A DNA stretch of 64,000 nucleotides from Paracoccus sp. PAMC 22219 (lineage in GTDB: Bacteria; Pseudomonadota; Alphaproteobacteria; Rhodobacterales; Rhodobacteraceae). A program made the translations under genes and the position numbers. Each line of letters begins with the position of its first letter. Position 1 is the first letter of the stretch. Shown in pieces: positions 1 to 64,000 of the stretch. A model generated the notes under the pieces. That model made no database searches. It had not been told where the DNA came from and worked only from the letters and a program-made list of their open reading frames with translations. Location: NCBI RefSeq assembly GCF_000787695.1, contig NZ_BBPH01000001.1, positions 62,001 to 126,000 of the forward strand, written 5' to 3'.

Positions 1-90
1 AACGTGCAAATACGCGTCTCTTTATCGTTCAGTTTCAAACCGCTACAGCGCGCAACACCCCCTGCGAACGCCACGCAACACGCCCTTGAA

Positions 91-725
91 TCACCCTCGC
101 GCGGCCTCGACGAACGCGCGGATCAGCGCAACATCCTTGACCCCCGGCGCGCTTTCCACGCCCGAACTGACGTCGACGACCGGCGCGCCTGTCAGCCGCA
201 CCGCCTCGGCCACATTGTCCGGCGTCAGCCACCGGCCAGCATCCAGGGCCGCAGCCAGTGCCGCCCGACCAGAAGCCGCCAGTCAAAGGCCAACCCGTTG
301 CCGCCCGGCAGATCAGCCCCGGCAGGCGGCTTGGCATCGACCAGCAGCATGTCGGCCGCCAGACCATACTCCATCAACTGTGGCAGGTCCGCAGGACCCG
401 ACAGACCAACCGCCTTCATCACCGGCAGCCCCGTCAGCGCCTTGACCTCGGTCACCCGGGCCGCGCTCTCATTCCCGTGCAGCTGAATCACGTCCAATGC
501 CGCATGATCCAGAACCTCGCGCAACAGGTCATCGGACGGATCGACGAACAGTCCGACCCGAGCAACGCCAACCGGGACGTCCGCCACCAGCGCGGCGGCC
601 TGCGCCGCGGTCACGGCACGGGGCGATTTCGGAAAGAACACGAACCCCAGAAACCGCGCGCGGGCATCGACTGCCGCCGCGACATGCCGTTTCTCGGACA
701 GCCCACAGATCTTGACCTCGGCCAC
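91..725 (-). pseudogene. trpF: Phosphoribosylanthranilate isomerase, frameshifted (probable sequence error)
   Basis: TrpF catalyses the Amadori rearrangement of N-(5-phosphoribosyl)anthranilate in tryptophan synthesis. Reading starts at GTG (723-725), 3 nt after the lapA-like stop. The N-terminus has the KICG motif and the barrel continues through QLHG and MLVDAK. The frame then hits TGA at 225-227, after WMLAGG. Restoring one base near 227-230 opens a second frame that continues [14 protein letters not shown] and DVSSGVES, the conserved phosphate-binding end of TrpF, to a stop at 91-93. That gives about 211 residues, the usual family length. The span is 635 nt (3n+2), as expected for a one-base loss. 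The break is either a real mutation or, more likely given similar cases in this window, a consensus error. Positions 1-90 hold no gene I can recognise. Confidence 0.88.
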
Positions 726-728
726 GCC

Positions 729-1112
729 TCAGCGGACCGCAGGCAGGGCCGCGCCCTTCGCGGGGGCAGGCTCGTCCAGAATCGCCAGCACTTCGTCGCG
801 CGGGGCGGCGTGGCGGTCGCGCAGATGGCCGACTTCGCTCTCAAGACGCACGACCTCGGCGCTGCGCTGACGCGCCTCGCGGCGGATATGCGCCTCGCGC
901 AGCCATTCCCAGACCAGACCGGCCAGCATCCCCAAGGCGAATGCGACAAAGATCACCAGGAACAGCGGCAGCGTCAGCGACCATGTGCCGCCCAGATACT
1001 GGCCGAAATTCGCGGGAAACGCCGACAGCGTGACCATGTCACGGTTGGCCAAGGCGACGCCCACCAGCACAAGCGCCAGTGCTGCGACAAAGATCAGACG
1101 GATGAAGCGCAT
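729..1112 (-). CDS. LapA-domain (DUF1049) inner-membrane protein
   Basis: A 127-residue protein with two hydrophobic segments (about residues 4-22 and 44-68) followed by a charged, helical cytoplasmic tail. This is the layout of lipopolysaccharide assembly protein A domain proteins, which in enterobacteria work with LapB in controlling lipopolysaccharide synthesis. The start has a GAGGAA ribosome site a few bases upstream. It lies between ihfB and trpF, the usual position in Rhodobacteraceae, and probably shares their transcript. The family assignment rests on architecture and neighbourhood; the precise role here is inferred. Confidence 0.75.
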   Translation of the reverse strand: MRFIRLIFVAALALVLVGVALANRDMVTLSAFPANFGQYLGGTWSLTLPLFLVIFVAFALGMLAGLVWEWLREAHIRREARQRSAEVVRLESEVGHLRDRHAAPRDEVLAILDEPAPAKGAALPAVR

Positions 1113-1160
1113 GGAAATTCCTCGATATCGCGGTCGGGCAGGATGCCCGGAAACAGGGGC

Positions 1161-1445
1161 CTAGGCGTCGCCGTTCAGGCGGTCGCGCAACAGCTTGCCG
1201 GTCTTGAAGAACGGGACGTGCTTCTCGTCGACATCCACCGATTCCCCGGTGCGCGGATTGCGGCCCGTGCGGGAATCGCGCTTCTTCACGGAAAACGCGC
1301 CAAAGCCGCGCAACTCGACCCGGTCGCCGCGCGCCATGGCGTCAATGACCTCCTCGAAGATCGTGTTCACGATCCTCTCGACGTCCCGACGGAACAGGTG
1401 GGGGTTCTCGTCTGAGATCTTCTGGATCAGTTCGGACCGGATCAT
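1161..1445 (-). CDS. ihfB: Integration host factor beta subunit
   Basis: A 94-residue DNA-bending protein of the HU/IHF family. It pairs with IHF-alpha to bend DNA at promoters, replication origins and recombination sites. The N-terminus [10 protein letters not shown], the core [11 protein letters not shown] and the arm motif GRNPRTGE with its intercalating proline are all present. A longer in-frame ORF exists upstream, but the ATG at 1443-1445 is preceded by a GGGGGAAC ribosome site and matches the family start exactly. It sits just downstream of rpsA on the same strand, separated by the rpsA terminator, so it probably also has its own promoter in 1446-1626. Confidence 0.95.
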
Positions 1446-1626
1446 ATGTTCCCCCAATTGGACGGGTCTTCCTGCCGTCAAAGTCAGCACGCCAAGACGC
1501 AAGGACGGTGCAATACCGCCCTTCCTGTTTCCGTTCAACGCCCGACAGAAGTCACTGGTTTCATAGCGTTGCCAGCTTTGCCCCAATCGTGCAAGCGGGA
1601 TGGCGCTCAAGCGCCGGGGTGTGGGC

Positions 1627-1661
1627 AAGAAAAAGCCCGCCCCGGACGAACCGGGGCGGGC
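1627..1661 (-). terminator. Rho-independent terminator after rpsA
   Basis: On the minus strand an 11-bp GC stem (1651-1661 pairing with 1635-1645) closes a 5-nt loop. It is followed by TTTTTCTT. It lies 23 nt past the rpsA stop and ahead of ihfB. Confidence 0.85.
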
Positions 1662-1684
1662 AAGGATTGATCAGGCGTACCTGA

Positions 1685-3364
1685 TCAGCTGTTGCGGTTC
1701 AATGCCGCACCCAGGATGTCGCCCAACGACGCGCCCGAATCCGAGCTGCCATAGGTGTCGATGGCTTCTTTTTCCTCGGCGATCTCGCGGGCCTTGATCG
1801 ACAGGCCAAGACGACGGGTCTTGGTGTCGACGTTGGTCACGCGGGCATCGACCTTGTCGCCGACGTTGAAACGCTCGGGGCGCTGGTCGGCACGGTCGCG
1901 GGCCAGGTCGCTGCGGCGGATGAACGACTTGACGCCGTTGTACTCGACCTCGATGCCACCCTCTTCGATCGCGGTGACTTCGGCGGTGACGATGGTGCCA
2001 CGCTTCACGCCATCAACGGCCTCTGCCATGTTCTCGTTTTCCAACGACTTGATGGACAGGCTGATGCGCTCCTTCTCGACGTCCACGTCCTGCACGACCG
2101 CCTTGACGACGTCGCCCTTGCGGAAGTCCTGGATCGCGTCTTCGCCGCGGGCATCCCAGCTGATGTCCGACAGGTGAACCATGCCGTCGATGTCGCCGTC
2201 CAGACCGATGAACAGACCGAATTCGGTGATGTTCTTGACCTCGCCTTCGATGACGGTGCCGGTCGGGTGGGTTTCGGCGAACACTTCCCACGGGTTGCGC
2301 ATCGTCTGCTTCAGGCCCAGGGACACGCGGCGCTTGGCCTCGTCGATCTCCAGAACCATCACTTCGACTTCCTGAGAGGTCGAGACGATCTTGCCCGGGT
2401 GGACGTTCTTCTTGGTCCAGCTCATTTCGCTGACATGGACCAGACCCTCGACACCGGCTTCCAGCTCGACGAACGCGCCATAGTCGGTGATGTTGGTCAC
2501 GCGGCCCTGGTGGACGGACTCGATCGGGAACTTGTCGGCAACCGTATCCCACGGATCGGCCTGCAGCTGCTTCATGCCCAGGCTGATGCGGTGGCTGTCC
2601 TTGTTGATCTTGATGACCTGGACCTTGACGGTCTCGCCGATCGCCAGGATCTCGGACGGGTGGTTGACGCGGCGCCAGGCCATGTCGGTGACGTGCAGCA
2701 GGCCGTCGACGCCGCCCAGATCAACGAACGCACCGTATTCGGTGATGTTCTTGACCACGCCGTCGATCGACTGACCTTCGGTCAGGTTCGCGATGACTTC
2801 GGCGCGCTGTTCGGCGCGGCTTTCTTCCAGAATGGCGCGACGCGACACGACGATGTTGCCGCGGCGACGGTCCATCTTCAGAATCTGGAACGGCTGCTTC
2901 AGACCCATCAGCGGGCCGGCATCGCGCACGGGGCGCACATCGACCTGCGAACCCGGCAGGAACGCGACGGCGCCGCCCAGGTCGACCGTGAAGCCGCCCT
3001 TGACGCGACCGAAGATGGCGCCTTCGACGCGCTCTTCGCTCTCGTAGGCCTTCTCCAGACGGTCCCAGGCTTCCTCGCGGCGGGCCTTCTCACGGCTGAT
3101 CGACGCCTCGCCGCGGGCATTCTCGACGCGGTCCAGATAGACCTCGACTTCGTCGCCGACCTTGATGCTGGGCTCTTCGCCGGGATTGGCAAATTCTTTC
3201 AGATCGACGCGGCCTTCCATCTTGTAGCCGACGTCGATGATGGCCTGGCCTGCCTCGATGGCAATGACGCGGCCTTTGACAACGCTGCCCTCGTCGGGGG
3301 TGTCAATCTCGAGGCTTTCATTCAGAAGGGCCTCGAACTCCTCCATGGTCGCTTTAGCGCACAT
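1685..3364 (-). CDS. rpsA: 30S ribosomal protein S1
   Basis: S1 binds mRNA at the platform of the small subunit and helps initiate translation of structured messages. The 559-residue product starts MCAKATMEEFEALLNESLEID, followed by repeated S1 OB-fold domains; the segments VKGRVIAIEAGQAIIDVGYK, VVKNITEYGAFVDLGG, VTNITDYGAFVELE and VKNITEFGLFIGLDG mark successive repeats. Length and repeat pattern fit a six-domain S1. The ATG at 3362-3364 is used because related proteins share a short leader before MEEF, and AAGGAT lies upstream. A weak promoter-like pair, TTGGCG and TAAAGA with 17-bp spacing, is visible on the minus strand in the 187-bp upstream gap. Confidence 0.97.
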   Translation of the reverse strand: MCAKATMEEFEALLNESLEIDTPDEGSVVKGRVIAIEAGQAIIDVGYKMEGRVDLKEFANPGEEPSIKVGDEVEVYLDRVENARGEASISREKARREEAWDRLEKAYESEERVEGAIFGRVKGGFTVDLGGAVAFLPGSQVDVRPVRDAGPLMGLKQPFQILKMDRRRGNIVVSRRAILEESRAEQRAEVIANLTEGQSIDGVVKNITEYGAFVDLGGVDGLLHVTDMAWRRVNHPSEILAIGETVKVQVIKINKDSHRISLGMKQLQADPWDTVADKFPIESVHQGRVTNITDYGAFVELEAGVEGLVHVSEMSWTKKNVHPGKIVSTSQEVEVMVLEIDEAKRRVSLGLKQTMRNPWEVFAETHPTGTVIEGEVKNITEFGLFIGLDGDIDGMVHLSDISWDARGEDAIQDFRKGDVVKAVVQDVDVEKERISLSIKSLENENMAEAVDGVKRGTIVTAEVTAIEEGGIEVEYNGVKSFIRRSDLARDRADQRPERFNVGDKVDARVTNVDTKTRRLGLSIKAREIAEEKEAIDTYGSSDSGASLGDILGAALNRNS

Positions 3365-3551
3365 ACGTATTCAGTATCCTTTGTGTCTGTTTTCCGGCCT
3401 GACGGTTGGCTCCGCCGGTCTTTATGATGCCGTTCGGACAACGCCAAAGGGTCGCGGCATGAAGCCCGACCCGTTTGAATGCGGTCTGTTCTGACCATGT
3501 CGCCCGTGTGACTGCGGTCCCAATACCCGTGTTTGACGCCAATTTCAACGC

Positions 3552-4343
3552 CTAAACGCGTCTCCACACGCCCGACGCGCGGCTGTAATCGGCGATCTCG
3601 GGGGGGCCAAAGCCATCGGCGTCCATCGGCGCGACATGCCGTTCCAGCCGCAGGTCGGGGCCGTCGATCTCCAGCAGCACGAACTCGTTCTGTCCGTCGC
3701 TGATGCGCGCGCACAGCGCCGTGCCGGTCTGAATCTGCAGCACGCGCGGATGACGCCCCGTCGCCAACAGCGCGTCCGACGCCCACCGGTGCAGGTGCCC
3801 CGACAGGACCACCTGCACGCCCGACGCCTCCAGCCGGTACAGCGCCTCGGACGCGCGCCGTGCCAGCGCCTTGTCGACCCGCGGCAACTGCTGCAGCGGA
3901 TGGTGCAGCGCCACGATGTTGGTCCCCATCGCATCGACATTGCCGATCACCCGGCCGATCTCGCCCTCGCGGATCTTTCCGCGCTGCCACGCATAGGGGT
4001 CGGCGCTGTTCAGTGCCATCACCCGCACGTCGCCCGCGCGCCCCACCGGGGTCAGCACCGGCCCGAAATGCCGCCGGAACCCCGCAAACGGCCAGAACAT
4101 CCGCGCCACGGGGTTCCACGCCGGCACATCATGGTTGCCCGGCATGCAGATCAGCGGCGCCTCGATCCGGTCCAGAAAGGCGCGCGCCTGCCGCATCTGC
4201 GCGGGCATCGCGCGATGCGTGATGTCGCCGCCGATCACCACCAGATCGGGCCGCAGCGCCGCGATCCGCGCCAACAGCGGCGCCTCCAGCGCGGTGCGGT
4301 GAAATCCGAAATGCAGGTCGGTCAGGTGCAGGATGCGCGTCAC
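3552..4343 (-). CDS. Calcineurin-like metallophosphoesterase (Icc/CpdA type)
   Basis: A 263-residue phosphoesterase with the full set of metal-binding motifs: DLHFG at the N-terminus, GGDIT, GNHD, ALHHP and GHLHR. These coordinate a two-metal centre. The family includes 3',5'-cAMP phosphodiesterases and nucleotide or sugar phosphate hydrolases; sequence alone does not fix the substrate. The start is GTG at 4341-4343, 6 nt after the stop of the upstream lipid kinase, so the two are very likely co-transcribed. No signal peptide is visible, so it should be cytoplasmic. Confidence 0.85.
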   Translation of the reverse strand: MTRILHLTDLHFGFHRTALEAPLLARIAALRPDLVVIGGDITHRAMPAQMRQARAFLDRIEAPLICMPGNHDVPAWNPVARMFWPFAGFRRHFGPVLTPVGRAGDVRVMALNSADPYAWQRGKIREGEIGRVIGNVDAMGTNIVALHHPLQQLPRVDKALARRASEALYRLEASGVQVVLSGHLHRWASDALLATGRHPRVLQIQTGTALCARISDGQNEFVLLEIDGPDLRLERHVAPMDADGFGPPEIADYSRASGVWRRV

Positions 4344-4349
4344 AGGCGG

Positions 4350-5354
4350 TCAGACCTCCGGCCGCTCGGTCTTGCTGATCCCGTCACGGGGCAGCAGCAC
4401 GCGCAGGCCGTCATGGCGCACCTTCAGCTTGAACGGGCTTTCCAACGTCGCTTTCTCGCCGTCATGGGCCACCAGCTGGCGACGCTTGGGCGTCTCGATG
4501 GTCAGCGCGTCCGTCAGGATCAGGTCGAAATCGTCGTCCTTGGCGCTTTTGCCCATCGCCATGCGCAATGCCGACCGCATCAGCGGCAGGGGCCGCTTCG
4601 CCTTGGCAATCAGCACCGCAAATTCGCCACGCCGGATCTCCTCCGCGCCCTCCAAGCCAAAGCTGTCCAGCTGATAGGCACTGCGCGCGACGAACACCAA
4701 CGCGCTGGTATAGCGGCTTTCCTGCCCGTCGACCCGGGCGACCAGCTGCATCGGACGGCGCAGACGCCGCAGCGCGACCATCACCGACCAATAGGCCGCC
4801 AACCGCGACCGCCCCCACCGCTTATAGATCCCCTCGCGCGTCTTCAGGATCTGCGGATAGGCGCCAAGACTGACATTGTTCAGAAAAATCAGGCCGTTGA
4901 CATCGCCCAGATCGACTGCCTCGACCCGCGCGTCCAAGATCGTGTCCAACGCCTCCTCGACGGTTTCACCCACGCCAAGGTCACGCGCGAAATAGTTGAA
5001 GGTCCCACCCGGCAGGACACCCATCACGACATCGCTGTCCACCAGCGCCCCGGCCACCGCCGATTGCGTGCCGTCACCACCCGCCGCGATGACCAGATCG
5101 AACCCCTCGGTCGCGACCTTGCGCGCCAGCGCGGGCAGATCGCTGCCCTTGCGGCTCTCGCGCAGCGCGAAGCTGCCGCAGGCCGGGGCCAGACGCGCGT
5201 TCAGCATCTCGCGCAGCTCGACATGCTTCTTCTTGCCCGATCCGCGATTCATCACGACACAGACTCTGGCGCTGGCCAAGTCGAACCCGTCGGTCTTGTG
5301 CTGCATCGCTGGACTGTCCCCGGCCATGATTGTCATCCGTTGGCCACCAAACAC
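4350..5354 (-). CDS. Diacylglycerol kinase family lipid kinase
   Basis: Carries the DAGK catalytic domain signature: an N-terminal nucleotide strand CVVMNRGSGKKK, then AAGGDGTQSAVAGAL (the GGDGT ATP-binding motif) and GTFNYFARDLG. The C-terminal half matches the beta-sandwich of YegS/DgkB-like soluble lipid kinases. About 334 residues is normal. The first start is GTG at 5352-5354, and ATG codons lie 6 and 9 codons in; none has a strong ribosome site, so the exact start is uncertain. It is followed after 6 nt by the metallophosphoesterase. The lipid substrate is not predictable from the sequence. Confidence 0.85.
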   Translation of the reverse strand: MFGGQRMTIMAGDSPAMQHKTDGFDLASARVCVVMNRGSGKKKHVELREMLNARLAPACGSFALRESRKGSDLPALARKVATEGFDLVIAAGGDGTQSAVAGALVDSDVVMGVLPGGTFNYFARDLGVGETVEEALDTILDARVEAVDLGDVNGLIFLNNVSLGAYPQILKTREGIYKRWGRSRLAAYWSVMVALRRLRRPMQLVARVDGQESRYTSALVFVARSAYQLDSFGLEGAEEIRRGEFAVLIAKAKRPLPLMRSALRMAMGKSAKDDDFDLILTDALTIETPKRRQLVAHDGEKATLESPFKLKVRHDGLRVLLPRDGISKTERPEV

Positions 5355-5378
5355 CCAACCCCGGTGCAGGGTTGCATC

Positions 5379-5582
5379 CTACAGCAGCCGGGCCGCCGCC
5401 TCGGCAGACGGTTTCAGCCCCTGCCCGCCGCCGCCGACGAATGCGGTCAGCTGCTCGCGCATCCGCGGCTCCCAGAAATCGCGCAGGTGGGCGGCGATCT
5501 TCTCGGGCGCGGCGCCGCCGGGCTGGGTGTCAAAGAAACCGGCGATCTGGTTGACCATCAGGACCATCTTGTCAGGCGACAT
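5379..5582 (-). CDS. fdsD: Formate dehydrogenase delta subunit
   Basis: A 67-residue protein beginning MSPDKMVLMVNQIAGFF, with HLRDFWEPRMREQL near the middle. This is the small FdsD family found at the end of fdsGBACD operons. FdsD is needed for a stable, active soluble formate dehydrogenase complex. A longer ORF exists, but the ATG at 5580-5582 overlaps the end of fdhD by 11 nt and matches the family start. It is the last gene of the operon. Confidence 0.9.
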   Translation of the reverse strand: MSPDKMVLMVNQIAGFFDTQPGGAAPEKIAAHLRDFWEPRMREQLTAFVGGGGQGLKPSAEAAARLL

Positions 5583-6396
5583 CGGACACCTCGGCGCGCA
5601 GCCGTTCGGGGTGGGAAAACAGATCGAAACCCTCGCCGCGGGCAAAGGCCGCAAGCGTGATGCCCGCGCCCTGCGCCAGGCGCAGCGCATGGGCGGTGGG
5701 CGCGGAGACGGCGATCAGCACCGCCCCCCCGGCCAGAGCGCATTTCTGCACCATCTCGACGGACACGCGGCTGGTCAGCACGAACGCCCCCTGCCCCGCG
5801 TCGATCCCCTGCCGCGCCATCGCGCCGATCAGCTTGTCCAGCGCGTTGTGGCGACCCACATCCTCGCGCGCCAGGACGATCCCCTGCCCGGGGATCATGA
5901 AGCCCGCCGCATGCACCGCACGCGTCCGGTCATGCAGCGGCTGCCACCCGCGCAGATCGTCGGTCGCCCGCGCGATCTGGCCCGCATCCAGCACCGGCCC
6001 AGCGCCCGACAGGTCGGGCAATGCGCGCACGGCCTCGTCCAGGCTGTCGATCCCGCACAGCCCGCATCCGACAGGTCCCGCCATGAAGCGACGCCGCGCC
6101 GCCAGCGCATCGGTGCGGTCGTCCGCGATCCACATCTGCGCCTCGACGCCCTTGGGGTGGGCCAGAACCTCCAGCCGTTCGATCTGCGACGGGTGGGTCA
6201 CGATCCCCTCGGTCAGGGAAAAGCCCACGGCGAAGTCTTCCAGATCCGCGGGCGTTGCCATCATCACGGCCTGGGTCGATCCGCCATAGACCATCGCCAC
6301 CGCCGTCTCCTCGGGCAGGGTCCGGGTCACGTCCGCGCGGCTGGTCGCGCGGACGTGTGTGGCGGGGGTCTGGGTCGTGGGGTCGGGCAGGCTCAT
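5572..6396 (-). CDS. fdsC: Formate dehydrogenase accessory sulfurtransferase FdhD/FdsC
   Basis: FdhD proteins pass sulfur from the cysteine desulfurase to the bis-MGD cofactor and bind the cofactor before insertion into FdsA. Visible are DFAVGFSLTEGI, the CGLCG cysteine pair in PVGCGLCGIDSL, the VGRHNALDKLIG segment and the TSRVSVEMVQKCA block, all typical of the family. The ATG at 6394-6396 is preferred over GTG at 6400-6402 because a CGGAG ribosome site sits correctly before it. It starts just after the fdsA stop. The usual Rhodobacter name in this operon position is fdsC. Confidence 0.93.
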   Translation of the reverse strand: MSLPDPTTQTPATHVRATSRADVTRTLPEETAVAMVYGGSTQAVMMATPADLEDFAVGFSLTEGIVTHPSQIERLEVLAHPKGVEAQMWIADDRTDALAARRRFMAGPVGCGLCGIDSLDEAVRALPDLSGAGPVLDAGQIARATDDLRGWQPLHDRTRAVHAAGFMIPGQGIVLAREDVGRHNALDKLIGAMARQGIDAGQGAFVLTSRVSVEMVQKCALAGGAVLIAVSAPTAHALRLAQGAGITLAAFARGEGFDLFSHPERLRAEVSDVA

Positions 6397-6398
6397 GG

Positions 6399-9326
6399 TC
6401 ACTCCGCGGCTGACAGGATCCGCCGCGACCTCTCGGCCTGTGCGTTATAGCTTTCCTGCCAGTCCGACGGACCGTTCGAGGGGCTGACCTGCACCGCGGT
6501 GACCTTGTATTCCGGGCAATTCGTCGCCCAGTCCGAAAAATCGGTCGTCACCACGTTAGCCTGCGTCGCCGGATGGTGGAAGGTCGTATAGACCACCCCA
6601 GGCGCCACCCGCTCGGTCAGCGTCACCATCAGCGTGGTTTCCCCCGCCCGGCTGGCCAGCCGCACCCAGTCGCCATCATTGATGCCGCGCGTCTCGGCGT
6701 CATGCGGATGGATCTCCAGCACGTCCTGTCCGTGCCAGGCGGTGTTCTCGGTCCGCCGGGTCTGCGCGCCCACGTTGTACTGCGAAAGGATGCGCCCGGT
6801 GGTCAGCAACAGCGGGAACCGCGGCCCGGTGCGTTCGTCGGTCGGGATGTATTCGGTGATCACGAAATGCCCGCGACCGGACTGGAACCCGTCGACATGC
6901 ATCAGCGGCGTGCCCGTGGGCGCGGCCTCGTTGCAGGGCCATTGCACCGACCCCAGCTCCTCCAGCCGCTCATAGCTGACGCCGGCAAAGCTGGGCGTGG
7001 TCGCGGCGATCTCGTCCATGATCTGCGACGGGTGGGTGTAATGCCACCCGGCCCCCATCGCATTGGCCAGCAGCTGGGTGATCTCCCAGTCCTCATAGCC
7101 GTTGCGGGGCGCCATGACCTTGCGCACGCGGTTGATGCGGCGTTCAGCATTGGTAAAGGTCCCGTCCTTCTCAAGGAACGACGACCCCGGCAGGAAGACA
7201 TGGGCGTAATTCGCGGTCTCGTTCAGGAACAGGTCGTGGACGATCACGCATTCCATCGCCGCCAGCCCGGCCGCCACGTGATGCGTGTCCGGATCGGACT
7301 GCAGGATGTCCTCCCCCTGGCAGTACAGACCCTTGAACGTCCCCTCGACCGCGGCGTCCAGCATGTTCGGAATGCGCAGGCCGGGCTCGGGGTCGATCTC
7401 GACCCCCCAGGCGTTCTCGAAGATCGCGCGCACGTCGGGCATCTTGACGTGCCGGTATCCCGGCAGCTCGTGCGGGAACGACCCCATGTCGCAGGCGCCC
7501 TGCACGTTGTTCTGACCGCGCAACGGGTTCACCCCCACGCCGGGCCGCCCGATATTGCCGGTCAGCATCGCCAGGTTCGCGATCGCCATGACGGTGGTCG
7601 ACCCTTGGCTGTGCTCGGTCACGCCCAGCCCGTAATAGATCGCGCCGTTCCCGCCCGTCGCGAACAGCCGTGCGGCCGCGCGCAGCTCCGACGCGGGAAC
7701 GCCTGTCAGCGCCTCTGTCGCTTCGGGGGCGTGGCGGGGATCGGCGATGAACTCGGCATAGTGCTGGAACTCGTCCCAGTCGCAGCGGTCGCGGATATAG
7801 GCCTCGTCCATCAGCCCCTCGGTCACGATCACATGCGCCATGGCGCTGATGACGGCGACGTTGGTGCCGGGACGCAGCGGCAGGTGATGGGACGCCTCGA
7901 CATGCGCGGACCGCACGATGTCGGTGCGCCGCGGATCGACGACGATCAGCTTGGCCCCCTGACGCAGGCGCTTCTTCAGGCGGCTGGCAAAGACCGGGTG
8001 CCCGTCGGTCGGGTTGGCACCGATGATCAGCACCACGTCTGTCTGTTCCACAGAATCGAAATCCTGTGTCCCGGCGGACGTGCCGAAGGTCTTGCCCAAC
8101 CCATAGCCGGTGGGCGAATGGCAGACCCGCGCGCAAGTGTCGGTGTTGTTGTTCAGGAACACCGCGCGGGTCAGCTTCTGGACCAGATAGGTTTCCTCAT
8201 TGGTGCAGCGCGACGACGTGATCACCCCTACGGCACGGCGCCCGTGGCGTTCCTGGATGCCGCGCATGCGGTCGGCGGCAAAGGCCAGCGCCTCGTCCCA
8301 CTCGACCTCGCGCCACGGATCCTCGATGGCCTCCCGGATCATCGGCTTCAGGATGCGATCCTGATGCGCCGCGTATCCATAGGCGAACCGCCCCTTGACG
8401 CAGCTGTGTCCCCGGTTCGCCTTGCCGTGCTTGTAGGGCACCATGCGCACCAACTGGTCGCCGTTCATCTCGGCCTTGAAGCTGCAGCCGACGCCGCAAT
8501 AGGCGCAGGTGGTGATGACCGACCGCGTGGGCGTGCCCAGTTCGGCCACCGACTTCTCCTGCAGGGTCGCCGTCGGACAGGCCTGCACGCAGGCACCGCA
8601 GCTGACGCAATCGCTGGAAAAGAAGTCGTCGGCGCTGGTCCCGGCACTGACGCGGCTGTCGAAACCCCGCCCCTCGATGGTCAGAGCGAACGTCCCCTGC
8701 ACCTCGTCACAGGCTCGCACGCAGCGCGAACAGACGATGCACTTGCTGGGATCATAGGTGAAATAGGGGTTGGAATTGTCCTTGGGGATGAACTGCGGGT
8801 TGTCATGCCCCCCACGCAGCTTGGCCTCGGCCTGGCTGCGCGCGCCCGTTCCCGACGGGTCGAAATGGTTGTCGCCCGGCGTGTAACGCACGTCGCGCAG
8901 GCCCACCTGCCCCGCGGTGTCCTGCAATTCGCAATCGCCATTGGCCGAACAGGTCAGACAATCCAGCGGGTGGTCGCTGATATAAAGCTCCATCACGCCC
9001 TTGCGCAGCTTGCGGATCTTGGCAGACTGGGTGTGGACGACCATCCCCTCCATCACGGGCGTCGTGCAGGATGCGGGCGTGCCGCGCCGCCCCTCGATCT
9101 CGACCACGCACAACCGGCACGACCCGAACGCCTCCAGGTTGTCGCTGGCGCACAGCTTGGGCACGGTGATGCCCGCGATCATCGCAGCGCGCATGACCGA
9201 CGTCCCCTCGGGCACGGTCACCTCGAACCCGTCGATGGTCAGGGCCACGGGCATGCCGCTGCGGGCGGGGGTGCCCATGTCGCGGTCGTCGCCGGGTGCG
9301 AATTCCGGGATGATGAAGTCTTTCAT
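6399..9326 (-). CDS. fdsA: NAD-dependent formate dehydrogenase, alpha (Mo-bis-MGD) subunit
   Basis: This catalytic subunit of 975 residues oxidises formate to CO2. Domains in order: an N-terminal [2Fe-2S] ferredoxin-like region (cysteines from about 59 to 87), a His-Cys3 cluster region (about 119-132), two [4Fe-4S] ferredoxin motifs (about 196-206 and 240-250), a further [4Fe-4S] site CAYCGVGC near 274-281 and the molybdopterin oxidoreductase domain. Cys402-His403 in ARVCHSPTGYG are the metal-ligand cysteine and neighbouring catalytic histidine. The ATG at 9324-9326 overlaps the fdsB stop and has an AAGGAGG ribosome site. No Tat signal is present, consistent with a soluble cytoplasmic enzyme. 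Confidence 0.96.
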   Translation of the reverse strand: MKDFIIPEFAPGDDRDMGTPARSGMPVALTIDGFEVTVPEGTSVMRAAMIAGITVPKLCASDNLEAFGSCRLCVVEIEGRRGTPASCTTPVMEGMVVHTQSAKIRKLRKGVMELYISDHPLDCLTCSANGDCELQDTAGQVGLRDVRYTPGDNHFDPSGTGARSQAEAKLRGGHDNPQFIPKDNSNPYFTYDPSKCIVCSRCVRACDEVQGTFALTIEGRGFDSRVSAGTSADDFFSSDCVSCGACVQACPTATLQEKSVAELGTPTRSVITTCAYCGVGCSFKAEMNGDQLVRMVPYKHGKANRGHSCVKGRFAYGYAAHQDRILKPMIREAIEDPWREVEWDEALAFAADRMRGIQERHGRRAVGVITSSRCTNEETYLVQKLTRAVFLNNNTDTCARVCHSPTGYGLGKTFGTSAGTQDFDSVEQTDVVLIIGANPTDGHPVFASRLKKRLRQGAKLIVVDPRRTDIVRSAHVEASHHLPLRPGTNVAVISAMAHVIVTEGLMDEAYIRDRCDWDEFQHYAEFIADPRHAPEATEALTGVPASELRAAARLFATGGNGAIYYGLGVTEHSQGSTTVMAIANLAMLTGNIGRPGVGVNPLRGQNNVQGACDMGSFPHELPGYRHVKMPDVRAIFENAWGVEIDPEPGLRIPNMLDAAVEGTFKGLYCQGEDILQSDPDTHHVAAGLAAMECVIVHDLFLNETANYAHVFLPGSSFLEKDGTFTNAERRINRVRKVMAPRNGYEDWEITQLLANAMGAGWHYTHPSQIMDEIAATTPSFAGVSYERLEELGSVQWPCNEAAPTGTPLMHVDGFQSGRGHFVITEYIPTDERTGPRFPLLLTTGRILSQYNVGAQTRRTENTAWHGQDVLEIHPHDAETRGINDGDWVRLASRAGETTLMVTLTERVAPGVVYTTFHHPATQANVVTTDFSDWATNCPEYKVTAVQVSPSNGPSDWQESYNAQAERSRRILSAAE

Positions 9327-10840
9327 TCCGCAGCCTCCTTGTGGGTGGCGAAATCGTCGGGAAATTGCGTCAGCGCGGACATGACCGGATAGGGCGTGAA
9401 CCCCCCAAGGGCGCAGAGCGACCCATCCTTCATCGTCTCGCACAGATCGGTCAGCAGGGCCGCGGCACCGGGGTCGCCCGCGGCGATGCGGTCGATGGTC
9501 TCGACCCCCCGCACGGCGCCGATCCGGCAGGGCGTGCACTTGCCGCAGGATTCGATGGCGCAGAACTCCATGGCGAACCGCGCCATCTTCAGCATGTCGG
9601 CGCTGTCGTCGAACACGACCAGCCCGGCATGGCCGATCAGCCCGCCGTTCTGGTCGAACTCTTCATAGCCCATGGGCGTATGGAACTTGCCGATGGGCAT
9701 ATAGGCACCCAGCGGCCCGCCCACCTGCACGGCCTTGACCGGACGCCCGGTCGCGGTGCCACCGCCGATATCGTTCACGACCTCGCCCAGCGTCATGCCA
9801 AAGGCCGTCTCGAACAGCCCGCCCCGCGCGACGTTGCCGGCGATCTGCAGGGTCACCGTGCCGCGCGACCGGCCCAGCCCGAAATCGGCGTAATGCGCCG
9901 CCCCGCGTTCAAAGATCACCGGCACGGTGGCCAGAGAGATCACGTTGTTCACGACCGTGGGCTTGCCCAGGAACCCTTCCAGCGCCGGCAGCGGGGGTTT
10001 CGCGCGCACCGTTCCGCGCTTGCCCTCCAGGCTGTTCAGCAGGCTGGTCTCCTCTCCGCAGACATAGGCACCGGCGCCGACCCGCACCTGCATGTCAAAT
10101 GCCCGCCCCGACCCCAGCACGTCCGCACCCAGCACGCCGCGCTGGCGGGCGATCACCACCGCGCGTTCCAGCACGTCGATCGCTACCGGATATTCGGACC
10201 GCATGTAGACATAGCCGCGCGTGGCCCCGACCCCCAGGGCGGCGATGGCCATCCCCTCGATCAGGGTGAAGGGATCGCCCTCCATGATCATCCGGTCGGC
10301 GAATGTGCCGCTGTCGCCCTCGTCCGCGTTGCAGACGATGTATTTCTGATCGGCCAGCGCATCGGCCACGGTCTTCCACTTGATGCCGGTCGGAAAGCCC
10401 GCGCCGCCGCGCCCGCGCAAGCCGCTGGCCGTGACCTCGGCCACGATGGCGGCGCCTGCCATGCCGGTGGCCCGGCGCAGCCCGACCAGCCCGCCGTGGC
10501 GTTCGTAATCGTCCAGGTCCAGCGGGTCGATCAGCCCGCAGCGCGCAAAGGTCAGCCGCGTCTGGCGCGCGAAGAAGGGAATGTCCTCGACCCGGCCCAG
10601 CCCCGGCAGTGTCCCGTCCAGCAGCGCGCCCACATCTGCGGGCGTCACGGGACCGTATGCCAGACGCTGGCCGTCGGCCTCGATCTCGACCAGCGGCTCC
10701 AGCCAGACCATGCCGCGCGATCCGTTGCGGATGACCTGCGCGTCCAGTCCCCGCGCGGCGATCTGTTGCATCAGGGCGTCGGCCACGGCATCGGCACCCA
10801 GCGCCTTGGCGGCACTGTCCAGCGGAACGTAGATCCTCAT
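9323..10840 (-). CDS. fdsB: NAD-dependent formate dehydrogenase, beta (FMN/NADH-binding) subunit
   Basis: A 505-residue NuoF-like subunit that passes electrons from FdsA through FMN to NAD+. The N-terminal about 110 residues resemble a thioredoxin-like NuoE-type extension. The NADH/FMN site is seen in GLRGRGGAGFPTG and CNADEGDSGTF, and the [4Fe-4S] ligands in ESCGKCTPCRIG plus a downstream cysteine in GSLCALG. The ATG at 10838-10840 overlaps the fdsG stop by 4 nt. A longer ORF reading upstream through fdsG is an artefact of the high GC content. Confidence 0.95.
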   Translation of the reverse strand: MRIYVPLDSAAKALGADAVADALMQQIAARGLDAQVIRNGSRGMVWLEPLVEIEADGQRLAYGPVTPADVGALLDGTLPGLGRVEDIPFFARQTRLTFARCGLIDPLDLDDYERHGGLVGLRRATGMAGAAIVAEVTASGLRGRGGAGFPTGIKWKTVADALADQKYIVCNADEGDSGTFADRMIMEGDPFTLIEGMAIAALGVGATRGYVYMRSEYPVAIDVLERAVVIARQRGVLGADVLGSGRAFDMQVRVGAGAYVCGEETSLLNSLEGKRGTVRAKPPLPALEGFLGKPTVVNNVISLATVPVIFERGAAHYADFGLGRSRGTVTLQIAGNVARGGLFETAFGMTLGEVVNDIGGGTATGRPVKAVQVGGPLGAYMPIGKFHTPMGYEEFDQNGGLIGHAGLVVFDDSADMLKMARFAMEFCAIESCGKCTPCRIGAVRGVETIDRIAAGDPGAAALLTDLCETMKDGSLCALGGFTPYPVMSALTQFPDDFATHKEAAE

Positions 10841-11310
10841 CGTGCCGCCTCCAGCGCGCTGACCAGCCGGTCGCCATCGACCCGCCCCATCAACTGTCCG
10901 TCCAGCATCGCCGCTGGGGCGCAGGCGCACAGGCCCAGACAGTAGACCGGCTCTACCGTCACCGCGCCGTCCGGTGTGGTGCCGTGCCAGTCGACGCCCA
11001 GCCGGTCCAGCACACCCGCAGCCATGGCCGCACCGCCCATCGACTGACAGGCCTCGGCCCGGCAGATCTTCAGGATATGGCGGCCGGCGGGGTGGTCGCG
11101 GAAATCGTGATAAAAGCTGATGACCCCATGCACCTCGGCCAGGCCCAGGTTCAGAACGTCGGCTAGCACCGGCACGGCAGCTTGCGGCACATGCCCCCAT
11201 TCCGCCTGGATCGCATGCAGCATCGGCAGCAGCGGCCCCTCCAACGCGGTCAGGGGGGTGACGACATCGCGGATCTCGTCCGCGGTCGGGGCTGGCGCTT
11301 GGTTCAGCAT
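10837..11310 (-). CDS. fdsG: NAD-dependent formate dehydrogenase, gamma ([2Fe-2S]) subunit
   Basis: A 157-residue NuoE-like thioredoxin-fold protein. The four [2Fe-2S] ligands are visible as CRAEAC (about residues 84-89) and CLGLCAC (about 124-130). The segment GVISFYHDFRDHPAGRH is typical of the family. It is the first gene of the formate dehydrogenase operon and its stop overlaps the fdsB start (ATGA), suggesting translational coupling. The promoter should lie in the 90-bp gap towards the LysR gene. Confidence 0.94.
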   Translation of the reverse strand: MLNQAPAPTADEIRDVVTPLTALEGPLLPMLHAIQAEWGHVPQAAVPVLADVLNLGLAEVHGVISFYHDFRDHPAGRHILKICRAEACQSMGGAAMAAGVLDRLGVDWHGTTPDGAVTVEPVYCLGLCACAPAAMLDGQLMGRVDGDRLVSALEAAR

Positions 11311-11318
11311 GGCTGGCC

Positions 11319-11362
11319 TTTCAGATATCCACTGTTCAGAAGACCCCCGCGATCATCTGAAA
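11319..11362. promoter_or_regulatory. Inverted repeat in the fds promoter region
   Basis: A perfect 8-bp inverted repeat, TTTCAGAT (11319-11326) and ATCTGAAA (11355-11362), with a 28-bp spacer, lies immediately upstream of the fdsG start. It may be an activator or repressor site, or part of the 5' leader. Function is inferred from position only. Confidence 0.35.
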
Positions 11363-11385
11363 TCAATATCGCAGTTCCGTTGAAC

Positions 11386-11402
11386 GATAGAGGATTTCTA
11401 TC
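11386..11402. promoter_or_regulatory. Candidate LysR-type operator upstream of fdsG
   Basis: GATAGA-GGATT-TCTATC is a perfect 6-bp dyad over 17 bp. It contains the T-N11-A signature (T11388 to A11400) used by LysR-family regulators. It lies 76-92 bp upstream of the fdsG start, where an LTTR recognition site would be expected, and overlaps the lysR stop codon. Confidence 0.55.
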
Positions 11403-12279
11403 AAGCCATGCGCCGCGCCTCGGTCAGCAGCGCCTCCAGCACCGGGGTGTGCGGCTCTCTCCACGGGGCGATCAGGCCGACGGCATGGCCCGGTGCCGAC
11501 CCCTCCAGCGCGATCAGGCGCAGGGGTTTGCCCTGCGCCAGGAACCCGGCGATGTCCTCGGGCAGGATGGTCAACCAGCCGCCCGCCATCACATGCGACA
11601 CCAGCACCACGGTCGAATTGGATTCGACCGTCGCCTGCGGGGTCACCCCGGCGGCGGTCAGGGTGCGGTTGATGATGCGACGGTTCTGCATGTCCTGGGA
11701 CAGCAGGCACAGCCGCTGCCCGTCCAGGTCCGACCACGCCACCTGCGCCTGCGCCGCCAGCGGGTGATCCCGATGCGCGACCAGCAGATAGCGTTCGTCA
11801 TACAGCGGCACGCTGCTGACCCGGCCCAGCGGTTCGTTGTCCAGATAGGAGATGCCGGCATCCACCTCCAGATCGTCGATCATCTGCAGGATCTCGACCG
11901 AGGTGCGCGACAGGATGGTAAAGCCCACGTTCGGATGCGCCGCCCCGAACCGGGCACTGATCCGCGCGGCCCAGGTCAGCGCGGTGGGAATGACCGCGAT
12001 GCGCAGCCGCCCCGACAGGCCGTGGCGGACGGCCCGCATCTCGTCGCGCAGCTGGCGGGTGTCGCCCACGATGCGCCGCGCCCAGACCAGGGCCTGCTGC
12101 CCCTCGGGCGTCAGCCCGCCATAGCGCGACCCCCGAAAGATCAGCAGGACGCCCAGGCTCTCCTCCAGCTGCTTGATCCCGGCGGAGAGGGTCGGCTGGG
12201 TCACGCCGATGGTGGCGGCGGCGCGGCCGAAATGACCCTCCTTGGCCACGGCCAGGAACATCTCCAGCTTGTCGATCAT
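11401..12279 (-). CDS. LysR-family transcriptional regulator of the formate dehydrogenase operon
   Basis: A 292-residue LTTR. The winged helix-turn-helix is at residues 3-60 (FLAVAKEGHFGRAAATIGVT then QPTLSAGIKQLEESLG), followed by the periplasmic-binding-protein-like effector domain. The ATG at 12277-12279 follows GGGGAC. It is encoded upstream of, and in the same direction as, fdsGBACD, with a 90-bp gap holding a T-N11-A palindrome. It plausibly activates the operon in response to formate, as FdsR-type regulators do elsewhere. The effector is inferred; the family is certain. Confidence 0.85.
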   Translation of the reverse strand: MIDKLEMFLAVAKEGHFGRAAATIGVTQPTLSAGIKQLEESLGVLLIFRGSRYGGLTPEGQQALVWARRIVGDTRQLRDEMRAVRHGLSGRLRIAVIPTALTWAARISARFGAAHPNVGFTILSRTSVEILQMIDDLEVDAGISYLDNEPLGRVSSVPLYDERYLLVAHRDHPLAAQAQVAWSDLDGQRLCLLSQDMQNRRIINRTLTAAGVTPQATVESNSTVVLVSHVMAGGWLTILPEDIAGFLAQGKPLRLIALEGSAPGHAVGLIAPWREPHTPVLEALLTEARRMA

Positions 12280-12369
12280 GTGCCGTCCCCCTTTGGCCGC
12301 CATCAGGCGCGACCGGGCGGGCGCGGTCAAGGACTTGCCGTGCGGGCCTTCGCGAGTCAGGGTCGGGGG

Positions 12370-12996
12370 ATGACCGATATTTTGCTGATCCACGGGGCAT
12401 GGCACGGCGGCTGGTGCTGGGACCGGACCGCGGCCCTGCTGCGCGCGCAAGGCTGGCGCGCGTCCTGTCCCGACATTGCCGGCGACACCTTGGCCGACTG
12501 CGCCGCGGCGCTTCCTTGGGCGCCGGTGGTGGTGGGCCACTCCCTGGGCGGCATGCTGGCCGAGGCGATGGACCAGCCCCCACGGGTGCTGATCCACCTG
12601 TGCTCCTATCTGCCGCTGCCGGGCGACAGCGTGGCGTCGCTGGACCGGCTGGTGCCCGCGCCGCCGCGGCGCTGGCCGCGCGACGATCTGGGGCGGCTGG
12701 TCCTGCCGCCGGACGCCGCGCGGGCGATGCTGTATCACGACTGCCCGGATGTCGACCTGTCCCGCCTGCGGCCGCAGCCGATCGGTCCCCTGCGCGACCC
12801 GCTGCCCGGACCGCGTAGGCAGACCACCCGCCACTATGTCCTGTGCGACCAGGACCGCGCGATCTTGCCCGCCGCACAGCGGGCGATGCTGGACCGCGCG
12901 CCTGTCGATCACCTGCACCACCGACCCTGGGGGCATTCGCCCTTTCAGTCGGACCCGCAGGGGCTGGCCGACCTGATCGACGCGATCGCGCGCTAG
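12370..12996 (+). CDS. Alpha/beta hydrolase
   Basis: A 208-residue single-domain hydrolase. The N-terminal strand ILLIHGAWHGGWCW carries the HG oxyanion motif, GHSLGG the nucleophile serine, CDQDR a candidate acid and PWGHSPF the catalytic histidine, so the triad looks complete. This is the salicylate esterase/hydroxynitrile lyase-like group of small hydrolases; the substrate is unknown. The ATG follows GGTCGGGGG. It is divergent from the LysR gene (90-bp gap) and convergent with doeB, whose stop codon overlaps its own at 12993-12996. Confidence 0.8.
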   Translation: MTDILLIHGAWHGGWCWDRTAALLRAQGWRASCPDIAGDTLADCAAALPWAPVVVGHSLGGMLAEAMDQPPRVLIHLCSYLPLPGDSVASLDRLVPAPPRRWPRDDLGRLVLPPDAARAMLYHDCPDVDLSRLRPQPIGPLRDPLPGPRRQTTRHYVLCDQDRAILPAAQRAMLDRAPVDHLHHRPWGHSPFQSDPQGLADLIDAIAR

Positions 12997-13982
12997 ACTT
13001 CGGGGACCGCCACCACCGCCAGACAGTCGCCGGTCTGCACCAGCCCCGGGAAATGCCGCGCGGCCAACAGGCCGGGACGGTTCGCATGAACGGTCACGGG
13101 CGCGACGCCGGTGCGATCCACGGGCCAGATGCAGGCCAATGGCTGGCCCTCGGCCACGTCCTGTCCCAGATCGATCAGCGGATGCAGCAGCCCGCCCTGG
13201 GGCGCGAAATGGAAACAGGCGTCGTCGGGCATGTCCAGCATGCGGCTGTCATCCACCCCCTCGACCGGGCCCGACAGGATGCCTGCATGGCGCAGCACGT
13301 TGCGCGCACCGCGCAGCGCGATGGATACGGAGGCCGCCGTGGCCGTCCCGCCGCCGCCCAGTTCGGTCGTGACGAAGACCTTGCCCTGCTGTTCCACCGT
13401 GGTGTCGAACATGCCCACCGCGTCGATCTCGCGCATCATCATCGACCAGGGCGCGCCGAACGCCCGCATTGCGGCGACGCAGGCCACCTGCTGATCCGCA
13501 TCGTCCAGATAATGCGCCGCGGCATAGGGCAGGAAATCCAGCGTCTTGCCCCCCGAGTGGTAATCCAGCACCAGATCCGCCGCAGGCACCAGCACGGTGG
13601 CCAGGTAATCCGCGATCTTCTGCGTGACCGTGCCGTCCGGGCGGCCCGGAAATGCGCGGTTCATGTTCACCCCGTCCACCGGGCTGACCCGCGTGCCCGC
13701 CACCACCGCAGGCGCGTTCATCGCGGGCAGGATGATGACGCGGCCCGTCACCTGCGCAGGCTCCAGCTCCCATGCCAGCTGCTGCAATGCCAACGGCCCT
13801 TCGTATTCGTCGCCGTGATTGCCCCCCGTCAGCAGCGCGGTGGGACCGTCGCCGCCCCGGATGACCGTCAGCGGGATCATCACGCTGCCCCAAGCGCTGT
13901 CGTTGCGACTGTGGGGCAGGCGCAGGAACCCGTGATGCTTGCCGGGGGCGTCCAGCGGAATGGTGGGGACGATCGCCGTCAC
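12993..13982 (-). CDS. doeB: N-alpha-acetyl-L-2,4-diaminobutyrate deacetylase (DoeB/EutE)
   Basis: A 329-residue zinc hydrolase of the AstE/aspartoacylase family. The metal ligands are visible in GGNHGDEYEG (His and Glu) and LDYHSGG (His); TTELGGGG holds the likely catalytic glutamate. It removes the acetyl group from N-alpha-acetyl-diaminobutyrate, the product of DoeA, giving diaminobutyrate. The start overlaps the doeA stop by 4 nt. In ectoine consumers such as Ruegeria pomeroyi the orthologue is EutE, directly after EutD, the same arrangement as here. Confidence 0.9.
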   Translation of the reverse strand: MTAIVPTIPLDAPGKHHGFLRLPHSRNDSAWGSVMIPLTVIRGGDGPTALLTGGNHGDEYEGPLALQQLAWELEPAQVTGRVIILPAMNAPAVVAGTRVSPVDGVNMNRAFPGRPDGTVTQKIADYLATVLVPAADLVLDYHSGGKTLDFLPYAAAHYLDDADQQVACVAAMRAFGAPWSMMMREIDAVGMFDTTVEQQGKVFVTTELGGGGTATAASVSIALRGARNVLRHAGILSGPVEGVDDSRMLDMPDDACFHFAPQGGLLHPLIDLGQDVAEGQPLACIWPVDRTGVAPVTVHANRPGLLAARHFPGLVQTGDCLAVVAVPEV

Positions 13983-15175
13983 GATTTCACCAGCATCCGG
14001 CGCGGCAGGGTGCAGAACAGGTCGGGCGCGCCATCGGTGATGATGATCGATTCCGTGGTCTCATAGCCCCAGTCATCCATCCAAAGCCCGGTCATGAAAT
14101 GGAATGTCATGCCCGGCTTCAGCACCGTCTTGTCGCCCCGGCGCAGCGACATGGTGCGTTCGCCCCAGTCGGGCGGATAGGACAGGCCGATCGGGTACCC
14201 GGTGCGGTTGTCCTTGACGATGCCGTGGCGGTCCAGCACCCGGAAGAAGGCGTTGGCGACGTCCTCGCAGGTATTGCCCGCATGCGCGGCCTCCAGCCCC
14301 TCGTCCATGCCCTCCAGCACGGCCTTTTCGGCCTCCAGCATGGCTTCGGGGGGCGTTCCCAGAAAGATCGTGCGCGACAGCGGCACGTGGTATCGCTGGT
14401 AACAGCCGGCGATCTCGAAGAACGTGCCCTCGTCCGGCTTCATCGGCTGGTCGTCCCAGGTCAGGTGCGGCGCGCCCGCATCGGGCCCCGACGGCAGCAG
14501 CGGCACGATGGCCGGATAGTCGCCGCCATGGCCCGACCATTCGTCATAGCGCAGGCCCGCATCATAGATCTCGGCCACCAGGTCGCATTTGCGCATGCCC
14601 ACCTCGACCTTGTCGGCGATGCGGCGGTGCATGCGCTCGACGATGCGCGCAGCCTTGCGCATGTATTCCAGCTCCTTGGGCGTCTTGACGGCGCGCTGCC
14701 AGTTGACCAGCGACACCGCGTCGGTCAGCCGCGCGTCCGGCAGGCCTGCGGACAGGCAGGCATGCGCCTTGGCCGAATACCAGTAATTGTCCATCTCGAC
14801 CCCGATGGTGCCGCGGTTCCAGCCCAGATCGGTCAGCCGGGCGGCCAGGTATTCCATCGGGTGACGCTCGGTGGACTGCACATAGTGGTCGGGATAGCCG
14901 ATGATCGCGTCCTCGGGCATCCAGACGGTGCGCAGCGCGCCTTGGGCGTCCTGCCCGCGCCCGAACCAGACCGGCGGACCCACAGGCCCCACGATCACGC
15001 ATTGATGCACATAGAACGACCAGCCGTCATAGCCGGTCAGCCAGGCCATGTTGGACGGGTCGCTGACGATCAGCGTGTCCAGGCCCTGGCGGGCCATCCG
15101 GGCGCGGGTGCCGGCCAGCCGGGCCTCGTATTCCTCGGTCGCGAAACGTTCGGGCGTGCGTTGCAGTTCGGGCAT
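13979..15175 (-). CDS. doeA: Ectoine hydrolase (DoeA/EutD)
   Basis: A 398-residue protein of the M24 (creatinase/aminopeptidase P) fold. It hydrolyses the ectoine ring to N-acetyl-diaminobutyrate. The N-terminal creatinase-like domain contains DTLIVSDPSNMAWLTGYDGWSF; the C-terminal pita-bread domain has EWSGHGGDYP, FFEIAGCYQRYHVPLSRT and GMTFHFMTGLW. These are the ectoine hydrolase variants of the M24 motifs. It overlaps doeB by 4 nt downstream and follows eutA in the operon. Together with the TRAP genes and EnuR this makes the assignment firm. Confidence 0.92.
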   Translation of the reverse strand: MPELQRTPERFATEEYEARLAGTRARMARQGLDTLIVSDPSNMAWLTGYDGWSFYVHQCVIVGPVGPPVWFGRGQDAQGALRTVWMPEDAIIGYPDHYVQSTERHPMEYLAARLTDLGWNRGTIGVEMDNYWYSAKAHACLSAGLPDARLTDAVSLVNWQRAVKTPKELEYMRKAARIVERMHRRIADKVEVGMRKCDLVAEIYDAGLRYDEWSGHGGDYPAIVPLLPSGPDAGAPHLTWDDQPMKPDEGTFFEIAGCYQRYHVPLSRTIFLGTPPEAMLEAEKAVLEGMDEGLEAAHAGNTCEDVANAFFRVLDRHGIVKDNRTGYPIGLSYPPDWGERTMSLRRGDKTVLKPGMTFHFMTGLWMDDWGYETTESIIITDGAPDLFCTLPRRMLVKS

Positions 15176-15202
15176 GGGACGGACCTTGCGTCGGGGGGTG
15201 AA

Positions 15203-15907
15203 TTACCAGCTGCGGGTGTGGAACAACGCCCCCGGCCCGCGGCCCGGAATGCGCGCGCGGTCCAGCATGGCCCAGAACAGCGCCTGGTTCGCGGTGACGA
15301 CCGGCTTGCCCAGCAGCCCCTCCAGCGTGTCGATCAGGCCCAGTGCGGGCAGCGCGGTGCAGGACATGAACAGCGCCTGCGCGTCGGGGTGGTCGCTGGC
15401 CAAGGCCATCTCGGTGATCTCGGTCGGGTTCAGCATGGCCATGTCGCGGTCGTCGGCATGTCCCATCGACGACCGGCGGACGACATCCACCCCGTGGGCC
15501 GCGAAATGATCACCGACCAGATCGGTCGTCGCCGCCAGATAGGGCGTCATCAGCGCCACCCGCGTCACGCCCAGCGCGGCAAACGCCAGCAGCGCCGCGC
15601 CCGCGGGCGTGGTCACCGGCGCGCGGCCCCCCGCCAGCGCGTCCATGCCGTCGCCCAGCACCGCCGCGGCGGAGGTGCAGCCGAACCCGATCCCCGACAA
15701 CGGCACCCCCGGCACCAGCAGATCCACCGCGTCGCGCAGGCGCGGGCCGGTGGCGCGCAGGTTGTCCTCGGTCGTGGGGTTGTCAAAGGCGATGCGCGTG
15801 ACATGCAGCCGCGTGCCTGGCGGCATCAGGGTGGCGGCATCGCCCTCGATGGTCAGGTCGGTGGCCAGGGCCACCAGCCCGAACCGGTTCAGGTTGTCGT
15901 GCAGCAT
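15203..15907 (-). CDS. eutA: EutA, maleate isomerase/Asp-Glu racemase-like protein
   Basis: A 234-residue member of the arylmalonate decarboxylase/maleate isomerase branch of the Asp/Glu racemase superfamily. The two catalytic cysteines are visible in GFGCTSAAAV and LFMSCTALPA. EutA is proposed, together with EutB and EutC, to convert 5-hydroxyectoine into ectoine. EutB and EutC genes are absent here, which makes its role uncertain. The ATG at 15905-15907 follows AAGGGGAA. It lies between uehC and doeA on one transcript. Confidence 0.82.
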   Translation of the reverse strand: MLHDNLNRFGLVALATDLTIEGDAATLMPPGTRLHVTRIAFDNPTTEDNLRATGPRLRDAVDLLVPGVPLSGIGFGCTSAAAVLGDGMDALAGGRAPVTTPAGAALLAFAALGVTRVALMTPYLAATTDLVGDHFAAHGVDVVRRSSMGHADDRDMAMLNPTEITEMALASDHPDAQALFMSCTALPALGLIDTLEGLLGKPVVTANQALFWAMLDRARIPGRGPGALFHTRSW

Positions 15908-15917
15908 GCCATTCCCC

Positions 15918-17204
15918 TTACCCGTCGATGGACAGATCACGCAGGAACAACGCGATCTGCGGGAAAAAGATCAGCAGGACCGACACGCTCAGCAGCATGA
16001 CCACAAAGGGCGGCGTGCCGCGGATGACCTCCCAATAGGGCCTGCGGAACACCGCGATGGCCGTGAAGATGTCACAGCCGAAGGGCGGCGTGGCACTGCC
16101 GATGGCGACCTGCAGGGTGATGATCGTGCCGACCAGCACCGGGTCCAGCCCCGTCGCCTGCACCACCGGCGCAAAGATCGGCACCAGCACCAGGATCACC
16201 ACGATCGGGTCCACGAACATGCAGCCGATGAAGAACGCGATGGAGATCGTGAACAGCACCCCATAGGGGCCCATGCCGTCGATGCCGATGCCGGCCAGGA
16301 TCTCCTGCGGGATCTGGGCAAAACTGATGACATAGCTGAAGGCCGCGCCCGCGCCGACCAGGATGAACACCACCGCGGTGATCAGCCCGGTCGATTTCGC
16401 GGTCGCGAACAGCTGACGCGGAGAGACCTGGCGAAAGACCACCATTTCCAGCACGATGGCGTACAGCACGCATGCGGCGGCGGCCTCGGTCGGCGAAAAG
16501 ATCCCGCCATAGATGCCGCCGATGATCAGCGCCGGAAAGCCCATCGGCCAGATCGCCCGGCGCACCGCGCGCAGCCGGTCGGGCCAGGGCATCCGCGGTT
16601 CGGTCGGCACATTGTGGCGCACCGCATAGATATACGAATAGATCGAGAACATCACCAGGATCAGCAGCCCCGGCCCGATCCCCGCCAGGAACAGCTCCGC
16701 AATGGATGTCCCCGACACCACGCCATAGATGATCATGCCGATCGACGGCGGGATCAGAAAGGCGATGTCGGATGCGTTGATGATCAGCGCCAGCGTGAAA
16801 CGGTCGCTGTAGCCCGCCTTGAGCAGGCGCGGCCGCATCGGGCCGCCCACCGCCACGACCGTGGCCTGCGTCGACCCCGATACCGCGCCGAACATCGTGC
16901 AGGCCCCCGCGGTCGAGATGGCCAGCCCGCCCTTGATGTGACCCAGGAACGCCATGACCACGTCGATCAGGCGGCCCGCGGACTGGCCGCGGGTCATGAT
17001 CTCGGCGGCAAAGATGAACATCGGGACGGCGATCAGGCTGGCGGGCTGGATGCCCGCGATGACCTGCTGGACCAGCGTCTCCAGATGGCCGATGCCGCCG
17101 AAGATCGCGACAAAGCCCACGACCGACGCGACGATCAGCGGCACCATCATCGGAAAGCCCAGCAGCAGCAGCACGATCATCGTGCCCAGAATGGCGGCGG
17201 TCAT
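15918..17204 (-). CDS. uehC: Ectoine TRAP transporter, large permease (DctM family)
   Basis: A 428-residue membrane protein with about 12 hydrophobic segments spread along its length. The DctM family appears in [42 protein letters not shown] and [14 protein letters not shown]. It forms the sodium-driven translocation channel with UehB and receives ligand from UehA. The ATG at 17202-17204 overlaps the uehB stop by 4 nt. Context with doeA, doeB and enuR points to ectoine/5-hydroxyectoine as substrate. Confidence 0.9.
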
Positions 17205-17866
17205 GCGTCGGCGTCCTTTTGCGGCAGGTCGTACCCGTCGCGCACGGCGGTCGACAGCCAGATGTCGGGGTCCCTGAGGTTCTTCAGCGCGGTCAGCGCG
17301 TATTGCAGGCCGGTCAGGAAGAACCCTGCCGGAACCCAGACGATGATCCACCATTGCGGGATGCGCAGCGCGGGCAGCACCCGCCCCCGGCCCGCCTGGC
17401 TGATCACATAGGACAGCGCGAACCACGCCAACACCAGCAGCAGCGCCGCAGTCAGCGCCGAGATCGCCACCACCATCGCCTTGCGCGCCTTGGGCGGCAG
17501 CGCGTCGGTGATGGCCGACATGCGGATGTGGCGCCCGTGGCGCGCGGCATAGGACATGCCCGCGAACGTCACCAGCACGATCAGCGCCTGGTTCACCTCT
17601 TCCGCGAAATACAGCGACCGGCCAAAGACGAAGCGGCCGACGACATTGGCGACGGTGTTGAACGCCATCGCCAGCACGCCGATGGCCAGGGCCACCGCCT
17701 CCAGCCGGGCGATCACGCGGTCGGCGACCCCCAGGGGGCCGGGCAGACCGGATTCGTACAGCGCGTCGTCGATGTCGTCCTGTGCCTGCGTCGCCTCGGC
17801 GGCGGCAAGGATGTCCGGGTCGTCGGACAGGCCTGGGGGCCGGTCACCTGCGGTCTTTGGCGTCAT
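17201..17866 (-). CDS. uehB: Ectoine TRAP transporter, small permease (DctQ family)
   Basis: A 221-residue protein with a roughly 50-residue acidic cytoplasmic N-terminus and then four hydrophobic segments. DctQ features include [29 protein letters not shown] (split here by family comparison) and [10 protein letters not shown]. It partners UehC. ATG at 17864-17866 is preferred; a GTG two codons upstream is possible. A stable hairpin sits between this gene and uehA. Confidence 0.88.
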
Positions 17867-17896
17867 GGCCACCTGTCCATCATCGTTCCGTCATCG

Positions 17897-17923
17897 GCCC
17901 CGCCCCGCGACGCGGGACGGGGC
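17897..17923 (-). terminator. Intercistronic hairpin between uehA and uehB
   Basis: Thirteen-base arms (17911-17923 and 17897-17909) pair almost perfectly on the minus-strand RNA, with one G-U pair and a very short loop. No T-run follows. It lies 9 nt past the uehA stop. It could stabilise the uehA message or partly terminate it, giving more binding protein than permease. Confidence 0.6.
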
Positions 17924-17931
17924 AGCGGAGA

Positions 17932-18957
17932 TCAGCCCTCGGCCGCGGCGGACAGGTCCGCCTTCATCTGGTCCAGGACCTCCTGGGCGCGGGGGCCGCC
18001 GATCTCCAGGAAGGTCGCCTCGACCTGGGCCGCGGTGTCGCGGAAGGGCGCGCGCTGCTCCTCGGTCAGGGTGGTGACGGTGACCTCGGGGCGATCGGCG
18101 GTGATCTTCTCCAGCGACGCCTCGGTCAGACCCTGCTGATATTCGATGATGTGGTCGAACGCGGCCGCCGCGGCGTCGCGGACCACCTGCTGATCCTCGG
18201 GGGACAGACCCGCAAAGAACTCCTGGTTGGCCATCAGCGCGGTGGTGAAGTTGTTGTGGCCCAGCCGGGTGATGTGGTCCTGCACCTCGTACATGCGGGT
18301 CGATTCGATGAAGAAGGCCGGGTTCTCCTGCGCGTCGACGATGCCGGTCTGCAGACCGCCATAGACCTCGCCCCACGGCAACGGCGTGGGCGTGGCGCCG
18401 AACGCCTGATAGCTGCTGACCAGCAGCGGGTTGGTCATCACCCGCACCTTGACGTCGTCGAAATCGGCGGGCGCCGCGATGGCGTCGTTCGACGTGACCA
18501 TCACCTCGCCCTCGGGGTACATGCTGAGCAGCTCCAGCCCCTGCTGGGCGTACAGCTCCGGGAAGATCGTGTTGATCGCCTCGGAATTGCGGAAGAAGGC
18601 GAACAGCTGGTCGTCATCCTCGGGCAGCAGATAGGGCACGAAGAACACCTGCGCCTCGGGGATCAGCGACCCGGTAAAGCCGGGCGACTGGTTCACGAAT
18701 TGCAGGATGCCCGATTGGGTCTGTTCCATGATGTTGTCGGATTCGCCCAGCGTGCCGAACGGGAACAGCTGCACCTCATGGTCGGAATTGGCCTCGACCT
18801 CCTCCTTGAACTTCTGGGCATAGACGCCCTGGACCTCGTCCAGCGCCTCCTCGAAGGCATAGCGCCAGGTGTCGGCAATGGCGGCCCCCGATCCCAGGAT
18901 CAGGGCGGTCAGGCTGGCTGCGGTCAGGTGGATGGCGGGGCGGGTTCTGATGGTCAT
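17932..18957 (-). CDS. uehA: Ectoine TRAP transporter, periplasmic binding protein (DctP family)
   Basis: A 341-residue solute-binding protein. A Sec signal peptide covers about residues 1-28 (basic start, hydrophobic core, cleavage near AIAD). The mature part has the DctP fold motifs VMTNPLLVSSYQAFGA, PLPWGEVYGGLQTGIVDAQENP and LMANQEFFAGL. It captures ectoine/5-hydroxyectoine in the periplasm for UehBC. The ATG at 18955-18957 has a strong AGGAGGT site. It is the first transporter gene after enuR. Confidence 0.9.
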   Translation of the reverse strand: MTIRTRPAIHLTAASLTALILGSGAAIADTWRYAFEEALDEVQGVYAQKFKEEVEANSDHEVQLFPFGTLGESDNIMEQTQSGILQFVNQSPGFTGSLIPEAQVFFVPYLLPEDDDQLFAFFRNSEAINTIFPELYAQQGLELLSMYPEGEVMVTSNDAIAAPADFDDVKVRVMTNPLLVSSYQAFGATPTPLPWGEVYGGLQTGIVDAQENPAFFIESTRMYEVQDHITRLGHNNFTTALMANQEFFAGLSPEDQQVVRDAAAAAFDHIIEYQQGLTEASLEKITADRPEVTVTTLTEEQRAPFRDTAAQVEATFLEIGGPRAQEVLDQMKADLSAAAEG

Positions 18958-19077
18958 GATACCTCCTGTTGGGGCGGGCCCTGCACGCGGATCGCGCGGG
19001 TCCTTCTGTGGCAGGATTCGGACCTTGCGGACCGTTCCGGTTGGACCCGATGGTTCGGGACAAGCGGAATCCAAGTC

Positions 19078-19103
19078 AATTGATGTATTAAATCATGACA
19101 ATT
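19078..19103. promoter_or_regulatory. AT-rich imperfect dyad upstream of uehA
   Basis: AATTGATG (19078-19085) and CATGACAATT (19094-19103) form an imperfect inverted repeat around an AT-rich centre, in a region that is otherwise strongly GC-rich. It lies about 120-146 bp upstream of uehA, between enuR and uehA. A TTGACT hexamer on the minus strand overlaps its edge. It is a candidate EnuR operator or promoter core. Confidence 0.4.
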
Positions 19104-19144
19104 CCGACCGCGAGAGTCAAACAGGTCGCGGGATTGTCCTGCCC

Positions 19145-20506
19145 TCAGCCCGGCAGAACTGCCGAGACGATGCGCAGCGCCTGTTCCAGATCACGGGCCG
19201 TGGCCCCGCCCAGCGACACCCGCAGCGCGGGCCCCTGGGGCAGGACCGCAAACCCCGCGCCGGGGGCCAGCGCGACCTGATGGGTCAGTGCCGTGGCCAA
19301 GGCCGTGCCTTCGTCCGTGCCCGGCGCCAGCGGCATCCAGCGGTGCAACCCGTGCAGGAAGCCCTGCGCACGCTGGCCCAGAACGCGCACCGCCAGCCGG
19401 TTCCGCGCCGCCAGTTCCGTCCGCTGCGCCGCCAGCAGCGCGTCGGCCGTGCCGCCGGTGATCCAGTCCTGAGCGATCTCGGCCATCAGGGGCGTGGCCA
19501 TCCAGGCCATCGACAGGTGGCGGTTCAGCGCGGCCTCTGCCAATTTTTCGGGCATCGCCAGAAAACCCAGCCGCAGGCCCGGCGACAGGCATTTCGACAG
19601 GCCGGTGAAATAGAAACTGCGGTCCGGAGCGAATCCCGACAGGGCGGGCGGACGGCGCGGCGACATGGGGCCCGTCGGATCGCTTTCCAGGATCATCAGC
19701 CCGGCTTGGGTCGCGGCGCGGGCCAGCGCCTCGCGCCGGTCGCGGTCCATCACCCGCGCCTGCGGCCCCCCGCCCGAAGGCAGCAGGAACACCGCCTTCA
19801 TTCGCCCGCCTGCGGCCCGCGCCGCCCGGATCAGCGCGTCGGGGTCCATGCCGTGTTCGTCGTCGGGAATGCCCTGCAGGCGCAGATGCAGGTGCTGGGC
19901 CGCGGGCCGCAGCGTGTGGCACGTCGCCGATTCGGTCGCGATGATGTCGCCGGGCATCCCCACGCATTGCAGCGCCACGAACATAGCGGGCGTGGTCCCG
20001 TTGGTGATCAGGATCCGCTGTGCCGGCACCACCTTCCCGCAGCGCGCCAGCCACGCCGCCGCCATCCCGCCATAAAGCGACATCGTCTGACGCGGCCGGA
20101 ATGACAGCATCGCCGAATCAGGCAGACGGTCGGACAGGCGCAACAGCGTCTCGCTCCACGCGGTGCGGATCTGGGGCAGCGCCACGGGGGTCATCATCGA
20201 CAGATCGATCGGCGGTCGGTCGGTGGGCGCGCGGAACCACGGCACCTCGATCGTCTCGCGCGGGCCCGAGCGGACAAAGCTGCCGCGCCCGACCTCTCCC
20301 GAGATCAGGTCGGCGCGGATCAGCTCCTCGTACGCGCGGCTGACGGTCTGGACGCTGACGCCCAACTGCCACGCCAAGTCGCGATGCGGCGGCAGGCGCG
20401 CACCGGGCGCCAGGCTGCCCGCGTCGATGGCGGCCGCGATGCCCTGGGCCAGGCTGCGATAGGCCGGGCGGGTGATGTCGTCGCGTCTCAGGGGCCAATG
20501 GGACAT
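19145..20506 (-). CDS. enuR: MocR/GntR-family regulator of ectoine catabolism (EnuR)
   Basis: A 453-residue MocR-type regulator. The N-terminal GntR winged helix covers about residues 10-80 (SLAQGIAAAIDAGSLAPGAR, then VSVQTVSRAYEELIRADLI), joined to a class I aminotransferase-like effector domain. The PLP-binding lysine is visible in FTGLSKCLSPGLRLGF. EnuR binds PLP and senses diaminobutyrate-type intermediates to relieve repression of ueh/eut genes. ATG at 20504-20506 was chosen because MSHWPLRRDD is the natural N-terminus; longer in-frame extensions read through the divergent asnC promoter. It is upstream of uehABC in the same direction. Confidence 0.9.
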   Translation of the reverse strand: MSHWPLRRDDITRPAYRSLAQGIAAAIDAGSLAPGARLPPHRDLAWQLGVSVQTVSRAYEELIRADLISGEVGRGSFVRSGPRETIEVPWFRAPTDRPPIDLSMMTPVALPQIRTAWSETLLRLSDRLPDSAMLSFRPRQTMSLYGGMAAAWLARCGKVVPAQRILITNGTTPAMFVALQCVGMPGDIIATESATCHTLRPAAQHLHLRLQGIPDDEHGMDPDALIRAARAAGGRMKAVFLLPSGGGPQARVMDRDRREALARAATQAGLMILESDPTGPMSPRRPPALSGFAPDRSFYFTGLSKCLSPGLRLGFLAMPEKLAEAALNRHLSMAWMATPLMAEIAQDWITGGTADALLAAQRTELAARNRLAVRVLGQRAQGFLHGLHRWMPLAPGTDEGTALATALTHQVALAPGAGFAVLPQGPALRVSLGGATARDLEQALRIVSAVLPG

Positions 20507-20561
20507 GGGGCGCAGGATCGCCCGCCGCGCGCGGATTGACAAGCGGGCCGCGCAGGGGAAC

Positions 20562-21074
20562 ATGCGCCCCATGATCCCGCCCCGCAGCCTGCGCCTGGAC
20601 GACCGCGACATCGCCATCCTGGCGGTGCTGTCGCGCGAGGGGCGCATCACCAAGACCGACTTGGCGGCACGCGTGAACCTGTCGCCCACGCCCTGCTGGG
20701 ACCGGATGCGGCGGCTGGAACAGGCGGGCCTGATCCGCGGATACCGCGCGCAGATCGACCTGGGCGTGCTGGGTCCGCATGTGCAGGTCTTTGTCACGGT
20801 CGAGCTGGACCAGCACCGCAGCGAAAGCTTTCAGCGGTTCGAGGCGGTGATCGCCCGCATGGACGCCGTCACCGGCTGCTGGGCCATCGGCGGGGGGTTC
20901 GATTACCTGATGTCGGTGATCGCGCCGGACGTCGCCGCGTTTCAGGGGGTCATGGATGCGCTGCTGGACAGCGGCGCAGGCGTGCGGCGCTATTTCAGCT
21001 ATATCGTGACCAAGCCGGTCAAGGATCAGCCCGTGGCGGGCGCGATGCTGGAACATCATCGCCCTGAGGGCTGA
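20562..21074 (+). CDS. Lrp/AsnC-family regulator (DoeX-like)
   Basis: A 170-residue feast/famine regulator. The N-terminal winged HTH (LDDRDIAILAVLSREGRITKT, then VNLSPTPCWDRMRRLEQAGLI) is followed by the RAM ligand-binding domain. DoeX/AsnC proteins of ectoine clusters regulate the catabolic genes and here the gene is divergent from enuR with a 55-bp gap, and upstream of doeD. The ATG at 20562 follows AGGGGAA; a second ATG lies three codons in. Confidence 0.85.
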   Translation: MRPMIPPRSLRLDDRDIAILAVLSREGRITKTDLAARVNLSPTPCWDRMRRLEQAGLIRGYRAQIDLGVLGPHVQVFVTVELDQHRSESFQRFEAVIARMDAVTGCWAIGGGFDYLMSVIAPDVAAFQGVMDALLDSGAGVRRYFSYIVTKPVKDQPVAGAMLEHHRPEG

Positions 21075-21081
21075 AGTTCAG

Positions 21082-21120
21082 GGATTTCCTCGGGCAAGAC
21101 CCGCCGGATCAGAGGAATCC
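21082..21120. promoter_or_regulatory. Near-perfect dyad between asnC and doeD
   Basis: GGATTTCCTC (21082-21091) and GAGGAATCC (21112-21120) are inverted repeats with one base missing. They enclose a small CGGG/CCCG hairpin. The dyad lies 48 bp upstream of the doeD start, so it could be an AsnC or EnuR site or a leader hairpin. Confidence 0.35.
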
Positions 21121-21167
21121 TCGGGGCCCACCGCCCTATCCTGCCTCCAGCAGGAACAGGAGCGATG

Positions 21168-22538
21168 ATGCTGACGAATGACGAACTGGCCCGTTGGGAC
21201 CGCGAGAGCTTTTTCCACCCCTCGACCCATCTGGGGCAATTCGCGCGGGGCGAGGCGCCGCAGCGCATCATCACCGGGGGCGAGGGCTGTCACATCACCG
21301 ACCGCGACGGCAACCGCATGCTGGACGGGTTCGCGGGCCTCTATTGCGTGAATGTCGGCTATGGCCGCCCGGAAATCGCGCAGGCCATCGCCGATCAGGC
21401 GCATCAGCTGGCCTATTACCACGCCTATGCCGGCCACGGGTCCGAGGCCGCGATCACCCTGGCGCAGATGGTCATGGACCGCGCGCCCAAGGGCATGGCA
21501 CGGGTCTATTTCGGCCTGTCGGGATCGGATGCGAACGAGACGAACATCAAGCTGGTCTGGTACTACAACAACATCCTGGGCCGCCCGAAGAAGAAAAAGA
21601 TCATCAGCCGCTGGCGGGGCTATCACGGGTCCGGCCTGATGACCGGGTCGCTGACCGGGCTGCAGCTGTTCCACGCCAAGTTCGACCTGCCGCTGGACCA
21701 GGTGATCCATACCGAAGCGCCCTATTACTTCCGCCGCCCCGATGCGGCGATGTCGGAATCAGATTTCGTCGGCCATTGCGTGACGCAGCTGGAGGCGCTG
21801 ATCGCGGAACATGGCGCCGACACCATCGCGGCCTTCATCGGAGAGCCGGTGCTGGGAACGGGGGGCATCGTGCCGCCGCCCGCGGGCTACTGGCCCGCCA
21901 TTCAGGAGGTTCTGGACCGCCACGACATCCTGCTGATCGCGGATGAGGTGGTGACCGGGTTCGGGCGTCTGGGGACCATGTTCGGGTCGGACCATTACGG
22001 CATGCGCCCCGACCTGATCACCAGCGCCAAGGGCCTGACCAGCGCATATGCGCCGCTGTCGGCCAGCATCGTGGGCACGCGCGTCTGGGACGTGCTGACG
22101 CGCGGCACGGATGAAAACGGCGTGATGGGCCACGGCTGGACCTATTCCGCGCACCCCATCGGGGCGGCGGCCGGGGTGGCGAACCTGAAGCTGATCGACA
22201 GCTTGGGCCTGGTCGAGAATGCCGGGACCGTGGGTGCCTATCTGAACGACCGGATGGCGCAGGCGGTCGGCGGTCACGCCCATGTCGGAGAGGTGCGCGG
22301 CGCGGGCATGCTGTGCGCGGTCGAACTGGTCGCGGACCGCGATGCGCGGCGGTTCTTTGACGCGTCCGAGGGCAAGGGCGCCAAGGTCGTGGCCGCGATG
22401 CTGAAGCGCGGCGTGATCGCACGCGCCATGCCGCAGGGCGACATCCTGGGCTTTGCCCCGCCCCTGTGCCTGACGCGCGAAGAGGCCGATCGGATCGTCG
22501 ACGTGACAGCCGAGGCGCTGGCCGCGGTGCTGGGCTGA
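21168..22538 (+). CDS. doeD: Diaminobutyrate aminotransferase (DoeD-like, class III)
   Basis: A class III PLP aminotransferase of 456-457 residues. Visible are the cofactor-site segments [37 protein letters not shown] and the Schiff-base lysine in [12 protein letters not shown], plus [10 protein letters not shown]. In ectoine catabolism DoeD converts diaminobutyrate to aspartate semialdehyde. The next enzyme, aspartate semialdehyde dehydrogenase (DoeC/Ssd), is not in the window. Two ATGs are adjacent (21165, 21168); spacing from AGGAG favours 21168. Other omega-amino acid transaminases look similar, so the assignment leans on context. Confidence 0.85.
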
Positions 22539-22540
22539 AT

Positions 22541-22591
22541 TGCGTCCCGCGACGGCGGGGGGATTTCACATCCCCCCGCACCCCCCAGTGG
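22541..22591 (+). repeat. 3'-end GC hairpin element, copy 1
   Basis: Begins three bases after the doeD stop: leader GCGTCCCGCGACGG, then a G6 arm (22557-22562), a 9-nt loop, a C6 arm (22572-22577) and a trailing GCACCCCCC. The leader and hairpin recur after the PfkB kinase gene and after mrcA. The stop codon of the opposing mocA-like gene lies inside this copy. Confidence 0.8.
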
Positions 22592-23153
22592 AGTCGCGCG
22601 GCTGCCCCGGCTGCGGTGGGTTGATCTGGTCCGGCAGGTCGATGTCGCGCAGCAGTCCCGGCGCAGGCACATACCGGTCCGGCGTCAGATCACGCAGCAG
22701 GCGACCCGCGCCCTGATCGCCGGTCAGTTGCGCAAGCCGCGACAGCCAGCCACGCGGGAAGCAGGCCGGTGGCAGGGGGGAGGTTCCGTCATGGCTGCAG
22801 GAGGGCAGACCATCGGCGGCTCGGTCGACGATCTGGGATAGATGCGCGGCGGTGACGTCGGGCATGTCGCCAAGGGCGATCAGCAGTCGGTCGGGATCAC
22901 CCGCCGCGGCCAGACCCGCGCGCAGGCTGTCCGATTGCTGCCCCTGAGGGATCAGCACGATGCGAAAGCCGTCCAGCCACGGCGTCAGGGTGGGGTTGGT
23001 GATTACGGCGATGCGGTCATCCAGCGCGGTATTCCGCATTGCCTGCGCGGCGTGGGAAACGAGCGGTATCCCCGCCACCGGCGCCAGCAGCTTGTCGGAC
23101 GGACCAAAGCGCCGCGATGCGCCGCCCGCCAGCAGCAGGCCGGTGCAGGTCAA
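22566..23153 (-). CDS. MobA-like nucleotidyltransferase (MocA/molybdenum cofactor cytidylyltransferase type)
   Basis: A 195-residue NTP transferase: LLLAGGASRRFGPSDKLL is the nucleotide-binding loop and ALGDMP the metal-binding motif, with DIDLP near the end as in MocA proteins. Such proteins add CMP to molybdopterin to make the MCD cofactor of xanthine-dehydrogenase-family hydroxylases, fitting the IorAB-type genes upstream. The start overlaps xdhC by 4 nt. The last nine or so residues (STGGCGGM and neighbours) are encoded by the repeat element and are probably not conserved. Confidence 0.82.
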   Translation of the reverse strand: MTCTGLLLAGGASRRFGPSDKLLAPVAGIPLVSHAAQAMRNTALDDRIAVITNPTLTPWLDGFRIVLIPQGQQSDSLRAGLAAAGDPDRLLIALGDMPDVTAAHLSQIVDRAADGLPSCSHDGTSPLPPACFPRGWLSRLAQLTGDQGAGRLLRDLTPDRYVPAPGLLRDIDLPDQINPPQPGQPRDSTGGCGGM

Positions 23154-23983
23154 GCGGTCAGCACCTCGTATGCGGCCAGGATCTGGGTCAGGGCGGACGC
23201 TGCGATCAGGCGCGGGTCGCGGGCCGGGCTGACGACGCCGATGGGTCCGGTGATCCGCTCCAGCGTCGCCGCGTCAAAGCCCTGCTCGGTCAGCGCCGCC
23301 AACCTCGCGGCCTGCGCGCGACGCGACCCCAGCGCGCCGATGTAGAACGCGTCCGAGCGCAACGCGCGGGCCAACGCGGGCAGTTCGCGGTCGTGATCGT
23401 GGAACAGCGTCACCACGGCGGTATGCGCGTCGGGCCTGGCGTCCTGGCCCATCACCGGCATGTCCATCGCGGCGACCAAGGTTGTCAAGGCCTGCGCCTC
23501 GTCCCCCTCTCCGTGGATCTGGAAGGCGGGGGGCGGCGGCAGGACCAGCGTGAAATCGTCGGGGTCGGGGTCGCCCGCGCGGCAAGGTGCGCCGGTGCGC
23601 AGGTTCAGGCACCATGTGCCCGTGCGCCTGCGGATGCGGTCGTCCCAGATGGCGCCCAGCCAGTCGGGGTCGGGCTTGTGGATCAGCGCGATCTCAACCG
23701 TGCCGCCGCAGGGCAGCGGCAGGTCCAGCGGGCCGCCCACGCCATAGGTCAGCCGCGTCACCGGTCCGGGCGCGTCCAGATGCGCGGCAATGTCGGCATC
23801 GATGCAACCCGCGCCCAGACGGCCCACACGACCGCCGTCGGGCCACAGCGCCATCATCGCGCCGGGGCGGCGGGGAAAGCCGCCCTTGGCGTCGGTCAGC
23901 ATGGCCAGCGACCCGCCGGGACGGCGCAGCAGCGCCTTGACGGGACAATCGGCAGAGGCGGTGATGGGGGCGGAGATCGACAT
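23150..23983 (-). CDS. xdhC: XdhC/CoxI-family molybdenum cofactor insertion protein
   Basis: A 277-residue protein. The N-terminal XdhC/CoxI domain contains GGSLAMLTDAKGGF and the conserved cysteine in GRLGAGCID. The C-terminal Rossmann-like domain has VVTLFHDHD, FYIGALGSRRAQ and RITGPIGV. XdhC binds sulfurated molybdenum cofactor and inserts it into apo-hydroxylase. The ATG at 23981-23983 is preferred to TTG at 24001. It lies 79 bp after the dihaem cytochrome gene and overlaps the mocA-like gene. Confidence 0.88.
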   Translation of the reverse strand: MSISAPITASADCPVKALLRRPGGSLAMLTDAKGGFPRRPGAMMALWPDGGRVGRLGAGCIDADIAAHLDAPGPVTRLTYGVGGPLDLPLPCGGTVEIALIHKPDPDWLGAIWDDRIRRRTGTWCLNLRTGAPCRAGDPDPDDFTLVLPPPPAFQIHGEGDEAQALTTLVAAMDMPVMGQDARPDAHTAVVTLFHDHDRELPALARALRSDAFYIGALGSRRAQAARLAALTEQGFDAATLERITGPIGVVSPARDPRLIAASALTQILAAYEVLTA

Positions 23984-24062
23984 GGCGCAGGCTTTCGGCA
24001 ATCGGTGCTGCCAGCCTAACGCAGTCGGCCCGATTTGGATGCCGAAAAAGCGACCGGTCCGG

Positions 24063-24677
24063 TCATTCCGGACAGGGCTGTCCGGCTGCCCCCCATTTCA
24101 GCACGTCGTCGATATGCGCCTGCAGGCCGAACGGCGCGGGTTCGCGCCCGCCGCCGGGCGCAAAACCCCAGGCGACGAACCCGCCGTGGCTGGCGTCGTC
24201 GCGCAGGTGTTCGGCCAGTTCGACCCAGTCCCGCCCGCCGTTCAAGTCCGGATCGCGCAGCTGGCGGCACAGGGCGGGGCCGTCCAGGCCGAACCACGCC
24301 ATCTCGACCGGGGGCAGTTGCCAGGGGATCATCGCGTTCGGCGCTTGGCGCGGGTCGGATTCCAGCGTCGATGCGGTGATGTGGCAGGTGGCACAGGGCA
24401 GAGTCTCGACCCCCATGCGGCTGTCGCCGCCGCTGATGGCCATGCCATGCGGGCGGGGTTCGGGATATTCCGGGCCGGACCACATGGGCAGGTGGTCGGG
24501 ACCCACGTGGCAATTCGCGCAGCGCGGATGCGACACGACCTGCTGCACGCGGTCCCACGCCGCCAAGCCGTCGGCGGTGCTGACCGACCCCTCTGCAGGC
24601 GGGGCGACGATCGAGGGCATGACATCCTCGGCCCAGACGGGGCCTGTCATCAGCAGCAGGGCCAGCAGGCGCATCAT
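24063..24677 (-). CDS. Periplasmic dihaem cytochrome c associated with the Mo hydroxylase
   Basis: A 204-residue secreted protein. A Sec signal peptide spans residues 1-16 (MMRLLALLLMTGPVWA). Two haem c sites are visible, CANCH at about 53-57 and CATCH at about 95-99. Candidate distal methionines include those in GPDHLPMW and HGMAISGGD. Its start overlaps the iorB stop (ATGA), so it is translationally coupled and is the likely electron acceptor of the hydroxylase, passing electrons to the respiratory chain. I do not recognise a characterised relative. Confidence 0.8.
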   Translation of the reverse strand: MMRLLALLLMTGPVWAEDVMPSIVAPPAEGSVSTADGLAAWDRVQQVVSHPRCANCHVGPDHLPMWSGPEYPEPRPHGMAISGGDSRMGVETLPCATCHITASTLESDPRQAPNAMIPWQLPPVEMAWFGLDGPALCRQLRDPDLNGGRDWVELAEHLRDDASHGGFVAWGFAPGGGREPAPFGLQAHIDDVLKWGAAGQPCPE

Positions 24678-26899
24678 GCGAAACGCACCCCGCGGGCAAA
24701 GGGCAGGTCGCGCAGGCGCTGACCGGTCGCGGCAAAGATCGCGTTGCCAAGGGCGGCGGCAGCGGGCGGTACGCCGGGTTCGCCCAAGCCCCGCAGCGGG
24801 CCGTTCTCCAGCAGCCGCACCGTGACCTGCGGCGTCTGACGCATGCGCATCCCCTCATAGGCGTGAAAATTGGTCTGATCGGGACGGTGGCCGCGATAGG
24901 TCAGTTCGCAATTCATCGCGTGGCCCAGCCCGAACAGCATGCCGCCCGACAGCTGCGCCAGGGCATTCACCGGGTCCAGCACGATGCCGACATCGGCCAC
25001 GGCAAAGGCCTGGGTGATCCGGATGCCCTGCGGGGTCTGCTCGACCTCGACCACCTGGGCGCAGGGCACGCCGAAGGACAGGCAGAACGCCACGCCCCGC
25101 CCGCGCCCCTGCCCCGCATCGCGACCGGTCCAGCCCGACAGGTCGCGCAAACCCTCCAGCACCGCGCGCGAGGGGTCGTGGCTGCACAGCCCGATAAGCC
25201 CCTCCATCGGGTCGATGCCGGCGGCCGCGAACATCTCGTCCATCGCGGTGCCGAAGAAGAAGCCGTTCGACGATGCGCCGACCGACCGCCAGCTGCTGAC
25301 CGGCACGGATTCGGGCGCGCGCAGCCCCGTCACGCGGAAATTCGGGATCGCAAAGGGCTGGTCCCAGGCCCCGGTGGTGATGCTGGCATCCGGCCCCGGT
25401 GGCGCGCTGGAGACGCGGCCGAACCAGGATGCGATGACCGACGGGCTGGCAACGGTCAGGTCCAGCGCCTGCACGCCCTGATCGGTGGCGCGGCCCCGCA
25501 CCCGCGCGATCTGGGCCGGGCGCGGCTGGTCATGGGCAAAGTCCTCCTCTCGCGACCAGGTCAGCTTGACCGGGCGGCCGGGGACGGCCATCGCGATCTC
25601 GACCGCTTGGGCGATGAAGTCGATCTCCAGCCTGCGGCCAAAGCTGCCGCCGATCATCTGGTTCTCCAGCCGGATCGCGGTTTCGGGCAGGCCGGTCAGT
25701 GCGGCGGCGCGAGCCACGGCGAAATCGGGCACCTGCGTGCCGGCCCAGATGGTGCAGGCGTCGTCCGTCACCAGGACCGTGGCGTTCATCGGCTCCAGCG
25801 GCGCATGGGCCAGGAACGGGACGCGATATTCCGCAGTGACATCGCCCGCGCCGATGACCGCGTCCACGTCGCCGTCATCGCGCTTGCGGCTGTCGATGTC
25901 GCCTGCGTCATGGGTGGCCGCAAGCGCGGCCCAGATCGCGTCCTGATCGCCCGTCGTGTCGGGGGCCGCGAACGCGACGTCCAGCGCCTGCACGGCGCGC
26001 ATCGCGGACCAGGTGTCGCGCGCCAGCACCGCGACGCCCCCGGTGATCGGCAGCACGCGCAGCACGCCGGGCAGCCCTTCGGCGGCGACCGGGTCCAGCC
26101 GCGCGACCGACCCGCCCCAAGGCGCCATCCGCACCGTCGCGTGCAGCATGTCGGGCAGGGACAGATCGATGCCATAGACCTGCGTGCCGGTCGATTTCGC
26201 GATCACGTCGGTGCGCGCCATCGGCTTGCCCAGCCAGCGCCATTGCGACCGGTCGCGCAGCACGATCTGGGTCACCGGCTCCAGCGCCGCGGCGTCGCGT
26301 GCCAAGTCGGGATAGGGAATGCGCGTGCCGTCGGGCAGGATCACCGCGCCATCCGCGGTGTCCAGGTCGGCGCGGTCCAGGCCGTGGCGCAGGGCGGCGG
26401 CCTGTTTCAGCGTTTCACGCGCAACGGCGCCCGCCTGACGCAGCTTGTCGAACCCGTCGGCGGTCGAACTGGACCCGCCGGTCATCTGCCAGCCCAGCAG
26501 CCGCGCGGGAATGTCGGCCGCATCGCGCGCTGTTTCGGCCAGCCAACCGGTATCGGTGGGCGCAAAGGGCATGAAATCCGCGATCAGCGCGCGGTTATAG
26601 TATGTGGCGCTGACCGGGCCCGGCACGATGCGGGCGGTGGCGGGGTCGATGTCCAATTCCTCGGCGATCAGGGCGGCCTGCAGCCAGCGGGCGCCCTGCC
26701 CCTTGTCCGCACGCGGCGCGACCAGCGTGACGCCATCGGCATCTATCAACACATAGGGGTTCAGCGCCCCCGCATCCGTCCCCGCAAAGGGGTCCGCCAA
26801 GGGCCGGGTATAGCGCCAGGCGCCAAAGGCCACGCCCCCCGCCACCGCGACCGACCCGATGAGAAAGCCGCGCCGCGCGATGCGCCCCGCACGCGACAT
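24674..26899 (-). CDS. Molybdenum hydroxylase large subunit (IorB-like, xanthine dehydrogenase family)
   Basis: A 741-residue molybdopterin-binding subunit similar in layout to isoquinoline 1-oxidoreductase beta. A Tat signal is seen near residues 8-30 (ARRGFLIGSVAVAGG), so it is exported folded. Molybdopterin segments include GGSFGRRLEIDF, SWRSVGASSNGFF and, near the C-terminus, GLGEPGVPPAAAALGNA, which carries the conserved catalytic glutamate. It hydroxylates an N-heterocycle or oxidises an aldehyde; the substrate is unknown. It shares one nucleotide with the iorA-like stop. The GTG-rich upstream ORF extension is antisense noise in a GC-rich genome. Confidence 0.88.
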   Translation of the reverse strand: MSRAGRIARRGFLIGSVAVAGGVAFGAWRYTRPLADPFAGTDAGALNPYVLIDADGVTLVAPRADKGQGARWLQAALIAEELDIDPATARIVPGPVSATYYNRALIADFMPFAPTDTGWLAETARDAADIPARLLGWQMTGGSSSTADGFDKLRQAGAVARETLKQAAALRHGLDRADLDTADGAVILPDGTRIPYPDLARDAAALEPVTQIVLRDRSQWRWLGKPMARTDVIAKSTGTQVYGIDLSLPDMLHATVRMAPWGGSVARLDPVAAEGLPGVLRVLPITGGVAVLARDTWSAMRAVQALDVAFAAPDTTGDQDAIWAALAATHDAGDIDSRKRDDGDVDAVIGAGDVTAEYRVPFLAHAPLEPMNATVLVTDDACTIWAGTQVPDFAVARAAALTGLPETAIRLENQMIGGSFGRRLEIDFIAQAVEIAMAVPGRPVKLTWSREEDFAHDQPRPAQIARVRGRATDQGVQALDLTVASPSVIASWFGRVSSAPPGPDASITTGAWDQPFAIPNFRVTGLRAPESVPVSSWRSVGASSNGFFFGTAMDEMFAAAGIDPMEGLIGLCSHDPSRAVLEGLRDLSGWTGRDAGQGRGRGVAFCLSFGVPCAQVVEVEQTPQGIRITQAFAVADVGIVLDPVNALAQLSGGMLFGLGHAMNCELTYRGHRPDQTNFHAYEGMRMRQTPQVTVRLLENGPLRGLGEPGVPPAAAALGNAIFAATGQRLRDLPFARGVRFA

Positions 26900-27357
26900 C
26901 AGGCGGCGCCGATGCGGACGGATGCCGACCGGATCGCCGCGCGGATGCGGGGATAGGTGGCGCAGCGGCACAGGTTGCCCGACATCGCGCGGTCGATGTC
27001 CGCATCCGAAGGGTCGGCGTTCAGCGCCAGGAGCGACGCGGCCTGCATGATCTGGCCGGACTGACAGTAGCCGCATTGCGCGACCTGCTGCTCGATCCAG
27101 GCGGCCTGGACGGGGTGCGGGTCGTCGGGCGTGCCCAGCCCCTCGATCGTGGTGATCTCTCCGGCCACGTCAGCCAGACGGATCTGGCAGGCGCGCACCG
27201 CCATGCCGTCCATGTGCACCGTGCAGGCCCCGCATTGCGCAATCCCGCAGCCATATTTCGTGCCCGTAAGGCCCAGCAGATCGCGCAGCGCCCACAGCAG
27301 CGGCATCTGCGGGTCGGCGTCCAGGTCGTGGCTGTTTCCGTTGACGATCAGTTGCAT
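26899..27357 (-). CDS. Molybdenum hydroxylase [2Fe-2S] subunit (IorA-like)
   Basis: A 152-residue protein with two [2Fe-2S] domains. The plant-type ferredoxin ligands are in [15 protein letters not shown] plus a cysteine near residue 58 (RACQIRL), and the C-terminal helical cluster ligands in [10 protein letters not shown] and [12 protein letters not shown]. No signal peptide: such subunits are carried through the Tat system with the large subunit. It is the first gene of the five-gene operon. The ATG at 27355-27357 starts at MQLIVNG, the natural beginning of the ferredoxin strand; no good ribosome site is visible. Confidence 0.9.
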
Positions 27358-27414
27358 GCGCGCAATCTGCCGCAGCCGCCCGCATCGCACAAGATGCAGG
27401 TGCGTCCCCATGGC

Positions 27415-27445
27415 AAAAGGCCGCCAATCCTTGCGGATGGCGGCC
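27415..27445 (-). terminator. Rho-independent terminator after rpmG
   Basis: Minus-strand stem of GGCCGCCA (27419-27426 side) and TGGCGGCC (27438-27445 side) with an 11-nt loop and a TTTT tail. It lies 24 nt past the rpmG stop and upstream of the iorA-like gene. Confidence 0.8.
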
Positions 27446-27469
27446 CTTGCGCAGTCGGACAGGCAGATC

Positions 27470-27637
27470 TTACTTGATCTTGCCTTCCTTGTATTCGACG
27501 TGCTGACGCACGACCGGGTCGTATTTCCGGACGGACATCTTTTCGGTCATCGTGCGGGCATTCTTCTTGGTCACATAGAAGTGGCCGGTGCCGGCGGTCG
27601 AGTTCAGCCGGATCTTGATGGTGGTCGGCTTCGCCAT
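27470..27637 (-). CDS. rpmG: 50S ribosomal protein L33
   Basis: A 55-residue basic ribosomal protein of the large subunit. [20 protein letters not shown] and the tail [14 protein letters not shown] match the cysteine-free proteobacterial type. The ATG at 27635-27637 is the internal start of a longer ORF; upstream sequence is not protein-like. It stands alone, with a terminator just downstream. The 255-bp gap upstream to tRNA-Glu holds the tRNA terminator and presumably the rpmG promoter. Confidence 0.96.
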
Positions 27638-27831
27638 GGTTGTTGCTCCTGCTTCGGGGCAATCGCGCGCCGCAAACCCCGTGGAATTCTTATCGAAGCC
27701 GCCTTTTATCCCCGCGGGTGGCGGAGTCAACCGCCAAAGCCGCGGATCGGCACGAAAACCTGACCCGGAACGCAGAAACTTCGTCCTCCGGGGCGAAACG
27801 GCGCATTGGCGCATTGGCGCATGCACAACCG

Positions 27832-27861
27832 AAAAAATGCCCGTGGCGGGGTGCCGGGGCA
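27832..27861 (-). terminator. Terminator downstream of tRNA-Glu
   Basis: On the minus strand TGCCCCG pairs with CGGGCA (one bulged C) and is followed by six Ts. It lies about 30 nt past the tRNA CCA end. Confidence 0.6.
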
Positions 27862-27892
27862 TGGTTCAGCGTGTTGATCTTGAAGGGAGAAG

Positions 27893-27967
27893 TGGCAGCC
27901 CGTAGGGGAGTCGAACCCCTCTTTTCAGGTTGAAAACCTGACGTCCTAACCGATAGACGAACGGGCC
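27893..27967 (-). tRNA. tRNA-Glu (anticodon TTC)
   Basis: Minus-strand cloverleaf of 75 nt including an encoded CCA. The acceptor arm is GGCCCGT pairing with ACGGGCT (first pair G-U), the anticodon arm TCAGG-TTTTCAA-CCTGA with TTC at positions 34-36, and the T arm GAGGGGTTCGACTCCCC. It reads GAA/GAG glutamate codons. No other tRNA is seen in the window. Confidence 0.97.
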
Positions 27968-28079
27968 ACTTTCTGTCGCTGCCAGTCTTCCCTGGCGGCG
28001 TGAGGCGGTGTTTAGGCAAAGCCGCGAGAGGCTGCAAGCCAAAAAATAACGCCCACCCGAAAAAAATCGCAAGCTGCCT

Positions 28080-29008
28080 TCAGGCGCCAAGAAACCCTGC
28101 GAAAATAAGCCACAAGGGCAAGGTCAGTGCCGCAAGGACGGTCTGCCAGGTGAAGATCGCGGCATAGAAATCGGCGTCCCCGCCCATCTGGCGCGCCAGA
28201 ATATAGCCGACGGGCGCCCCCGGCGCGGCGGTGGCCAGCACGCCCGACGCGACCTGTCCCGCGGGCAGGCCGATCATCAGCGCGGCCGCCAGAAAGATCA
28301 CCGGGCACAGCGCCAACCGCATCCACACCCCCAGCCACAGCGCCGGGTCGCGCTGCCACAGCGCGCGGGGTCGATCCCCGCGCCCACCGCCAGCAGACCC
28401 ACGGCCAGCGCCCCCTGCCCCAGCCAGTCCAGCGGCGACAGCACCCATGCGGGCAGCGCGATCCCCGACAGGTTCAGCACCAGCCCCGCCACGCAGGACA
28501 GCACCATCGGGTTGCGCCCGATCTCTGCCCCGATGCGGGCGGCGGCCCCCGCGGGTCGCGGACCGTCAGACAGCAGCGTCAGCGCCACGATGGCCGCGAT
28601 GTTGAACGCCGGAATCAGGAACGCGAATGCCACAGCCAGATCGCCAAGCGCCTGCCCGCCAAGCCCCTGGGCCGCGACCGCCAGGATCAGCAGCGAATTG
28701 AACCGCAGCGCGCCCTGGAACAGCGAACTGCTGCGCGGCCCGGTCTGGCCCCGCCGCCTGGCCCAGATCAGCGCCAGCGCCCCGGTGACCGCAAAGGCCA
28801 GCGTCAGCGCGGCCAGATAGGGGCCAAGCCGTCCCAGGGACAGTTCCGACCGATAGATCGACGTCAGCAGGATCGCGGGGAACAGCACGCGGTATCCCAG
28901 CTGTTCGATCCCAGGCCAGCTGGCGGCGTGGATCAGCCCGCCGCGCCGGGCCAGATGGCCCAGCACGACCAATGCGATGACGGGGATGATGGCCAGGGCT
29001 GCTTGCAT
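28080..29008 (-). pseudogene. AEC-family (auxin efflux carrier) transporter, frameshifted
   Basis: A membrane transporter of about 309 residues with ten predicted hydrophobic segments. The first part (MQAALAIIPVIALVVLGHLA to GLLAVGAGIDP) is in one frame. The rest (RALWQRDPALWLGVWMRLAL to LIFAGFLGA) is in the next. One base missing near 28371-28378, in a C-run inside a CGCGGGG/CCCCGCG inverted repeat, restores one continuous family-length protein. The span is 929 nt (3n+2). The family exports auxin-like or dicarboxylic acids; the substrate is unknown. The palindrome makes a consensus error plausible. Confidence 0.85.
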
Positions 29009-29083
29009 GGGGCACCTTTCGGCCGTGCGTCTTGCGGCCTTTCGCGCGGGGTTGTAGACCCGCGGCCAACGAAAGGAAACGTC

Positions 29084-29367
29084 ATGTCGATCACCGAGGA
29101 TCAGGCCCGCAAGGTCGCCCATCTGGCGCGCATCGCGGTCGATGATGCCGCCCTGCCCGCCCTGGCGCGCGATCTGTCCGGCATCCTGCATTTCATGGAC
29201 CAGCTGAACGAGGTCGATGTCGAGGGCGTGGAACCCATGACCGGCGTCACCCCCATGCGCCTGAAGCGGCGCGAGGACGTGGTGACCTCGGGGGGCATGG
29301 CCGACAAGATCCTGTCGAACGCCCCCGACGCCCGCGAGGGGTTCTTTGCCGTGCCGAAGGTGGTGGA

Positions 29368-29371
<4 letters not shown>
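29084..29371 (+). CDS. gatC: Asp/Glu-tRNA amidotransferase subunit C
   Basis: A 95-residue subunit of the GatCAB enzyme, which amidates mischarged Glu-tRNA(Gln) and Asp-tRNA(Asn). The pattern [11 protein letters not shown] and the central [11 protein letters not shown] belt are typical. A GAAAGGAAAC ribosome site precedes the ATG. Its stop overlaps the gatA start by 4 nt. gatB is not in the window. Confidence 0.95.
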
Positions 29372-30852
<1,481 letters not shown>

Positions 30853-30881
30853 CGTCCGGCGAAACGGACAAGGGGGGCGCC

Positions 30882-31148
30882 ATGCGCGGCTGGTGGATGA
30901 TCGGGGTGCTGGCGCTGGCCGGATGCGGGGAGCACCGGGGCTGGAACCCGAACTATCAGTTCGAGGCCGACCGCTATGGCCAGTACCGCACCGCGCGAGA
31001 GGCGGCCTTGGTCACGGGCGCCACCCCGGCGGCGACGATTCCTATCGCGCTGCCGGTCCAGGCCCCCACCGGCGCGCAGATCGCCGGGTCCGACCCGGTG
31101 CCGATCCCGGCCACCAAGGGCCTGCGCATCCGCCGCCCCGCGCCATAG
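30882..31148 (+). CDS. Small lipoprotein of unknown function
   Basis: An 88-residue protein with a lipoprotein signal: MRGWWMIGVLALAGC, lipobox LAGC with Cys15. The mature part has HRGWNPNYQFEADRYGQYRTAREAAL and a proline/alanine-rich tail. An AAGGGGGGC ribosome site sits before the ATG. It lies 29 nt after gatA and 7 nt before the amidase gene, so it probably belongs with the latter in cell-envelope work. I do not recognise a named family. Confidence 0.75.
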   Translation: MRGWWMIGVLALAGCGEHRGWNPNYQFEADRYGQYRTAREAALVTGATPAATIPIALPVQAPTGAQIAGSDPVPIPATKGLRIRRPAP

Positions 31149-31155
31149 GGCGCAG

Positions 31156-31800
31156 GTGACCGACTTTCCCAGCCCGAATCACGGCGACCGCCGCGGGCAG
31201 GTGCCATCGCTGATCGTGATCCACTATACCGGCATGGCCGATGCCGCCTTGGCCCGCGCCCGCCTGTGCGACGCCGCGGCCGAGGTCAGCGCCCATTGGC
31301 TGATCGCCGAAGACGGCACGACCGAACCGCTGGTCTGCGAGACCCGCCGCGCCTGGCATGCCGGCGCGGGCGCGTGGCAGGGCCTGGACGACCTGAACAG
31401 TCGGTCCATCGGGATCGAACTGGCCAATCCGGGCGACCGCCCCTATCCCGCGCCGCAGATGGCCGCGCTGCGCCGCCTGCTGCGGGACATCATGGACCGC
31501 TGGTCCATCGGGCCCGCCGCGGTCATCGCCCATTCCGACCTGGCGCCCGGGCGCAAGATCGACCCCGGCCCGCGCTTTGACTGGGAGGGCTTGGCGGCCG
31601 AGGGGCTGGCGACCTTTGCCCGTCCCGCGCCCACCGACCCGGACCCCGCGCTGGCCGGGGGCCTGTCGGCCCTGGGCTATCCAGACGTCCCCGCGCGTCT
31701 GGACGCGTTCCGGCTGCGCCACCGTCCCTGGGCCACGGGCCCCGAGACCGCCGACGACCGCCGCACTGTCGCGCGCCTTCTTCGCAACCCCGCCCCTTGA
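31156..31800 (+). CDS. N-acetylmuramoyl-L-alanine amidase (AmpD/AmiD type)
   Basis: A 214-residue Amidase_2 domain protein. Zinc ligands are seen in LIVIHYTGM (His), AWHAGAG (supporting His) and IAHSDLAPGRKIDPGP (His and Asp-type ligand region). The core EVSAHWLIAEDG and SIGIELANPG are typical of AmpD/AmiD. It cleaves the amide bond between muramic acid and the peptide. The start is GTG at 31156-31158. No signal peptide is present, suggesting a cytoplasmic AmpD-like recycling role on anhydro-muropeptides, although the fold alone does not prove it. Confidence 0.85.
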   Translation: MTDFPSPNHGDRRGQVPSLIVIHYTGMADAALARARLCDAAAEVSAHWLIAEDGTTEPLVCETRRAWHAGAGAWQGLDDLNSRSIGIELANPGDRPYPAPQMAALRRLLRDIMDRWSIGPAAVIAHSDLAPGRKIDPGPRFDWEGLAAEGLATFARPAPTDPDPALAGGLSALGYPDVPARLDAFRLRHRPWATGPETADDRRTVARLLRNPAP

Positions 31801-31832
31801 CGCCCCCGGCGCCGCGTCCCATACGGGCGACG

Positions 31833-32205
31833 CGCGGAGGGCTGGATGACCGCGGCAGGCTTGCCTGTCGAGGAAAGTCCGGACTCCATGAGGCAATGGT
31901 GCCGGGTAACGCCCGGCGGGGGCAACCCCAGGGACAGCGCCACAGAGAACAGACCGCCCATGTCCGCATGGGTAAGGGTGAAACGGTGGGGTAAGAGCCC
32001 ACCGGGGGGCTGGCAACAGCGCCCGCATGGCAAGCCCCACCAGGAGCAATGCCGAATAGGGATCGCGCGCGGAGCAATCCGCAGGGCCGCCTTGCCCCAG
32101 CAGATCCGGGTAGGCAGCTAGATCCGTCCGGTAACGGACGGACCAGAGGAATGGTCATCCAGCCGCGCAAGCGGTGGACAAAATCCGGCTTACAGGCCCT
32201 CCGCG
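31833..32205 (+). ncRNA. rnpB: RNase P RNA (class A)
   Basis: Catalytic RNA that trims tRNA 5' ends. P1 is formed by CGCGGAGGGC (31833-31842) and GCCCTCCGCG (32196-32205). The universally conserved core elements are visible: GAGGAAAGTCCGGACTCC near 31870, a GGGTAACGCCCGGCGGG region, GGTAAGGGTGAAA, CAGAGGAATGGTCATC near 32142 and ACAAAATCCGGCTTACAGG at the 3' end. The ends are placed from P1 pairing and may be off by a few bases. A minus-strand gene ends 5 nt beyond. Confidence 0.96.
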
Positions 32206-32209
32206 CAAC

Positions 32210-32659
32210 TCAGGCCTTCTTGCCGCTCTTGCCCCGCGCCTCGGTCGCGGTGGCGATCGCCTTGGCGGATTCGCCCTGCATCTTCTGGGTAAAGGCGACC
32301 ATCTGCGCGGCATAGGTCTCGGCCCAATCGGCGAATGCGTTGCCTCCCGATCCGCCCGTGGCGGACATGGCCTTGCTGCGCATCTCCTCTCCCTGCTTCT
32401 GCATCGTGGCGAACTGGTCCTCCCAGGCCTTCTGCATCTGCTGCCACTGGACCTGCATGGCCTCGCTGGCGCCTTCCATCTGGGCCATGACGCGGGCGTT
32501 GACCTCCTGCTGCTGCTGCATGGCTTGGGTCTGCCACTGGCGGGCCTGCTCCATCGCCTCCTCCTGGCCCTTGGCCATCGCGGCCTGCCATTCGGTCAGG
32601 CGTTCCTGGAACTGGCGGGCATTGTCGGTCAGCGTCTTCAGCATGTCGGGCAGTATCAT
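32210..32659 (-). CDS. Gln/Met-rich coiled-coil protein of unknown function (phasin-like)
   Basis: A 149-residue protein, almost entirely amphipathic helix: residues about 5-100 are rich in Q, E, M, W and A (AAMAKGQEEAMEQARQWQ, MQQQQEVNARVM), followed by a Gly/Ser linker and a second helix ending in basic GKSGKK. This resembles phasins and other surface-coating proteins of polyhydroxyalkanoate granules, but no decisive motif is seen. The ATG at 32657-32659 follows GGAGGAG. It lies downstream of mltG, behind that gene's terminator, and runs convergently into rnpB. Confidence 0.65.
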   Translation of the reverse strand: MILPDMLKTLTDNARQFQERLTEWQAAMAKGQEEAMEQARQWQTQAMQQQQEVNARVMAQMEGASEAMQVQWQQMQKAWEDQFATMQKQGEEMRSKAMSATGGSGGNAFADWAETYAAQMVAFTQKMQGESAKAIATATEARGKSGKKA

Positions 32660-32691
32660 CACGGCTCCTCCCAAAGCGATGGGGCCATGAG

Positions 32692-32726
32692 AAAGGCCCC
32701 CGGATGCAAGCCTGCGTCCGGGGGCC
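32692..32726 (-). terminator. Rho-independent terminator after mltG
   Basis: Ten-base GC arms (32717-32726 and 32695-32704) enclose a 12-nt loop on the minus strand, followed by TTTCTC. It lies 23 nt past the mltG stop. Confidence 0.75.
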
Positions 32727-32749
32727 GTGTTTGTCAAACGCGGGGCGCG

Positions 32750-33934
32750 TCAATCCGCGGTCTGGACCGGGCTGTCCGCGGGCAGGCCCTGCTGCCGTTC
32801 GATCTCGCGCCAGCGGGCGACGGCGGCGTTGTGTTCGTCCAGCGTGCGGCTGAACGCATGCCCGCCGGTGCCGTCGGCGACGAAGTACAGATAGTCCGTC
32901 TCGTCGGGGTTCAGCGCCGCGCGGATCGCGGCCCGGCCCGGATTGGCGATGGGCGTCGGCGGCAGCCCGTCGATCCGATAGGTGTTGAAGGGCGTCGTCG
33001 TGTCCAGTTCCGACCGGCGCAATCCGCGGTCCAGGATGCCCTGCCCGTTCGTCACGCCATAGATCACCGTCGGGTCGGTCTGCAGGCGCATCCCCTGACG
33101 CAGGCGGTTCACGAAGACGCTGGCGACCTGCGGGCGTTCGTCCGCCTGCCCCGTCTCCTTCTCCACGATCGAGGCCATGATCAACGCCTCCTCGGGCGTG
33201 TCATAGGGCATGCCGAACGGGCGCGCCTCCCATTCGGCGGCCAGGATCGCGGCCTGGCGGCTGGCCATCTGGGCCAGGATCGCGTTCCGGTCGCCACCCT
33301 TTTCCAGCAGATAGGTGTCGGGGGCCAGGCTGCCCTCGGCCGGGGTCTCCGCCACCTCTCCGGTCAGGAAATCGGCGGCGCGCAGCGCCTCGACCACCTG
33401 CCAGCTGGTCACGCCCTCGGCCATGACCATCGACAGGCGCACGTCGGCGCGGTCCTGCGCCTGGACGATCGGCGCGGGGCGTTCGCCCTGCGTCGGGTTC
33501 CAGCGGGCCACTTCCTCATACGCGCCGGTCTGCGGGTTGGTGTCGCGCAGCAGGACGGTGTTCTCGCGCACGCCGACACGCACGACAACCTCGGTCCCGC
33601 AGGTCGAGGGGCCACCCGCCGTCACCGTCTCGACGATCTGTTCCATGCTGGCCTGCGGCGGCATCAGGAAGCTGCCGAACTTCAGGTCGCGCGCCTTGTC
33701 CATGTAATCGGTGCCGGCGCGAAAGATGTAGGCGTTGGAAATCGCCCCCTGCGCCGCCAGCTGGTTGCTGACCGCGTTCAGGCTGGCACCCGGAGAGATC
33801 TGGACGCATTGCGCGATGGCGCTTGGTCCCGGCCCGCTGAATTCGCGCTTGGCCCAGGCCACCGCGGCCGCAGCCCCGATCAGCAGCACGATGGCCAGCG
33901 TCAGGAAGTTCGAGGCGATATTGCGCCAGATCAT
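32750..33934 (-). CDS. mltG: Endolytic transglycosylase MltG (YceG family)
   Basis: A 394-residue inner-membrane lytic transglycosylase that cuts nascent glycan strands to terminate polymerisation. One N-terminal transmembrane segment (about residues 10-28) is followed by a LysM-like region and the YceG catalytic domain. The active-site segment is visible in IMASIVEKETGQADERPQVASVFVNRL, where the glutamate of VEKE is catalytic; LQTDPTVIYG and FNTYRIDGLPPTPIANPG also match. The ATG at 33932-33934 overlaps the fabF stop by 4 nt. Confidence 0.93.
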   Translation of the reverse strand: MIWRNIASNFLTLAIVLLIGAAAAVAWAKREFSGPGPSAIAQCVQISPGASLNAVSNQLAAQGAISNAYIFRAGTDYMDKARDLKFGSFLMPPQASMEQIVETVTAGGPSTCGTEVVVRVGVRENTVLLRDTNPQTGAYEEVARWNPTQGERPAPIVQAQDRADVRLSMVMAEGVTSWQVVEALRAADFLTGEVAETPAEGSLAPDTYLLEKGGDRNAILAQMASRQAAILAAEWEARPFGMPYDTPEEALIMASIVEKETGQADERPQVASVFVNRLRQGMRLQTDPTVIYGVTNGQGILDRGLRRSELDTTTPFNTYRIDGLPPTPIANPGRAAIRAALNPDETDYLYFVADGTGGHAFSRTLDEHNAAVARWREIERQQGLPADSPVQTAD

Positions 33935-35193
33935 CCGGCGACCTTCCCCAGCACCAGGCTGGCATTGGTGCCGCCAAAGCCAAAGCTGTTGGACAGCGCG
34001 ATGTCGACCTTGCGGCGCACCGCGGCATTCGCGGCCAGGTCCAGCTTGGGCGTCACGGCAGGGTTGTCCAGGTTGATCGTCGGCGGACAGATCTGATCGC
34101 GGATCGCCAGCACGCAAAAGATCGCCTCGACCGCGCCGGCCGCACCCAGCAGATGGCCGATGCTGGATTTCGTCGACGACATGACCGCGCCCGATGCGGC
34201 GTCGCCCATCAGGCGTTCGACCGCGCCCAGCTCGATCGTGTCGGCCATGGTCGAGGTGCCATGCGCGTTGATGTAATCGATCCGGTCCGGCGTCAGGTTC
34301 GCGCTGCGCAGCGCGGCCTCCATCGCGCGGTACCCGCCATCGCCATCCTCGCTTGGCGCGGTGATGTGATAGGCGTCGCCTGACATGCCATAGCCCAGCA
34401 CCTCGGCGTAAATCTTGGCGCCGCGCGCCTTGGCGTGTTCGTATTCCTCCAGCACGACGACGCCCGCACCCTCGCCCATCACGAACCCGTCGCGGTCGGC
34501 GTCATAGGGGCGGCTGGCCGCCTGTGGATCATCGCCCCGCTTGGTCGACAGCGCCTTGCAGGCGTTGAAGCCCGCGATGCCGATCTCGCTGATCGGGCTT
34601 TCCGCGCCGCCCGCGATCATCACGTCCGCATCGCCATAGCGGATCATCCGCGACGCATCCCCGATGGCATGGGCGCCGGTCGAACAGGCGGTCACGACCG
34701 CATGGTTCGGCCCCTTGAACCCGTACCGGATCGACACCTGGCCCGAGATCAGGTTGATCAGCGCGCCCGGAATGAAGAACGGCGACACCCGCTTGGGCCC
34801 ACGTTCCTTGATCAGCACCGCTGTCTCCGCGATCGAGGTCAGCCCGCCGATGCCCGACCCGATCATCACGCCCGTGCGCAGGCGGCTTTCCTCATCCTCG
34901 GGCATCCAGCCCGCGTCCGTCACCGCTTGATGCGCGGCCGCGACCCCGTACAGGATGAAGTCGTCCACCTTGCGGCGGTCCTTGGGCTCCATCCAGTCAT
35001 TGGCATTGAAGGTGCCATCGGTGCCATCGCCCAAGGGGATCTCGCAGGCGTATTTCGTCACCACGTCGGACGCGTCGAACCGCGTGATAGGCCCGGCGCC
35101 GGATTTCCCGGCCAGCAGACGTTCCCACGTCGCCTCGACCCCCGAGGCCAGCGGCGTGACCATCCCCAACCCGGTGACAACAACCCTGCGCAT
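33931..35193 (-). CDS. fabF: 3-oxoacyl-[acyl-carrier-protein] synthase II
   Basis: A 420-residue condensing enzyme of fatty acid elongation. The catalytic triad is visible: cysteine in AVVTACSTGAHAIGDA, histidine in INAHGTSTMADTIELGA and histidine in SSIGHLLGAAGAVEA. The C-terminal NSFGFGGTNASLV is diagnostic. The ATG at 35191-35193 follows AAGGAAA and gives MRRVVVTGLGMVTPL; longer ORF starts are spurious. acpP is not adjacent in this window. It is coupled to mltG by a 4-nt overlap. Confidence 0.96.
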   Translation of the reverse strand: MRRVVVTGLGMVTPLASGVEATWERLLAGKSGAGPITRFDASDVVTKYACEIPLGDGTDGTFNANDWMEPKDRRKVDDFILYGVAAAHQAVTDAGWMPEDEESRLRTGVMIGSGIGGLTSIAETAVLIKERGPKRVSPFFIPGALINLISGQVSIRYGFKGPNHAVVTACSTGAHAIGDASRMIRYGDADVMIAGGAESPISEIGIAGFNACKALSTKRGDDPQAASRPYDADRDGFVMGEGAGVVVLEEYEHAKARGAKIYAEVLGYGMSGDAYHITAPSEDGDGGYRAMEAALRSANLTPDRIDYINAHGTSTMADTIELGAVERLMGDAASGAVMSSTKSSIGHLLGAAGAVEAIFCVLAIRDQICPPTINLDNPAVTPKLDLAANAAVRRKVDIALSNSFGFGGTNASLVLGKVAG

Positions 35194-35293
35194 CCATGTT
35201 TCCTTAACTGTTCGCGATTTTCTCCGTGATACACGCGCGCCCCCCCTCACGCAACGCCACGAAACCGCGATGGGCGGGGCATGGCAGCACGCC

Positions 35294-35340
35294 GCCGGGG
35301 GGTCCGGGGGGCTGGCCCCCCGGCACGTCGCGGGACGCAG
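35294..35340 (-). repeat. 3'-end GC hairpin element, copy 2
   Basis: Reading away from the PfkB kinase stop on the minus strand: leader GCGTCCCGCGACG (35338-35326), then arms CCGGGGGG and CCCCCCGG (35323-35316 and 35311-35304) with a 4-nt loop and a trailing run of Cs. The leader matches copies 1 and 3. It starts within 4 nt of the stop codon. Confidence 0.8.
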
Positions 35341-35341
35341 A

Positions 35342-36351
35342 TCAGCCCAGGCCCGCGGCCCGGAACTGCGCCAGGATGTCAGACTGCGGGCGCGCACCCA
35401 CATGACCGATCACCTCGGACGCCGCGATGATGCCCATCCGGCCCGCGACCTCCAGCGGATGCCCGGATGCCAGCCCATAGATCAGGCCCGCCGCGAACTG
35501 ATCGCCCGCCCCGGTCGCGTCCACCGGCACGACGCGCCGCACCGGCACCGTCACCCGCTCTCCGTCGCGGATCAGGATCGCGTCCTCGCCCGACCGGGTG
35601 CAGATCACCGTGCCGCAATCGGCGACCGCCAGCCGCAGCGCCTCCTCCAGGTCCTCGACCTGATACAGCGACTGCCATTCGTGGACGTTGCCGATCACGT
35701 AATCCATCGGACCCGCGACCAGCTTGCGGAAATCGTCGCGGTGGCGGTCCACGCAGAACGGGTCCGACAGGGCGATCCCCGCCTGCCCGCCCGCCGCGTG
35801 ACAGCATTCGGCGGCCTTCAGGAACGCGGCCTTGCCCTTGTCCTTGTCGAACAGATAGCCCTCCAGGAACAGCCAGCCCGCGCCGTCGAACACCTCGGGC
35901 GCGACCTCCTCGGGCCCCAGCTCGGCCGAGATCCCCAGATAGGTGTTCATCGACCGCTCGCCGTCCGGCGTGACAAAGATGATCGTGCGCGAGCTGGGCA
36001 ACGCGCCCCCCGCCACCGGCGCATTCACGAACCGCGTGCCCGCGGCCTCGGTCTGGCGCGCATACAGACGCCCGATCTCGTCATCCGCGACGCTGCCGAT
36101 GAACGCCGTGCGCAGGCCCAGCCCGCCGATGCCCGCCAGCGTGTTCGCCACGCTGCCGCCCGCGACCATGCGCGCCTGGTCACGGCGCGCGGAATGGTCG
36201 TCGGCCTGCGCCGCCATCAAGTACTCGGACCGTTCGCGGTCGACCAGCTGCATGATGCCCTTGGTGATGCCAAGGGTGTCCAGCCGCGCTTCCTCGGTCG
36301 GTGCGATGATGTCCATCACGCATTGCCGATCCCGACGATATAAGGGGTCAT
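35342..36351 (-). CDS. PfkB-family kinase (adenosine kinase-like), frameshifted near the N-terminus
   Basis: A ribokinase-family sugar/nucleoside kinase of about 336 residues. Signatures are GGSVANTLAGIGGLG and the C-terminal VDATGAGDQFAAGLIYG with the catalytic aspartate. The natural start, ATG at 36349-36351, overlaps the nth stop by 4 nt and reads MTPYIVGIGNA, then stops. One base lost at about 36317-36322 separates it from VMDIIAP and the remaining 320 residues. As drawn, the span is 3n+2. If the sequence is right, translation could only start at GTG 36317-36319 or ATG 36314-36316, losing the first beta strand and much of the substrate pocket. Confidence 0.85.
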
Positions 36352-37010
36352 GCGGTCTTCTCCTCATAGGGGCACAGGTCGCGGATCGGGCAGATGCCGC
36401 AGCGGGGTTTGCGCGCCTGGCAGACATAGCGCCCGTGCAGGATCAGCCAGTGATGCGCGTGGGTCTGGAACCGGGCGGGAACGTTGTCCTCGATCGCGCG
36501 CTCGACCTCGTCGACGTCGCGGCCGGGGGCGATGCGGGTGCGGTTGCCGACGCGAAAGATATGCGTGTCGACCGCCTGCGCCGGGTGGCCAAAGGCACAG
36601 GACAGCACCACATTCGCGGTCTTGCGCCCGACGCCCGGCAGGCTGGTCAGGGCGGCGCGGCTGTCGGGAACCTGGCCCGCGTAATCGTCGACCAGGATGC
36701 GCGACAGCGCGATGACGTTCTTGGCCTTCTGCCGGAACAGGCCGATGGTACGGATATGCTCGGTCACGCCCTCGACGCCCAGCTCCAGCATCTTTTCGGG
36801 CGTGTCGGCCACCGCGAACAACCCGCGCGTCGCGCGGTTCACGCCGACATCCGTCGCCTGCGCCGACAGCGCCACCGCCACGACCAGGGTGAACGGATTC
36901 ACGAACAGCAGTTCGGTCTCGGGCGCGGGGTTCGCCTCGGACAGCCGCGAAAAGATCGCGACCTGATCGGCAAAGGGCAACGGGGGCGGAATGCGACGCT
37001 GGATGGCCAT
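36348..37010 (-). CDS. nth: Endonuclease III
   Basis: A 220-residue DNA glycosylase/AP lyase that removes oxidised pyrimidines. The helix-hairpin-helix LPGVGRKTANVVL carries the catalytic lysine, VDTHIFRVGNR the catalytic aspartate, and the C-terminal [4Fe-4S] loop has spacing C-X6-C-X2-C-X5-C (CQARKPRCGICPIRDLC). The ATG at 37008-37010 gives MAIQRRIPPPLPF, the normal family start. It overlaps the downstream PfkB kinase by 4 nt. Confidence 0.96.
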   Translation of the reverse strand: MAIQRRIPPPLPFADQVAIFSRLSEANPAPETELLFVNPFTLVVAVALSAQATDVGVNRATRGLFAVADTPEKMLELGVEGVTEHIRTIGLFRQKAKNVIALSRILVDDYAGQVPDSRAALTSLPGVGRKTANVVLSCAFGHPAQAVDTHIFRVGNRTRIAPGRDVDEVERAIEDNVPARFQTHAHHWLILHGRYVCQARKPRCGICPIRDLCPYEEKTA

Positions 37011-37255
37011 GCCTGCTTTTGACCGCCGCGGCGCCCGTTTGCAAGCGCGCCCCGCCCCGACCCGCCACGGGCGGGTTTCTGCCACGTTTCCAGTGACCTC
37101 CACGAAACAGTGACTTTCCTTTGGCGCGGAACTGCGACAGCTTGCCACGCGTTGACGGCAGATCCCGGAATCGGTTCCACCGACCCGCCGGGGCAGCCAC
37201 GAACGCACCGGGTATGGCACCAAGGCCCGCCCGCGACCCAAGGAAAGGGAGCCCG

Positions 37256-37927
37256 ATGAACCTCCGCAAGACTTCGATCCTGGCCGTTTGTGGCCTGACC
37301 CTGCTGGGCGCCTGCGCGCCCGCGATGACCGATACCGGCACCGGCGCCACCGGCCTCAGCCGCACCCAGCAGGGCGCGCTGGCGGGCGCCGCCGTGGGCG
37401 CGCTGTATGGCGGCACCCGCGACAGCGACAGCAACAACCAGGGCCGTGACGCCGCACGCGCCGCGATCATCGGTGCCGCCGCAGGTGCGGTCGCCGGCAA
37501 CATCCTGGACCGCCAGGCGGCGGCGCTGGAACAGTCGATCAGCAACCCGAACGTGCAGATCATCAACCGCGGCAGCTATCTGCAGGTCATCCTGCCCGAG
37601 GGCATCCTGTTCGCCACCGGATCGGCCGCCGTGTCGGGCGTGGCGCAGAACGACCTCTATGCCGTCGCGCGCAACCTGAACCAGTACCCGAACAGCCGGG
37701 TCGAGGTCGTGGGCCACACCGACAACACCGGCAGCGCCGCCCTGAACCAGGACCTGTCGCAGCGTCGCGCACAATCGGTCGCGGGCATCCTGGCCGCCGC
37801 CGGCGTGGCATCGGGCCGTCTGTCGGCGCTTGGCGCCAGCTTCAACCAGCCGATCGCGTCGAACGACACCGCCGCAGGACGCGCCCAGAACCGCCGGGTC
37901 GAGATCCTGATCCGTCCCACGCAGTAA
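37256..37927 (+). CDS. OmpA-family outer-membrane lipoprotein
   Basis: A 223-residue lipoprotein. Signal peptide with lipobox LLGAC (Cys at about 20). Residues about 40-85 form a glycine-zipper segment (GALAGAAVGALYGG, IIGAAAGAVAGN). The C-terminal OmpA domain, about 105-220, holds the peptidoglycan-binding motif VEVVGHTDNTGSAALNQDLSQRRAQSV (Asp and Arg ligands). It probably tethers the outer membrane to peptidoglycan, like Pal or YiaD. The ribosome site is AAGGAAAGGGAG and a terminator follows. Confidence 0.88.
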   Translation: MNLRKTSILAVCGLTLLGACAPAMTDTGTGATGLSRTQQGALAGAAVGALYGGTRDSDSNNQGRDAARAAIIGAAAGAVAGNILDRQAAALEQSISNPNVQIINRGSYLQVILPEGILFATGSAAVSGVAQNDLYAVARNLNQYPNSRVEVVGHTDNTGSAALNQDLSQRRAQSVAGILAAAGVASGRLSALGASFNQPIASNDTAAGRAQNRRVEILIRPTQ

Positions 37928-37945
37928 TCCTGCCGCATCACGACC

Positions 37946-37973
37946 AGAGGCCGGGCCATCGCCCGGCCTCTTT
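37946..37973 (+). terminator. Rho-independent terminator after the OmpA-family gene
   Basis: AGAGGCCGGGC (37946-37956), 4-nt loop, GCCCGGCCTCT (37961-37971), then TTT. An 11-bp perfect stem. Confidence 0.8.
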
Positions 37974-38026
37974 GCATTGGCGGGGTCCGGTTCTAGGATG
38001 TCCTTCCAGAACCCCGGAATCCCGCC

Positions 38027-38809
38027 ATGTCCGACCCCGACAGCCCCTTCCAGCCCATCGACGCCGCCCGCCTGTCCGACGCGGTCGTGGCCCAGATCGA
38101 GGCCCTGATCCTGCAGGGCGTGCTGCGCCCCGGCGAACGCCTGCCGGGCGAACGCGATCTGGCCGACCGCATGGGCGTCAGCCGCCCGTCCCTGCGCGAG
38201 GCGCTGGCCGCGATGCAGGCCGACGGGTTGCTGGTCACCCGACCCGGCGCGGGCGTGTTCGTGGCCGATGTGCTGGGCAGCGCCTTTTCCCCGGCGCTGG
38301 TGCGGCTGATCGCGCGCCATCCGCAGGCCGCCGACGACTATCTGGCGTTTCGGAAGGACTTGGAGGGGCTGGCCGCCGAACGGGCCGCCCTGGCCGCCGG
38401 AGAGACGGACCTGGCCGTTCTGGACCGTATCGTGCAGGCCATGCGTCACGCCCATGCCAGCCCCGATCCGCAGATCGAGGCCGCGCTGGACGCCGATTTC
38501 CACATGGCCATCGTCGAATCCAGCCACAACCTGATCGCACTGCACCTGATGCGCGCGATGCAGGACCTGCTGCGCCAAGGGATGCTGTTCAACCGCCCCC
38601 GGATCTTTGCCAGCCCGGAGCTGCGCGACCGGCTACTGGACCAGCACATCGCCATCAACGACGCCCTGCAGGCGCGCGACGGCCCTCGTGCCCGCGCGGT
38701 GCTGGAGGATCACCTGGACCTGGTCGCGCGGACCCTGACCGCGCAGCGGCGCGCCGACGATCATGCGGCCGTGGCGCGACTGCGCCTGCAGAACCGCCGC
38801 GCGCCATAG
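38027..38809 (+). CDS. FadR-subfamily GntR transcriptional regulator (FCD domain)
   Basis: A 260-residue regulator. N-terminal GntR winged helix at about 15-85 (LILQGVLRPGERLPGERDLADRMGVSRPSLREAL), then the all-helical FCD domain with metal-binding residues plausible at D in DADFHMAIVESSHN, H in that motif and the histidines in DQHIAINDAL and EDHLDLVAR. Such proteins sense organic acids (PdhR, LldR, GlcC types). There is no adjacent target gene, so the ligand cannot be guessed. It converges on the ATP synthase operon across a shared terminator. Confidence 0.85.
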   Translation: MSDPDSPFQPIDAARLSDAVVAQIEALILQGVLRPGERLPGERDLADRMGVSRPSLREALAAMQADGLLVTRPGAGVFVADVLGSAFSPALVRLIARHPQAADDYLAFRKDLEGLAAERAALAAGETDLAVLDRIVQAMRHAHASPDPQIEAALDADFHMAIVESSHNLIALHLMRAMQDLLRQGMLFNRPRIFASPELRDRLLDQHIAINDALQARDGPRARAVLEDHLDLVARTLTAQRRADDHAAVARLRLQNRRAP

Positions 38810-38811
38810 AA

Positions 38812-38838
38812 AAAGGGCCCCCAAAGGGGCCCTTTCGA
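38812..38838 (-). terminator. Terminator of the F0 ATP synthase operon
   Basis: AAAGGGCCCC (38812-38821) and GGGGCCCTTT (38826-38835) with a 4-nt loop. On the minus strand it is followed by a T-rich tail (TTTTTCT), ending the atp transcript; it can also serve the converging GntR gene. Confidence 0.85.
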
Positions 38839-38855
38839 TCACTGTCCGTCAAGGA

Positions 38856-39419
38856 TCAGTTCAGGCGACGCGCCACGTCTTCGATGGCATCGTCGATCCC
38901 GGCCGAACGCTGTCCGGCGCGCACCTGGCCTGCCAGGATCTCTCCGGCGGCGGCGATGGATGCGGCAACGGCACGGTCACGGACCGCACGCACCGCGTCG
39001 CTCTCGGCGCTGGCGATCTGGTCCTGGGCCGCCTGCAGGCGACGGTCGATGGAGCGGGCCAGATCCTCGCGCGCCTTGGCGGCTTGGGCTTCGGCCTCGC
39101 GCTTGGCATTGGCGACGATCTGGTCGGCCTGCGTCTTGACCTCGCGCGAGCGACGCTCGTAGCTGGCATAGATCTCCTGCGCTTCCTCGCGCAGGCGACG
39201 GGCCTCGTCCAGGTCGTTGCGGATGCCTTCGGCGCGCTTGTCCAGCAGGCCGCCGATCAGGCCCGGGACCTTGAAGTAGACCAGCACCCCGATGAAGCCC
39301 AGAAAGGACAGCAGCACGATGAAGTCGGTGTTGCGCAGCGAGAAGAAACCGTAATCCCCCGATGCGGCCATGGCGGGTCCGGCGCTGAGCAGGATCAGCG
39401 TTGCGATCATGCGGTTCAT
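38856..39419 (-). CDS. atpF: ATP synthase F0 subunit b
   Basis: A 187-residue peripheral-stalk subunit. A short leader ending in AMAA is followed by one transmembrane segment (about 28-50, [20 protein letters not shown]), then a long charged coiled coil (about 55-160) that reaches up to F1. It is the last gene of the F0 operon and overlaps the b' gene by 4 nt, the photosynthetic/alphaproteobacterial arrangement with two different b subunits. Confidence 0.92.
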
Positions 39420-40051
39420 TGCACGGCCCCTTTCATGCGCCCGTCCAGGGCTGCGGCCACGGTGGCGTCGTCGGCTTGGCCGCCAAAGGTGCGGACCAGC
39501 TCGGCGGTGACATCCTGTGCCACCTCGCGTGCGCTGACATCGGCGGATGCGCGGACGTCGCGGATGCGCGCCTCGGATTCGGCTGTGCGGGCAGAGATTT
39601 CGGCATCGGCCCTGGCGATCGCCTGGTCCAGCTGCGCCTGGATGTCGGCGCGGTTCCGGGCGACGATGGCCTGTGCCTCGGTGCGGGCATCGGCCAGCGC
39701 CTTGTCATAGGCAGCCTCGGCCTCGCGGGCCTTCAGCTTGAATTCTTCGGCGGCCATCAGATCGCCGGTGACGGCACCCTGACGGTCGGACAGAACGGCC
39801 GCGATCCGCGGCAGGGCCACGCGCGACAGGACCAGATACAGGACCACCAGCGTGACGACCAGCCAGAAGATCTGGTTGCCGAACGTGGCGATATCCAGCT
39901 GCGGCAGGCCCGCAGATTCGGCGGCGTGACCGGCTGCATCGACCCCGTGGGTCGCGGCATCCGCGCCGTGGGTCGCCGCATCGTCGATGACGATCGCGCC
40001 CTCAGTGGTTTCGACCGCGGTGGTGGCGGCCTCTTGCAACAGGCTGAACAT
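39416..40051 (-). CDS. atpG: ATP synthase F0 subunit b'
   Basis: The second stator subunit, 211 residues. It starts with a lineage-specific extension rich in Ala, His and Gly (residues 1-47), then one membrane helix (about 57-80, [21 protein letters not shown]) and a coiled coil ([21 protein letters not shown] onwards). The b' gene is normally upstream of b in alphaproteobacteria, as here. The symbol varies between annotations (atpG, atpX or atpF2). A stem-loop lies between it and atpE. Confidence 0.9.
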
Positions 40052-40081
40052 ATCCTACCCCATGGCCTTGGAACGAACGAA

Positions 40082-40106
40082 GGGGCGGGGGACAGGCCCC
40101 CACCCC
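40082..40106 (-). terminator. Intercistronic hairpin downstream of atpE
   Basis: On the minus-strand RNA a 10-bp stem, GGGGUGGGGG with CCCCCGCCCC (one G-U pair), closes a 5-nt loop 20 nt past the atpE stop and before the b' gene. No T-run follows. It could protect or partly terminate the atpE message, helping the cell make many c subunits per complex. Confidence 0.6.
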
Positions 40107-40126
40107 GCCGCAAGGATGGCCGTGGA

Positions 40127-40363
40127 TCAGACCGCGAACATCAGCAGAAGCGCGACGAGGAACGAGAAGATCCCCAGTGCTTCGGCGAATGCCATGCCGA
40201 TGAACAGCGTGGCGGTCTGGCCTGCAGCGGCCGACGGGTTGCGCAGGGCGCCGGCCAGGAAGTTGCCGGCAACGTTGCCCACACCCAGAGCAGCCATGCC
40301 CATGCCGAATGCGGTCAGGCCGACGCCGATGTACTGGCCCAGTTCTCCGATATTGCCTTCCAT
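40127..40363 (-). CDS. atpE: ATP synthase F0 subunit c
   Basis: A 78-residue hairpin of two membrane helices that forms the proton-driven rotor ring. The first helix contains the glycine-rich [16 protein letters not shown], the loop carries RNPSAA, and the second helix has the proton-binding glutamate in [11 protein letters not shown]. It lies between atpB and the b' gene, with a stable hairpin downstream. Confidence 0.97.
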
Positions 40364-40451
40364 GGTATTTCTCCTTGCGGTTGGAAGTTGGTCGATCTTG
40401 GTGGATGCGGACCCGGAACGGGACCGCGCAGGGGCTGCGAGGACCGTCGCG

Positions 40452-41201
40452 TCAGTGCGACGGGTGCAGCGCGTCCTTGAGGTAAACGCAGGTCAGGATG
40501 GTGAACACATAGGCCTGGACGATGGCGACAAGCACCTCGAAGGCGTACATCCCGATGACTGCGATAATGGCGATGGGGGCGACGGCGGCGATGGCCGCGA
40601 AGCCTGCGAAGACCTTGATGACGGCGTGGCCGGCGATCATGTTGCCCGCAAGACGAATGGACAGCGACAGCGGACGCACGAAGTAGCTGATGACCTCGAT
40701 CACGGCCAGCACCGGACGCACGGCCAGCGGAGCCGAGCGGACCCAGAACAGGTCCAGGAAGTGCAGGCCGTTCTTGGCGAAGCCGATGATCGTCACGCCG
40801 AAGAACACCGCCAGCGCCAATACGCCGGTTACGGCGATATGCGAGGTCGTGGTGAAGGCCAGCGGCAGCAGGCCCAGCAGGTTCGCGAAGACCACGAACA
40901 TGAACAGCGTCAGGATGTAGGGGAAGTACCGCAGGCCATCCTTGCCGGCGATGTCCTCGATCATCTTGTGGACCAGGCCGTATGCCATCTCGGCGATGGA
41001 CTGGGCGCGGTTCGGCACGATGGCGCGGCCACGGGTGCCCAGCACCAACAGCGCGATAGATGCCAGCGCGGTCAGCGCCAGCCACAGCGTCACGTTGGTC
41101 GGCGTGTACCACGCCACGGGCCCGTTACCGAACAGCGGCGAGACCACGAACTGGTCCATCGGGTGGAATTCAAGGCCGCCGCCAGTTGCTTCCGTCGCCA
41201 C
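40452..41201 (-). CDS. atpB: ATP synthase F0 subunit a
   Basis: A 249-residue membrane subunit forming the proton half-channels. The essential arginine is visible in [13 protein letters not shown], and the C-terminal helix in [22 protein letters not shown]. The N-terminus FHPMDQFVV is typical of alphaproteobacteria. The start is 2 nt after the atpI stop. The 88 bp to atpE hold no gene. Confidence 0.96.
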
Positions 41202-41203
41202 GA

Positions 41204-41550
41204 TCAGTCCCTTTCGTCACGTTCCGACGGATCGCCGGATTTCCTGTCAAGCTCGGACGCGGTGCGCATCATAGATTTGACGCCAGCCGCAAGGCCGAGG
41301 AAGATGAACAGAACCATCAGGAAGGGCTTTGTGCCCATCAGATAGTCCAGTCCGTAACCGACCACGAAACCCAGCCCAAGGCCGGTCACAAGCTCGATCA
41401 CCATGCGCCAGGCGAGATTCGCCTGTTCGTACTTTCCCATCGGGCCGGGGCCTTCGGGTTTTGGCGTCAGGGCTGCCAGCTTGGCCTCCAGCGCGCGCAG
41501 CCGGTCGCATCCGCCGCCCTGTCCGCATCGCCCTGGGGTTTTTCGGCCAT
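41204..41550 (-). CDS. atpI: ATP synthase protein I (AtpI), probably frameshifted at the N-terminus
   Basis: A small membrane protein that aids c-ring assembly and Mg uptake into the F0 operon product. Two hydrophobic segments follow [19 protein letters not shown], including [20 protein letters not shown]. Reading from ATG 41548-41550 gives [14 protein letters not shown], a natural charged AtpI start, but this lies in a different frame from [18 protein letters not shown] onwards. One base lost at about 41503-41512 joins them (span 3n+2). The alternative, a GTG start at 41555-41557, keeps one frame but gives an odd Cys/Gly-rich leader. Confidence 0.8.
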
Positions 41551-41739
41551 CTGTCACGCCCCCGACGTCGTTGGCCGCTGTCTAGGGGCAGACGCCCCCC
41601 AAGTCAAGCAACTGGCCCCTGCCCGCAACGCGTTGATCCACATGACATTTTCTGTACGACGGCGATCTTGCATTCCCGGCGCCGCCGCGCCATCATTCAA
41701 CCGCCCGGTTGACCATCGCCCCCCGCAGAAAGCCCCGCC

Positions 41740-42096
41740 ATGACCCCGCCCACCCCGCCGGACCGGCTGGACCTGATCTTTGCGGCCCTGTCGGACCCGA
41801 CGCGGCGTCGGGTGTTGTCGATGCTGCTGGAGGATGACATGGCGGTCAGCGACGTCGCCGATCCGTTCCAGGTCAGCCTTGCCGCCATCTCCAAGCATCT
41901 GGCGGTGCTTGCAGCCGCCGGCCTGATCCGGCAGGAGAGGCGCGGCCGGATCACCTGGTGCAAGCTTGACCCGGACGGGATGCGGACGGCCTCGGTCTGG
42001 ATGCAGGGGTTCGGGCAGTTCGACCCGGTGGACCTGGACGATTTCGAACGCTTTCTGGATGTACAGCTGAGGGATGACGATGACCAAGACGCCTGA
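41740..42096 (+). CDS. ArsR-family transcriptional regulator
   Basis: A 118-residue winged-helix repressor: FAALSDPTRRRVLSMLLEDD, then VSLAAISKHLAVLAAAGLIRQERRGR is the recognition helix and wing. No metal-binding cysteine pair (ELCVC type) is seen, so it is one of the non-metal ArsR proteins. It overlaps the start of psuK by about 17-23 nt, which ties it to pseudouridine breakdown; it may sense an intermediate of that path. That role is inferred. Confidence 0.85.
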   Translation: MTPPTPPDRLDLIFAALSDPTRRRVLSMLLEDDMAVSDVADPFQVSLAAISKHLAVLAAAGLIRQERRGRITWCKLDPDGMRTASVWMQGFGQFDPVDLDDFERFLDVQLRDDDDQDA

Positions 42097-42958
42097 CGTG
42101 CTGTGCATCGGCGCGATGCTGTGGGACGTGATCGGCCGCGCGCCGCGCCGCATGGCGCCGGGCGCCGACGTGCCGGGCCGCATCCGCCACCTGCCGGGGG
42201 GCGTGGCGCTGAACGTGGCGGTCGCGCTGGCGCGGTGGGGCATGACGCCGTCGGTCCTGTCCGCCGTGGGCCGCGATTCCGAGGGCGAGGGCCTGATCGC
42301 CGAGGCGCAGCGCCTTGGCGTGATGACCGAGCACCTGACGCGCGACGCGGGCCTGCCCACCGACTGCTATATGGCGATCGAGGACAGCGAGGGGCTGATC
42401 GCCGCCGTGGCCGACGCACTCAGCCTGGAGCTGGCCGGCGCCGCGATCCTGGCGCCGCTGGACGCCCTGCCCGCCTGGACCGGCCCGGTCGTCCTGGACG
42501 GGAACCTGACCGAGGAGCTGCTGGCCGCCATCGCCCGCGACCCGCGCCTGATGCGCGCCGACCTGCGCGTGGTGCCCGCCAGCCCCGGCAAGGCCGAACG
42601 CCTTGAGCCGCTGATCGCCGCGCGGCGCGGCTGTTTTTATCTGAACCGGCTTGAGGCCGAGATCCTGGCCGGACGCGCCTGCGCCAACGCGGCCTTGGCC
42701 GCCGAGGCCGTCGTTGCGCGCGGCGCGGCCCGCGTTCTGGTCACCGACGGCCCGAACCCCGCGGCCGAGGCGATCGCCGGCGGCCCCACCCTGACCCATC
42801 AGCCCCCCACCGTCACCGTGGAACGCGTGACCGGGGCGGGCGACTGCTTTCTGGCGGCCCACCTAGCCGCCGAACTCAAGGAAATGCCGCGCGACGCGGC
42901 GCTGCGGCAGGCCGTCAGGGCCTCGGCCGCGCATGTCTCCGGAAAGGACGTCCCGTGA
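42080..42958 (+). CDS. psuK: Pseudouridine kinase (PfkB family)
   Basis: A 292-residue PfkB kinase that phosphorylates pseudouridine for PsuG. N-terminal CIGAMLWDVIGRAP and PGGVALNVAVALARWG bind the nucleoside; the C-terminal VERVTGAGDCFLAAHLA carries the GAGD catalytic motif. Pairing with psuG makes the function firm. The ATG at 42080 has better spacing from GAGGG than ATG at 42074. Its stop overlaps the GTG start of psuG (GTGA). Confidence 0.88.
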   Translation: MTKTPDVLCIGAMLWDVIGRAPRRMAPGADVPGRIRHLPGGVALNVAVALARWGMTPSVLSAVGRDSEGEGLIAEAQRLGVMTEHLTRDAGLPTDCYMAIEDSEGLIAAVADALSLELAGAAILAPLDALPAWTGPVVLDGNLTEELLAAIARDPRLMRADLRVVPASPGKAERLEPLIAARRGCFYLNRLEAEILAGRACANAALAAEAVVARGAARVLVTDGPNPAAEAIAGGPTLTHQPPTVTVERVTGAGDCFLAAHLAAELKEMPRDAALRQAVRASAAHVSGKDVP

Positions 42959-43871
42959 CCCATACTGCCCCCCTCACCTTCGCCCCCGAGGTTCGCGACG
43001 CGCTGGATCGCGGCCTGCCCGTGGTGGCGCTGGAATCGACCATCATCACCCACGGCATGCCCTGGCCCCAGAACCTGGAGATGGCCGAGAAGGTCGAGGC
43101 CACCATCCGCGAGGGCGGCGCGGTCCCCGCGACCATCGCCGTCATGGGCGGCCAGATCCATATCGGCCTGACGCCCGAGGCGCTGCGCGCCCTGGCCCAG
43201 ACCCCGCCCGCCGAGGCCATGAAGCTGAGCCGCGCCGATCTGGCGGTCTGCATCGCGAACGGTCGCACCGGCGCCACCACGGTGGCGGCCACGATGATCT
43301 GCGCGCAGCTGGCGGGCATCAAGGTGTTCGCCACCGGCGGCATCGGCGGCGTCCATCGCGGGGCCGAGGACAGTTTCGACATCTCGGCCGACCTGCAGGA
43401 GCTGGCGCAGACCGCCGTGACGGTCGTGGCCGCAGGTGCCAAGGCGATCCTGGACCTGCCCAAGACCTGGGAGGTGCTGGAGACCCTGGGCGTGCCGGTC
43501 ATCGCCTATGGCCAGGACGAGCTGCCGGCCTTCTGGTCGCGCGCCTCGGGCATCAAGGCGCCGCTGCGCATGAACACGCCCCAAGAGATCGCCGCCGCCG
43601 CCGCCATGCGCGCGGCCCTGGGCCTGAAGGGCGGCCAGCTGGTCGCGAACCCGATCCCGGAGGCGCCGAGATCCCGCAGGACCAGATCATGCCCGTGATC
43701 GAACAGGCCCTGTCCGAGGCCGCGACCCAAGGCATCGCCGCAAAGGCGGTGACGCCCTTCCTGCTGGGCCGCATCTTCGAGCTGACCGAGGGACGGTCGC
43801 TGGACAGCAACATCGAACTGGTTCTGAACAACGCCCGCCTGGCCGCGCGGATCGCCGCCGCGATGGCCTAG
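42955..43871 (+). pseudogene. psuG: Pseudouridine-5'-phosphate glycosidase, frameshifted near the C-terminus
   Basis: PsuG cleaves the C-C bond of pseudouridine-5'-phosphate to uracil and ribose-5-phosphate. In frame one: VALESTIITHGMPWP, RADLAVCIANGRTGATTVAATM and FATGGIGGVHRGAEDSFDISADL, all conserved. After PIPEA the frame changes; IPQDQIMPVIEQAL, AVTPFLLGRIFELTEGRSL and NIELVLNNARLAARIA continue the family C-terminus in the next frame. One G missing at about 43663-43667 restores about 305 residues; the span is 3n+2. Only the C-terminal fifth is affected. Confidence 0.9.
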
Positions 43872-44950
43872 GGGACGCGCTGCGACGGGAACAGGGCCGC
43901 CAGATCAAAGCTGTCGGCCTTGTTCAGCTTGTCCGCGTGATCGGCCAGGAAACTGTCCGCGGCCGATTGCCCGGCCTCTTTCATCGCGGCCAGAAGGCCG
44001 GGGCGCGGCATCATCTTGGAGCGCGCCGACAGGTCGGTCATCAGCTTGTCGTCGTCGATCAGGTGGATCAGCACGTTCTTCATCGCGTCCGGGTCCATCT
44101 TGCCCTGCGCGAACAGGCGCTTGACGAAATTGATCGCGCGCAGCTGGTTCATCAGGCTGCTGTTGAAGCTGACCTCGTTCACGCGGTCCGATATCTCGAC
44201 GGGGGTGCGGGGCAGCACCTCGCGCATCAGCGGGTTGATCGCCACGATCAGGATGTCGCGCGGCAGGCTGGGGCGGTACAGCGGGAACAGCGCCGGGTTG
44301 CCCGCATAGCCGCCGTCCCAATAGGCCTCGATCCGGCCCGTGTCCGGGTCGTGGATCTCGACCGCACGGAACAGCGTCGGCAGGCAGGCCGAAGCCATCA
44401 CCGCATCCGCCGTCGCCTGCCCTCCGGTGAACACCTTGATGCGGCCCGTGCGCACGTTCGTCGCCGCGACATACAGGTCGGGCCCGCGATCAACGGTGAA
44501 ATCGGCCCAAGGCAGATCGCGCAGCAGCGATTCCAGCGGGTTGACGTAGAACGGCCCGTAATCATAGGGGCTGAACAGCCGCGTCAGGTTGTCCATCCAG
44601 GCGGCGGGCGACACCATCTCGGTCCAGCGCTGCATGCCGCGGGACATGGGCATCACCGATTGCGTCCAGCGCACCACGCGGTTGTCGCTTTTCGATCCGA
44701 CCTGCGACCACAGCGCATCCAGGTTCTTGCGCGCGGCGCGCCGCCCCGCCAGACCCTTGCCGGCCGCCAACCCCGCCTTGAGCGCCGCCCCGTTCAGCGC
44801 CCCGGCCGATGTCCCACTGATCGCCGAAAATTCCAGCCATTCCTCGTCCAGCAGCCGGTCAAGAACGCCCCAGGTAAAGGCGCCATGCGCGCCGCCGCCC
44901 TGCAGGGCCAGGTTGATGCGTTTGGTCTCCAAGGCGCGCGTCCTTTCCAT
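43868..44950 (-). CDS. Patatin-like phospholipase
   Basis: A 360-residue serine acyl hydrolase. The oxyanion loop ALQGGGAHGAFTWG, the nucleophile GTSAGALNG (Ser of GxSxG) and the catalytic Asp in YWDGGYAGNPAL are all present, so it should be active. No signal peptide. Bacterial patatins of this kind act on phospholipids or polyhydroxyalkanoate granules; the substrate is not determined. Its stop overlaps the convergent psuG stop at 43868-43871. Two dyads overlie its start. Confidence 0.85.
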   Translation of the reverse strand: MERTRALETKRINLALQGGGAHGAFTWGVLDRLLDEEWLEFSAISGTSAGALNGAALKAGLAAGKGLAGRRAARKNLDALWSQVGSKSDNRVVRWTQSVMPMSRGMQRWTEMVSPAAWMDNLTRLFSPYDYGPFYVNPLESLLRDLPWADFTVDRGPDLYVAATNVRTGRIKVFTGGQATADAVMASACLPTLFRAVEIHDPDTGRIEAYWDGGYAGNPALFPLYRPSLPRDILIVAINPLMREVLPRTPVEISDRVNEVSFNSSLMNQLRAINFVKRLFAQGKMDPDAMKNVLIHLIDDDKLMTDLSARSKMMPRPGLLAAMKEAGQSAADSFLADHADKLNKADSFDLAALFPSQRVP

Positions 44951-44968
44951 GATGCAGTCGCAGCATCA
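44950..44968. promoter_or_regulatory. TGATGC-N7-GCATCA dyad at the patatin gene start
   Basis: A perfect 6-bp inverted repeat over 19 bp that touches the ATG of the patatin gene. A related GATGC-N9-GCATC dyad lies at 45003-45021, with centres 53 bp apart (about five helical turns). The pair suggests a repressor binding across the promoter; the protein is unknown. Confidence 0.4.
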
Positions 44969-45002
44969 TACAAAGGTCCGAAATCGTGGCAAGTTCCGCG
45001 CC

Positions 45003-45021
45003 GATGCTGCACTGCGGCATC
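45003..45021. promoter_or_regulatory. GATGC-N9-GCATC dyad upstream of the patatin gene
   Basis: Companion of the dyad at 44950-44968. It overlaps the last codon and stop of the aldo/keto reductase gene. Confidence 0.35.
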
Positions 45022-46006
45022 AGGCCCAGGTTTCGGGCCCCTGCGCCATGGCGGCACCATAGCGCGCGCCATGCGCCCATCCGGCGGGCAGCAGCGCATC
45101 AATCTGGGCCAACTGATCGCCGGTCAGGGACAGGCCCGCGCCGCGCTCAATCTGGCGCCAGTGGTCCACGCTGCGCGATCCCGGCAGCGCGATGACATGT
45201 GGCGCGCGGGACAGCACCCAGGCAATCGCCATGGCCGCAGGGCTTTCGCCCTGATCGCGCGCCCAGTCCGCGAATGCCTGCAACCGCGGCAGGTTGCGCG
45301 CCCAGTTGTCCGGGTGAAACCGCGGCATGCCCGCGCGCAGATCGCCCGGCGCAAAGCCTGCCGGGTCGGGCGGCACATCGCCAAACACCCCCCGCCCGAC
45401 CGGAGAGAACGCCACCAGCGCCGCCCCGTGGCGCGCGCAGGCATCGACCATGCCCAGCTCGACCTGACGCGACCACAGCGAATATTCCGACTGCACGGCG
45501 GCCACCGGACCGATGGCACAGGCGCGGTCCAGCGTGGATGGCGCCACTTCGGACAGGCCGATGGCGCCGATCTTGCCCTCCGCCTGCAGGCGCATCAGCG
45601 CTCCCATCGCCTCCTCTACGGGACGACCTGCCTGGCGGCGGTGCAGATAGTACAGGTCGATCCGCTCGACCCCCATGCGGCGCAGCGACCGGTCCAGCGC
45701 GGCGCGCAGATAGGCGGGCGAATTGTCAAAGGGGTGGTCCGGGTCGCGGGTGATGCCCGCCTTGCTGGCGATGGTCACGCGACCCCTGTGGCGCGCCAGA
45801 ACCGGGGCCAGCATCTCCTCGGCCCCGCCCGCGCCATAGACGTCGGACGTGTCGATATGATCGATCCCCATCTCGACGCAGGCGTCGATCACGCGCTGGC
45901 TGTCGGCCGCATCCGCCGCGCCATAGGTGCCCTGAAAGTTCATCGTCCCCAGGGCCACGGACCCCACCAGGGGACCGCCCTGCCCCAACTGGCGACGCGG
46001 GATCAC
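45020..46006 (-). CDS. Aldo/keto reductase
   Basis: A 328-residue NADPH-dependent reductase with the AKR barrel. The catalytic tetrad is visible: Asp and Tyr in [11 protein letters not shown], Lys in VTIASKAG, and the usual His position in [16 protein letters not shown] and [12 protein letters not shown] bind the cofactor. The carbonyl substrate is unknown. The start overlaps the prfB stop by 4 nt, so the gene is probably read through from prfB. Confidence 0.88.
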
Positions 46007-47127
46007 TCGGCGTTGGCCTCGGCGCGGCTTTTTCCGGCGACGTCCAGCGCCAGCGTCGCGGCCATGAAGCGGTCCAGATCGCCGTCCAGCACGCCTTGGG
46101 TGTCGCTGGTCTCCTCGCTGGTGCGTAGATCCTTGACCATCTGATAGGGGTGCAGGACATAGCTGCGGATCTGGTTGCCCCAGCCCGCATCGCCCTTGGC
46201 GGCGTGCTGGGCGTTCACCTCCGCGTTGCGGCGGTCCAGCTCCATCTGGTACAGGCGCGCCTTCAGCGCGGCCATGGCGTTGGCGCGGTTCTGGTGCTGG
46301 GACTTTTCCGACGACGTGACGACGATGTTGGTCGGCAGGTGGGTGATCCGCACGGCCGAATCCGTGGTGTTGACGTGCTGCCCGCCCGCGCCCGACGACC
46401 GATAGGTGTCGATGCGGATGTCGCGGTCTGGGATGTCGATCTCGATGTTGTCGTCGACCACCGGATAGACCCAGACGCTGCTGAACGACGTGTGCCGCCG
46501 CGCAGCGCTGTCATAGGGGCTGATGCGGACCAGCCGGTGCACGCCCGATTCCGATTTCAGCCAGCCATAGGCGTTGTGCCCGGTGATCTTGTATCCCGCG
46601 CTGCGGATGCCGGTCTCCTCGCCCTGCGTCTCTGACAGCAGCTCGACCTCGTATCCCTTCTTCTCGGCCCAACGCACGTACATGCGCGCCAGCATCGACG
46701 CCCAGTCGCAGCTTTCGGTGCCGCCCGCGCCCGCGTTGATCTCCAGGAAGGTGTCGTTCGCGTCGGCCTCACCGTTCAGCAGGGCCTCCAGCTCCTTCTG
46801 GGCGGCCATCTTGGCCAGCGCCTTGAGGTTGCCCTCGGCCTCGGTCACCAGCTCGGCGTCGCCCTCCTCCTCGGCCAGCTCGACCATCTCGGCATTGGCC
46901 GACAGGTCGCCCTCGATCCGGCGATAGGTCTCGATGGCGTCCGACAGGGACTGACGCTCGCGCATCAGCTTCTGCGCGCGGGCGGGGTCAGACCACAGGT
47001 CGCCATCCTCGATCATGGCGTTCATCTCTTCCAGGCGATGCGGCGCGGTGGTCCAGTCCAGGCGCTGGCCCAGCAGGGTCAGGGAACGGCGGATGGCCTC
47101 GATGTTGGACTGCGTCTCGGCGCGCAT
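46003..47127 (-). CDS. prfB: Peptide chain release factor 2
   Basis: A 374-residue release factor for UGA/UAA stops. The GGQ motif is in [17 protein letters not shown]. The stop-recognition segment is [16 protein letters not shown], with SPY in place of the SPF seen in E. coli. The gene reads in one frame from ATG 47125-47127 with no in-frame UGA, so the programmed +1 frameshift known from many prfB genes is absent. It precedes the aldo/keto reductase and follows mrcA. Confidence 0.95.
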
Positions 47128-47261
47128 GGGCGGATTCCTTCGGTCAGGCGTCAGGTCCGGGGTGATACCGCGAAGGCCGACCTTGGGCAAGACCGGCGCA
47201 ACGGCGCGACACGACCCCCGCGCGATGCGCGCAACGGTTTAGGACGCCCCATCGTCACAGC

Positions 47262-47313
47262 GGAGGGCGGGGGGTGCGGGGGGCAGCAGGCCCCCCGCCG
47301 TCGCGGGACGCAA
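47262..47313 (-). repeat. 3'-end GC hairpin element, copy 3
   Basis: Reading away from the mrcA stop (minus strand): leader GCGTCCCGCGACGGC (47311 downward), a G6 arm (47296-47291), a 7-nt loop, a C6 arm (47283-47278), then GCACCCCCC. Leader plus first arm are identical to copy 1. It begins about 16 nt past the mrcA stop, in the 200-bp mrcA-prfB gap. Confidence 0.8.
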
Positions 47314-47327
47314 CGAACCGTCCGGCC

Positions 47328-49871
47328 TCAGTACAGCCCGCCCGAAGACATGGTGCCGAAATCGGTCCGCCCCGGAATGACCCGCCGTTCCCCGGTCGAG
47401 GTCGTGATCGACTGCCCGCCGCCGCTCGCCCCGGCCTCCCACGGCAAAATCACCACCTCGTCGCCAAAGCCGGACACGACATAAGGCGCCAGCCAGTCGG
47501 GATCGGTACCGTCGCGGAAATACTCGGCGATCACGTTCGGGCCGCTGGCAGTGTCGGGCAGGCGCTGGCCGGTCACGCGGTCGATCTTGACCCAATAGCC
47601 GCCGGGCGGAACGGTGAACTCGGTCCCGCCATACTCGGCCACGGCCTCGCGCATGAAGGCGTTGAAGACCGGAACGCACAGCGTGCCGCCAAAGGCACGC
47701 TCGCCCAGGGACCGCGGCTGGTCATAGCCCAGATAGCAGCCCGCCACGATGTTGCTGGAATAGCCGATGAACCACACGTCCTTGGCGTCGTTGGTCGTGC
47801 CGGTCTTGCCCGCGATCGGCACGGGCAGATCGACGCCCGACGCGGACCCGCGCTCGACCGCGCCTTCCAGCATCGAGGTCAGCTGATAGGCCGTCACCGC
47901 ATCCATCACCCGCTCTCGGTTGCTGTCGATCACCGGCGCCTGACCGGCGGGCATGGCCTGCATGGCGCAGGTCTCGCAGACGCGCTGGTCGTGGCGATAG
48001 ACGGTGCGCCCACGGCGGTCCTGCACGCGGTCGACCAGCGTGGGCTCCACGCGTTCGCCGCCATTGGCGAACATCGCATAGGCGGCGACCATCTTGAACA
48101 GCGTCGTCTCCTGCGCGCCAAGCGCGTTGGCCAGGAACGGCGACAGCGCGTCATAGACGCCGAAATCCTCGGCATAGCGGGCCACCTGCTCCATGCCGAT
48201 GTCGTCGGCGATGCGGATGGTCATCAGGTTGCGGGACTGTTCGATCCCGGTGCGCAACGGCGTCGGTCCGTAATGGCGCCCTGACGAGTTCTGCGGCTCC
48301 CACAGGCCCTGGGGCGTGTTGATGCGGATCGGCTCGTCCACGACGATGGTCGCGGGGGTATAGTTGTTGTCCAGCGCCGCCGCATAGACGAAGGGCTTGA
48401 ACGCCGACCCCGGCTGGCGCTGCGCCTGCGTCGCCCGGTTGAACACGCTGCTTTCGTAGGAAAACCCACCCTGCATCGCCAGCACGCGGCCGGTGTTCAC
48501 GTCCATCGCCATGAAGCCGCCCTGAACCTCGGGCACCTGACGCAGGCTCCAGCGCGTGAAATCGGCGCCGTCCATCATCGCGCGGACCAGCACCACGTCG
48601 CCCACCCGCACCAGATCGCCCGCCACCTGCGCGCGGTCGCCCAGGGTGCCCGTGTCGCGGTCCAGGGGCCGCGCCCATTGTACGTCGGACGCAGGCACCC
48701 AGTGGCCGTCGCCGTCCTCCTCGATCCCCTCGATGCCGATGCGGGCATCCGACGCGCCAACCTCCAGCACCACCGCCGGGTGCCAGCCAGGAATGTCGCG
48801 CGGCAGGCGCAGGTCCCACAGCGCGCCGCGCCAGCTGGCCTCGTCGGTCAGCAGCCCGGCGTCGATCACCTCTCCGGTGCCGCGCCAGACGCCGCGGTTG
48901 CGGTCGTAATCCTCAAGCGCTGTCTGCAACGCGCTGGCCGCCTCCGACTGCAGGTCGGGATCGACGGTCGCGCGGATGGTCAGGCCACCGCCAAAGAACT
49001 CCTCCTGGCCGAATTCCAGGCTCAGCTGGCGGCGGATCTCGTCGGTGAAATAGTCGCGCGGCGGCAGCGCGCGGCGGAACGACGGATAGTCGCCGTTCTG
49101 CACCGACCGCAGCGGCAGCATGGCCTCGGCCTCATAGGTGGCCTCGTCGATGAACCCGTTCTGCCACATCTCGCGCAGGACATAGTTGCGCCGCTCGGTC
49201 ACGCGCTCCTTGGCGGTAACGGGGTGATAGCGGCCGGGCGCCTGCGGCATGGCGGCCAGCATCGCGGCCTCGTGCGGGGCCAGTTCGGTCAGCGACTTGT
49301 TGAAATAGGTCTGCGAGGCCGCCGCGATGCCAAAGCTGTTCTGGCCCAGGAAGATCTCGTTCAGGTACAGCTCCAAGATCTGATCCTTGGACAGGCTGCG
49401 TTCCAGCCGCGCGGCCAGGATCAGCTCCTTGACCTTGCGTTCGACGCTGCGGTCGCTGGACAGAAGAAAGTTCTTCATCACCTGCTGGGTGATGGTGGAC
49501 GCCCCGCGCACGCTGGACCCGCCCGTGGCCGCCGCCTCGAAGGCCGCCGACAGGATGCCCCGGATGTCATATCCCGGATGGCTGTAGAAGTTCTTGTCCT
49601 CGGCGCTGATGAAGGCCTGCTTGATCAGGTCTGGCACCTCGTCGATGGGCACGAAGATGCGGCGTTCCTCGGCGAATTCGTCGATCAGCTGGCCTTCGGC
49701 GGAATAGATGCGGCTGATCGTCTTGGGCGAATACTGGGCCAGCGTCTCGTGGCTGGGCAGGTCGCGCGAATAGATCCAGAAAATGCCGCCGATGGTCAGC
49801 GCCGCAAAGAACACCCCCGTGACCACCCAGGAAAAGATCGCACCGAAGAAAGACAGGATGGGTCGCAGCAC
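47328..49871 (-). CDS. mrcA: Penicillin-binding protein 1A
   Basis: An 847-residue bifunctional peptidoglycan synthase. One N-terminal transmembrane segment (about 8-30). The glycosyltransferase domain (about 55-230) shows FISAEDKNFYSHPGYD (catalytic Glu), GASTITQQVMKNF and ELYLNEIFLGQNSFG. The transpeptidase domain has the active-site serine in QPGSAFKPFVYAAAL, the SRN motif in GIEQSRNLMTI and GKTGTTNDAKD. Length fits class A PBPs of alphaproteobacteria. A 75-bp gap separates it from the amiC-like gene upstream. Confidence 0.96.
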   Translation of the reverse strand: MLRPILSFFGAIFSWVVTGVFFAALTIGGIFWIYSRDLPSHETLAQYSPKTISRIYSAEGQLIDEFAEERRIFVPIDEVPDLIKQAFISAEDKNFYSHPGYDIRGILSAAFEAAATGGSSVRGASTITQQVMKNFLLSSDRSVERKVKELILAARLERSLSKDQILELYLNEIFLGQNSFGIAAASQTYFNKSLTELAPHEAAMLAAMPQAPGRYHPVTAKERVTERRNYVLREMWQNGFIDEATYEAEAMLPLRSVQNGDYPSFRRALPPRDYFTDEIRRQLSLEFGQEEFFGGGLTIRATVDPDLQSEAASALQTALEDYDRNRGVWRGTGEVIDAGLLTDEASWRGALWDLRLPRDIPGWHPAVVLEVGASDARIGIEGIEEDGDGHWVPASDVQWARPLDRDTGTLGDRAQVAGDLVRVGDVVLVRAMMDGADFTRWSLRQVPEVQGGFMAMDVNTGRVLAMQGGFSYESSVFNRATQAQRQPGSAFKPFVYAAALDNNYTPATIVVDEPIRINTPQGLWEPQNSSGRHYGPTPLRTGIEQSRNLMTIRIADDIGMEQVARYAEDFGVYDALSPFLANALGAQETTLFKMVAAYAMFANGGERVEPTLVDRVQDRRGRTVYRHDQRVCETCAMQAMPAGQAPVIDSNRERVMDAVTAYQLTSMLEGAVERGSASGVDLPVPIAGKTGTTNDAKDVWFIGYSSNIVAGCYLGYDQPRSLGERAFGGTLCVPVFNAFMREAVAEYGGTEFTVPPGGYWVKIDRVTGQRLPDTASGPNVIAEYFRDGTDPDWLAPYVVSGFGDEVVILPWEAGASGGGQSITTSTGERRVIPGRTDFGTMSSGGLY

Positions 49872-49946
49872 GGGGTCAGCCTTTGTCGGGGTTTCGCCGC
49901 GTCTATAGCGACCACCGGCCCCCCGGTCAAAGCAACACTGGGTGTA

Positions 49947-51154
49947 TCAGTGACGAAGCAGGCCCGCGCGCGCCTGTTCGTCGCGCCACCAGCCGGTCGT
50001 GGCCTCGGCGACCGCCTCGACCATGCGGGCGCGCCAGTCGGGATCGGTCAGGTTCGCCAGATCAGTCTGGTCCGAGATGAACCCCAGCTCCAGCAGGACG
50101 GAGGCGATGTCCGGCGATTTCAGCACCGAAAACGCCGCCCCCTGCACCGGGCGCCGTGCAGCCCGATCCCGCGCAGCGCCATGCGCGATGTCAGCAGCCG
50201 GGCAAAGGCCTCGGACCGGGGCTGGGTGTCGGTGCGGGCGAAATCCATCAGCACGGTCGCCAGCGCATCGTCGTGGCCGCGCAGGTCCATCCCCGCCAGC
50301 AGGTCGTCGCGCTGGTGCCGCATCGTCAGCTGCTGGGCCGCCCGCGTGTCGGACGAACTGTTCCAGACATAGACCGTGGCCCCCGCCGCCTGCCCCTGCG
50401 GCAGCGCGTCGGCATGCAGCGACAGCAGCAGATGCGACCCGGATTGCCGGGCGGCGGTCATCCGGTCCTCCAGCTTGACATAGACGTCGCTGTCGCGGGT
50501 CATCGTCACCGTCACGCCCCGCGCCTGCAGGGCCGTGCGCAGCTCCTGCGCGAATGTCAGGACCAGTTCGGCCTCGGTATCGGACCCCGCCTGCGCGCCG
50601 GGATCAAAGCCGCCGTGACCGGGGTCCAGCGTCACCGTCAGCCCCGGCGCAGTCGGCGGCGGCGGCAGTTCGGCCGGATCGGGCAGGTTGCGCAGCGCGG
50701 CCGCGGCCGACGGGCGGGGGGCGAAATCCTCGATCGCGACGGGGTTCAGGGTGATGCGCAGCCGCGCCTCGGCGCCCTGGGTGCGCATCCCCGCCTGCGC
50801 CACGCGATAGGGGCCGGGCAGCTCGATCACCAGCCGCGACCAGCCGTGCCGAAAACTGCCCCACCGGATCGCGGGCGCCAGGTCCTGTCCGAACAGGTCG
50901 GCGGGATTGCGGCCCGCCAGATCGACGCCCTTCAGGTCCACGACCAGCCGCGCGGGTTCCCCCACCAGAAAGGCCCGCCATTGCACGGGACGATCCAGCG
51001 CCAGCGACAGGTCCAGCGGCTGCGGGCCGAACGCGCGGTGCCACCAGCCCTGCGGCGCCTGCGTCAGGGCCGATCCGCCCAGAATCAGCCGTGCCGGGTC
51101 CTGGGCGTGAACCGGACCCGCCAGCAGCAGCAGGATCAGCAGCAAAAGCCTCAT
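49947..51154 (-). pseudogene. amiC: AmiC-type N-acetylmuramoyl-L-alanine amidase, frameshifted near the C-terminus
   Basis: A periplasmic amidase of about 402 residues that splits septal peptidoglycan. A Sec signal (MRLLLLILLLLAGPVHAQ) and an AMIN domain (about 25-130) precede the Amidase_3 domain: LDPGHGGFDPGA (zinc His), the Glu in TEAELVLTFA and LLLSLHADA (zinc His). The frame breaks after GIGLHGA; VQGAAFSVLKSPDIASVLLE with the catalytic Glu region LELGFIS continues in the next frame to 49947. One base missing in the G/C run at about 50149-50152 explains it (span 3n+2). It overlaps the upstream aminotransferase by 4 nt. Confidence 0.88.
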
Positions 51155-52287
51155 CTGGCCGCCATGAAGGCCGTCAGGCGGGCCAGGCCCTCGGCGATGT
51201 CCGCCGTCGCGCGGGCATAGGAAAACCGCAGCGTGCGCGACCCGCGATCGGGGTCGAAATCCAGACCCGGCGTGACCGCGACGCCCGCCTTGTCCAGGAT
51301 CTCGGCGGCAAAGGCCACGGAATCGTCGGTCAGGTGCGACACGTCGGCATAGATGTAGAACGCCCCCTCGGGCGGTGCGATGCGGTCGAACCCTGCGCGC
51401 GGCAGGCCCTCCAGCATCAGGCGGCGGTTCTCGGCATAGACGGTACGGTTGGCCTCGGCCTCGGGGATGCAATCCAGTGCGGCCAGTGCCGCGACCTGGC
51501 TGGCATGGGGCGGACAGATGAACAGGTTCTGCGCGAGCCGTTCCACCGTGCGGACCATGTCCGGGGGCACGACCATCCAGCCGACCCGCCATCCGGTCAT
51601 GGAAAAGTATTTGCTGAAAGAGTTTACGACCAGAACCTCATCCGTCACCTCAAGTGCGGAATGACAGCGGTCGGCATAGGACAACCCGTGATAGATCTCG
51701 TCCGATATCACCGCCATGCCCCGCGCGGATGCCGCCTGCGTCAGCGCCGACAACTCCGGCACGGTCAGCACCGTCCCCGACGGATTGCCGGGCGACGCCA
51801 GGATCAGGCCCTGCACGTCGTCGGGCAGATCCTGCGGGCGCGGCTGATAGCGATCCTCGGGGCGCGTCGGGATACCGACCGGGGTCAGCGACATCGCGCG
51901 CAGGATCTGGCGATAGCTGGGATAGCCGGGATAGCCCATCGCCACCCGGTCCCCGGCGTCGAACAGCGCCGAAAACGCCAGGATGAACGCGCCGCTGCTG
52001 CCCGGCGTCACGACGACCCGCGCGGGGTCCAGATCGACCCCGTACCAGCGGCGGTACAGATCCGCGATTCCCTGCCGCAGCGCCGGCAGGCCCAGGGCCA
52101 CGGTATAGCCAAGCGGCTGTTCCAGCGCCTGCGCCAGCGCCTGTCGTGCGCCGAGGGGGGCGGGAGTGCCGGGCTGGCCGACCTCCATGTGGATGATGTG
52201 GCGGCCCGCGGCTTCGGCCCGGGCGGCCGCCTCCATCACGTCCATCACGATGAACGGGTCAACCTGTCCGCGCAGGGAGTGTCGCAT
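51151..52287 (-). CDS. Class I/II PLP-dependent aminotransferase
   Basis: A 378-residue fold-type I aminotransferase of the AspC/MalY-like group. Visible are the Asn in SPGNPSGTVL, Asp/Tyr in ISDEIYHGLSY, the Schiff-base lysine in VNSFSKYFSMTGWRVGW and the C-terminal arginine in RTLRFSYA that binds the substrate carboxylate. The amino-group donor and acceptor are not predictable. It is the first gene before the amiC-like amidase, with a 4-nt overlap, and is divergent from dsbA. Confidence 0.87.
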   Translation of the reverse strand: MRHSLRGQVDPFIVMDVMEAAARAEAAGRHIIHMEVGQPGTPAPLGARQALAQALEQPLGYTVALGLPALRQGIADLYRRWYGVDLDPARVVVTPGSSGAFILAFSALFDAGDRVAMGYPGYPSYRQILRAMSLTPVGIPTRPEDRYQPRPQDLPDDVQGLILASPGNPSGTVLTVPELSALTQAASARGMAVISDEIYHGLSYADRCHSALEVTDEVLVVNSFSKYFSMTGWRVGWMVVPPDMVRTVERLAQNLFICPPHASQVAALAALDCIPEAEANRTVYAENRRLMLEGLPRAGFDRIAPPEGAFYIYADVSHLTDDSVAFAAEILDKAGVAVTPGLDFDPDRGSRTLRFSYARATADIAEGLARLTAFMAAR

Positions 52288-52443
52288 TGGCTCGGCCTCA
52301 TTTTTGATCCGTGATAGCGCGGGACGGCGTCACGCTCCAGCCTTTAGGCACAGGTGATCCGTCACGCAGCCGTGTCGGGGGCGTTCTTGCCATCGCAGGC
52401 GCGTCGGTCCAAGCTGTGACCCACACCAGACCAAGGGATGCCC

Positions 52444-53196
52444 ATGACACGCCTGACCGCCGCCTTTTTCCTGGGGACCAGCCTGGCCCTGTCCGCGCCC
52501 GCGATGGCCTTCGACATCTCGGCCATGACCGACGATGAAAAGGCCGCCTTCGGCGAGGCCGTGCGCGGGTATCTGATGGAAAATCCGCAGGTTCTGATCG
52601 AATCGATCAACGTGCTGGAAAGCCAGCAGGCCCAGGATGCCGCACAGACCGACCTGCAGCTGGTGCAGGCCAACAGCGACGCGCTGTTCGCCGACGGCCA
52701 CAGCTGGATCGGCGGCAACCCCGAAGGCGATCTGACCATGGTCGAGTTCATCGACTATCGCTGCGGCGTCTGTCGCCAGTTCAACGCCGAGGTCTTCGAC
52801 GCCGTCGAGGAAGATGGCAACATCCGTCTGATCCTGAAGGAATTTCCTATTCTTGGCGAAGAAAGCGTGCTGTCCAGCCGCTTTGCGATTTCGGTCCACC
52901 AGATCGCCGGGGACGAGGCCTATCTGAAGGCGCATGACGCACTGATGGCGCTGCGCGCGCCCGCCACCCCAGAATCCCTGCGCGGCGTGGCCGAGGAGAT
53001 CGGCGTCGATGCGGATGCGATCATGGCGCATATGGACACCGACGCGGTGAACATGGTGCTGCAGAAGAACCAGGACTTGGGACAGACGATGGCGATCCAG
53101 GGGACGCCGACCTTCGTGATCGGCGACCAGATGCTGCGCGGCGTCCCGCGGGCGGGCGTGGCCGAAACCATCGCCCAGATCCGCGAAACCATGTGA
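52444..53196 (+). CDS. DsbA-family thiol-disulfide oxidoreductase
   Basis: A 250-residue periplasmic thioredoxin-fold protein. A Sec signal peptide (about 1-22, ending SAPAMA) is followed by a helical linker and the active site CGVC in FIDYRCGVCRQFN; the cis-proline is in IQGTPTFVIGD. The N-terminal extension of about 60 residues is seen in BdbD/DsbD-gamma-like and ScsC-type proteins. The second ATG (52444) has better spacing from AAGGG than the first (52438). Its stop abuts the convergent manC stop with no terminator between. Confidence 0.88.
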   Translation: MTRLTAAFFLGTSLALSAPAMAFDISAMTDDEKAAFGEAVRGYLMENPQVLIESINVLESQQAQDAAQTDLQLVQANSDALFADGHSWIGGNPEGDLTMVEFIDYRCGVCRQFNAEVFDAVEEDGNIRLILKEFPILGEESVLSSRFAISVHQIAGDEAYLKAHDALMALRAPATPESLRGVAEEIGVDADAIMAHMDTDAVNMVLQKNQDLGQTMAIQGTPTFVIGDQMLRGVPRAGVAETIAQIRETM

Positions 53197-54628
53197 TCAA
53201 TCGGCGCTGCTGCGGGAATAGACATCCTCGTACCGGATGATGTCGTCCTCTCCCAGATAGCTGCCGGTCTGCACCTCGATCAGGACCATCGGCACCTTGC
53301 CGGGGTTCTCCATCCGGTGGACGGCGCCCAAGGGGACATAGATCGACTGGTTCTCGGTCACCAGTGTCACGCTGTCGTCGACGGTGACGCGCGCGGTGCC
53401 CGACACCACGATCCAATGTTCCGACCGATGAACATGGCTTTGCAGCGACAAAGCCGCGCCTGGTTTCACCACGATGCGCTTGACCTGGAAGCGGTCGGCC
53501 AAGGCCAGCGTCTCGAACCAGCCCCAGGGGCGATGGTCGCGGGGAAACGCCTCGGCCTGCTTGGCGCGCTTGGCCTTCAGCGCGGACACGGCCAGCCGCA
53601 CGTCCTGCGCGCGGCTGCGGTCGGCCACAAGAACCGCGTCCGACGTCGCCACGACCATCACGTCGCGAAGCCCGATGCCCACGACCTTGAGATCGTCGCT
53701 GTCCGACCGCAGCAGCACGTCATGGCAATCGATCGCGGTCGAATTGGCATCCGTGACCACCCCGTGATCAGAGGGCGCATGGTCAAGCGCCTCGCGCCAG
53801 ACGGCGTCCCAGCCCCCCAGATCCGACCAGCGGCCGGAAAACCGCACCACCGTCAGGTTGTCGGCCTTTTCCATGACCGCATAGTCGATCGACTGATCCT
53901 CGACCCCCGCCCAGCGCCTTGGCCAGGCGCAGGAAACCCAGGTCCAGATGCGCTTGGTCCAGCGCCTGCTGGACCGGCTCAAGGTATGCGGGGGCATGGG
54001 CGAGGAACGCCTCGATCATGGTGCGCGCGCTGAACAGGAAGATGCCGGCGTTCCACAGATAGTTGCCCGCGGCCAGCATCTGGCCCGCACGGTCGGCATC
54101 GGGCTTTTCCACGAACCGCGCCAGGGGCTGCGGCCCCTCTCCGGCACCGGCCAGTTCCAGATAGCCATATCCCGTTTCAGGCCGGTCGGGGGTGATGCCG
54201 AAGGTCACGATGCGCCCCTGCACCGCTGCCTGCGCGCCTTGGGCCACGGTGGCGGCAAAGGCCTCCGCATCGGGGATCACGTGGTCGGACGGCGCCACCA
54301 GCACCAGCCCGTCGGGATTATCCGCGGCAACCATCAGCGCCGCCGCCAGGATCGCGGGCGCGGTGTTGCGGCCCATGGGTTCGATCACAATGCGACCGGC
54401 CGCGATGCCCGCCTGTTCCAGCTGTTCGGCCACGATGAAGCGGAAATCGGAATTGGTCATCACCACCGGCGCCGCGAATCCCGGCCCCGACAGCCGCCGG
54501 GCCGAGGCCTGGAACAGCGTCTCGTCCCCGGTCAGGGCGGCGAACTGCTTGGGAAAGCTTTTCCGGGACACGGGCCATAGCCGCGTGCCCGAACCGCCCG
54601 CCATCAGCACCGGTGTAATCATCGTCAT
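53197..54628 (-). pseudogene. manC: Mannose-1-phosphate guanylyltransferase/mannose-6-phosphate isomerase, frameshifted
   Basis: A bifunctional enzyme making GDP-mannose for exopolysaccharide or lipopolysaccharide. The N-terminal part has MAGGSGTRLWPVSRKSFPKQ, IEPMGRNTAPAI and GNYLWNAGIFLF. The frame then changes near 53910-53914; the second frame supplies QSIDYAVMEKADNL, FSGRWSDLGGWDAVW and the cupin isomerase domain (RPWGWFE, SLQSHVHRSEHWIVV). The span is 3n+1, so this case needs one base removed (a C in the run 53910-53912) or two added, unlike the others. The ATG at 54626-54628 follows AAGGGG. Confidence 0.9.
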
Positions 54629-54888
54629 CGCAAACCCCTTGGGCGAACCCCGCCCTGTCATCATTCCTGCCGGTTGCATCCGGCCCTCACCGCAGTCAAG
54701 GGCCAAGCGCCGCCAGCGTCAAGTCGCACCCCCGATATCGCCGCAAAGACCCCGCCCGCACGGGCACGGGGGGGCAGTCTTCGCGCGTCTTTGCGCGCTT
54801 GCTGCTGCGACGGGCCGTTCCGGCCGCCAAGGGCCGGGCCTGTCGATGGGGAAACGGCGCATGGGGTCGCCTTATTCCCCACCCATGC

Positions 54889-57800
54889 TCAACTGCAGCC
54901 GCTGGTGCCGCCGCAGGTGTTGCATTTCATGCAGGTGCCGTTGCGCACCAGCGTATAGTTGCCGCATTCGCCGCAGGGATCGCCCTCGTATCCCTGCATC
55001 CGGGCCTTGGCGCGCAGGTCCATCCCGGTGGCCATGCCGGTCGTGACGGCGGCCACCGACACGCCCGCCTGCAGCGCCATCAGGTCCTGCGGCATCCGCT
55101 TGCGCAGGTAACCCGCGCTGCTGATCTGCTTCAGCATGGTCAGCGACTTCAGCTCGGACGGCTGACTGGGCCGCCCCTCGTCCTCGCCGCCGCCCAGGTC
55201 GTCAAAGCTGGCGCCCGTGGGCACGACATGGGCCAGGTCGGTGCGGTCCAGATAGCTGACGGCCAGTTCGCGGAACACATAGTCCAGGATCGAGGTCGCG
55301 TTCTTGATGCTGTCATTCCCCTGCACCATCCCCGCCGGTTCGAACCGGGTAAAGGTGAAGGCGTCCACGAACTCCTCCAGCGGCACGCCGTATTGCAGGC
55401 CCACCGACACGGCGATGGCGAAATTGTTCATCATCGCCCGGAAGCCCGCGCCTTCCTTGTGCATGTCGATGAAGATCTCGCCCAGCTTGCCGTCGTCATA
55501 TTCGCCGGTGCGCAGATAGACCTTGTGCCCGCCGACGATGGCCTTCTGGGTGTACCCCTTGCGGCGCTGCGGCAGCTTTTCGCGGTTCGACCGCACGATC
55601 TCCTTGACGATGACGCGCTCGACGATCCGCTCGGCCAGGACGCGGGCCTTGTCGTGGGTGGACCCGTGGGCCAGGACCTCCTCGGCCTCCTCGTCGTCGT
55701 CGATCAGCGCGCTGGCCAGCGGCTGGCTCAGCTTGGACCCGTCGCGATAGAGGGCGTTGGCCTTGATCCCCAGGCTGTGCGACAGCTCGTACGCCGCCAG
55801 CGTGTCGGCGATGGTCGCGCTGGAGGGCATGTTGATCGTCTTGCTGATCGCCCCCGAGATGAAGCTTTGCGCCGCCGCCATCATGTGGATGTGGCTTTCC
55901 ACCGACAGATAGCGCGTCCCGGTCTTGCCGCAGGCATTCGCGCAGTCGAACACCGACAGGTGTTCGGCCTTCAGATGCGGCGCGCCTTCCAGCGTCATCG
56001 TCCCGCAGACATGGTCGTTGGCCGCGTCGATCTGCGCCTTGCTGAAGCCCAGGTGGCGCAGCAGGTCAAAGGTCGGGTCCGACAGCTTGTCCGCCGGGAT
56101 GCCCAGAGTGCCGCGGCAGAAATCCTCTCCCAACGTCCACTGGTTGAAGACAAAGCGGATGTCGAAGGCCGACGGCAGCGCGCCTTCGACCTTGGCGATC
56201 TCGGTGGCGCCAAAGCCGTGACCGGCAAGCGACGCATGGTTGATGCCGGGGCAGTTGCCCAAGGTGGCGTGGCCCACGGCGTGGCCCACGATCTCCTCGA
56301 TCTGGGCGGGGCGATAGCCCAGCTTTTCCAGCGCCGCGGGGACCGACTGGTTGATGATCTTGAAATAGCCGCCGCCCGCCAGCTTCTTGAACTTGACCAG
56401 CGCGAAATCCGGCTCGATGCCCGTGGTGTCGCAATCCATGACCAGGCCGATCGTGCCGGTGGGCGCGATGACCGTGGTCTGGGCGTTACGGAAGCCATGC
56501 GCCTGACCCAAAGCCAGCGCCTCGTCCCAAGCCGCGCGGGCCAGGTCGACCAAGGCGGCGTCGGGACAGTTCGCGGCGTCCAGCGCCACGGGGGCGACGT
56601 TCACGCCCTCGCACGCCGTGCCATGCGCGGCGGCACGGTGGTTGCGGATGACGCGCAGCATGTGGCCGGCGTTGCGGGCATAGCCGGGGAAGGCGCCCAG
56701 TTCGGCGGCCATCAGCGCGCTGGTCGCATAGGCGGTGCCGGTCATGATCGCCGACAGCGCCCCGCAGATCGCGCGGCCCTGATCGCTGTCATAGCCCAGA
56801 CCCATGTTCATCAGCAGACCGCCGATATTGGCGTATCCCAGCCCAAGCGTGCGGAAATCATAGCTGCGCTGCGCGATTTCCTTGGACGGGAACTGCGCCA
56901 TCAGCACGCTGATCTCCAGCGTGACGGTCCACAACCGGCTGGCATGGACATAGGCGTCGGCATCGAACCGTCCGTCGGTCCAGAAGGTCAGCAGGTTCAT
57001 GGACGCCAGGTTGCAGGCGGTGTCGTCCAGGAACATGTATTCGCTGCACGGGTTCGACCCCCGGATCGCCCCGTCCTCGGGGCAGGTGTGCCAGGCGTTG
57101 ACCGTGTCGTGGAACTGGATGCCCGGATCGGCGCAGGCCCAGGCCGCGTGGCCGATCTGGTCCCACAGATCGCGCGCCGACACGGTCTTGGCGACCTTGC
57201 CGTCGGTGCGGCGGATCAGCTCCCACGGGGCATCCTCGCGCACGGCGCGCAGGAAGGCGTCCGTCACCCGGACCGAGTTGTTCGAGTTCTGGCCCGACAC
57301 CGACACATAGGCCTCGGAATCCCAGTCCGTGTCATAGGTCGGGAATCCGATGCTGTCGAAGCCCTGCCGCGCATATTGCAGCACGCGGTTCACATAGGTT
57401 TCGGGGATCATCGCCCGCTTGGCGCTGCGGATCGCGGCCTTCAGCGCGTCGTTCCGGGCCGGATCGGCCTCTCCACCACCGTTGCGGATCGCGGCAAAGA
57501 TGCCGTTCAGCTCGCGTTCGTGCAGCTTGGACCCGGCCACCAGGGACGCGACCTTCTGCTCCTCGATCACCTTCCAGTTCACGAAGGCTTCGATGTCGGG
57601 ATGGTCCATGTCGCAGATGACCATCTTGGCCGCGCGGCGCGTGGTGCCGCCCGACTTGATCGCGCCCGCAGCCCGGTCGCCGATCTTCAGGAACCCCATC
57701 AGGCCCGACGACTTGCCGCCGCCGGACAGCTTTTCCCCCTCGCCGCGCAGCGACGAGAAGTTGGTGCCGGTGCCGCTGCCATACTTGAACAGGCGCGCCT

Positions 57801-58461
57801 CGCGGACCCACAGGTCCATGATGCCGCCCTCGTTCACCAGATCGTCGCTGACCGACTGGATGAAGCAGGCATGCGGCTGCGGATGCTCATAGGCGCTGGT
57901 CGATGCGGTCAGCTTGCCGGTCTTGTGGTCGACATAGAAATGCCCCTGCCCCGGCCCGTCGATGCCATAGGCCCAGTGCAGGCCGGTGTTGAACCATTGC
58001 GGGCTGTTCGGCGCGGCCATCTGGCGGGCCAGCATGTGGCGCATCTCTTCCAGATAGGCGCGGGCATCGGCCTCGGTGGTGAAATAGCCGCCCTTCCAGC
58101 CCCAATAGGTCCAGGCCCCGGCCAGGCGGTCAAAGACCTGACGGGCGCTGGTCTCTCCGCCGAAGCGCGCGTCCTCGGGCAGATCGGCCATCGCGGCGTG
58201 GTCGGGAACGTGGCGCCACAGGAACTCGGGCACGCCCTTTTCGCGGACGGGCTTCAGGCGCGCGGGGACGCCGGCACGGCGAAAGTATTTCTGGGCGATG
58301 ACGTCGCTGGCGACCTGGCTCCAGCCCTGGGGCACCTCGACCGCATCGTTGCGAAAGACCACCGTGCCGTCCGGATTGCGGATCTCGCTGAGGGTGGTGG
58401 TGAACGCGATGCCGCCATAGGCCCCGCCGGTGTCCGTGGTAAAGCGCCGCTCGATCTTCAT
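54889..58461 (-). CDS. nrdJ: Vitamin B12-dependent (class II) ribonucleoside-diphosphate reductase
   Basis: A 1190-residue adenosylcobalamin-dependent reductase that makes deoxynucleotides. It shows [16 protein letters not shown], the nucleotide-site [39 protein letters not shown] (active-site Cys and Asn), the CGTMTLEG and CANACGKTG segments and [12 protein letters not shown]. The C-terminus ends in a cysteine-rich zinc-ribbon-like tail ([18 protein letters not shown]). Oxygen-independent synthesis is expected. Upstream, 420 bp separate it from ygfA and carry possible NrdR and DnaA sites. The 260-bp gap downstream to manC holds short GC hairpins but no clear gene or T-tailed terminator. Confidence 0.97.
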
Positions 58462-58584
58462 CCCTGCCCGTCCTTCCGGTCCCCTGCGCGCAGCCGCGAT
58501 CCGCCCGTTCAGGGCGCGTCCGCCCGGGGGGCGTTCGTCAGATCAGGACTGCTGCGACGTTCCTGTGGTTGCCCAAAGTCGGAC

Positions 58585-58600
58585 CACCACATCTTGTGCC
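58585..58600 (-). promoter_or_regulatory. Candidate NrdR box
   Basis: Minus-strand GGCACAAGATGTGGTG resembles the NrdR operator pattern CACAA-x-AT-x-T-x-GTG found before ribonucleotide reductase genes. It lies 124-139 bp upstream of the nrdJ start. NrdR boxes normally come in pairs about 31 bp apart; a clear second box is not visible, which lowers confidence. Confidence 0.4.
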
Positions 58601-58796
58601 ATACTGGCGATTGCCCACAAACTGCCGCCGGTTCGACCGTCTTTCAACTGAATTTTTTAGCGATCACGCCGGGGAAAGCCGTTGACAGGCAGCCCCAGCA
58701 CCCCCCGCGGGATTCGCGCACAGAGGCGCCTGACGGCAGGTGGTGCACCCTGCGGGACATGCGATATGTCATGCGCGATCAGACCCTTGCCGGACA

Positions 58797-58850
58797 TGGT
58801 GCACAACTTGTCCACAGGTTTATCCGCATTTCATCCCCAGGTTGCGCACA
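58797..58850 (+). promoter_or_regulatory. Phased array of DnaA-box-like 9-mers
   Basis: Five 9-mers start at 58797, 58808, 58820, 58831 and 58842 (11, 12, 11, 11 bp apart): TGGTGCACA, TTGTCCACA, TTATCCGCA, TCATCCCCA, TTGCGCACA. The second and third differ from the consensus TTATCCACA at one base each; the others at two or more. A further TTGCCCACA lies at 58611-58619. Confidence 0.45.
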
Positions 58851-58881
58851 GCCGATGCAGATCTGCCACGCCAAGCGGAAA

Positions 58882-59424
58882 TCAGCGCACGGGGGTCAGC
58901 GCGCCGCGGTCGGTGACGATCAGGTCCAGCGGCTGATCGGTCGGCTCTGCCGGGATCAGATCCAGCCGCTGACACGCAAAGGCCAGCCCGATGGCCGTCA
59001 CCGGGCCCGATTTCCGCAGCAATTCCAACGTTCTGTCATAGAAACCGCCGCCATAGCCCAAGCGGTTTCCCCGCTTGTCGAACCCCGCCAGCGGCACGAT
59101 CAGCACCTGCGGCTGCATGACCGGGGCCGATTCGGGGGGATGGGCGGTTCCGAAGGCTCCGGGCACCAGCGCATCGCCCTGCCAGCGGCGAAAGACCAGC
59201 GGACGGGCCTTGCCCATGACCACCGGCAGCACGACAGGACCGTCATGCGCGGCCATCGCGGGGCGCGGATCGGCCTCGTCCCGCATGGGCCAGTATCCGG
59301 CCAGCACCGCCCCCGCATGGGGGGCCAGCACCGCGATCAGGTGACCGGTCAGGGCCTGCGCATCGCCCCCGGCGGCCCGGGCGGCCAGGGCATGGGCGCG
59401 CAGGGCGGCCTTGTCCGCGATCAT
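58882..59424 (-). CDS. ygfA: 5-formyltetrahydrofolate cyclo-ligase
   Basis: A 180-residue enzyme converting 5-formyl-THF to 5,10-methenyl-THF with ATP. The N-terminal basic helix KAALRAHALAARA and the C-terminal RLGYGGGFYDRTLELL, with the metal/ATP-binding YGGGFYDR loop, are diagnostic. The ATG at 59422-59424 overlaps the mgtE stop by 4 nt; an out-of-place longer ORF extends through mgtE and is rejected. Confidence 0.93.
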   Translation of the reverse strand: MIADKAALRAHALAARAAGGDAQALTGHLIAVLAPHAGAVLAGYWPMRDEADPRPAMAAHDGPVVLPVVMGKARPLVFRRWQGDALVPGAFGTAHPPESAPVMQPQVLIVPLAGFDKRGNRLGYGGGFYDRTLELLRKSGPVTAIGLAFACQRLDLIPAEPTDQPLDLIVTDRGALTPVR

Positions 59425-60779
59425 AGGAGGACGATGGTGGCCAGGCCCAGAAAGGCCAGAAAGCCGATCACGTCGGTCATCATGGTGACGAACGTCCCCG
59501 ATGCCAGCGCGGGGTCCGCGCCCAGCTTGTTCAGCCCAAGCGGGATCAGGATGCCCGCAAGCGCCGCCACCAGCAGGTTGATGACCATCGCCGACCCGAT
59601 CACCGCCGCCAGCCCCGGATCGCGGAACCAGGCATAGGTGATGGCCGCCATGATGACGCCAAAGATCACCCCGTTGGTCAGCCCCACGATCATCTCTCGG
59701 CGCACCACGCGCAGCGCGTTGGTCCGCGACAGGTCGCGTGTCGCCAGACCGCGCACCGCGACGGTCAGCGTCTGCGTCCCCGCATTGCCGCCCATCGACG
59801 CGACGATCGGCATCAGCACGGCCAGCGCGACCAGCTGCGCGATGGCATCCTCGAAGAACGCGATGACGCTGGCGGCGGCCAGGGCGGTCACGATGTTGGC
59901 GCCCAGCCACGGGACCCGCTGTCCCACGGTCTGCCAGACACTGTCGGTGATGGAGGATTCGTCGCCCACGCCGGCCAGGCGCAGGATGTCCTCCTCGTGT
60001 TCCTCGTCCAGGATCGCCATGGCGTCGTCGATGGTGATGACGCCGACCAGCCGGTCGTCGCGGTCCACCACCGGGGCCGAGATCAGGTGATACTGGTTGA
60101 AGACATAGGCGACCTCTGCCTCCTCGGCAAAGGCGCTGATGGTGCGAAAGCTGTCCTCGGCCAGCTCGCGCAGGGTCGCGTCGCTGCGGGACGCCAGCAG
60201 GCGGCCAAGCGTGACATAGCCCACCGGGTGGCGGCGCGGATCGACCAGGATGATGTGATAGAACTGCTCGGGCAGCCATTCCTCGGCGCGCAGGAACTCG
60301 ATGGCCTGTGCGACGGTCCAGTGTTCGGGCGCGGTCACCACCTCGGACTGCATCAGGCGACCGGCGGAATATTCCGGATAGGCCAGCGACTGCTGCACCG
60401 CCGCGCGGTCGCCCGCGTCCAGCGCAGCCAGGATCAGGGCGCGGTCGGCGTCGCCCAGGTCCTCAACCAGATCGACCACGTCATCGCTGTCCATCTCGCG
60501 CACGGCGTCGTCCAGGACGGCGCGGGGCAGCTGGTCCAGAACCTCCTCGCGGATGGATTCGTCGATCTCGGACAGGATCTCGCCGTCGATGCCGTCGGCA
60601 TACAGCGTCAGGAAGGCGCGCCGGTCAGCGGGCGTCAGCCGCTCGATCAGGTCGGCGATGTCGGCCGGGTGCATCGGCTCCAGCGCGGCGTCCAGCCCGG
60701 CGCGGTCGCCGGCGTCCACAGCCTGGTCGACGCGGTCCAGCAGATCGTCGGTCTCGGTCGCGCGGTTTTCGTCGGCCAT
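59421..60779 (-). CDS. mgtE: Magnesium transporter MgtE
   Basis: A 452-residue magnesium channel. Cytoplasmic N domain (about 30-130, helical repeats such as LHPADIADLIERL-like LEPMHPADIADLIERL), two CBS domains (about 135-255) that sense magnesium, then five membrane helices (about 285-452). The selectivity region is seen in LMPIVASMGGNAGTQTLTVAVRG. It is coupled to ygfA and lies 24 nt downstream of hisN. Confidence 0.95.
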   Translation of the reverse strand: MADENRATETDDLLDRVDQAVDAGDRAGLDAALEPMHPADIADLIERLTPADRRAFLTLYADGIDGEILSEIDESIREEVLDQLPRAVLDDAVREMDSDDVVDLVEDLGDADRALILAALDAGDRAAVQQSLAYPEYSAGRLMQSEVVTAPEHWTVAQAIEFLRAEEWLPEQFYHIILVDPRRHPVGYVTLGRLLASRSDATLRELAEDSFRTISAFAEEAEVAYVFNQYHLISAPVVDRDDRLVGVITIDDAMAILDEEHEEDILRLAGVGDESSITDSVWQTVGQRVPWLGANIVTALAAASVIAFFEDAIAQLVALAVLMPIVASMGGNAGTQTLTVAVRGLATRDLSRTNALRVVRREMIVGLTNGVIFGVIMAAITYAWFRDPGLAAVIGSAMVINLLVAALAGILIPLGLNKLGADPALASGTFVTMMTDVIGFLAFLGLATIVLL

Positions 60780-60803
60780 GCTGCCCCCTGCGTTCTTGTC
60801 GTG

Positions 60804-61589
60804 TCAGCCGTTCAGCAGGTCCAGCGCGGCACGGTGCAGCGCCTCGGACGCGGCGGCGATCACCTGACCGCCCTGGGCGGCAGGCCCGCCCTGCCAGTCG
60901 GTCACGATGCCGCCCGCGGCCTGCACCACCGCCAGCGGACCCGCGATGTCATAGGATTGCAGCCCTGCCTCGATCACCAGATCGACCTGGCCCAAGGCCA
61001 GCAGGCCATAGGCATAGCAGTCCAGCCCGTACCGCGTCAGCCGCGCCCGGTCGGCCACGCGGCGAAACGCGGCAGCCTCGGCCGGGGTGCCGACCTCGGG
61101 GAATGTCGTCAGCAGCGTCGCGCGGTCCAGGGGCGTGTCGCCGCGCACCCGCAAGGCGCGTTCCCCGGCGGCCGAGGTCAGCCGCGCAAGGCCAAGCCCC
61201 CCCTCGAACCGTTCGCCGACATAGGGCTGGTCGATCAGGCCATAGATCACGTCCCGCCCATCGGACAGGCCGATCAGCACGCCCCAGCTGGCCGCACCGC
61301 ACAGGAACGCGCGTGTGCCGTCGATCGGATCCAGGATCCATGTCAGCCCACTGGTGCCGGGGGTCGCGCCGTATTCCTCGCCGAGGATGGCGTCATCGGG
61401 CCGCTCGCGGGCCAGAACCGCGCGCATGGCGCGTTCGGCGTCGCGGTCGGCCTGGGTCACCGGGTCGAAATCGGCCGGCCGCTTGTTGTCGGCCGCCAGA
61501 TCGGCATGGCGGAACCACGGCAGGATCGCCTGACGGGCCGCGTCGGCCATCAGATGCGCGGTGCGGATGATCTGGTCTGCGTCCTGCAT
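60804..61589 (-). CDS. hisN: Histidinol-phosphatase, inositol-monophosphatase family
   Basis: A 261-residue metal-dependent phosphatase. Metal ligands are in ILGEEYG (Glu) and WILDPIDGTRAF (two Asp), with the third in LQSYDIAGPLAVVQAAGG (Asp). KRPADFDPVTQAD is typical of HisN proteins, which complete histidine synthesis in organisms without the HisB phosphatase domain. Other inositol-phosphatase-family substrates are possible. It precedes mgtE by 24 nt. Confidence 0.88.
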   Translation of the reverse strand: MQDADQIIRTAHLMADAARQAILPWFRHADLAADNKRPADFDPVTQADRDAERAMRAVLARERPDDAILGEEYGATPGTSGLTWILDPIDGTRAFLCGAASWGVLIGLSDGRDVIYGLIDQPYVGERFEGGLGLARLTSAAGERALRVRGDTPLDRATLLTTFPEVGTPAEAAAFRRVADRARLTRYGLDCYAYGLLALGQVDLVIEAGLQSYDIAGPLAVVQAAGGIVTDWQGGPAAQGGQVIAAASEALHRAALDLLNG

Positions 61590-61725
61590 GCGGCCCCCTG
61601 CGTGTCGTCACGCCGGGTGTAGCCTGTCATGCGCCGGGGGACCAGCGGTCAAAGGGGGCCGTCGTCCGGCGGTCATACGGCGCGGGACGGCGGCAGGGTC
61701 ATCCGCCTTCTGGCGGTCAGGCCTT

Positions 61726-62085
61726 TCAGGCCGCGTCGGAGAGAACGCGCGCCAGCTCGAAGATCTGGCGACGCTGCGCCTCGGGCATGGCGTAATAGGC
61801 GCGCACCAGCTGCAGCGCCTCCTTGTCGGCGAAGATGTCGCCTTCGACCACGCCGGGAACCTCGCCCTCGGACAGGCCTTCGAAGAAGAAGCTGACCGGA
61901 ACGTCGACCGCCCGCGCGATGTCCCACAGACGCGATGCCGAGACGCGGTTCATGCCGGTCTCGTACTTCTGGATCTGCTGGAACTTGATGCCGACCTTGT
62001 CGGCGAGTTGCTGTTGAGTCATGCCAATCATCCAGCGACGATGGCGGATACGCTTACCAACGTGAACATCTACACTATGCTTCAT
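61726..62085 (-). CDS. XRE-family HTH transcriptional regulator
   Basis: A 119-residue protein. The helix-turn-helix is at about residues 12-60 (IRHRRWMIGMTQQQLADKVG, IKFQQIQKYETGMNRVSASRL), then an acidic C-terminal helix (DKEALQLVRAYYAMPEAQRRQ). This matches the SinR/HipB-like regulators common in Rhodobacteraceae. ATG at 62083-62085 is chosen over the TTG six codons upstream. It is divergent from the quinone oxidoreductase across a 190-bp gap that holds a TTGACA hexamer on its own strand (62143-62148). The target genes are unknown. Confidence 0.85.
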   Translation of the reverse strand: MKHSVDVHVGKRIRHRRWMIGMTQQQLADKVGIKFQQIQKYETGMNRVSASRLWDIARAVDVPVSFFFEGLSEGEVPGVVEGDIFADKEALQLVRAYYAMPEAQRRQIFELARVLSDAA

Positions 62086-62275
62086 TGCCCCAACCTTTTG
62101 CAATCTCAGGATGCTCTAGCCCGGAAAGGCACAATTTTCGAGTGTCAACTTGCTCAAACGGGGCTTTCCTGACCATAAAGACAGGTCCAGCGGTGCCCTT
62201 GCGGCCATATCGGTCCCGCGTTGACTTGGCCGGGCAGGATGCGAACGTGCGGGCAACATCCAAGGACGACCATAC

Positions 62276-63243
62276 ATGTCACAAATGATTCGTGCAGCCT
62301 ACATCTTGGCCCTGGGTCAGGACCCCGTCATCCGGGATATTCCGACCCCCGTGGCGAGGCCGGATCAGGTTCTGGTGCGCATGGGCGCCGCGGCGCTGAA
62401 CTTCGCGGATCTGCTCAAGGCCGAGGGACAGTACCAGGAACCGGCCGATCCGCCCTTCGTGCCGGGACTGGAGGGGGCGGGCACCGTCCTGTCCGCGCCG
62501 CCGGGGTCGGGACTGGCCTCCGGCACACGGGTTGTCGTATCGGCACCCGGCACGATGGCACAGGTGATCGCGGTCGATCCGGCGGCGGTTCAGGCCATCC
62601 CCGACGCGATGACGCTGGAACAGGCGGCGGGCTTTCAGGTGGCTTATGGGACAAGTCATCTGGCCTTGGCCGGCCGCGGCGCGTTGCAGGCGGGACAGAC
62701 GCTGGTGGTGCTGGGTGCCGCCGGGGGCGTGGGCCTGACCGCGGTGCAGATCGGCGCGGCGATGGGCGCGCGGGTGATCGGCATCGCGCGCGGCGCCGAC
62801 AAGATCGACGCCGTCCGCGAGGCTGGCGCGGCCGAGGTGATCGACAGTGCCACCTGCCCCGACCTGCGCGCCGCCCTGCGCGCGCTTGGCGGTGCCGACG
62901 TGATCTATGACCCGTGGGCGCCGAACCCGGCGAGGCGGCGTTCCGCGCCCTGCGTCCCGGCGGCCGCTTTCTGGTCATCGGCTTTGCTGGCGGCCGCCCC
63001 CCGGTGCTGCCGCTGAACCACGCGCTGGTCAAGAACATCGCCGTCCACGGGTTCTACTGGGGCGGCTATCGCGGCCTGCACCCGCAGGCCCTGCGCGACA
63101 GCATGGAGGCGCTGTTCGACCTGTTCCGCGCGGGCCGGCTGGACCCCGTTGCGGGAACGACCCTGCCGCTGGAGGACCTGGCCCAGGGCTATGCACTGCT
63201 GCGAGAGCGGCGCAGCATCGGCAAAGTGGTCATCACGTTGTGA
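62276..63243 (+). pseudogene. NADPH:quinone oxidoreductase (zinc-independent MDR family), frameshifted
   Basis: A quinone oxidoreductase-like medium-chain dehydrogenase of about 322 residues. In the first frame: ALNFADLLKAEGQYQ, PFVPGLEGAGTV, YGTSHLAL and the Rossmann loop VLGAAGGVGLTAVQIG. After ADVIYDP the frame changes; GAEPGEAAFRALRPGGRFLVIGFAGG and the rest continue in the next frame to 63243. A G missing at about 62913-62915 (CCCGTGGG for CCCGGTGGG) restores the protein; the span is 3n+2. It normally reduces quinones or alkenals with NADPH. Confidence 0.88.
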
Positions 63244-63347
63244 TCACGACGCATTTGAGCCAAGCGCGGCATTGAAAAATTCCGCGTTTCCCCCGATATT
63301 GGACACAAGCCGGCATCGCGTCGGCATGCCTTCCAAGGGAGACATCG

Positions 63348-64000
63348 ATGGCAGATTACAACACGTACCGGACCGCGCAGAGCGTAGGCCACCGTTCCGC
63401 GGCGGTCGACCAGGGCCTGCGGGCCTACATGAACAAGGTTTATGGGCTGATGGCGGTCGGCATGGGTGTAACCGCCGCGACCGCCTATGGCACCGCCACC
63501 GCGGCCATGACCAACCCGGCCGTGGCCAACACGCTGTACAACACGCCGCTGCGTTGGGTGATCATGTTCGCCCCGCTGCTGGTCGTCTTCGGCTTTGGCG
63601 CGGCGCTGAACCGTCTGTCCGTCTCGGCGGCGACGGGGGTGTTCTATGCCTTTGCCGCGCTGATGGGCGTCTCGATCAGCTCTATCTTCCTGGTCTATAC
63701 CGGGGTGTCGATCGTGCAGACCTTCCTGGTCACGGCCATCGCCTTCGCGGGCCTGTCGCTGTGGGGCTATACCACCAAGAAGGACCTGTCGGGCTGGGGC
63801 ACGTTCCTGCTGATGGGCCTGATCGGCCTGATCGTCGCGTCGATCGTGAACATCTTCATCGCCTCTTCGGCCATGCAGTTCGCGATCTCGGTCATCGGCG
63901 TGCTGATCTTTGCGGGTCTGACCGCCTATGACACCCAGAACATCAAGAACACCTACCTGCAGATGCAGGATTCGGGTTCCGAGTTCCTGGGCAAGTCGGC
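63348..64000 (+). CDS. Bax inhibitor-1/YccA family membrane protein (truncated by window end)
   Basis: Open from ATG 63348 (AAGGGAGAC ribosome site) to the window edge, about 217 residues. It starts MADYNTYRTAQS and carries six or more membrane helices with the BI-1 pattern: VYGLMAVGMGVTAATAYG, FYAFAALMGVSISSIF, SLWGYTTKKDLSGWG and LTAYDTQNIKNTY with the paired aspartate region used in calcium/pH sensing. Only the last few residues should be missing. The family forms proton- or calcium-leak channels; the physiological role in bacteria is unclear. Confidence 0.92.
   Translation, partial: MADYNTYRTAQSVGHRSAAVDQGLRAYMNKVYGLMAVGMGVTAATAYGTATAAMTNPAVANTLYNTPLRWVIMFAPLLVVFGFGAALNRLSVSAATGVFYAFAALMGVSISSIFLVYTGVSIVQTFLVTAIAFAGLSLWGYTTKKDLSGWGTFLLMGLIGLIVASIVNIFIASSAMQFAISVIGVLIFAGLTAYDTQNIKNTYLQMQDSGSEFLGKS

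Follow-up and report, generated by a model that had tools for sequence, protein, structure and literature searches.

Between fthC and nrdJ, in a 64-kb window of DNA (the whole stretch analysed here), lies a row of 9-mers that resemble DnaA boxes. Are these sites part of the nrdJ promoter, where they could couple a vitamin B12-dependent ribonucleotide reductase (RNR) to replication, or do they serve some other purpose beside the gene? There is a precedent for such coupling, since DnaA is known to control dNTP synthesis through a class I reductase in E. coli, where it acts on nrdAB, and has been proposed to control RNR genes in Caulobacter and B. subtilis (as set out in passages of PMC8203912). 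The window is part of contig C265 of a 4.0-Mb draft genome and is close to Paracoccus marcusii, with which the N-terminal 120 residues of NrdJ share 98% identity. The fthC gene lies upstream of nrdJ on the same (minus) strand, with a gap of 420 bp (58462-58881) between them, and the array begins about 30 bp past the fthC stop (Table 1).

Table 1. Features of the fthC-nrdJ region, in window coordinates
Feature	Position	Strand	Basis or remark
nrdJ, vitamin B12-dependent (class II) ribonucleotide reductase, 1190 aa	54889..58461	-	NCBIfam NF005736, 2157 bits (cut-off 1737)
NrdR box 2, GCACAAGATGTGGTGG	58584..58599	-	Motif search, strong
NrdR box 1, degenerate, 31 bp upstream of box 2	58615..58630	-	Offset peaks at -29 and -31; conserved TTTGTGG half; coordinates from offset
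Presumed -35, TTGAAA, with A-tract just upstream	58642..58647	-	Consensus only
CTGTCAA motif, ~90 bp upstream of NrdR box 2	58682..58688	-	Conservation in Paracoccus
GANTC (GAATC), preceded by CTGTGCGC; putative CcrM methylation site	58711..58715	.	Positional conservation
9-mer TGTGCACCA, fifth in the preliminary description	58797..58805	-	Not conserved; excluded from array
Promoter-proximal DnaA-like box TGTGGACAA, 1 mismatch	58808..58816	-	5' end 217 bp upstream of 5' end of NrdR box 2
DnaA-like box TGCGGATAA, 1 mismatch	58820..58828	-	Mismatch count to consensus
Weak DnaA-like box TGGGGATGA, 2 mismatches	58831..58839	-	Mismatch count to consensus
Weak 9-mer TGTGCGCAA, 3 mismatches	58842..58850	-	Within a block that a Paracoccus clade conserves as CTGTGNNNAA
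fthC, 5-formyltetrahydrofolate cyclo-ligase; 3' end adjoins gap	58882..59424	-	TIGR02727, 130.8 bits (cut-off 84.9)

A phased array of DnaA-like boxes is conserved within Paracoccus

The preliminary description of this DNA listed five 9-mers, starting at 58797, 58808, 58820, 58831 and 58842 in steps of 11, 12, 11 and 11 bp, and all of the form TTRTCCNCA. The starts and the spacings are correct, and so is the remark that two of the 9-mers (58808 and 58820) are one base away from TTATCCACA, the E. coli consensus by which boxes are identified here. The general form fits just these two; mismatches to TTATCCACA number 3, 1, 1, 2 and 3, in the order of the starts. The 9-mer at 58797 does not belong to the array, as it is not kept in relatives, in which the block that is conserved spans roughly 58808-58858. 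What remains is a real array, conserved within Paracoccus, of four tandem 9-mers between fthC and nrdJ. Their placement on one face of the helix holds approximately: steps of 12, 11 and 11 bp make 34 bp, which exceeds three turns of 10.5 bp by about 2.5 bp. On the nrdJ strand the conserved block reads GCTGTGcacAaCC.ggGGA.GA.c.gGGGAtAAgCCTGTGGA.AA. Per-position information in this block is about 1.6 bits in the first promoter-proximal box, 1.1 in the second and 0.4-0.6 farther out, in a profile of 35 loci that were chosen for a box near -217, so that the conservation of that box is inflated.

The phasing might have proved unconserved in relatives, and the opposite was seen. We compared 42 distinct Paracoccus fthC-nrdJ gaps (23 plus 29 loci minus exact duplicates, with G030 left out and L031, which belongs to another family and has no fthC, dropped). 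Forward boxes with no more than one mismatch number 40 in these gaps, vs. 1.6 per shuffle in 30 dinucleotide shuffles. Such a box, wherever it lies, is present in 33 of the gaps and absent from nine. Boxes are found upstream of this RNR gene beyond chance and are conserved. At one mismatch, boxes on the same strand are 12, 23 or 34 bp apart and at no other spacing (six pairs); when two mismatches are allowed, 41 of 44 pairs are 11-12, 22-24 or 34 bp apart, the remaining three being at 31, 46 and 54 bp. Two further loci at which no fthC was found (L071 and L104) bring the Paracoccus set to 44. Between 60 and 320 bp upstream of the NrdR box, a box with no more than one mismatch occurs in 36 of these 44 loci (1.5 in shuffled sequence, 50 shuffles), a perfect box in 12 (0.02), a pair 11-13 bp apart in 17 (0.06) and a helically spaced pair in 30 (0.18). 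The sequences are related, and these counts are thus not independent.

Outside Paracoccus, a box with at most one mismatch occurs in 20 of 55 nrdJ regions vs. 1.5 in shuffled sequence, and the 11-13-bp pair is rare (2 of 55 vs. 0.1); these loci are mostly from Rhodobacteraceae, and as the best NrdR match was forced in each, some anchors may be wrong. A 9-mer scan of 57 loci without an adjacent fthC placed the DnaA box 106th, below NrdR-like and AT-rich words. By eye, Thioclava, Rhodobacter and a few others (L072, L081, L092, L095, L097 and L105) show a further NrdR-like palindrome some 250 bp upstream of the NrdR box, flanked by inverted DnaA-like boxes.

The phased boxes are specific to nrdJ

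Within the window, the array is the sole place with three boxes (at most two mismatches each) inside 80 bp. In the whole 4.0-Mb genome, the 12-bp-spaced pair TTRTCCNCANNNTTRTCCNCA is found with zero mismatches at two places, the nrdJ array and C245:7357 (the probable oriC). Only these exact places stand out, since at up to two mismatches the pattern has six places vs. seven for its backwards control. Exact TTATCCACA shows no enrichment genome-wide (13 sites vs. 14 in the backwards control).

Across 61 Paracoccus genomes, the strict phased pair TTNTCCACANNNTTRTCC gave 19 matches and its backwards control one, and 18 of the 19 have nrdJ and fthC alongside. Both pair patterns were written after the arrays had been seen, and their counts therefore measure specificity. 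The strict form is absent from 42 of the 61 genomes, seven of which have no nrdJ match. The only strict pair away from nrdJ is at L176 (G078:C1:20682), where a second TTATCCACA follows a few bases on. As background, 800 kb of one relative contain 0.041 boxes per kb and three 11-13-bp pairs, all formed by two-mismatch boxes. At other reductase genes in relatives (two further PF02867 types), no box with at most one mismatch was found at any of nine loci in the 450 bp upstream of the frame's first ATG, some of these genes being apparently preceded by coding sequence.

The weak members of the array are two to three bases off TTATCCACA, and identification is by consensus only; the repeats might instead bind another regulator with a DnaA-box-like site. 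We think this distinctly unlikely. The best box is the perfect TGTGGATAA in 10 of the 42 gaps (first 160 bp), and the perfect boxes counted above in the 44 loci have almost no counterpart in shuffled sequence. Furthermore, the arrangement of one strong and several weak 9-mers on the same strand, with 2-3 bp between neighbours, resembles that of the low-affinity DnaA sub-arrays of oriC; the nrdJ array differs from these in being tied to a promoter and not to an origin.

The array keeps a nearly fixed distance to the nrdJ promoter

In the 33 gaps with a forward box, the proximal box starts a median of 217 bp upstream of NrdR box 2 (IQR 216-218, range 75-251), these distances depending on NrdR boxes found by a self-trained matrix. 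The start falls at 214-219 bp in 26 of the gaps; three of the other seven (229, 239 and 240 bp), and perhaps the one at 251 bp, lie on the array's 11-12-bp steps. Additional boxes at 229, 239-240 and 251-252 bp likewise correspond to the array's own steps. At the same loci, the distance from the fthC stop to the box varies (IQR 49-66, range 24-267), as does that from the NrdR box to the ATG (IQR 145-176), indicating that insertions and deletions do accumulate nearby. The position of the array tracks the nrdJ promoter, not fthC. Between -205 and -86 the loci share 0.05-0.38 bits per position, vs. 1.65 over part of NrdR box 2. A near-constant length over unconserved DNA is what a DnaA complex that contacts or wraps the promoter would need. 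The array stands about 165 bp upstream of the presumed -35; the DnaA boxes of E. coli nrdAB are nearer to their promoter than this.

The same distances bear on the proposal that the array is a feature of the fthC 3' end (a 3' UTR or terminator), unrelated to nrdJ. Its start so soon after the fthC stop would fit, but the distance to that stop varies while the distance to the NrdR box is nearly fixed. P. maritimus (L071), moreover, in which no fthC was found within 3 kb, carries boxes at -217 and -240, and no phased pair is present at the seven fthC loci of genomes without an nrdJ match. We consider a role in fthC very improbable.

Those seven loci come from eight relatives, inspected behind fthC, in which the nrdJ match is absent or, in the eighth (G030), broken. 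The seven Paracoccus genomes without an nrdJ match have no array or phased pair within 300 bp behind fthC. Two of them, G008 (L036) and G025 (L033), have kept an nrdJ-promoter-like sequence with NrdR-like boxes before a DegP-like protease gene; at up to two mismatches, one box is found behind fthC in G008 and none in G025. The other five have no box on that strand, and one on the opposite strand in one locus; the fthC neighbourhood differs in these five, which consequently say little about the array. In G030, nrdJ is matched in two pieces in different frames, and there is no array. At L104 (Paracoccus sp. IB05), nrdJ is present with no fthC nearby and no such array. Directly behind fthC at L037 (G014), there is a short run of 10-bp repeats with GTACACA, unlike DnaA boxes.

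Replication origin and DnaA titration as alternatives

Two alternatives had been offered from the outset, a replication origin and a DnaA titration site. A cluster of DnaA boxes with an AT-rich patch nearby would suit an origin, and the patch does lie nearer nrdJ as described. It corresponds, however, to the conserved A-tract and presumed -35 region of the promoter (58642-58660); the weak box reported near it is TGTGGGCAA, with two mismatches, and overlaps an NrdR half-site. A better oriC is the six-box cluster between aroE and hemJ-rho (L051, G000:C245:5869-8877), about 68 kb from dnaA, the HemJ model score of 134.9 being just under the cut-off of 138. In eight of eight relatives, 2-6 boxes with at most one mismatch occur in the 600 bp upstream of hemJ. 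In G022, where nrdJ is at 2.09 Mb, the cumulative GC skew (40 sampled 20-kb stretches) reaches its minimum around the contig ends and its maximum near 1.64 Mb. The probable oriC being far from nrdJ, we reject the origin alternative, which has next to no chance of being correct.

A datA-like titration or inactivation site, or a DARS-like reactivation site, could stand beside nrdJ by chance and act on replication timing and not on nrdJ. Intergenic clusters of DnaA boxes are known as datA-like elements (in the sections of PMC5742627 on datA), and the array, which is such a cluster, holds the only zero-mismatch phased pair in its genome besides the probable oriC; it could thus soak up DnaA to a notable extent. 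A nearly fixed distance to a promoter, however, is not something a sink would require. In addition, datA is near oriC in E. coli, according to the same sections of PMC5742627, whereas nrdJ lies 0.57-0.90 of the half-chromosome from hemJ in eight of eight genomes, if the contigs are closed circles; the array is not near oriC. The seven nrdJ-less Paracoccus genomes, with no array within 300 bp behind fthC and a single box in G008, also argue against titration, with the reservation that the fthC neighbourhood differs in several of them. Overall, titration is unlikely, and we retain it as a rival to control of nrdJ by DnaA.

NrdR boxes, a GANTC site and other motifs in the nrdJ promoter

Two palindromic NrdR boxes form a pair in the nrdJ promoter, separated by about three turns of the helix, as in the NrdR regulon (sections of PMC9110341). 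In Paracoccus, unlike in the regulon described there, upstream DnaA-like boxes and a GANTC site are added. The GANTC and the preceding CTGTGCGC (58711-58723) are positionally conserved in nrdJ promoters across Rhodobacteraceae. In the 39-bp interval 100-138 bp upstream of NrdR box 2, picked after the peak was seen, GANTC is present in 34 of 44 Paracoccus loci and 38 of 55 other loci. For comparison, the same interval holds each of seven composition-matched patterns in 0-5 and 4-12 loci, respectively, and seven other 39-bp intervals hold GANTC itself in 5-11 and 6-19. Its middle base and its flanks differ among loci, which is what retention of the methylation site as such would produce, and its conserved promoter position fits a CcrM/GcrA-controlled promoter. 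The genome contains GcrA-family matches in two pieces on two contigs, one RAMA-domain gene that may be linked to CcrM, and a DnaA that passes its model cut-off.

We considered CTGTGNGC, beside the GANTC, as a further weak DnaA site, but this was not established. In Thioclava (L072 and L081) the GANTC region reads TGTGGATGAATC, a DnaA-like box overlapping the GANTC. The CTGTCAA motif reads TTGACA on the opposite strand and is possibly part of a divergent promoter. CtrA-type sites (TTAA-N7-TTAA) are found in 5 of 44 Paracoccus loci (L006, L011, L026, L062 and L099, where they lie about 140-160 bp upstream of the NrdR box) and in 3 of 55 other loci; with sites in so few loci, CtrA is at most a clade-specific input.

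A probable link between nrdJ and replication

The preliminary description suggested, by analogy with nrdAB, that DnaA controls the B12-dependent reductase. The conserved phasing and the promoter-tied position, both comparative observations, support this suggestion: the array is probably a DnaA-binding array of the nrdJ promoter that couples the class II reductase to replication. Against it stand the nine Paracoccus gaps that lack a forward box, the seven with the proximal box outside 214-219 bp, the absence of an array at L104 and in G030, the rarity of the 11-13-bp pair outside the genus and the distance to the presumed -35. The best reading is that DnaA, probably with CcrM and GcrA, would act alongside NrdR in this coupling.

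We infer DnaA occupancy, methylation of the GANTC and the direction and timing of the effect from the arrangement of the sites. DnaA would bind the strongest, promoter-proximal box (58808-58816) first, and spread head to tail onto the weaker boxes upstream. The complex, kept at a distance of about 217 bp from the NrdR boxes and core promoter, could contact or wrap the promoter. The GANTC would be methylated by CcrM and read by GcrA, and NrdR would sense dATP/ATP; together, the three inputs may couple B12-dependent dNTP synthesis to the replication cycle, with activation around initiation and NrdR shut-off once dATP is plentiful. Activation is slightly favoured over repression by DnaA-ATP.

A more detailed version is put forward tentatively, as a possibility we do not ourselves expect to hold in full. 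The promoter would be a length-locked nucleoprotein switch, in which an ATP-DnaA filament on the phased array reaches across the spacer, nearly constant in length and mostly unconserved, to the promoter and meets NrdR. The GANTC, on a terminus-side gene, would be a clock, fully methylated until fork passage in late S. The oxygen-independent class II reductase would thus be turned on via the replication initiator and off via fork passage and dATP.

DnaA boxes also lie upstream of the class Ia RNR genes nrdAB of E. coli, two of them nucleotide-insensitive and one DnaA-ATP-specific (PMC8203912, in its account of nrdAB). Paracoccus NrdJ is, in contrast, a class II, B12-dependent enzyme, and its gene has a tandem same-strand array of putative boxes about 217 bp from the NrdR box. 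The essential genes listed as reduced on deletion of ccrM in Caulobacter include nrdA, whose promoter contains a conserved GANTC (passages of PMC3973325). The nrdJ promoter resembles the Caulobacter RNR genes in its GANTC and in the proposed control by DnaA; Caulobacter nrdA differs in being class I, and the passages of PMC3973325 and PMC8203912 on these genes mention no phased array. Among the open-access papers found on nrdJ with DnaA boxes, with CtrA and DnaA, with NrdR in alphaproteobacteria, with Paracoccus or with the Sinorhizobium meliloti cell cycle, none appears to describe DnaA sites at nrdJ.

In Paracoccus the promoter of a B12-dependent class II reductase carries tightly positioned DnaA-like boxes and a conserved GANTC. 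This suggests that selection favours a coupling of dNTP supply to replication, no matter which reductase a lineage depends on. The spacing of nearly constant length (217 bp), moreover, yields a testable prediction on how DnaA might act from a distance.

Additional observations on the gap and the window

An Rfam scan found no known RNA inside the fthC-nrdJ gap. A 6S RNA or cobalamin riboswitch in the gap was rejected, the sole weak Rfam match being in fthC and below the gathering score. Plasmid relatives of the gap were also rejected, as a search for matches gave none. Residues 295-367 of NrdJ weakly resemble the N-terminal region of YebC/PmpR regulators (2.6e-07, below the cut-off). Elsewhere in the window, Rfam identifies a class A RNase P RNA at 31834-32208 and a tRNA gene at 27896-27967.
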